From contig NC_086354.1 of assembly GCF_036324505.1 (NCBI RefSeq), positions 7,782,795-7,846,794 on the forward strand: a stretch of DNA of 64,000 bases, read 5' to 3'. The notes under the pieces were generated by a model. That model made no database searches and had not been told where the DNA came from. It saw only the letters and a program-made list of their open reading frames with translations. The stretch comes from Eleginops maclovinus. Lineage: Eukaryota > Chordata > Actinopteri > Perciformes > Eleginopidae. Numbering within the stretch: position 1 is the first letter of the stretch; each line of letters opens with the position of its first letter. Positions 1 through 64,000 of the stretch are shown piece after piece. The position numbers were made by a program, and so were the translations under genes.

Positions 1-218
1 CAGTTCCCTAAATTGGCAAGAGTCTTGAAAGATTGCTATGACCTCAAATCGCTGAGGTTAGGAAAGGTTGTCCAGCAGCACGTCTTGCAATAATTTACAC
101 AAGGTTTTGCGAATCAAAGCCTAGAGAGAAATCCAAGATGAGGTAGTTTGATGATCAAATCATGTGCTTGATGCATTAAGAACAACAGATATAACAACTG
201 CAAACTTTGCATTAAGGA

Positions 219-300
219 ACTTATAGTTCTTGGCGTTGAGGTTGTGGACGCAGTCCTTGCCATCGTTATCAGGGACGTCCAGGCTCTCCTTAGCCAGTGA
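219..300 (-). pseudogene. Partial duplicate of calsequestrin exon 1
   Basis: This 82-bp stretch nearly matches the middle of calsequestrin exon 1 at about 4637-4718, same strand, with about four or five mismatches by eye. It encodes the mature N-terminus (LAKESLDVPDNDGKD and the following NLNAKNYK) but lacks the start codon and most of the signal peptide, and the similarity stops sharply at both ends. It lies downstream of exon 5, where exon 6 might be expected. It is most simply a small recent segmental duplication or an assembly artefact, with no evident function of its own. The sequence at 1-218 shows no calsequestrin exon. Confidence 0.75.
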
Positions 301-548
301 GTATTTTAAGTATTGATTTGTTTCTATGGCCAACAAACTATAGACTCTAATTTTAGCGGCTGCAGACAACTGTGTTAAGGGGAAACAACTTGATAAAACC
401 TTAACAGCACTAAATAACATAGAGACAAAGTTAATATTAGCTCATAGAAAATAAGATAAATAAATAAACAGTCATTCATTTACCAGTCTTATTATGGTGT
501 TTTAAGTGTGTCTGATAAACTTAAGATATGTATAATGTTTACTCACCT

Positions 549-4767
<4,219 letters not shown>

Positions 4768-6900
4768 GGTTTCTCTCTAAGATAATGTAGATGTACTTGC
4801 AGTTTCAGTAAGAAAAAATGATGGATAAAAACTAAACACTTTGGTGTAAGTATGAAGAACCCCTTCCAATCCGCGTCACCCAGAAGAGAGCAAGACCAAC
4901 TCTTGCATCCACCTTATTAAAAACTGCACATGGGTAACTGGCAGTGGGGCGCAGATTGCAAGAGGGTTGGCCTTAGCTTGACATAGGTGTATGTCTATGT
5001 GGGGTGCAATCGGGACACAGGGGGGGTGTGCAGGGGGGGGGGGGGGGGGGCTGTGGTTTCTGGGGTGACAGCTTTGTGTGCACTTCGGTGCGTGTTGCAG
5101 ACCTGTAAAAGTGGGTGGAGTCAGAAGATGAGGACCAACCTGCTCTCTTTCCATGAGAACAGAATAAGGTGGAGGTGGAGGGAGGTGGTGCAAAAGCAAG
5201 ATGTAAAGAGAAAAAGAGGGATGTGTTTGCCTTTCTGCTCTGCGCCAACTGAAGAAACTGTGACCTGATGGGTTCAAAGGAGCCTGCAAATATGAGGCAC
5301 TCTTTTCCCATATTAAGTCTAGATGGAGGCTTGAATCCCAGCTAAAAATAATGGATGTAGGACAGAGAAGTACATATCAGGAGTGGGTGTTGGTTTCTAA
5401 TTTGCTGCTGCTGCTGGCACCAATGCAGTGCTAGAATGTGTTGCTGGGTCACCCTGGGACATGAAGACAGGAGAGGGTGGTTCACTTGCTGAGGATTCAC
5501 TGCATAGGTGTCACTTAGCCCTGACTCAAGAAGAAAGTGAAACATAGGGTTTTAAGGTGGGGGCCATGTGGCAATATTTTGTATCTTTTTGAGTCGGATC
5601 CCTCTGTACGTACAGTATGCCTGTCCAATGTGTACAGCACGTATGATGATTTGATATTACTTTACAGATTGAAAGGGAGGAGGTAAGCTATAAATAAATA
5701 CAGGCCACATGGTAACGTTATCCTCCTTCAGACCCTCGAAAAAACACACGTAGCTTGAACACCACACCCCTCTTTCTGTAGCATGACATGCAGCCCATGC
5801 AATATTAAAGCAGAATGGGAGTTTAAGGGAGTTGTTGAAAGCTGTATGTTTAATTTTAGGGAGTTGACTGTATGTGCACGGCAGTCATGGTAGGAGGAGG
5901 TGGTATGCATTTACAGTACGTGTGGTTTCAATGACCACTGAGGCTCACTGTGGCACTGTCAACAAATAATAAAATGGTGTGATAGAGTTCATAACAGCTT
6001 CATAACCATTTTCTGAATGTAAAGGCCTTACATGTTCAGATTATTGTACAATGGGCCCCTGGACACAGATTTGCAAAATGCCCCACCAACACGACTTCAT
6101 AAAAGCACAATTCACAGACTTTACAGTTCAATCAGGAGAAACTTCATTCGGAGGGAAAATTATTATTTCTTGCCATGTATACATGTATTTTTTCAACATT
6201 AAAACATGATACTGTAGAAGCGCAAAATACAATTATGAAACCTGAAAATGAGCGTAAAAGTGCCCATTTAAGTTCAAATGTAATAGCAACGAATGTGTAC
6301 CTCAAAATCTAAACTTTAAAGGTAAAGATTGTCCTATAAAATAACATGAATGTGTTTGATATAATGAATTTGAACAATGTGTCATACACCTGGAGACTCT
6401 TATGTGATTACTTGACGATAACACAGAGTTTAATTTCCGTTAGTCATGTCTGCAGCAGTTACCTCTACTGCTCAGTAGATGATGCTGTTTAAAATAAAAT
6501 CTCTTACCCTGCCACTATAATCTTACATGTTGATACTGTTTAATGAAGTATTGAATATTGAATACTGAGGTTTGATACTGGTCAGCTTTACAGTATTGCA
6601 AGCTTTTATTTGTTTGACCGTTACATCTTCAGTGTTTGGCTCTATTTTATATGCAGCCTATGAAAATCACCATGTTTCTATAGCACATGTATGCTACCGT
6701 GTAATTTACATTAATTTCCGGTGAAACCAGTTGTAGCCATTAATGTTCAACACTTTTGACAATGTCCATAAACTTGAGACAAGGCAGGTCAAAGGGTGAC
6801 CAGAGGAGGGCGGTGCTAACGCAACAACCTTTCATAATACATTTTGGGAACAGCCCACTGATTGAAATCGTTTAACGGAAGGTTTAGGTTGAAGCACACT
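4768..6900. other. Intergenic / upstream region of casq1 and selenoj
   Basis: No exon is recognised here. The stretch lies between two divergent genes (casq1 minus, selenoj plus), so promoters of both are expected within it, but no convincing core element was identified. It contains an 18-base G run at about 5033-5050, which is prone to sequencing error and G-quadruplex formation. Open frames at 4876-5311 are low-complexity (Pro/His-rich) and match no family. Confidence 0.6.
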
Positions 6901-9900
6901 GCAGTTTGACCTGGCTATCAGTATCAGTATAACGTGACATTAAACGGAGTTTAAGGTAAGACTTCACAATGTCAGCCTAGTGTTGCCAAAGACTAGCTAA
7001 CGTTAGCTTGGAGTCTGCAGTGTCTGAAGTTACCGCTATCTCTGCTAACTCTGCCTAGGCCACTGTTGTACTTAGGCATAATAGAAGGCTAAACAATGTT
7101 GCATTAAAGTCAGGCTAAAGTTTACTTAACATATCTTTGTCAAGCAACTACCGCTAGCTTTAGCATCCAATCTGTACAGATACACATTCAGGGAAACTAG
7201 TAGATTGCAGATGACCTCAAACTGTAATGTTTGACTTAATTGATTACAAATTTGAGACATACCCTATACACATTAACAACAGGGCTGGAACTAACAACAC
7301 ATGTAACTCAAGACAAGTCTATTGGTTATTCTAAGGAACAAAATTAAAAGACGCTCAATTTCATTGAGCTCAATGTGAGATATGTATGCAAATGTATTTC
7401 CAGTCCATAACCTCAAAGATATTCAGTTTACATTACCAGATATAAGTAGCTAAGATGACACATTACAAAAGCTAGAACAAATACTTTACTTTTTAAGTAA
7501 CCATTTCCGCCAGCGTGTTTTCTATTGATTGATTTTATAGACAGATAAGCCTTACTGTAATTATAATAATAACAATTGTTTTACAGATGGCTGCAGCTCT
7601 GTCCAACAGAGCGATAGGAGCCATCGTGGGATCAGCCGTTGCAGATGCAGCAGGTAATAATGGTGAAGGTCTATCATACTGTTATGTTTTATTGTCTGTT
7701 TTGTATTCAGTACAGTCTTAATTTACAATTGGTTTCCTTGTCATACCACCATTTGTGCTGATGTTTCTTTTCTCTATCATCTGAGTCTTTTCCCTAAGCA
7801 CCATTTTTATTCTTAAAATGCCAGTTTATTTCAAGGAGTTTCGGATCAGAATGATATTGACCTGTAGTATTTTCCCTTTCAGCGCAGCCCCTCCACTGGG
7901 TCTATGACCTGCAGAAGCTGCAGGGGATCCTGGCTCAGGAGCCAAACCCTGAGTTCCGCGCTGAGTCAGCCAACCCTTTCTACAGAAGGTCGACGGGCCA
8001 GCAGAGCTGCTACGGAGACCAGGCCTTTGTCCTGCTGGAGTCCTTGTCTGAATGTGGAGGTAGGCCTAATTCACCATCTTAAAGACCCGATACACTGCTT
8101 CACGATCACTTCAAACTTTTACATGATGTTCTAAGCTGTGTAAACTTTATGACCAGGTCTAAATGTTGAAGATCTGAAGCAACGCACTCTGAAATTCTTT
8201 GGGCCAGGATCAGAGTATGACACACCTGTGAACGACCCCTACAGAGACAAAGGAGGTAGGAAAACCATCCAGTTACTGCAGAAAAATGTATCAAACTCCT
8301 TTACTCTGTAAATTGGGATTACTAATGACATTGTGTTTGTCCAACAGGCCCAAGACCTCAGCTGCCCATCGAGGGACCATGGAGACAAGGGAGTTTGAAG
8401 AGCTTCCTGAAGAATGTTGATGCAGGCAAAGAAGAAACAGGTGAATATGGTTATTTTCATTCAAGACTCAAATGAGTGAAATAGCTCTAAATGATGAGTA
8501 TTTTTTTCCATAGGATGTGAGAACGACTGCCAGATTGATGGAATAGCCAAACTGGCTCCTGTAGTGGCTTTTTATGCCGGAAAGCCTGACATGCTGGAGA
8601 AGGTGGAGCAGGCAGTCCGTGTCACTCAGAACAATGATGAGTGTGTGGCAGAGACTCTCGCAGCTGCGAGGTCAGTATGTTCTCTCTAACGCATCATTTT
8701 CACTACTGATGAGAATACTGGTCATTTCTAAAACAAGGATGTGAAACAAATATTAAATAGCAAAATAATTCAGACTTTATTTCTATTGGAAGACACCACA
8801 GGTGCGAAGACATTTTACTATTAAATTCACTTACTCAATCCAGTAGAAATGTGTTCTGGTAAACAAAAAATGAATCTGTGATGATGGAATAAACACCTTT
8901 TTTTATGGAGAATATTTATAGTATGTGAATATAATTATTGTGCACGTTCCTAAAATCTTTTGACATATCTCAAGTTCAAATGTCTCTGTTTATCTTCTTT
9001 ACCTTTCTATGCTTTCAAAATACAGGCAAAAATAACCTGAAAAACACTTTATGAAAATATATAAACAATCTTAATGAATTGAGTCGGCAACAAATATAAT
9101 AAAGGTCTCCACTGCCTGAGTTAAATTCCAAACATTTCCTAATTTTAAAATGTTGCTGTTGATTAGCATTAACTTTTGGACATTCGTTGAGTTATCAAAC
9201 ATCTCATCAGCAACTGTCTTGCAATATCACTGTGAATGCTACAGAGCATAACTTTCAACATGGTTTCAAACCTAAAACATAAACTAGACTTAAATGTAGT
9301 TATTAATTGCTTAATTTTATATTATAAAACATGCTCAACCTTAAATTGGTTTCTAAAAGGTCATCATTTATTTTTCCAGGATCCTGGAGCATTTCATCCT
9401 GAACGGTCCCGATCCAAAAGCCTTGGACTCAGTGCTGGCTCAGCTCAGTGACCCGAACAGAAAGCAGCCTCAGGATCTGGACAAAGCAGTCATTGGTATG
9501 TGAGGCCTGCAGCATTGTTGCTTCACTACACTAAAGTCATGGGACTGAGTCACAGGATTAAAGGGATTCATCATTTTGTACAAGTTTCATATCCTGAATA
9601 CATACTGTGTTAAATTATTTGATTTAACTCAATCCTTACCATCTACAGATAGACACTTTCCAAAAAGTTAGTTTTATGTCTCTTTAAGGTTGAAAAGTTT
9701 ATTGTATCTGAGTAACTATAAGATGAATTCTCTAAAACACTTCATCCCTGGCTAGCAGAGAACTTTAGGCTTCATAGTTTCCTTAGTTTCTCCTTTATTT
9801 TGGCCAAACTCATCTCTGTTTTTCCCTTTCAATGATCCTAATTTGTTTTTCAATATTGTGCTTTATCTTAAAGAATGCAACTACTTTGCACACTTTCTAA

Positions 9901-11192
9901 TGTATATAGAATATACTGTCTTATATTTATATTTTGTTAGTAGCAGGATGGTCTCTCATAGTGTCATTTCTCTTATTCTGTATATTTTATATTGTATATT
10001 CAATTTATTTAGGCTATAGGTATTATATCTTTATTCTGTTCATATGTTAATATGTGGTTAATAAAATTCCTTGTTACCATGCTGCTGTTTCCCAACCTTT
10101 GATCAATAAGTGAAACTGATCCAATGACTTCCTTTCTGATTGGTTCCAGGTCACCTTCGTCAGGTGAAGGAGAATCTATCCAAGACTCCTAAGGAACTGA
10201 TCCCCAGTGTGTTTCCAAACACATGAGGTATTCAGAAAGTTCTTTTTAACATATTACATTAGAATGTCATACTTTATAATCAAACATTAGACATCTTATA
10301 CTCCCTGTAACTCATTAATCTGTGGTTTTACTGTTCTACATAAGATAAGATCGATAGGGAAATCCAAGTGTCATAAAAGCAACAGATCAAGAGTGAACAG
10401 TAAACATGTAATTAACCCATGAATAATCAAACCAAATAAGCTTGGTTGCTGAAAGTAGTAGTAGAGGAATATTGGGACAACCAGTTCCAATGCCTTTATG
10501 TTATTAACACATGGTGCTGATTTTCTCTCAGGTTTGCCTGGTGCGTTCCAAGCAGCGCTGCATGGGGTCCTGACAGCCAAGCTCTACGAGCAGGCCATCA
10601 GAGATACCATGAGCTGCGGGGGGTGCACCTGTAGCAGAGGCTCTTTCATCGGAGCCTGTCTCGGAGCTCAGGTATGACTGTTTGCTAATCTCACATTTGA
10701 TTTATTTAAATGTGGTAAGCTATGGCAACATTCTCAAATGAAATAGGGAAGCAGCTTTTGAACTCTACTTTTGGGTCCAAACAATATACATTTACAGAGT
10801 AACAAAACATGCCATATATGCACATCTCACACGGAGAAACGTTCAGAAAGACAGATATTCTAAAATCTTGTCACACTGTAATCTCTTCTACATTGCCACA
10901 GATTGGATTCGAGGGAATTCCAGCTTCCTGGACATCCAGAACTCTGCGTTATCAGTCTACGTTGGAGCACGCCAAGAAGATAACCAAGCAACACCAGTAG
11001 TTACTCTTTTTTTGGCTGGGTAATGTGATGTGCAGGTGGCTAAGAACAAAATGAAAAACTGTTGAGCTTTCACAGAGCAGTGTATGAAGGTTCTTGTTTA
11101 AACGATTGGATGGCAGGAGCTGGATGTTTTGTCTCTGATAAAGTTAAACATGTTGGTTCAGATGTTCAGAAGCCGAGTTTTTCTGCAATAAA
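6900..11192 (+). CDS. selenoj: Selenoprotein J (ADP-ribosylglycohydrolase / J1-crystallin family) with in-frame UGA
   Basis: SelJ is a selenoprotein family known from ray-finned fishes and a few invertebrates, related to ADP-ribosylglycohydrolases and jellyfish J1-crystallins; its reaction is not firmly known. A non-coding exon ends at 6955. Coding exons: 7587-7653, 7883-8059, 8157-8255, 8348-8440, 8514-8670, 9380-9495, 10150-10227, 10532-10671, 10902-11000, giving 341 residues with all phases matching. Motifs: GSAVADAAAQPLHWVYD near the N-terminus, YGDQAFVLLESL, and GSFIGACLGAQIGFEGIP near the C-terminus, positions where true hydrolases carry Mg-binding Asp clusters that look degenerate here. 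Codon 262 is TGA (10224-10226), within VFPNT-U-GLPGAFQAAL, one base before the intron donor; the frame and family similarity resume in the next exon, so it is read as selenocysteine. A polyadenylation signal AATAAA lies at 11187-11192. The alternative, a recently inactivated Cys form, is less likely. Confidence 0.9.
10224..10226 (+). other. selenoj: Selenocysteine codon (TGA, Sec262) of selenoj
   Basis: TGA is in frame between VFPNT and GLPGAFQAALHGVL. Splicing 10227 to 10532 joins phase 1 to phase 2 and keeps the frame open for about 80 further family-like residues to TAG at 10998-11000. Such conserved downstream coding sequence is what a recoded UGA predicts. Confidence 0.85.
11084..11139 (+). 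promoter_or_regulatory. Candidate SECIS element in the selenoj 3' UTR (weak)
   Basis: The order and spacing of core motifs fit a SECIS: ATGA at 11084-11087, AAA at 11100-11102 (12 nt later) and TGAT at 11136-11139. It lies about 85 nt after the stop and before the polyadenylation signal, the only place a SECIS could be in a short UTR. By hand the predicted helix pairing is poor, so the exact position is uncertain; a SECIS is inferred mainly because the TGA needs one. Confidence 0.3.
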
Positions 11193-11330
11193 GTTATTTT
11201 ACAAAAAATATGTTGAGAAAAATTGCAAGAAGTGCAACCAGTGTCAAAAACTGATAGTTAGGCCCATCAATATGGAAATAATAAACTAATAATAAAACAC
11301 TAAAAATGTTTCAGTTGTTTATTGACTTGT

Positions 11331-11656
11331 AGCTAGATAGATAGAATCGGAGGATGAAACCCTCTTTATTAGTCACATACATGCACACAGCAGAGCACAC
11401 ACAGTGAAATTAGTCCTCTGCATTTAACCCATCCTAGCACCAGGAGCAGTGGGCAGCTATCGTGCAGCGCCCGGGGAGCAATGGGGAGGGGGGATTGGAG
11501 GTGTCCGATGCCTTGCTCAAGGGCACCACAACAGGGCCTAGGAGGTGAACTGGGATCTCTCCAAGTAGCAGTCCACTTTCCATATTTCGTTGTTCGGGGA
11601 CTTGAACCGGCGACCCTACAATTCCCAGTCCAAGCCCCTACTGACTGAGCTGTGTA
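11331..11656 (-). repeat. tRNA-derived SINE
   Basis: On the minus strand the element starts with a tRNA-like head: an A-box-like segment (AGCTCAGTCAGTAGGGG, about 11635-11651) and a B box (GGTTCAAGTCC, 11598-11608). A body follows containing CTTGAGCAAGGCAT and CTCCCCGGGCGCTG, then a tail ending in AGAT-type short repeats at about 11331-11345. It is a common type of dispersed fish repeat. It is not a tRNA gene, since the anticodon arm and acceptor stem do not fold. No clear target duplication was found. Confidence 0.75.
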
Positions 11657-12405
11657 TAGATGGATTTAAGTAAACTCACAGGTGTCTTAATAGTTATAGT
11701 AATTAGTTATTCTTATAATAGCGGATCATTTAAAAATAGTTTTGCTTTTTGAAATGGGTTTTTGTTGATGTGTTTCCATTAGATATCATTTTCTCTGGCT
11801 GTCGAATTCAAACCAGAATTTGTAGCAGCCAAACACCAATAAAGACAAACTCAAAATAATTTTGGTATCAAATTAATTTTGAAAAATAGCAAAAAATAAA
11901 TTTAATTAAAAGTGTATTGATTATTTGGGGCAACGAAAGCCTCACAAATATTTTTTAAAGTTTTTTTTGAATGTGTTAATGTTACAGTAATGGTACATTT
12001 TAGTGTAAAACACAGAATAAACACAATTCAAATAGTGTAGTTTTCTATTGTATGAGGCAGTAAGAGGAAAGCTTTGAATGTTAGGAAAATGTAATGTTTA
12101 GAAAATACATCAAACAGCTAACATACAATATATTATGTGAACACAAATGTTGACTGTGAGGCATGTGAGTAAGGCTCAAAGGTTGAGCCCTATTTATGAA
12201 TAAATAATGACATTTTGTTATAAAAAAGAAGAACAAAAAAATACATTGTCTACATTCACAACTTCATGTTATTTCCATTAAATCAAACAAGGTAAACAAA
12301 CGCACGAGTACTGCATTTCACCACGACCATCGTCACAGATTGTCCCTCCTCAGCCACCGTGGCTGACGACATAGATGGTTAGCAGGCAGCGCTTTGGAGA
12401 CAAAC

Positions 12406-18974
<6,569 letters not shown>

Positions 18975-19319
18975 TGAGGAGCACTTAAGACAAAGATGAC
19001 TCTAAAACTTGCAAATAAAGGGATTCAGGCAGTTGGTTTCACCCCTCGGCAGCAGCTTTCTGTCTAACATCTATCAGGATCTTCTCTGCACACTTTAAAC
19101 TGACACATTTTATCACAGAGTAACCCGCCAGATGAGGGCGGTGTGCTGTGAACGCCAATATCCAAATAAAGAAGAGAGACCCCTGACTGCTTGGAAAAGT
19201 ATCCTAAAGACTCAATATAAAGCGTAAAGGTTTTATTAAAAATATCACCATATCCCTTTATCATGTGTTTTTTTTTCACAAACAGGCTGCAGGTCTTATC
19301 TAAGAAGTAGAAGATTATA

Positions 19320-20915
19320 CAGTGGGGCAAAAAAGTATTTAGTCAGCCACCAATTGTGCAAGTTCTCCCATTTAAAAAGATGAGAGAGGCCTGTAATTTT
19401 TATCATAGGTATACCTCAACTATGAGAGACAAAATGAGAAAAAAAAATCCAGAAATCACATTGTAGGATTTTTAAACAATTTATTTCAAATTATTGTGGA
19501 AAATAAGTATTTGGTCAATAACAAAAGTTCATCTCAATACTTTGTTATATACCCTTTGTTGGCAATGACAGAGGTCAAAGGTTTTCTGTAAGTCTTCACA
19601 AGGTTTTCACACACTGTTGCTGGTATTTTGGCCCATTCCTCCATGCAGATCTCCTCTAAAGCAGTGATGTTTTGGGGCTGTCGCTGGGCAACACGGACTT
19701 TCAACTCCCTCCAAAGATTTTCTATGGGGTTGAGATCTGGAGACTGGCTAGGCCACTCCAGGACCTTGAAATGCTTCTTACGAAGCCACTCCTTCGTTGC
19801 CCTGGCGGTGTGTTTGGGATCATCGTCATACTGAAAGACCCAGCCACGCTTCATCTTCAGTGCCCTTGCTGATGGAAGGAGGTTTTCACTCAAAATCTCA
19901 CGATACATGGCCCCATTCATTCTTTCCTTTACACGGATCAGTCGTCCTGGTCCCTTTGCAGAAAAACAGCCCCAAAGCATGATGTTTCCACCCCCATGCT
20001 TCACAGTAGGTATGGTGTTCTTTGGATGCAACTCTGCATTCTTTCTCCTCCAAACACGACGAGTTGAGTTTTTACCAAAAAGTTCTATTTTGGTTTCATC
20101 TGACCATATGACATTCTCCCAATCCTCTTCTGGATCATCCAAATGCCCTCTAGCAAACTTCAGACGGGCCTGGACATGTACTGGCTTAAGCAGGGGGACA
20201 CGTCTGGAACTGCAGGATTTAAGTCCCTGGCGGCGTAGTGTATTACTGATGGTAGCCTCTGTTACTTTGGTCCCAGCTCTCTGCAGCTCATTCACTAGGT
20301 CCCCCCGTGTGGTTCTGGGATTTTTGCTCACCCTTCTTGTGATCATTTTGACCCCACGGGGTTAGATCTTGCGTGGAGCCCCAGATCGAGGGAGATTAGC
20401 AGTGGTCTTGTATGTCTTCCATTTTCTAATAATTGCTCCCACAGTTGATTTCTTCACACCAAGCTGCTTACCTATTGCAGATTCAGTTTTCCCAGCCTGG
20501 AGCAGGTCTACAATTTTGTCTCTGGTCTCCTTTGACAGCTCTTTGGCCATAGTGGAGTTTGGAGTATGACTGTTTGAGGTTGTGGACAGGTGTCTTTTAT
20601 ACTGATAACGAGTTCAAAAAGGTGCCATTAATACAGGTAACGAGTGGAGGACAGAGGAGCCTCTTAAAGAAGAAGTTACAGGTCTGTGAGAGCCAGAAAT
20701 CTTGCTTGTTTGTAGGTGACCAAATACTTATTTTACCGAGGAATTTACCAATGAATTCATTAAAAATCCTACAATGTGATTTCCTGGATTGTTTCCCCCA
20801 TTCTGTCTCTCATAGCTGAAGTGTACCTATGATGAAAATTACAGGCATCTCTCATCTTTTTAAATGGGAGAACTTGCACAATTGGTGGCTGACTAAATAC
20901 TTTTTTGCCCCACTT
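19320..20915 (-). mobile_element. Full-length Tc1-like DNA transposon
   Basis: Ends CAGTGGGGCAAAAAAG at 19320 and the inverse CTTTTTTGCCCCACTT ending at 20915, flanked by the TA target duplication (19318-19319 and 20916-20917). The terminal inverted repeats extend over about 100 bp (both contain the segment ACCAATTGTGCAAGTTCTCC). The interior carries one transposase gene on the minus strand. It is inserted between the converging 3' ends of eif2b5 and the MUL1-like gene. Confidence 0.95.
19534..20550 (-). pseudogene. Tc1-like transposase with one premature stop
   Basis: DDE transposase of the Tc1/mariner superfamily, which cuts and pastes its element into TA sites. Start ATG at 20548-20550 ([20 protein letters not shown]). 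The paired helix-turn-helix DNA-binding part includes [18 protein letters not shown]; the catalytic part has [11 protein letters not shown] (first Asp), the second Asp in [10 protein letters not shown] (usually DNDPKHT) and the Glu in [10 protein letters not shown]; it ends at KGYITKY. A single TAA (20362-20364) after SGAPRKI interrupts an otherwise continuous frame of about 338 codons; no frameshift is seen. The element thus looks young but can no longer make full-length enzyme. Confidence 0.93.
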
Positions 20916-21131
20916 TATCTGCTACATAGATCCAGTCCACATTATTTTTTATTTGATTGAATTCCATCCTGTAGAGGCAAGTGGAAACCTGACCCAACAG
21001 CATTGCAACACCAGTTGTTCCTTTGATTCGGCACAGCTAGAATCTTGCAAATGAAAAGCGAAAGTAAAAGGTTGATTATGACACACCACTCCATACAAGG
21101 AGGATTTTATCTTACATTACAAAAATACAAC

Positions 21132-21729
21132 TTTATTACAAAAACGTTCCCTTGATTTAATAGTTTAACAGTCCTAAAATATGCCACATTTAATGTGTCC
21201 TCCTCTGATGCTTCATATATTGGAAATGGCCCAGTGACTGCAGAAGAAATAAAGAGATATTTTCATGATGGTTTCAAGAAAAGTAGTTCCTGTCACAGCA
21301 GAACAACATTGGATCAAACCAAATAAAACATTTGAACAAGAATATTTAGCACTATATGATTTTAGACATCACAATATAGAAAATTGATCAAATCTAAAAC
21401 TGTTCAGTTTTTGTTTTAAGTTTATTTTCTTCCAAATTTGTAACTGTATTCTAAAGTCTTATGCTTTCTATGTTTTGTACAATGTTGTGTATTGACCCTT
21501 ACAGGCCACTGTAGATTTTACATTAATGTGCAAACAAGCGACTAATAATTTTACTATTGTAATGGTTCTAAGGAATATTGATAAAACCCTTGAGGAAGGG
21601 TTGACAGGTGATTCATTATGTTAGCATCAGGAAGGTGCAGTGGAATCTAAGCAAAACACCTGAGGCAGTTTTTTGGGACAGCCGAAAAGCTGTCACAGCT
21701 TTTCCGGCCGTTAAATCGACAGTATCTTC
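21132..21729 (-). other. 3' UTR of the MUL1-like gene
   Basis: Non-coding stretch after the TGA, ending at a minus-strand AATAAA (plus-strand TTTATT at 21132-21137). No RING-finger cysteine/histidine pattern is found in any frame here. Confidence 0.6.
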
Positions 21730-22885
21730 TCAGGCCTTCTTTGATTTGCCATCCTGGTTTCCCACGTAGCCACAAATGACCTTGGCTAGAATAGCGGTCC
21801 CTGTGATGCCAGTAATGGCCGCCAGTGTCTTCCACATGCTGGCGGTTCCTTCGTGCCTGTCCATGAAGCTCTTGTGGTCAGTGGGCACCAAGATGAACTT
21901 GCGGCCATCCTGCGGGGCCCGCAGGCTCATCACCTGACCCCCCTCCAGCACCACCTCCCCATAACCAGTCAGGATGCTCCCCACCCGCAGCAGCTCCTCG
22001 CTCTCCTCGATCGCCACTGGCTCCTCCCCGTTGATGCCATTTATCACCATGTCTGCCAAGCCCTTTTCGGCTCGTCTAACTTTGAAGTAAACCCTGTCCA
22101 GGTAGCACCCGGAGGCCTCCAGAGGGTTTTGAACCTTCACATACAGGTCATTGATGTAGGCTCCAGGGCTGACCAGACCGAACGGCACAGAGTTGTTGCT
22201 TTCTTTTCTGTTCATTGTCCGGGTACTCCTGGAAAAGTAATCAAACCGTCATCAATAGTCAAATAATAGATAGAGGGAAACTTTGGGTTTGTCTTGTTGT
22301 CTATTGTACCATGTCTTGGTGAGGGAGTTCCAGAATTTCCAGTGCTCCTCCACAGTGATCTTCTGAATCACACCATAACAACGAGGGACAAACTGACTGG
22401 CCAGAGGCTCCCCATCTGCCTGCACCAGACCTCAATACACATATAAAGCAAACTGTTAAACATCTGTGACTTAACCACAGGGGGGAGAAGTACTCATAAA
22501 CTATTAGTTACTTTACACTGCACTTAACCCATTAAAAGCTGCATTTAGTAAAGTGTTAATTGTGATTACCTTCTACAGCAACATACTGAAGTCGCCTGTG
22601 AGGGGACGCTTTCAGTACTTTGACCAAATGTTGATCTGGCTTGAAAATGGGTATTTCCTAGAATGACAAGCAACACAAAATAGTTTTAAAATAAGCATTT
22701 TTTAAATCTGTACACTACTAGAGAGCTGATTGAACACTTAAACATGACTTCAGCAATGATGCATTTGCCTTTAGCTTTTTCAGCTCCTCTTTCTTTTCTT
22801 TGTGCAGATGATAGAAAAGGCCGGAGAAGGCGAAACTGGAGCCAACACCAAGCAGAACCAGCGGATTAACAGGAAAGTCACCCAT
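21730..22885 (-). CDS. MUL1-like mitochondrial outer-membrane protein lacking the RING finger
   Basis: MUL1/MAPL is an E3 ubiquitin/SUMO ligase of the mitochondrial outer membrane: TM helix, intermembrane-space BAM/GIDE domain, second TM helix, cytosolic RING. Here four coding exons (22769-22885, 22570-22657, 22310-22430, 21730-22228) give 274 residues in consistent phase. Residues 1-40 hold TM1 (PLVLLGVGSSFAFSGLFYHL) and a basic KEKKEELKK stretch. The middle follows MUL1 (YVAVEGLVQADGEPLASQFV, GVIQKITVEEHW, then VPFGLVSPG and ESEELLRVGSILTGYGEVVL). TM2 is TLAAITGITGTAILAKVICG. The protein then ends at GNQDGKSKKA, where MUL1 continues for about 90 residues into a C3HC4 RING. The start at 22883-22885 follows an acceptor (CCTTACAG), with a 5' UTR exon at about 23030-23100. 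Intron 1 uses a GC donor (AAAG|GCAAAT). Without a RING it cannot be a conventional E3; a regulatory or structural paralogue is inferred. Confidence 0.8.
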
Positions 22886-23100
22886 ATCTGTAAGGGTATA
22901 AATACACAACATGGTTGGCACAGTTCAGTAAACTATTGTACACAAGATATTTAGTAGAGTAACAGTACGTGTTGTCCTTTTGAAGGGGAAAAGTAAAGTA
23001 AGATAAGTCAAACGAAGCGTACCTGTGAGTAAACAGCTCTGCTGAGGTATCTTCAATAACGTTTGTTTCACTTCCTCGAGTGCCCACGTTGCGTCATGTT

Positions 23101-23424
23101 TCAGCAGCCAATAGGGAGTAAGCAGCATTTCTCCATTAGGGTTTTGGCCACCAGGTAGCAGCAGTGTCCCGTGGAACCCTTTTTATTTCTAACCAACTAA
23201 CATTTTGCACCGCTCTGTTGACAGTGCTTTGAAAACAAGGCTTATTTTCTCAAAACACAATTCACAAAACCACACACCCATAGTGAAAAACACCTCATAT
23301 ATCTGGCAAAATTAAGCACTGCCGTCAAAACTACATAAACACTTTCACACATATTATGTCGTTCTGTATGTAGAGAATTCTCTTATTATTTATTTTCTGC
23401 AAAAGCACAACGCATAGCTACAGT
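23101..23424. other. Upstream region of the MUL1-like gene
   Basis: No gene or clear repeat family seen. It presumably includes the minus-strand promoter of the MUL1-like gene close to 23100, but no TATA-like element was identified. Confidence 0.4.
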
Positions 23425-23871
23425 TCAAGGTTTCAAGGTTTCAAGGTTTCAAGGCTTTATTGGTCATATGCACAGCATATACAACGTATATGCTGTGCAG
23501 CATATACAACGTATATGCTGCAAATAGTAAAGTGACCGTCAGTCCTAGAGCCCGCGTGTATGCAACGTATATGCTGTGCATATGAAAATCTTATGTCGCG
23601 TGCTCCTCCAACAACTCAACATACATGGTGCAAATAAGATAAATAAAATAGTGCAAAAAGAGAGAAGAATATTTACAATAACAACAATAAAGATTTGAGG
23701 ATGTGAAATATATACATATGTGGAATACATTGAAAGTATTAAAACACTTTACACTGTTGAATGAGGAGGTATGGGCAGATGCATATATTATGTATAGCAG
23801 ATGTATATGGCAGATATGTATAATATATAGATATGTGTACTATAAACAGATATGTATGGCAGATGTGTATA

Positions 23872-23903
<32 letters not shown>

Positions 23904-24762
23904 ACTATAAAAAGATGTGAGTAGACATTCACACAGCTCAGGAGTTCAGTAGTCTTATAGCCTGTGGTATAAAACTGTCTCTGAGTCTGGTAGTCTTGGT
24001 CCGGATGCTGCGGTACCGTCTGCCAGACGGCAGCAGACAGAACAGATTGTAGCTGGGGTGATTGGGGTCCTTTAATATCCTACCGGCCTTCTTCCTACAC
24101 CGCTGGGTGTAGAGGTCCTCCATGGATGGCAGCTCCGTCCTGGTGATGTGCTGAGCAGTTTTCACCACCCTCTGTAGAGTCTTACGGTTGAGGGCGGTGC
24201 AACTGCCATACCAGGCGGTGATGCAGCCAGTCAGGATACTCTCGATGGTGCACCTGTAGAAGTTGCAGAGTATCCTGGAGTCCATGTTGAACTTCCGCAG
24301 CCTGCGGAGGAAGAAGAGCCGCTGTCGAGCCGTCTTGGATATGACCCTGGTGTGATGTGTCCATGTCAGGTCCTCACTGATGTTTACCCCGAGGAACCTG
24401 AAGCTGCTGACTCTAGCCACAGGAGTCCCGTCGATGGTGATGGGTGTGTGTGCCTCTCTCTGCCTCTTCCTGTAGTCCACAATCAGCTCCTTTGTTTTGC
24501 TGACGTTGAGATGGAGGTTGTTGTCCTGGCACCAAGATGTCAGGGCTCTGACCTCCTCTCTGTACGCCGTCTCGTCGCCGTCTGTGATCAGGCCGATGAC
24601 GGTCGTGTCGTCAGCAAACTTGATGATGGTGTTGGAGCTGTGTGTGGCCACGCAGTCGTGCGTGAACAGGGAGTAGAGGAGAGGGCTGAGCACACAACCC
24701 TGAGGGGCTCCGGTGTTGAGGGTCAAGGTGGAGGATGTGATGTAAAGTTGTGTAAACAAAAG
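23425..24762 (-). mobile_element. 5'-truncated Rex1-like LINE (reverse transcriptase C-terminal half)
   Basis: One minus-strand open frame (stop at 23938, reaching back to about 24759) encodes the RT C-terminal half of a non-LTR retrotransposon: TGAPQGCVLSPLLYSLFTHD, the catalytic FADDTTVIG, LNVSKTKELIVDYR, FRFLGVNISEDLTW, and the tail PSGRRYRSIRTKTTRLRDSF. It has no internal stop, so it is fairly young, but lacks the endonuclease and the first part of RT. Its 3' end on the left finishes in tandem CAAGGTTT octamers (about 23426-23456), typical of Rex1/CR1-group elements, with degenerate ATATACAACGTATATGCTG repeats and a short TA array (about 23875-23891) in the 3' UTR. Confidence 0.85.
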
Positions 24763-25426
24763 TGATACCTACAGTAAAAATACAGTCAAATACAGTAAAT
24801 GGAAAGGAAAACTTTAAGGGAAAAATAAATACGAAAATCTGAGTCAGTTTAAATAATTATGCTTTATTTGTAATTTTAGTGTGTTAATTAAAAAAAATGC
24901 AATATTGTGCACAATCTTGTGTTCAAACATTTTTTCCATTGAGTTTCAACAGGAAACCCTTTTGTCAATTGTTCACACTCAAGCCAACGCTGGAAGATAT
25001 TTTGAATACCATACATTAAGAGTCCAAATTTCACTTAAACAAAAGAAAAAGGTATTGACAAAACACATTTTACAGAATGGTTACTCTCACTATTATATTA
25101 TCTTTTCTGCATTCACATATCGGTGTTACATTAATATTGTGTTCGGTTGAATTGACGCATAATTGTATTACTTCATATATTCTGTGTAGGTGATTCTATA
25201 ACCATGCATCATTTATTACATACTGATCATTCACATTTTGTATGTAAAATGCTCTTTTGAAAGTGAAGTATAATCAACATAGCTACAATACCTTAAAATA
25301 TTAGATAAAACATAAATAAAGCAAAAACCAATCCCTTTAAATGTTTATCCTTGTGGAACAATGCATATTCACACTGTCATGACTCTAAAATGATTCAAAT
25401 TAAACAAGAACACTTTGCTTACTTTG
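24763..25426. other. AT-rich intergenic DNA
   Basis: Between the Rex1-like LINE and the hAT element. No coding, RNA or repeat feature recognised. Confidence 0.5.
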
Positions 25427-25434
25427 TATTAAAG

Positions 25435-27973
25435 CAGTGATACTCACTATTTTTTTCTCAAGAGCCACATAGGAAGAAAAAAGACAGGAGGAGAGCCGCA
25501 CATGTACATTAACATACCACGCCTTTGCAAATGTGCACAAACGTCCACAAAAAAGACAAAAGCAATATCATTTCAATTAAGATATTTATTACCTTAGTAC
25601 TGGGATGAGCGGAACATTGCTTGCATGGCCTTGACCTTCTTGATGTTGTATTTGTAATTTGTTGTTGCAATCACAGTGAGACATTCAAGATGAGCATTTG
25701 TCAGTCGGTTTCTCTGTTTCCTCTTGATAATGTTCATAGTTGAAAATGTTGACTCGCAGGTGTATGTGCTCACAAAAAAAGACATCACTTTCTGCACAAG
25801 GGGTTTCAAAGTGGGAAAACTTTCTTCAGAAACCAAACTCCAGAAGTGACCAACACCTTCTTTGAGTTCAGCTTGGAGAATGGCATTTGTTTGCAGCTCA
25901 ACTATTTCACACTCCAGAGCAGCACGATCACCAGGGCAGAGCTGAGTGATGGATGGAGTGAGAGAGGTTACATCCATGTTGAAGGGGTTCTCAATAAAAT
26001 TGAAAATGTTCTGTTGCTCAATCACGTCACTGAACCTGGACTCAAACTCAAGCTTCAGTTCCTCCCAAACTTTAACAAATCCAGTATAGCTGAAATGCTG
26101 CAGCAGTGATGGGTCTCGTGTGGTTGTTTCTCTCAGTTTGGGGAAGTGAATGAGTACTCTGTCAGGTATCCACAGAGCAGTTATTTTGCTTTTGAATGCT
26201 ATGACTGCTCTCAGCATGTCACTTGGGAGCTTGTCTCTTCCTTGGAGTTGCAGGTTGAGAGAATTCAGGTGACATGTAATGTCAGTAAGGAGGGCCAGCT
26301 GCACAATCCACTGTGGATCTTTCAACTCTAGCTGTTGCTTCCCCTTGCTGTCCAAGAAGGTGCTGATCTCAGGAAGGAGGCTCAGGAACCGCTCCAGCAC
26401 TCTCCCACGAGACAGCCATCTCACTGCATTGTGCAACACTAAGTCGCTGTATTCTGTTTCATAGTCTTCGATTAATTGTCGGAACTGTCTGTGGTTTAGT
26501 GGTCTTGACACTATATAGTTGACCACATGCACAACAACTTGCATGACGTTTGAAATGCATGGTTTCTCAGTTTTGACACCAAGGCCTCCTGGTGGATGAT
26601 ACAGTGGAAGCTGGTGAAATTTGGCATTTCATCCCTTTTTTTCATGAGGCCAACAAGACCCTTCTCTTTGCCTCGCATGCTTGGGGCACCATCAGTACAG
26701 ACACTTGCGAGTTTGGACCAGCTGAGATTATTTTCCTCAAAAAATGCCAAAAGTGCATTCAGGACATCCTCGCCTCTTGTTTGGCCCTGGAGTGGTAGTA
26801 AACACAGCATTTCTTCTCGAAAAGCGTTTTCTTTTGGGAACCTCACCCAAACGCACAGCTGAGCTATATCTGTGACGTTAGTGCTTTCGTCCACTGCGAT
26901 GCTGAAAGAAGGTGCGGCGCGCAGATCAGCAAGCAGCTGGTCACGGATGTCCTTTCCTATATTTTCCATCCGCCTTATTATCGTGGAATCAGAGAGCTGT
27001 AGTGCTTTTAATCTTTTGATTATCTCTTGCTTGTTGGCGAAGTCTCTGAACACTATTTCAGCGGAAGCCAAGAAACAGTTTTTAACCGTTTCGGAGTCCG
27101 AGAAAGGTTTTTTGTCCCGGGCCAAAATCCACGCTATCTCAAAAGATGCCTCTGTTAGAAGCTCGGCAGCGGAGCTTGTCTTGTGGATAAGTCGTTGCTG
27201 CTCCCCAACTGAAGTAATGAGCTGTGTAATTTTATTCTTTCTTACTTCACTGCCAGGTGGATACTTTTCATTAAACTGTGGATGCGCTGTTCTGAAATGC
27301 CTCTCCAAGTTACTCCTTTTAAAGCAGGCACGAGTTTCATTGCACAATAAGCACAGCGGGGTGTTATTATGGAGAAGAAACAAAAACTCATCCGTCCATT
27401 TATCTTGAAATTTCCTGTGCTCATCTTTTATGCTTCGTACCTTCCTTTTTTTACACTGACTTTCCGTCTGGCTGCTTGTCCCCTCGTCGGGGTCTGCATG
27501 CTGATCCTCACACTCTCTCCCCTCTCTGTTTCTTGCATCTGTCTGTGTCTCTCGATCTCCTGCATCTATTCTTGCAACTCTTCCATCTCCTGCATCAGCT
27601 AATTTCGGTCCCTTCCTAATTAAAAAACGATCCATTTTGTGATCACTGATTTTTGCATATCACATCCGACGTAGCATTGGCACGTGCGAAGTTCAAACGT
27701 TTAAGTATCTATAAACAAATGTTTGGTGGGATGCGTTGCCAGGTACGGCGGCCCCTTTAGAACAAAAGTTAGTTCGGCTTTTTTTTGTTGCATAGGCTAC
27801 TTATCGGAATGCAGATGATTATGTTGTAGCGTTCACTATATGGTTCGGGAGCACATTTGAAAGGTTGTGTTTTTTTTTAAAATTATTATTAATATTTTTT
27901 AGGCTTGCGCGAGCCGCCAAGTAAAGCTTCTCGAGCCGCATGTGGCTCGCGAGCCGCGCAATGAGTAACAGTG
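25435..27973 (-). mobile_element. hAT-superfamily DNA transposon with perfect 8-bp target duplication
   Basis: The element is bounded by the 8-bp duplication TATTAAAG (25427-25434 and 27974-27981). Its short terminal inverted repeats are CAGTGATACTCA on the left and, inverted, CACTGTTACTCA on the right, a form typical of hAT elements. Subterminal GAGCCACAT / GAGCCGC-type motifs recur near both ends, as expected for transposase binding sites. Length about 2.54 kb, with one minus-strand transposase gene. Confidence 0.95.
25594..27635 (-). pseudogene. hAT transposase (BED zinc finger) with one frameshift
   Basis: ATG at 27633-27635, stop at 25594. The first open part (27635 to about 26550) has a basic N-terminus (CKKRKVRSIKDEHRKF), a BED-type zinc finger (CLLC, then a HFRTAH pair), and the catalytic region with SIAVDESTNVTD and CTDGAPSMRGKEKGL. 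At about 26549-26552 one base is missing (CAAACG), so the frame moves to the second part, which continues without stop: WLSRGRVLERFLSLLPEIS, and the hAT dimerisation segment STYTCESTFSTMNIIKRKQR near the end. Apart from that shift the gene is complete, about 680 codons. It resembles the transposons related to the domesticated ZBED5/SCAND3/GTF2IRD2 proteins, but its intact transposon ends show this copy is not domesticated. Confidence 0.9.
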
Positions 27974-27981
27974 TATTAAAG

Positions 27982-28328
27982 GGTCAAATGCACAGCAGTG
28001 AAAAGCAACACATCCATTAACTGAGATATTACATTAGAGGTACTCGAGTACTGCACATTACACTTCTAGTTCACTACATTTCAGAGAACAATATTGTACT
28101 TTTGACTCCACTGCATTTATCGGACAGTCACCAGTTAATAGGAACAAAAGCATTTGAGAAGATAAGAACACTCAGATTTCCTTAGACGGGTGATCATTTT
28201 TATTCGGGGGTGAAATGTAACACCAGCGTACATTTACTGAAGTAGCGTACTGAAGTATTATTTTGAACAAATTGGACTTTACTTAAGTATTTTCATTGTA
28301 TGCTACTCCAATACATTTAAGAGGCCAT
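27982..28328. repeat. Dispersed teleost repeat (left part), split by a solo LTR
   Basis: AT-rich sequence with phrases such as GACTCCACTGCATTTAT, ACTTTACTTAAGTATTTTC and TACTCCAATACATTTA. Similar phrases occur at about 16110-16440 (eif2b5 intron 13) and 55250-55450 (klhl40 intron 5). It appears to resume after the LTR (TATTGTACTTTTTACTCA at about 28644-28665). The family is not identified. Confidence 0.45.
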
Positions 28329-28641
28329 TGTGAGCGTTCGGGCTCATACCTACGTTCCCAATGATAGAAGGACCACTCGGTACTTTGAAACACAATGAAA
28401 TCTTTATTAGGCTACAGATCAGTACTTTCACAGTGGTACTGGCCGTTAGTGGCTCTCGTCCTGCGGGCGAGGGGAAACAATCCTCATTCAGGCCCCCGTC
28501 TACTGCAACAGAGCTGAACCAGGTTACGACCATGACTTTAATCAGTGCCTGATTACCTGATCCCGATCAGCTGTCTGGCCTCCGGCTGAGCCACTCCTAC
28601 CACTCCAGCAGCCGGCGCCCTAACCACACCCCGCTGCCACA
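28329..28641 (-). mobile_element. Solo LTR with 5-bp target duplication
   Basis: A 313-bp unit starting TGTGAGCG and ending TGCCACA (TG...CA ends in either orientation), flanked by GCCAT at 28324-28328 and 28642-28646. On the minus strand it contains a polyadenylation signal (TTTATT on plus, 28403-28408) in the position expected for an LTR R region. No internal gag/pol sequence is present, so it is a solo LTR left by recombination between two LTRs; retroelement family unknown. Confidence 0.8.
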
Positions 28642-28848
28642 GCCATATTGTACTTTTTACTCAACTATTTATTTATCACATTGTGTGTTTTTATATGCTT
28701 ATATCATTTGATGCTGTAGTTATCAATCAAGTATTTTACAACGCCTCTAAAATACCTCCCCATTGTCAATAACTAAAAGATTAAAATGTCAAATGATAAA
28801 AACAGGATAATATAATATTCCTTATAAATACTTTGAAAGAGCTTTTCA

Positions 28849-28849
<1 letters not shown>

Positions 28850-28910
<61 letters not shown>

Positions 28911-30054
28911 ATTGTATTTGAACGCGCCTTTCTCGGCACTCAAGGATACCGTACATGATATACACACAAAGACAATAAAAGGAATCAACAATGCAAGTAA
29001 AAAAATAAAAACAATAGACGGTGACAGAGGAATTGATATCAAGTGGAATAAGCAGTTTTGAACAGATGTGTTTTGAGCTGGGTTTTGAAATGGGGGAATG
29101 AATCCATGTTTCTGAGTTGGGGTGGTAATGATTTCCAGAGACGGGGAGCAGTGGCTGAATGCTCTGCTCCCCATGGTGATGAGACGGGCGGAGGGGACGG
29201 ACAGGTGTATGGAGGAAGAAGATCTGAGGGAGCGGGAGGGAGTGGGAACATGGAGGAGGTCGGACAGATATGGGGGGGCGAGGTTGTGGATGGCTTTGAA
29301 TGTTAACAGGAGGACTTTGAATTGACTACGGAACTGGAGCTGTTGGAGGACAGGAGTGATGTGTTGGATGGAGGGGGTCCGAGTTATGATGCGGGCAGCT
29401 GAATTCGGACTAATTGAAGTTTATGGAGAGTTTTTTGAGGGAGGCCGAAGAGGAGAGAGTTGCAGTAATCCAGACGGGTGACGAGCCTGTTGACAAGGAT
29501 GGCGGCAGTGTGTGGGGTAAGGGAGGGGCGGAGGTGAATGATGTTTCGTAGTGGAAGTAGGCAGACCGGGTGATGTTATTGATGTGGGATTGAAAGGACA
29601 GTGTGCTGTCAAGGATGACACCCAGACTCTTAACCTGGGGGGAGGGTGACACAGAGGAGTTGTCGATAGTGAGGGAAAAGCTGTCTGTTTTGGATAGAGT
29701 GGATTTGGTGCCGATGAGGAGAACCTCGGTTTTGTTACTGTTTAGCTTAAGGACGTTTTGAGTGAACCAGGTTTTTATTTCAGAGATGCAATCGGCGACG
29801 GAGGTGGGCGGAAGAGTGGACGAGGGTTTAGTGGTGAGGTAGAGCTGGGTGTCATCAGCATAGCAGTGGAATTGAATGTTGAATTTGCGGAGGATATTGC
29901 CGAGGGGAGGGAGGTAGATGATGAAGAGGAGGGGCCCCAGGACAGAGCCCTGGGGCACACCTGAAGTGACGGCGGAGGGGATGGAATTAAAGGATTTGAG
30001 TTGAATGAACTGAGTGCGGCCAGAGAGGTAAGATGTGAACCAGTGTAATGGAGT
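28850..30054 (-). mobile_element. 5'-truncated L2-like LINE with (ATT)n tail
   Basis: Minus-strand RT remains: [19 protein letters not shown] (29900-29970), catalytic [47 protein letters not shown], and in shifted frames the usual C-terminal region RLWNSLPPQLRNMDSFPHF. At least two frameshifts break the ORF. The AAT/ATT array at about 28851-28910 follows the 3' end and is best read as the element's tail. The left-truncated 5' end abuts the TOG-domain pseudogene at about 30054. Confidence 0.85.
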
Positions 30055-32527
30055 GTGGGTGATTTATTTCCATATCAAACTGGAAGCCTTTGTGGACAGG
30101 AGAACTCCGCTGAGTTCAGGATCCTGAACATACAGAGGACTCAGAGGTCTTCATTAACTCGACAAGCAGAGATGCTTTGCGCTGCTGAGAAAGCGAGACA
30201 TGAGGCAGTCCTGGACAGAGTGAGACGCTGTGTTCAGGGTCGCATTTGTCCCTTACCTCAAAAACCAGCTTTCTGCAGAAGCCCAGAACTCTTTTGGCAA
30301 GAGAGGATAAGCCCTCTTTTAGATTTACCTCGCTTGAACTGGGAGTACATCAAGAAACACCAGCTCCTGAGTCCTGAAAGTTTGGAGGAGAAGGACTCCT
30401 TTTGGGACAAGGTGCGTCTCAGCAGTAAGACAGCTGCAAAGGCATGTGAAGCAGGAGGAGACCAGAGGTCAACTTCATTCACCTGTTCTTCGTACAGCCT
30501 CAGCAGTGTGGACACTCACACACCCAGTGAGCTGAGAGCCATTCCTCTGATAGAGGATACAGTCATACCTGCTCCTCCTGCGGCCGAGGTTCCACTCGCC
30601 AGGAGAAGAGTGTCTTTCCTGCTTGTTTTGTCTGTCAAAGTCAGTGGAGCAGGTCAGTTTCTCACAAGACATACTGCTGAATGGGGACCTCCATTTTCTG
30701 TGTAGAAAAGACATGAAGTGATACTTATGCCGTTAATCTCAGCAGAAAAGGTAGAAGTAAAAGGCTGTACACTCCAATCGGCTAAAAGTCATGTTGAGGC
30801 TTTTATCGAAAAAGTGGATCGCTTTGAGCTTGAGCACGTCTCTCCACCTCGACCCCCTGCGGCTCCCAAGAAGACCCCTGCAGTGGCTCGAAAGAGGACC
30901 GCTGCAGTTGCAGTGGCTCCTACAAAGAGCTCAACAGCGGCTCCTAATGTGAGCCCTGTGATGACGCCTTTACACTCGACCCCTCCAACAGTTCCCAGAG
31001 CCAAGAGAAGGGTAGCTCGACCTGGGATGTTGCAGCAGCCTGCAAAAGCCATCAGTGTAGCCGGTAAGTTGATCTATACACATCCTTAACAATTCTAATA
31101 CAAGCTGTGAACTTTACACAGAGGGTTCTTATAGGTTTTTGTGAACACACGATAGGTTAGCATGATAATTTGTGACACACACACATACATGAGTTCAGTG
31201 CTTTGACTGAATAATTTGCTGTTAACAGGACAGAACGCAGCCAGTGACTTCAGCCTCCAGACTAGAAATGATAAACAAGTTGAAAAGGTTCAGCTGCAGC
31301 CATTGACCAGTCCGAAGGAAAGCCTGTCTACCTGCTTCAAGCTGCTCGCCTCCAACGACTGGTAAGCAATAAAGAGCAAATAGTTAGTTTGACATCAAAT
31401 TGGTACAACATCTTAGAAGAGTGTGAAATTGTACTTAGCTTGACTTTACATTGAAAGTAAGCAGTGTTTGCAGTAGCAGGTTTAACTGCAAGTGAGTTAT
31501 TATATCTATTTTATAACTGACCATCATTTTATCATGTAAACTCACAGGGAGAAATAAGTGCGAAGTTTGAAAATATTTCAAGCTCTGGCACAGCTCCACT
31601 CCCAGACTCTCAAGATGAAACGCTGTGAAGTGTGTCTGGTTCTAATTGAGGAGGTATATTACACACTTTCCTATCTTTGTATCTTTGTTCAGATCTCTTG
31701 TCTCACGCAGTTATCATTGGCCAAAATGTCCCTACAGACCTGAGTGATAACAGCCATTTTTTAATAGTTGAATAACCTACGCTCAGCAGTTGCCTGTGAG
31801 GCCATGACCACTTTGGCTGAGCTCTATGTGAACCTCAAAAAGGCAATGGACCCTGAGGTTGAAGGAACAGACTGAGCCCTGCTGCTCAAACTACCGCAGG
31901 GCGCGAACAACTTCGCTGTTCAGCAGCAGGCCAATCTTGCACTGGATGCCATGGTAGAGAACTGCAGCCATGGTCGGACAGTGAGCACTCTATTGAACGC
32001 GGGACTGAAGTAAGTAGAGAGGCTACATTCACTTTAGCAGCAGAAGTTATCAGACAAAAGGAAATTGGGGGGACATTAAACAGTAAGTGATCAGTTTGTC
32101 TCACATATCATCATCTATTTGTCCCTCTTAGTCACCGTTGTGTCGCAGTAAGAAAGAGCATGGCACAGCACCTGCACCTCCTGGGCGTCAGATTTGGAGC
32201 AGCTTGCGTCTTGGCAGCTGGAACAAGCTTCACCGAACGCTTCCTAAAAGCGGTCTCCAAAATGTATGTGGAGGCTGCACCAGACGTGAGGTACGTTGTC
32301 CTCTTGTAATGTGCGCCTTTTGGTTTTGTGTTGATGGTTTTTACCATCTCAATTTCATTTATCTGAATTTGTGCTTAACAATTCACTTATTCCTTCACAG
32401 GCACCACGGACAGATCCTCCTCCAGAAGCTGGCTTCCAACCAGAGATTTCTTAACCTGTGGACAAAGATCATCCCAAAAACAGAAAGAGCTCCGCTGGAC
32501 AAGACCCTGAAGAAGGCCCAGCTGTAA
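30055..32527 (+). pseudogene. TOG-domain protein, C-terminal part (TOGARAM/FAM179 family), two in-frame stops
   Basis: TOGARAM (Crescerin) proteins act in the axoneme, using TOG HEAT arrays to promote tubulin assembly in cilia. Seven exons with good GT-AG junctions and matching phase: about 30117-30652, 30746-31063, 31229-31361, 31548-31653, 31768-32009, 32132-32290, 32401-32527. The last four form one TOG domain (ALAQLHSQTLK, RSAVACEAMTTLAELYVNLK, NLALDAMVENCSHGRTVST, HRCVAVRKSMAQHLHLLG, HHGQILLQKLASNQRFLNLW), ending KKAQL*, with a polyadenylation signal at 32551-32556. Earlier exons encode a Pro/Ala/Lys-rich linker. In-frame stops: TAA at 31555-31557 (after WEK) and TGA at 31873-31875 (after VEGTD). 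No ATG or N-terminal TOG exons precede it; the L2-like LINE borders it directly. Preserved splice sites suggest recent loss. The exact paralogue (TOGARAM2 likeliest) is not certain. Confidence 0.75.
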
Positions 32528-32556
32528 AACTGGAGAAAATGCACAATGTAAATAAA

Positions 32557-35500
32557 GCCACACAAATATTGGTATCCTGCACACTTATTAATCTTCTTTC
32601 GCCTAATAGCACTTAGGTATCCAGTCTAATACAGAGGGATAACTCAAGTTGAGTTACCCCTCTGTCATGATATTGAAAAACGCTGCTGATATAAATTATG
32701 TAGTCATGATGCTGCAATTGCAGACTGTAACAGGTTTCATCCGTCTGTAAGGTGTGAGCAGTTCCGGCAAGAAATATTTTCCATTCTCACATTGTTTTAT
32801 TATATGACTTTTGGAAGCCTGGAATTGCAGATTGATTGTTTACTGTTAATCATCTCAGATTAACCCTGTGGGAAACATGCAAAGGTCCACATCAGCTGGG
32901 TAGAAACAACACAGAAGCAGCTAATCCTCTGACTGTAACTTAAGTGAAAGTTGCCTGCGTTGACTAAAATAATGAATGCCCATCATAAAGCAAAGCGTCA
33001 CAGACTTCCTTTTTCTTGGTCCCTCTCTGTGTACTGAACATCTGAATATGTTCTCTTGGCAAACAATGTTTTACTGTAAACACACACCTCTTTTGCATGC
33101 TGGGTCAACTGTGAAAACATTTGCAGAATTTTAAAAAGTATCTGCTCTCCAGGAAATACTGGACATTTGAATACATAATTGATGGTCTACAATAGCAGTG
33201 ACTCTTCAGCTGGGTCTCTGACACCACAACTTTGTAGTTTAATTCAACACCCTTGATTTTTCCAAAAGACATTCGACTTAAGGATGCTTTCTTGTCCTAT
33301 AGTTATTTAACGCTCATCTTATTCAGCCGTTGCTTCATTCCTCATCAAAACATGTCCTTGGCTGCTTATTGAAAGTAAAGCAGCATTCAGTTCAAAACAA
33401 TGACGCCAGTTTCCTTACTGTCAGAACCCTTTGACTCAAGCATGTGTAACCTTGGTGCAAAGTCTCCAAACCCACATGAAACAAAGCCCAAACAAAACAA
33501 ATCCTTGTTTTTGCTCTAAAATAATCTCATATTCATTTATTAAGTAGATAACTCCCTTCCTATCAATTTATTTATCAGCTATTAGTGACAATTTCTCAGC
33601 ACTATTTTGTTACTGTGAGATAAAGGGATTCTAGGGCCTTGAAAATGTAAGGTTTTTTGCGCAGTAACACAAGTAGAGATGTTCACATGTGACCTCTGTA
33701 GGCTGTTTTGTAAAGTTAAATGATCAAGAACAAGTATTTACAGACATGCTGGCTGCCCTATGTGGCTGCACTATAGGCCTTTATTTGCTGAAAGAAATTG
33801 TGAAGGCCACACAAATACATATTTCAGTGCAAGTTAAATTATTGGAAATGTTGTCGTAGAGTTTTTCTTGTAATTGTATTACAGGTGGTCCATCCTTTTG
33901 CGATATCATTACTTTCCTGCATTAGCCTACATAATCTGCTAACTAGCCTAAAGTTAAATGCTAAATTGTGAGCCTAAATGGCTTCTGCAGGCCAAAAGCA
34001 TCATTAATATTGCCGCTGGCTAGCAGCAGCATTCTCACAACTAAAGTGCTTGAAAGTAGGAATAAATAATTCCTACATTCATTTTACAATTAATGCTTCA
34101 ATTTCTGTGAATGAGACCCTTTCAGTCTAGCACAGGGACAGAAAGATGCTAATGATCTGAAAGTGCAAACAATTCCATAGTTTCAGGCAGAGAAATTGTA
34201 AACATATATATTCTATTTGAAAGCAAAGATCATCTTTATGACAGAGGGTTTCTTAAAAATGTGTTTTTAATTTTAAAATATCACTGCCAACGGAAAAAGT
34301 GGTATGAGGTTTGAAAACTGAGATCAAGGTTTTTAATGTCTAAAGAGAGTAAGAGTGATTGCTTTTGTTCCAAAACTCAGTTGCACATTAATCAATTTCA
34401 GATATTGCTTTCAAATGACTCCATTCTTGAGTTTTAAGTGTACACTATCACAGACAATCTTCACAATGTATCATATTTATATCAGGAAATGTTCAAATTA
34501 GATTGCTCAGAAAGCAACAAACATGTTTATTGATAAACTAAAGAAACTAGTGATGAAAAGGAATTTTATCACTTGAAATTCCACAGTGTTGATCCTAGAG
34601 AACTCAAAAGCTCAAACGTTTAACCCATGAGAAGGTTATTCTGACATCCATCAAAGTTTCATAAGCCTCGGTGAGTCATGTGCCAGTAGTAAAACCTAAG
34701 GTAATGCACATATTGCCACGCCGTTTACATTCCTCGTGGTTGTAGGTGAATGAATCAATCTCTTCAAACAGAGCACAGTGATGATGCCAGAGCAACCATC
34801 TGACCACATACAAAACAACCTGCATGGGCTCCCCTATGCAGAACTTCCATATGTAGCATACATACATACTGCTCCTCTTCCCACACTGTTTATTGTGAAT
34901 TATTAGCTTTACAACTCTCTATTCTCCACAGCTTGATGCCACTCATTTACATGCATGTATGCAGCATGCATCATTCTCTGAGCATTATCTTATCTGAGAG
35001 CAGTATGTCAGCTAATAGCGGTTCCATATCTGACAGCCAACTGGGAGAAAAGTAATTTTTATTGCATGTAACTACACAGTGTGTGAATGTCTGCTCTACA
35101 TGGCCTTCTATATGGTCTGAGCCAATAATAAAAAAGATGTCTATATTGTTCATCTGCATATTTTGAGTAGTTGATGACAAGATCTATAGATGTGTTCATG
35201 TTTTCTGTTGCCCACTAGGGATGCACCCAAATCGGAATAACTCAGGTAAGCATAAATGATGCTAGAAAAATAGATATTTCTCATACAAAGTTGCTCTTTC
35301 TTGTTTGGGAATGGTCAGACAGTTTGTAAAAGCTAGTAGTAAATCTTAAAAATCAGCTTTGTTATTTGTCACACGATAAGTGGGAAAGGCCATAAGAAAA
35401 AAAAACAGAAAAATAAGACATTTTAATTCCTTTTCTTGAATTTTCTATCAATTATTGGTTGCTTTTACTTCTGTTTTTGTCTCTTAAGAAAAAAGACCTA

Positions 35501-35990
35501 AAAGAAAATTGCTGGTTTAATATTTACGAGTTGTGGGTTATGAGATTATCATGTATATTTGTCAATTTCATTTGAGGCATTCAAATATTTATGTGTATCC
35601 AAATGGTAAAATAATCATCAAAATGCTAAATGTTTTAAAACACAAGTACGTCAGATTGTACTCACTGCACTTTTGTAAATGTACTGCTGTAAAGTAACTA
35701 AATAAACACTAAACACTGATATTTTTTCTATAGAAGAAACTCAGGCTACATGAATAATCTGTTTACAGGGTTATGCATAAAAAAACACCAGTGCAGCCAT
35801 ATTTTAAACTATATATTAGTGTCATGCTCACATGGTTTGGTGATCACCACACCTAATACAAATAGGCTATATGAAACAAAGGGTCAGGCTATTCTTTATT
35901 TGAATTTACGGGGTATTTGCAGCTTCGTGTTTACTGCTTTGCTGACGTTTATTGATGATCTGTCATTGGTTACTTGTTGGTTGTTGAAGG
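32557..35990. other. Intergenic, AT-rich
   Basis: No exon, RNA gene or named repeat family recognised over about 3.4 kb. The small open frames have no family features. Confidence 0.5.
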
Positions 35991-36165
35991 TGAAGCTCGA
36001 GAGGGAGGAGGAGGAGGGTGCAGGAGCGGAGTGCTCTCCACTCAGAGCAGCGAGTCCGACAGGAGACACTCGCAACCTGCGGCGGATTATCACCACTTCA
36101 ACCAATCTTATACTTTTTACTATCAACAATCTTTCATTTGTAACGCTTCAACTTCTCTAAAGGAT

Positions 36166-52391
<16,226 letters not shown>

Positions 52392-54440
52392 AACCTCTCT
52401 GTGTTTCTATCATTGGGTACTGAATTATACACATATGCACTGTTGCCAAGCATTACATATTGGTTGCTGGAGGTTAATACAACATATTTTGCCGAGGCTA
52501 ATATTTGTTCATCGTAACTCTATCGATTACCAGTTTTTTGCAAGGGGGAAAAGGCATCTGAACTAATTTCCTCAAAGTAACATTTGTGTGGCTGTTATAT
52601 AGCTTTGATCAGGAATGAACTTTCATGGTTCTGGTAGTTGACCTCTTTGACCCTCATGTATCTTATATTAACATGTGGGCTAGTGTCTTGCTGACAGATT
52701 TCTTTTTAATACAAGTTTAGCTTTGAGATCACTTGATAAGGCAACCCAAACTGGCTCCTAATAAGTTGGAAATCAATTCTCAGAATACGTCTTTAATAAG
52801 GAACACAATGCCAAATACTGCAGGGCGAAAGATCATCTTGGCCACTATGTGATTTAAAGGGAAATGAAATGGAGGTCTTGGCCGGTGTTTTCCATCTGAT
52901 GTTAAGCAATAGTTGGACAGAGGCAGAGATGAGCTGCGTCCTATAAGAAACAAGATGTTTATTAAAAGGGTGTGTTACACAAGAGGGCTTCAAGCACTTA
53001 CCCTAATGGCCCATGTTGCTCAGGAAATCCGTGGTAACAACTTGGATGAGTAGTAACAGTAGTCACATAGGAGGTATCTATAGCTAAACAATGTACGGGA
53101 TGTTTCTATCCCGTCTATGACAGTTTTATACAGGGAATACACTTTGCAGAATTACTGCCGGATAACATTCCAGAGGAGACAGTAAAGCTCCCGCTTGTGA
53201 AATTTATCTCAGATTACAAAGGCTTTTAGTTTTGTCTGAGTGCAGTCGCTCAGCAGATGTTCATTTTTATTTATACTGTTGCTGCGACTAATGGACCAGA
53301 TGTATTCCATTATTAGTCCACAATGCACAACATTTTGAATAAATACGTGGCAACACTAACGTCCATTAACTGGATTGCATGGATAATTAATTTTATTGCA
53401 TTGAGTGTAAACTCTGTATTCTATGCTAGATTCAGAGATTAAGTATATTGTTATCCTTATTGTATCTTGCTGTCTTTTAGCCACGCTAGCACCATGGCTG
53501 TCAGTCAGTGATTTTGCTCCAGACGGAAATATTCTGACAACTATCGGGTGGATTGGTAGACATATACAGAGATGCATTATCCCCAGAGGATGAACCTTAA
53601 TAACTTTATGATCTTACGACTTTAAACTAGCACCACCAGCAGGTCTGAGTTTCTACTTATCTAGTGAAATATGTTATGTTCCAAAGCTGGTTGAAATGTG
53701 ATAACTATTGTTATGCCTTTCATTTGCCATTGTCATCTACTGTATACTTTGATTTATGAACGTTTATTTAAAACTGCAAAACTAAGGACATTCTCATTTA
53801 CCCAATGCTAACATGCTAACCTAAGATTCCAAACGTGGCTACCTAAACCCTCTAAACATCAGCATGTTATTATGCTGGCACTAACGTAATATTTAACCCC
53901 TAAATGACCAAGTGTACATCAATATTTACCCCTAATCTGGAATTCTCTGAGAAGGCCTTTGTTTGTCTTGCACGCATCTGATAAATTACATATAAAAAAT
54001 ACCATATCGGATAGGTACGTACTTTTTCAGACATTAATATGTAAAGGCAGTCAAAGTGTCACATTTCATGTACAAGTCATTTTGGAGTTTGATGTTTAAT
54101 TTAGTCCCTCTTCTTGTTGTACCAGTATGTGTAAAGCTGGAACTAACTGAACTTACCTCAGACTTATTGTCCTAAATAAATATCGTATACAGTGTAAATA
54201 CAGATAAAGAGTTGGTTTATAATGTGTGTTGTGGTGATGATTTACAGTGCTAAGGTGTCAACTGGAAAACTGTGGTTTACATTAAACGTTCCTTGCTCAT
54301 TCTATCTACATAATATATCCGTTACGTTTATTTTATCTGTTGTTTATCTGTAAATACGGTGTACTGTAAATGATCCTGAATCAGATGTAAAGATGTTATT
54401 GAACAAAATATCAAATTATGTTGAATAAAACCATTTGCAC
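52392..54440 (+). other. vipr1: vipr1 3' UTR
   Basis: Non-coding stretch between the TGA at 52389-52391 and the polyadenylation signal AATAAA at 54424-54429. No other gene is recognised. The length is inferred from the only well-placed signal noticed; earlier cleavage is possible. Confidence 0.55.
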
Positions 54441-54472
54441 TGTGGACAGGCCTTAAAGCAAAACAGTCAATC

Positions 54473-54478
54473 TTTATT
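54473..54478 (-). terminator. klhl40: klhl40 polyadenylation signal
   Basis: TTTATT on plus reads AATAAA on minus, about 335 nt after the klhl40 stop. It faces the vipr1 signal at 54424-54429 only 43 bp away. Confidence 0.6.
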
Positions 54479-54812
54479 TCTGCTTAAAATAAAGCAAACA
54501 GGTATTAAAGACACTAGATGAAATAAAATAACAAATAAAACAGATGTACAAATCAACATGTTAGCTTTTTATAAAATACATTTCTAAACCATGTTCACCT
54601 CTGCCTAGCATTAACATGTATCTGTTTCCCCCTGCTGTAAAAACCAGGGGGAAACTCATAACACTTTTTCACCTTTAGAGACCAAATGTGATTGTAACTG
54701 TGAAACTTTCTGTACCCTAAACCAATTTTGGGACAATGTCCATAATGAGTACACTCATTTACTTCATTGATAATGTATCACTATTAACCTCGTTGCACCA
54801 GCAATAGTTCAG

Positions 54813-57800
54813 TTATAACTTGGTGAGGCGCAGAGTGTTGAGACGCACTGGGAGAATAGTGGCTCCCTCTGCGTAGCTGATCTCTCGCAAAATCCCATTC
54901 CAGCACGTGTCTGGCTCATCATATCTGTAAGAAAAATAAATAAGTCAGTGTTTGTCTGCTAATAGCATCATTGGATAGCATACAACAATAACAAATGCTG
55001 TTTCAAGTCCTTTTAGTTACACATGCTAAAATAAATCGATGTATTGTCCACTACGAAATTAATCAAAAATGATTCATCCTTTTGAGTAATTTTCTTCTTG
55101 AACAATCGATATTCCATTACTCCAGCTTCTTAAATGTGAATATTTTTTGGTTTCTTTAATCCTCTATTTATGTAAACTGAATATATTTAGGATGACAAAC
55201 TATTCTAAGATATGATACAACAAACATTGTTGAGTGGAAAGAAAGGAAAAGTGCAACTTTTTGTACTGTAATTTACTTAATGAATGGATCCAAGTAAAAT
55301 GTTGAGGTAGGCCTACTTGTACTTTACGTTAGTATTCCTTTTTATGTTACAATTCAGAGGTAAATTGTGTACTTTTACTCCACTACATTTAAAAAAAATC
55401 TTTAGTGACTTTAGATTTGGATTAATGATGTGAAATATAATCCTATTTCCCCGATACTTTGCCTTTTCTGAGGCACCAAAGGCGCCCTTTGTTCCCATTA
55501 GATTTAAAGATTTAAAAAAGAGCACATCATTTTAGATTTTGATGTATGAAATAATTGTTGTTTTTGTCTGATTTGTTAACGATTAGAACAACTATATAAT
55601 ACTATTAGACTTATCATTTGACCTTTATTTATCCTTTTGGCAAAGTCTATAGTATGATCTTCCTATCATAATTGGAGTTTGTCAACAGATTGTTCTTTGT
55701 GGTGTTGTCATTTCAAACATTGTAGGGTATCATGTCCTGTCAACTGAAGGATGAACTGTCTGTTATTGTGGTCACATTATATTCCCTCATGTGCCCCCTC
55801 ACCTCCAGACATCAGTCATCTCTGTTGGGACAGGCTCGTCACTGGTTTCACTGGGCATCATGGCAAAGCCCCCCACAGCGTACAGGCAACCCCCAGTCGA
55901 GATCAGATTGAGAGAGCTGCGCTCCTGTGGGAAGTCTGTAAACTCAGACCACCTGGAGCACAACAAAACAACAACAACACAAGTGATGATGGTGTTAGAT
56001 GAGCTGCTATATATTACCGTATGATACACACAGCAGTGCAATCAGTGCTATTTTTATGATCTAATGATCTACCATACACACTTGATGAGTCATTACATTA
56101 CAGTGGACAGAGGCTTCACCTCCTAAAAATGAGATTTGTCATATAGTTTTGTATGGCTCATACAAAACCATAGTTGTCTTACTTGTTGGCGGCAATGTCG
56201 TAGACCTCCACAGAGCTGGTGAGGCCTGCGTCCGTGACCCCTGTCACCACGTAGATCTGTTCTTTGTGTACGGTTATGCCAAACAGGGAGCGGGCCGTCT
56301 GCAGAGGAGCCAGGTCCTTCCACTCAAACTTTGTGGGGTTGTAGACACAGACCCTTTTCATGCATTTCCTACATGAATCATTGAAAACAGTGTATTAAAG
56401 GGGCTCTCCAACAGTTTATCTTATAGATGAAGTTCAGTTTACTCATTGCACAGTACCACTAAGTCTGTAAACAGTTGTAAAGAGTTTTTTTCTGTGGAAG
56501 AAAACAACCCTGATGATCTGATAAACTAAGGGAATGAACTTTAAAAAAGAGAAGGGGGCGTTTAAAGGCAGGGGGGCTCCAGCGAAATATGCTGTCTAGT
56601 TGCATTATTAATGTAGGATACAGCGTTTTTGTAGCTTACTAGATGTAACAAATGTCATGATCTCTCAGGTTCTCTCAGCTCGATCTTGATTCTTTTTTTC
56701 TTTCTTTAATGAGTTTGCCCACAACTTCACAAAAGTACATCACAGAAATACCCCTTTAAAAACCTCTAGATTATTAAACTCTGTTACAAATTGATTATTG
56801 AGCTATACACAACAAATACACTATAAATTATAATACCTTAAGATTTTGGTTTTTAAAATGATGGCACTGACACAATCTAGCCTTCTTATTGATAACATGG
56901 GAACACAATGTGTATACAAAACAATCTTGAAGTGTAATCAAATGATCTATATTAAACAGGTAATAGAGGACCACATACTTGCTTTCAGATTTTCCTCCAA
57001 TGACGTAGACCAGACCGTTGTGTGATATGGTTCCATGGCCGTACACTTGATAAGGAAGAGGGTCAGACTCTCCCCATTTGAATGACCTGTGCAAAAAAAG
57101 AGGATGAATCATCATGAAGTAATGCTTATTATTACAGCGTATCTACAGACTCATGCAGCAATAATAGTGATAAGAGATGATGGTGTGGGAGATCTTCAGG
57201 AATTCAATAATTCAATTTGGTACACGATCATGTACCATATTTCATACATTTGTATTTTTCATAAAAATTCAATGGTGAAGTTAAAGGCTGAGAAATTTCT
57301 ACAGCTTTTGAGACAAAATCAGACAAAAAATGCATCGTAACAAAGTAACATTACATGATAGCAATACATGCTTTACACAGGACAATGATGCAGCATTTTA
57401 TATCTATAGAAATAATGCTTTTATTGTGACAATGAGAGTGATGGTGTGACACTTTCTGACTATTTAAAAGGAGGCTTGATTTCTGATTAATAGGAATCAT
57501 TTCCTGAAAAGTCTTCCCTTGAAAAATACTGGTGTTTTCATTTAGATAATGGATTTAAAGAAGATCCATCTCCACACTTACTGTCTGTCATAGATGATGA
57601 CTGAGTCGAGGGCATGCTCTCCATTCTTCAGCTCCTTTCCTCCAACAACAAAGATGGAGTTTTCAGCTTCAGTGAGGCCGAACAGACAGCGAGGGTTAGG
57701 TTGTGAAGGCATCCCTAACCATTCTGAACTCACTGGGTCAAACTGGGGATTAAAACAATGATAAGTGAGGATTGAGGCACAAGGAAGTGAAATTTGAACT

Positions 57801-58951
57801 TGTTTTTCAGGTTACAAAACACACTCTACCTGCAGGAAGTAAGAGCTGAATGGTTCATCTTTGTCCTCCTCGTTGTAGATAAGTCCTCCGACAACAAACA
57901 CCTGGTTCTCCTTGGTCACCAGGCTGCAGTGGTTCTTGGGAATCTTTGTTGACTCTGAGGCCACAAAGCATTCATTTCCTACTGGGTCATAGGCCACAGT
58001 CCCTGTGTCACTGATCATAAGTATCAGTTCCAGCTCAAACATCCCAAAGCGAGGGTTGTTGTTGAGTATACCCGGCAAGTACCCTTCAACCTCATCGTCC
58101 TCCTCCTCGCTTTCTTCTCCTCCCTTTGCCTCGTCACTTTCAAGCTTCTTGGGTTTTGGCAGACGCCCTTTGTAAGCATCCTTGACCAGATCCAGCTCCT
58201 TCTTGATTTCCTGGCTGAACCGCAGGTACTGGTGACGCTCTACTTTCTCTTTGAAGTAATCCGGAGTTATGAGCCTGAAACGGATGCAGTGCAAAAGCTC
58301 TGGAAGGTCCTTAATGCGATTTGTCTCATCATGTTTGACCCAGTCCATTAGAGATTCAAACACCAGCTCCTCCCGCTCAATGTTGAGGGCGTCTGAGGTG
58401 ATGATGATGGCCAGCTCGCTTGGGCCCAACTGATGGAAGTCCTGGTCTCTGACAACCACCTGGTAGCGTTCGCAGATGAAGTCTCTAGCATTCAGAGTAA
58501 GCCTGGGACAATCCAGCAGCAGTCCCAGCCTGAAGATAGCCAAGCAGTTTCCCAGAACCAGCTTCTCTTGGAGGTAGGACACACATACAGAGAAGATAGA
58601 GGGTATCTGGTACATGTTAGCAACCATGAAGATATCCTGGACGTTTTGTTCTGTCAGATTAATGTCAGAGGTGTATAAGTAGCGCAGGATCATCTTAATG
58701 ACACTTGGCTCCACATCTTTGAGGACAATCTCGCGCTTCTTGCTCTCCTCCAGTTCGGACAGGAACATGGCCTTGAAGAAAGGGCTGCTTGCGGCCAAAA
58801 CCAAGCGGTGGCAGGGGAACTCCTCTTCTTGAATTTTGAGGACGCAGTCCACAAACTTTTCATTCTCCAAGAGGTCACACAATCCGTCCTGAAGCAGAGA
58901 CTGTTGGTACATCCGAGGCTGCTCCACCGGGTCTATAGTCAGGGCAGCCAT
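54813..58951 (-). CDS. klhl40: Kelch-like protein 40 (BTB-BACK-Kelch, muscle)
   Basis: KLHL40 is a striated-muscle CUL3-associated kelch protein that stabilises nebulin and leiomodin-3 in thin filaments; human loss causes severe nemaline myopathy (NEM8). Six exons on the minus strand: 57830-58951, 57582-57742, 56979-57086, 56183-56368, 55803-55952, 54813-54924, giving 612 residues (human 621) with consistent phases. Residues about 20-130 form the BTB domain ([36 protein letters not shown]), about 135-245 BACK ([19 protein letters not shown]), then an acidic linker ([20 protein letters not shown]), then kelch repeats ([79 protein letters not shown]), ending [14 protein letters not shown]. It matches KLHL40 rather than KLHL41 in the linker and the [12 protein letters not shown] segment. 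Start is the first ATG after an upstream TATA-like box; hhatl follows in the same orientation. Confidence 0.95.
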
Positions 58952-59127
58952 TTTGTTCTGTCGACCTAATGCTGGTTGGGTTTCGTGGGCTCCCTACTCG
59001 CTCCCCACAACAGAGCAGGACTGTCAGCGTGCACAGGGCGGCTCGGATCACTGGGGATAGACTCAGTGGGTTGGTTGGCTGATGGCTGCAGCTGCCTGTG
59101 GCTGTCAGTCACTGTGTAAGTCAGGGG

Positions 59128-59135
59128 TATTTATA
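59128..59135 (-). promoter_or_regulatory. klhl40: Putative TATA box of klhl40
   Basis: TATAAATA on the minus strand, 177-184 bp upstream of the klhl40 start codon, in a position that would give a 5' UTR of about 150 nt. A TATA-type promoter fits a tissue-restricted muscle gene. Based on sequence only. Confidence 0.5.
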
Positions 59136-59140
59136 GACAG

Positions 59141-60299
59141 GACCCTCACAAAGCTGAGGAATCCATTTTGGTGGACCTATCCACTTTTGCACCACACAGA
59201 CCCCCACAAACAGCTGAATGACTAAGCACGGGGGTGAGAGTGTGTTAAATCCAGCAGAACAACTTGGCAGGTAGTCTCACTGACTCTTAGATATTTCCAC
59301 ACAGTTCCAAATAATTTTAGTTTTTTTTAGTGAAATCGAATGACTTAAATAGTGGAAGTTAATACTGATGGCTAGACTGACACTGAGCATCATTAATCAT
59401 ACCGCATGAACATAAGTAGAGCTACAGGAAAGTATGCAGAGGTAGGTATGTTACCAGACTCCAGAAATGAACCATTTAGAACAGAAACACACAAAGGATT
59501 AAAACTTAAATGTATTGTTTATTCACTGTTAATCTTCATCATGACAATCCTCATAAACCTTGTGACACAAGCTAGTGACACCATACAGTGTTTCCCACAT
59601 AATACAACTATAGTGTTTCTATAAATGTAACATAACAATTTTAAAATATGTTAACTACAGAAGCAACAATAAGTCCAAAATAATCACTAATTATTTTTGT
59701 TATCTATTAAAGTGATTGATCTTACAAAAATCAAAGTTTTCACCTTTTTTCTGTTCTATATATTATTTTAAAAAGCCTGCATATCTTTGGGTTTTAAATT
59801 AACAAAACAAGACATGGGGAAGATATTTAGAAGTATTGCTGAAATGTTGTACACTAAACTTATTGATTAACTAAGAAAATAATGGACAGACTAATTGATA
59901 ACAAATATAAACATTGCTTAATCATTGAACTAAACATTCACTGCGTAATTGTTGAAATATGATTAAAACAGCAGGTCCAGAAAAGATGCTTCATTATCAA
60001 ATCAGTCCTATTTTAGATAAGAGGTCTCATTATTCATAACACATCAAATCATTAAAGATTATGATGCATGCTCAAACACTTCATATGGAATACGTGTAAC
60101 CCTGTGTAATACATCCCTCCCGAAATGATAAACAACACTGACATCTACTGGCTGAAAATGAGAAGAAGAATTTGGGCATATTTTCTGTAATCTCTAATTC
60201 TGGCCTAATAATTTACTTAATAATAAATATAAGCTACTGCTAAAAGTTGACTTAGAGGACAAGACCATTGGAATAAGTTGGTCAAACATAAGAGTGGTC
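59141..60299. other. Intergenic DNA upstream of klhl40
   Basis: AT-rich; no exon or named repeat recognised. Regulatory sequence for klhl40 may lie here but none is assigned. Confidence 0.4.
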
Positions 60300-61130
60300 T
60301 CACATTTATTTATTTAGTTGATAGGGACAGTGCTCATTGATTAACAGAAAAGTTGCTGTAAATAAGTCAGAGTTAGCTGCTATGCTAATTTGTCCCCAGC
60401 CAGATCTTAAAAGGCACCCTAAGATATAAAAATACATAAACTGATAACAAATAAAACCATAATTAAAAAGACATAAACACACCCTCAAACAGACACAGAC
60501 AATGCACGCCTCTCACTACACCCTCCACATAAAAATGACAGCATACAGGAGGTTACAGTATGAATAAAGAAAGGAGGGAAAGAGAGGAATAACATTACAT
60601 GGCTTTAAGCATTTGGTATGTGGTTACAGATATGATGTTCCCTAATCCAAAATTTGAGTTTGCTTTTGAAAGTTGTAAGGCTGTTACACTCCCTTAATTC
60701 ATTGGGCAGACTATTCCAATAATTGGTGGCTCTAATTGAGAAGGCTGTGTGTCCAAACTTGCTTTGTCTGTACTGCACTACGCAGTCCCCTCTGGCGGTT
60801 GATCTGGTTACTCTATTGACACTATCTTTCTGTTTTATGAATTGGTGCAGTGGGGGTGGAGCAAGGCCATGAAGTACCTTAAAGATGAGACAGGCATCAG
60901 AGAAATGTATAAAGTTTTCAAAGTTAAACAAGTTATGCTTTTTCACTATAAACAATGGTGATAACTATTTGCCTTACGGTCCAGTGTTTTTAGTGTTTGC
61001 TTATAGAGAGATTCAATTGGTTGCAAAGTTGTTTTATTAGCTTGCGACCAGCTAGTTAAGCAGTAAGAAAAATGAGAGAAAGGTCTTATGTGTTTAAAAT
61101 TTGCTTAAATTTGACAGTATTGGCCACCTT
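60300..61130 (-). mobile_element. LINE 3' fragment (RT C-terminal end)
   Basis: A minus-strand frame (60605-60955) reads as the C-terminal end of a non-LTR retrotransposon ORF2: ACLIFKVLHGLAPPPLHQFI, STARGDCVVQYRQSKFGHTA, ATNYWNSLPNELRECNSLTT, then a stop. The 3' UTR continues leftward to about 60300, and degraded coding sequence continues to the right to about 61130. Heavily 5'-truncated; clade uncertain (not the same subfamily as the Rex1-like or L2-like copies above). Confidence 0.7.
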
Positions 61131-62397
61131 TTTTGCATGCTTTTAAATGAGAGTTGTGAGTCTAGGATGATTCCCAAATGAAGTGAAATGAACAGATATG
61201 TCACCTATAAACTCTTTGTAAAGGCCAAACGCAATTCAACACAAAGTTATATATTGCTCATGGTGACATAAGAAAAGCGCAGGTGATAGCAATAACATTA
61301 ATTAAAGTACTGCCCTGCTTATCTGTGCCAACACCCAAGAGTGAGTCAGTATGAAGGTCACAATTAGTGTTATTATTACACCTGTGCAATGCTTGCAAAC
61401 TGTAAACTGGTTTGCATGTTAGACCGGTCCTCTACAATAATGTATGGGTGACCTGAATTGAAATGTAAAAACATACCTTTTTATGGTGCACACAATATTC
61501 TATATCCTATTTATTTATATTAATACGGCGCTATGTATAGGTGCGACACTGGGGTTCAGCATAGGTGAGCTAGCTCAAAATTCCTTGGACTAGCATCAAT
61601 GTGCAAATTAAATAGGTTGTTTTTATCTTTGGTAATAATATGTTATATTTATGGTACTTTTCTGTGTATATTTAAAAAGATGTAAACACAGTGACGTTTA
61701 AAATAATAGCATACAATAACTTAGCACTTCTGGAAAAGTAGTGCTCTGTGCAGGTGGAAGTTGCTGTTAATCAAATGACGTCACCTACAATATGCACTCT
61801 TTTTTCATAGTAGGAAAAGCACAGTTGATACTAATCCAGTAATAGGCACCAGTAAACCTTGACAATGAGCCTGTCTGCACAATACCAGGATCCTAATTAT
61901 GTAATTATTTACACCTGTGCTTTTTCTACTGTGACATGAAAAAGGATTATATGGTTTAAATTACAACTGTTTCACCATCCAGAAACTGGAGAGTAAGGTG
62001 GCTGCCAATCATGTTCAAAAAGTCCTTATAAGTTAACCAAGGAGTCCAATGAAGGAATTTCAGGCAGGGGTGGAGTGTGTGGGATTTTAGCTCTTGCAGA
62101 ACATTTGCCTATATAACACACAACAGTAAAGGGAAGACCCCTTTAATCAAACATGTGCAGTCAGTGACCAGCGTCGGTCAAAGTGGGCCATCTTGTGGCC
62201 ACAGATTACATTGTCTCACCTTAAACCCATGCTGTCTTTCATGACTTATTATAGCATTACCATATATTTAGACTAAATATAATGTTTTATTCTACTATGC
62301 TTATTCGTCAAAGAGAACAATAAAAATATATTTAGTTTTGTCTCCATTCAACAACAAAACAAACTGATACTTGTGTCACTTTTGGATGAAACAACAC
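61131..62397. other. Intergenic DNA
   Basis: AT-rich sequence between the LINE fragment and the hhatl 3' end; nothing recognised. Confidence 0.4.
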
Positions 62398-63397
62398 TTT
62401 ATTTCAAGTCAAACATTCGAAACTGAACACCTTTGAATAAAAACCCTAAGAGAAAAGGCATTACAATCTTTTTCTCTGTCTGCTGCACTACAGACAGACA
62501 GACAGCAGGTTTTGGTGACAGGCAGGATAAGAGTGACGCATTTTCCCTCCCGGGCCTATTGCCTTTCATAGTGAGCTGAGGGACCTCCGTCATGTGGAAG
62601 AGGGTGGAGGGAAGATATTCTTAAATGTCACAGCGACAGTAATCTCCTGCATGGTGGTGGAGTGAAGCTGTCGTTCTCGGACGGTTTACATTCAACTCTT
62701 CGAGATGACGAGAGATCTCAAACATTCTCAACCTTCAAAATAGACTATCCTATACATTGTACTATTATTTTTGCTGTATGAAAGTAGAGCAAATATACAA
62801 TCAGCTGCAAGCTATGTGCAGGACGTTGACAGCACCATTTCTGTGGTACCTTCATTGCAGTCCATTTGTGGCACCCTGATTTCAAGTTTTTTCAAGTTTT
62901 TAACCCTTTCAGTATGGTAAACATTGTCATGATGAGGATCTACGGCGTGTAAGGCAAAATTAAGACACCATCTAACCAAAAATAACCGTATTGATGATGG
63001 TTAAAGAAAGATAATCAGTGAGAATATCAAAATTTGAGAAAAGTCCAAAGTGAAAACAGGAGAAAACAACAGAGGTTGTTACTCCATTTCTTTATAATAT
63101 GAGGTGTACTATCATTATATCTTTAGCAGGCCTATAACAATCTCTTGTTCGGATGGAATACAAAATGCACCATTGGTGGATATGTGCCGAAGGACGTGAT
63201 GATTATCTACAGCAAGTGCACTTGAGGAGATTAGACAATTCCAAACATTGCTTCGCTTCTGACAAAAAACACAGGCTTTGTAAACAATACAGATGCCGAC
63301 TAATTGTTAAAGCCGGTTGGGTATAGTTCACAAGGCCGAGCATGGAACAGTGTGAGGGGGCTGTTCACCGTGAAGTCTGTGACAATTTTCTGTCTGT
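62398..63397 (-). other. hhatl: hhatl 3' UTR
   Basis: Non-coding stretch after the hhatl stop; a minus-strand AATAAA (plus TTTATT at 62398-62403) marks a plausible transcript end about 1 kb after the stop. Confidence 0.55.
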
Positions 63398-63996
63398 TTA
63401 TTCCGCTTTTTCTTTGCCCCCATCAACTGGCTTCACAGGCTCGGGATCCTCCAGTAGAGCTTGTTGTCTCTCTCTTTCCTTCACCAGCTGCACGCCACAG
63501 TAGGTCACAAGTAACACTGAGAGAGTGGACAGAGGAAAACCTGGAGGAAAAACACAAAGAGGGAAAGATAGAGGAAGTGACGGGGGGGAAGGAAAAGAGA
63601 AACTTTAAAGGATTGCTTTCTTTTTTTTCTGTCATCTGATGATAATCCTGTGAACAACCTCTATCAATGCTCTGGTGTTAAAATCCCTTTATTCTTTGTG
63701 AAAGAAAGCAACAAAGAGGATGTTAAGTCATGTGATATCTGGAGGAGGACGCCCCCTGAGATTCTGTTGCTTTTGATGTTCGTCTTACTTTCACTAGAAC
63801 TGACAGAATGGCCTCAAGTGTGTTTTTACCATGTACGCCCTCGTTGTTTCCTACCTCTGTAAATCAGTCGGTTAGCCACCAGTTTGGCGAACTCCAAACT
63901 GTTGAGGGAGAGAACGTTGTAGAGGACAATGGTCCAGAAGTTGGCAGCGTTGAACACACCCCGGATCCTGCGTGACATGGCTTCACCCATAAAACC
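63398..63996 (-). CDS. hhatl: Hedgehog acyltransferase-like protein, last two exons
   Basis: HHATL (GUP1 homologue) is a multi-pass MBOAT-family protein of the ER/sarcoplasmic reticulum, abundant in skeletal and heart muscle and considered to lack the usual acyltransferase activity. Two exons are visible on the minus strand: 63855-63996 ([20 protein letters not shown], then [16 protein letters not shown] and [11 protein letters not shown]) preceded by an acceptor TTAG right at the window edge, and 63398-63540 ([20 protein letters not shown], then [18 protein letters not shown] and the end KEKAE*). The junction is GT-AG with phase 1. The last hydrophobic helix followed by a charged cytosolic tail matches the family. 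Everything upstream lies right of the window. Position next to klhl40 in the same orientation agrees with human 3p22, which supports the name. Confidence 0.85.
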
Positions 63997-64000
63997 CTAA

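Follow-up and report, generated by a model that had tools for sequence, protein, structure and literature searches.

Does a TGA lying in frame one base ahead of a splice donor end a protein, or is it read as selenocysteine (Sec), and if so, what would the resulting protein do? The question is raised by a gene in the window, the 64,000-nucleotide stretch of Eleginops maclovinus DNA analysed here, which a first-pass annotation had named selenoprotein J (SELENOJ, or SelJ). That identity is borne out by full-length homology to SelJ and by a match of residues 11–317 to the Pfam family ADP_ribosyl_GH (2.7e-43, 149.1 bits). We hold with high confidence that the gene is SELENOJ (also crystallin J1A in databases), that it is intact and very probably functional, and that its UGA is recoded; this confidence covers the gene and the recoding and does not extend to its inferred function. 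Possession of SelJ is ordinary for a bony fish and the family is already known. Cysteines at the positions of hydrolase metal ligands offer a concrete and testable idea of what SelJ does, as a redox enzyme or as a crystallin.

Gene structure

The SelJ gene occupies 7587–11000 on the forward strand and has nine coding exons that encode 341 residues, from the ATG at 7587–7589 to the TAG at 10998–11000. Coding exons 1–6 lie at 7587–7653, 7883–8059, 8157–8255, 8348–8440, 8514–8670 and 9380–9495. Exon 7, the Sec exon (10150–10227, 78 nt, phase 1-1), is joined with the frame kept to exon 8 (10532–10671) and then to exon 9 (10902–11000). All eight introns are GT...AG, and the TGA is the sole interruption of the reading frame. 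It lies at 10224–10226, where it is codon 262, and is followed by one base (G) and then the GT donor, just as the first-pass annotation had placed it; the gene model and the relatives both lead to its reading as Sec. The claim that the exons past the TGA keep frame and family similarity also holds, with exons 8 and 9 open to the TAG. What had been called the exon 8–9 junction is real in the gene model, but it joins coding exons 7 and 8, and the earlier numbering fits on condition that a single noncoding exon is added at the 5′ end. At least one such exon ahead of coding exon 1 is likely because the ATG sits directly on an AG acceptor; a donor-like site (AAG/GTAAGA) is found upstream near 6955. 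An AATAAA polyadenylation-type signal at 11187–11192 follows a candidate selenocysteine insertion sequence (SECIS) at 11073–11137 in the 3′ UTR.

Relatives and database annotation

A protein search found 303 relatives, of which the best 120 were classed; all named species are ray-finned fishes, and many entries carry the names selenoprotein J or crystallin J1A, J1B and J1C. Listed fish SelJ entries share 62–87% identity over 99–100% of the window protein, and among the best 120 the nearest relatives reach 95% over about the first 261 residues. The UGA at the same place, the SECIS candidate and the fold of the ADP-ribosylhydrolase (ARH) type are likewise shared with the family, and no feature was found that distinguishes the window copy. 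In a tree it groups with Dissostichus and Chaenocephalus (support 0.66). Castellano et al. (2005) is reportedly the reference for selenoprotein J.

Scanning bacterial and archaeal genomes with a SelJ profile gave 26 pattern matches and no relatives among them. The phylogenetic distribution of SelJ is less narrow than had been proposed. Excerpts of the literature that treat SelJ as an established family (PMC3316567, PMC3473315, PMC2397514, PMC2375036) include its presence in amphioxus (PMC3473315), and algal SELENOJ occurs with Sec or Cys, one sequence having two Sec (PMC7539508, excerpt). In addition, selenoj appears in PMC11489432 only as an item of an expression table, and the main text of PMC10298544 makes no mention of SelJ.

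At codon 262 the listed fish relatives have a stop, a Cys, or a codon deleted by the gene model. Among the best 120 of 303, 40 stop exactly ahead of the codon (to which P0096 may be added by eye), 15 have Cys, and 56 keep the exon 8 motif SFIGAC with the end of exon 7 skipped, removed or replaced. The remaining nine are P0096, six frame-slipped entries (P0035, P0051, P0093, P0116, P0119 and P0120) and two without the residue. Downstream exons are present without residue 262 in P0066 and P0097, and P0027 and P0052 join both sides of the junction with the residue absent. In P0035, P0057, P0093 and P0120 a slipped frame crosses the junction, and back-reading by eye gives residues that fit TGAG plus the next exon. 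Where the exon 7–8 junction is intact (14 rows among the best 120 of 303), the residue is Cys in all 14.

The expectation that automated annotation would truncate the protein or skip the exon is thus borne out by the 40 truncated entries and by 18 of the best 120 that skip exon 7 cleanly. Failure of gene finders on SelJ is already in print. According to excerpts of PMC12822975, fewer than 1% of Ensembl genes are well annotated in three families, of which SELENOJ is one; RefSeq, which runs a dedicated pipeline, has 77% of vertebrate selenoproteins right, fish-specific families being no worse. The window gene illustrates this mishandling.

The cysteine rows (P0007–P0009, P0011–P0020, P0030 and P0068, among the best 120 of 303) are all salmonid where named (13 of 15); P0016 and P0019 come from short contigs. 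The letter U is absent from all of the best 120, so that Sec written as C by databases must be considered. Rainbow trout P0068 runs on past the Cys codon into an apparent intron, and the frames in the contigs of P0016 and P0019 run to full length, as they could not with a stop there. These observations argue against such a writing habit and make it likely that Sec was replaced by Cys on the salmonid branch. The esociforms Umbra and Dallia (P0107, P0111) still terminate before codon 262. Among the papers brought up by literature searches, none was recognised as describing this salmonid change.

A paralogue with the same codon

The same genome (606 Mb in 27 contigs) carries further ARH-like genes, one of which is a SelJ paralogue (L009 1296–5957, G000:C21) with nine exons, matching phases, and GT-AG introns at matching places. 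Its exon lengths equal those of SelJ save in exons 2 and 9, and its 344 residues include a TGA at codon 263, homologous to SelJ codon 262. It is SelJ2, which was named from medaka and stickleback (PMC3316567, excerpt). Another 18 rows join it in the tree (support 1.0), among them Merluccius, Seriola, Oreochromis and Pogonophryne; because this grouping holds other fishes, SelJ2 is wider than medaka and stickleback. The pairing of the paralogue with Pogonophryne (support 0.99), together with the place of the window SelJ in the tree, points to a fish that is probably notothenioid-like. Between SelJ and SelJ2, dN and dS are 0.214 and 1.695 before the Sec codon and 0.292 and 1.432 after it (dN/dS about 0.2 downstream), ratios that are rough because dS is near saturation. 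The comparison indicates that the exons past the Sec codon are under purifying selection. A SECIS candidate in the SelJ2 3′ UTR (6067–6131) is weaker than that of SelJ, with 15.6 bits to SECIS_1 (E 7.8) and chance-like folding (z −0.70).

SECIS candidate and proposed decoding of the UGA

The SECIS candidate of the window gene begins 73 nt 3′ of the stop codon and comprises UAUGA, a 10-bp helix II, an AAA apical motif, GA on the 3′ side, and helix I. The first-pass annotation had looked to the 3′ UTR for a SECIS, and a full-length match to Rfam SECIS_1 does lie at 11073–11137, but at 17.0 bits it is under the gathering score of 35. Its E value is 1.2 for 303 bases and 4227 families, or by our own estimate about 3e-4 for a single family (1.2 over the family count). 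Comparison of the whole window with Rfam at the gathering threshold returned nothing, and the SECIS surfaces only with the e-value option. Every core part is present at its expected place; by our own reading the last pair of the quartet is atypical. In a strict pattern scan of both strands of the window only two sites emerged, with scores of 22.5 (11073–11137) and 12.0, and the candidate's score was equalled by 3 of 20,000 shuffled UTRs. A looser scan gave 115 sites, in which the candidate ranked second (22.5 vs 23.0 for the top site, which lies at 13329 within the adjacent gene). Folding energy is mildly low (z −1.58; equalled by 15 of 200 shuffles). It is improbable, as judged from these pattern scores, that a SECIS-like hairpin would stand at that place by chance, and we read the candidate as a real but unusual SECIS that is not one by the Rfam threshold.

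In the decoding that we propose, the ribosome would recode UGA codon 262 as Sec with the aid of this hairpin, 73 nt past the true stop, to yield a 341-residue protein with an ADP-ribosylglycohydrolase fold. For the window species we infer Sec insertion; in zebrafish sbp2 mutants, Selenoj protein drops (PMC8881744, excerpt).

Three other accounts of the TGA can be weighed against recoding. The one that survives best, which we still consider unlikely, is a regulated, Sec-free isoform of 315 residues that skips exon 7 and is made alongside the Sec form, such as when selenium is low. Skipping would be frame-neutral because the exon has 78 nt and phases 1-1, and the 18 clean skips among the best 120 of 303 include three entries named isoform X2 (P0067, P0078 and P0080). 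Gene finders that avoid a TGA are, however, expected to yield such skips, and almost 22% of Ensembl selenoprotein-gene transcripts skip the Sec exon or its relevant part (PMC12822975, excerpt). Nor is the symmetry of exon 7 special, because exons 2, 3 and 4 share its phases. Far less credible is a true stop, with a 261-residue protein and downstream exons that are leftovers or 3′ UTR. The entries ending exactly at codon 262 agree with it, as do 15 of the 19 rows (among the best 120 of 303) whose sole source is lgn or jgi/lgn contigs; these 15 have 261–262 residues. Against this stand the purifying selection on the downstream exons relative to SelJ2, read with the caution that dS near saturation imposes, their many invariant family columns, the full-length named salmonid entries with Cys, and the SECIS candidate; the shortened protein would, in the models, be without the last helices of the fold. 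A decaying pseudogene, for which the internal stop codon might speak, deserves almost no credence given a single stop at a codon where relatives have a stop or Cys, splice sites that are all intact, a 341-residue frame, and conservation relative to SelJ2.

The former hydrolase pocket

Recoding as Sec leaves the role of the protein to be considered. Homology of ARH1–3 to SelJ has been stated (PMC9087173, excerpt), and SelJ shares with ARH3 and DraG both the fold and a C-terminal GG motif. A fold search with a model of the salmon Cys form matched 66 solved chains (E ≤ 0.001), ARH3 and DraG among them, with TM-scores by query of 0.57–0.69 among the 50 of 66 matches listed. Unlike ARH3, SelJ lacks the four metal-binding Asp. 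In human ARH3 the metal ligands are Thr76, Asp77, Asp78, Asp314, Asp316 and Thr317 (PMC8141533, excerpt), and these align with SelJ S64, C65, Y66, C294, C296 and S297. Exon 2 thus has S64 C65 Y66 G67 D68 where ARHs have a T/S-D-D-T cluster, and in exon 8, which carries C291, C294, C296 and S297, GGCTCS replaces GGDTDT. The degeneracy of the hydrolase Asp clusters suspected by the first-pass annotation is therefore real: three of the four metal Asp have become Cys (C65, C294 and C296) and the fourth Tyr.

The alignment was drawn from matches to a Thermus ARH and to L010, an ARH3-like gene found elsewhere in this genome. The N-terminal part of the Thermus match is not significant by itself. The N-terminal alignment with L010 is ungapped, with 7 of 28 identities (81 of 100,000 shuffles were as good), and the C-terminal one has 13 of 33 (0 of 100,000). 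Across the best 120 of 303 relatives plus the window protein and SelJ2, C65 is kept in 121 of 122 rows and Y66 in all 122. Among the 72 of these rows with the exon 8 motif, C294 occurs in 71 (the other has a gap), C291 in 65 and C296 in 52; C305 occurs in 72 of 72, a count not used here as the rows were chosen by a motif containing it. The SelJ2 side is a 25-row clade (support 0.81) with 19 motif-bearing rows, in which position 296, unlike that of the window SelJ, is Ala or Ser in 17; C296 is kept in just two, so that not every family member has the full Cys set.

AlphaFold models of the salmon Cys form place C294 and C296 at the start of helix 295–310 and C65 where a helix begins or immediately ahead of it. 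Residue 262 is on a low-confidence loop before helix 264/265–277 (pLDDT <50 at 256–264 and 256–265 with two different alignments), and the closeness of Sec262 to the cysteines is uncertain because the models are uncertain at this loop. In tblastn against fish ARH3 the segment after Sec262 falls on the GNGI motif, which by counting back from the GGD motif contains Asn269-Gly270-Ile271 of human ARH3. These residues line a peptide channel, and changing them left ARH3 activity unaltered (PMC8319183, excerpt). Sec262 probably lies near the old pocket, since the segment that follows it aligns with these channel residues.

A degenerate ARH-like motif (GGPVCQRS) also occurs in mt-SAF23 (PDB 6sga), which we take to be a trypanosome mitoribosome assembly factor; presumably it is without Sec and has a role other than that of SelJ.

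Possible functions

The former pocket, with C65, C294, C296 and possibly Sec262, could form a thiol/selenol site that carries out redox chemistry or binds a ligand or soft metal. Such a site is plausible because Cys occupy three of the ARH3 metal-Asp positions. The fuller proposal is more tentative, and we would put it somewhat below an even chance: SelJ would be an ARH turned selenol/thiol enzyme, in which the Mg-holding Asp gave way to C65 and C294, joined in SelJ1 by C296. Sec262 would sit next to the old substrate channel, on the loop ahead of helix 264–277, and supply the last part of a redox or soft-metal site within what was the catalytic pocket. No discussion of the Asp-to-Cys change in the pocket was found in the excerpts consulted, and this change is the part that merits specialist attention. 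If the thiol/selenol reading is true, the salmonid Cys in place of Sec is a natural comparison.

The first-pass annotation had also considered a structural role. That SelJ is a crystallin-like lens protein with no catalysis is a possibility to which we give limited but real weight. The database names crystallin J1A, J1B and J1C and the lost Asp clusters are in keeping with it, as is a review table that, with Castellano 2005 as its source, places expression of SelJ in the eye lens of some fish species (PMC11591929, excerpt). As a general argument, however, Sec is hard to account for by structure only; the stop or Cys at 262, Cys 65 and Cys 294 are nearly constant among the best 120 of 303, and the Sec of algal SELENOJ (PMC7539508, excerpt) tells the same way. 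We doubt that SelJ is a still-active ADP-ribosylhydrolase with an altered mechanism, despite the fold that it shares with ARH3 and DraG among the 66 solved chains. All four metal-coordinating Asp positions are changed, and human ARH3 D77A, D78A, D314A and D316A have impaired activity on PAR and none on Ser-ADP-ribose (PMC8141533, excerpt). A classical Mg-dependent ADP-ribosylhydrolase is unlikely because three of the metal-binding Asp are replaced by Cys and one by Tyr. The thiol/selenol reading is the one we tentatively prefer.

Neighbouring features

The first exons of an eIF2B epsilon gene (12406–12930, forward strand) adjoin SelJ. The Crenichthys protein P0034 combines an NTP-transferase domain with a SelJ domain, suggesting the same adjacency in a second fish. 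On the reverse strand, the start of a calsequestrin gene (calsequestrin-1) lies at 4530–4767, with Pfam scores of 27.7 and 33.8 bits in two frames. The halves of this exon are in different frames near 4640; misassembly, a variant or decay may account for the frame break. A long (CA)n microsatellite lies around 4000–4130.
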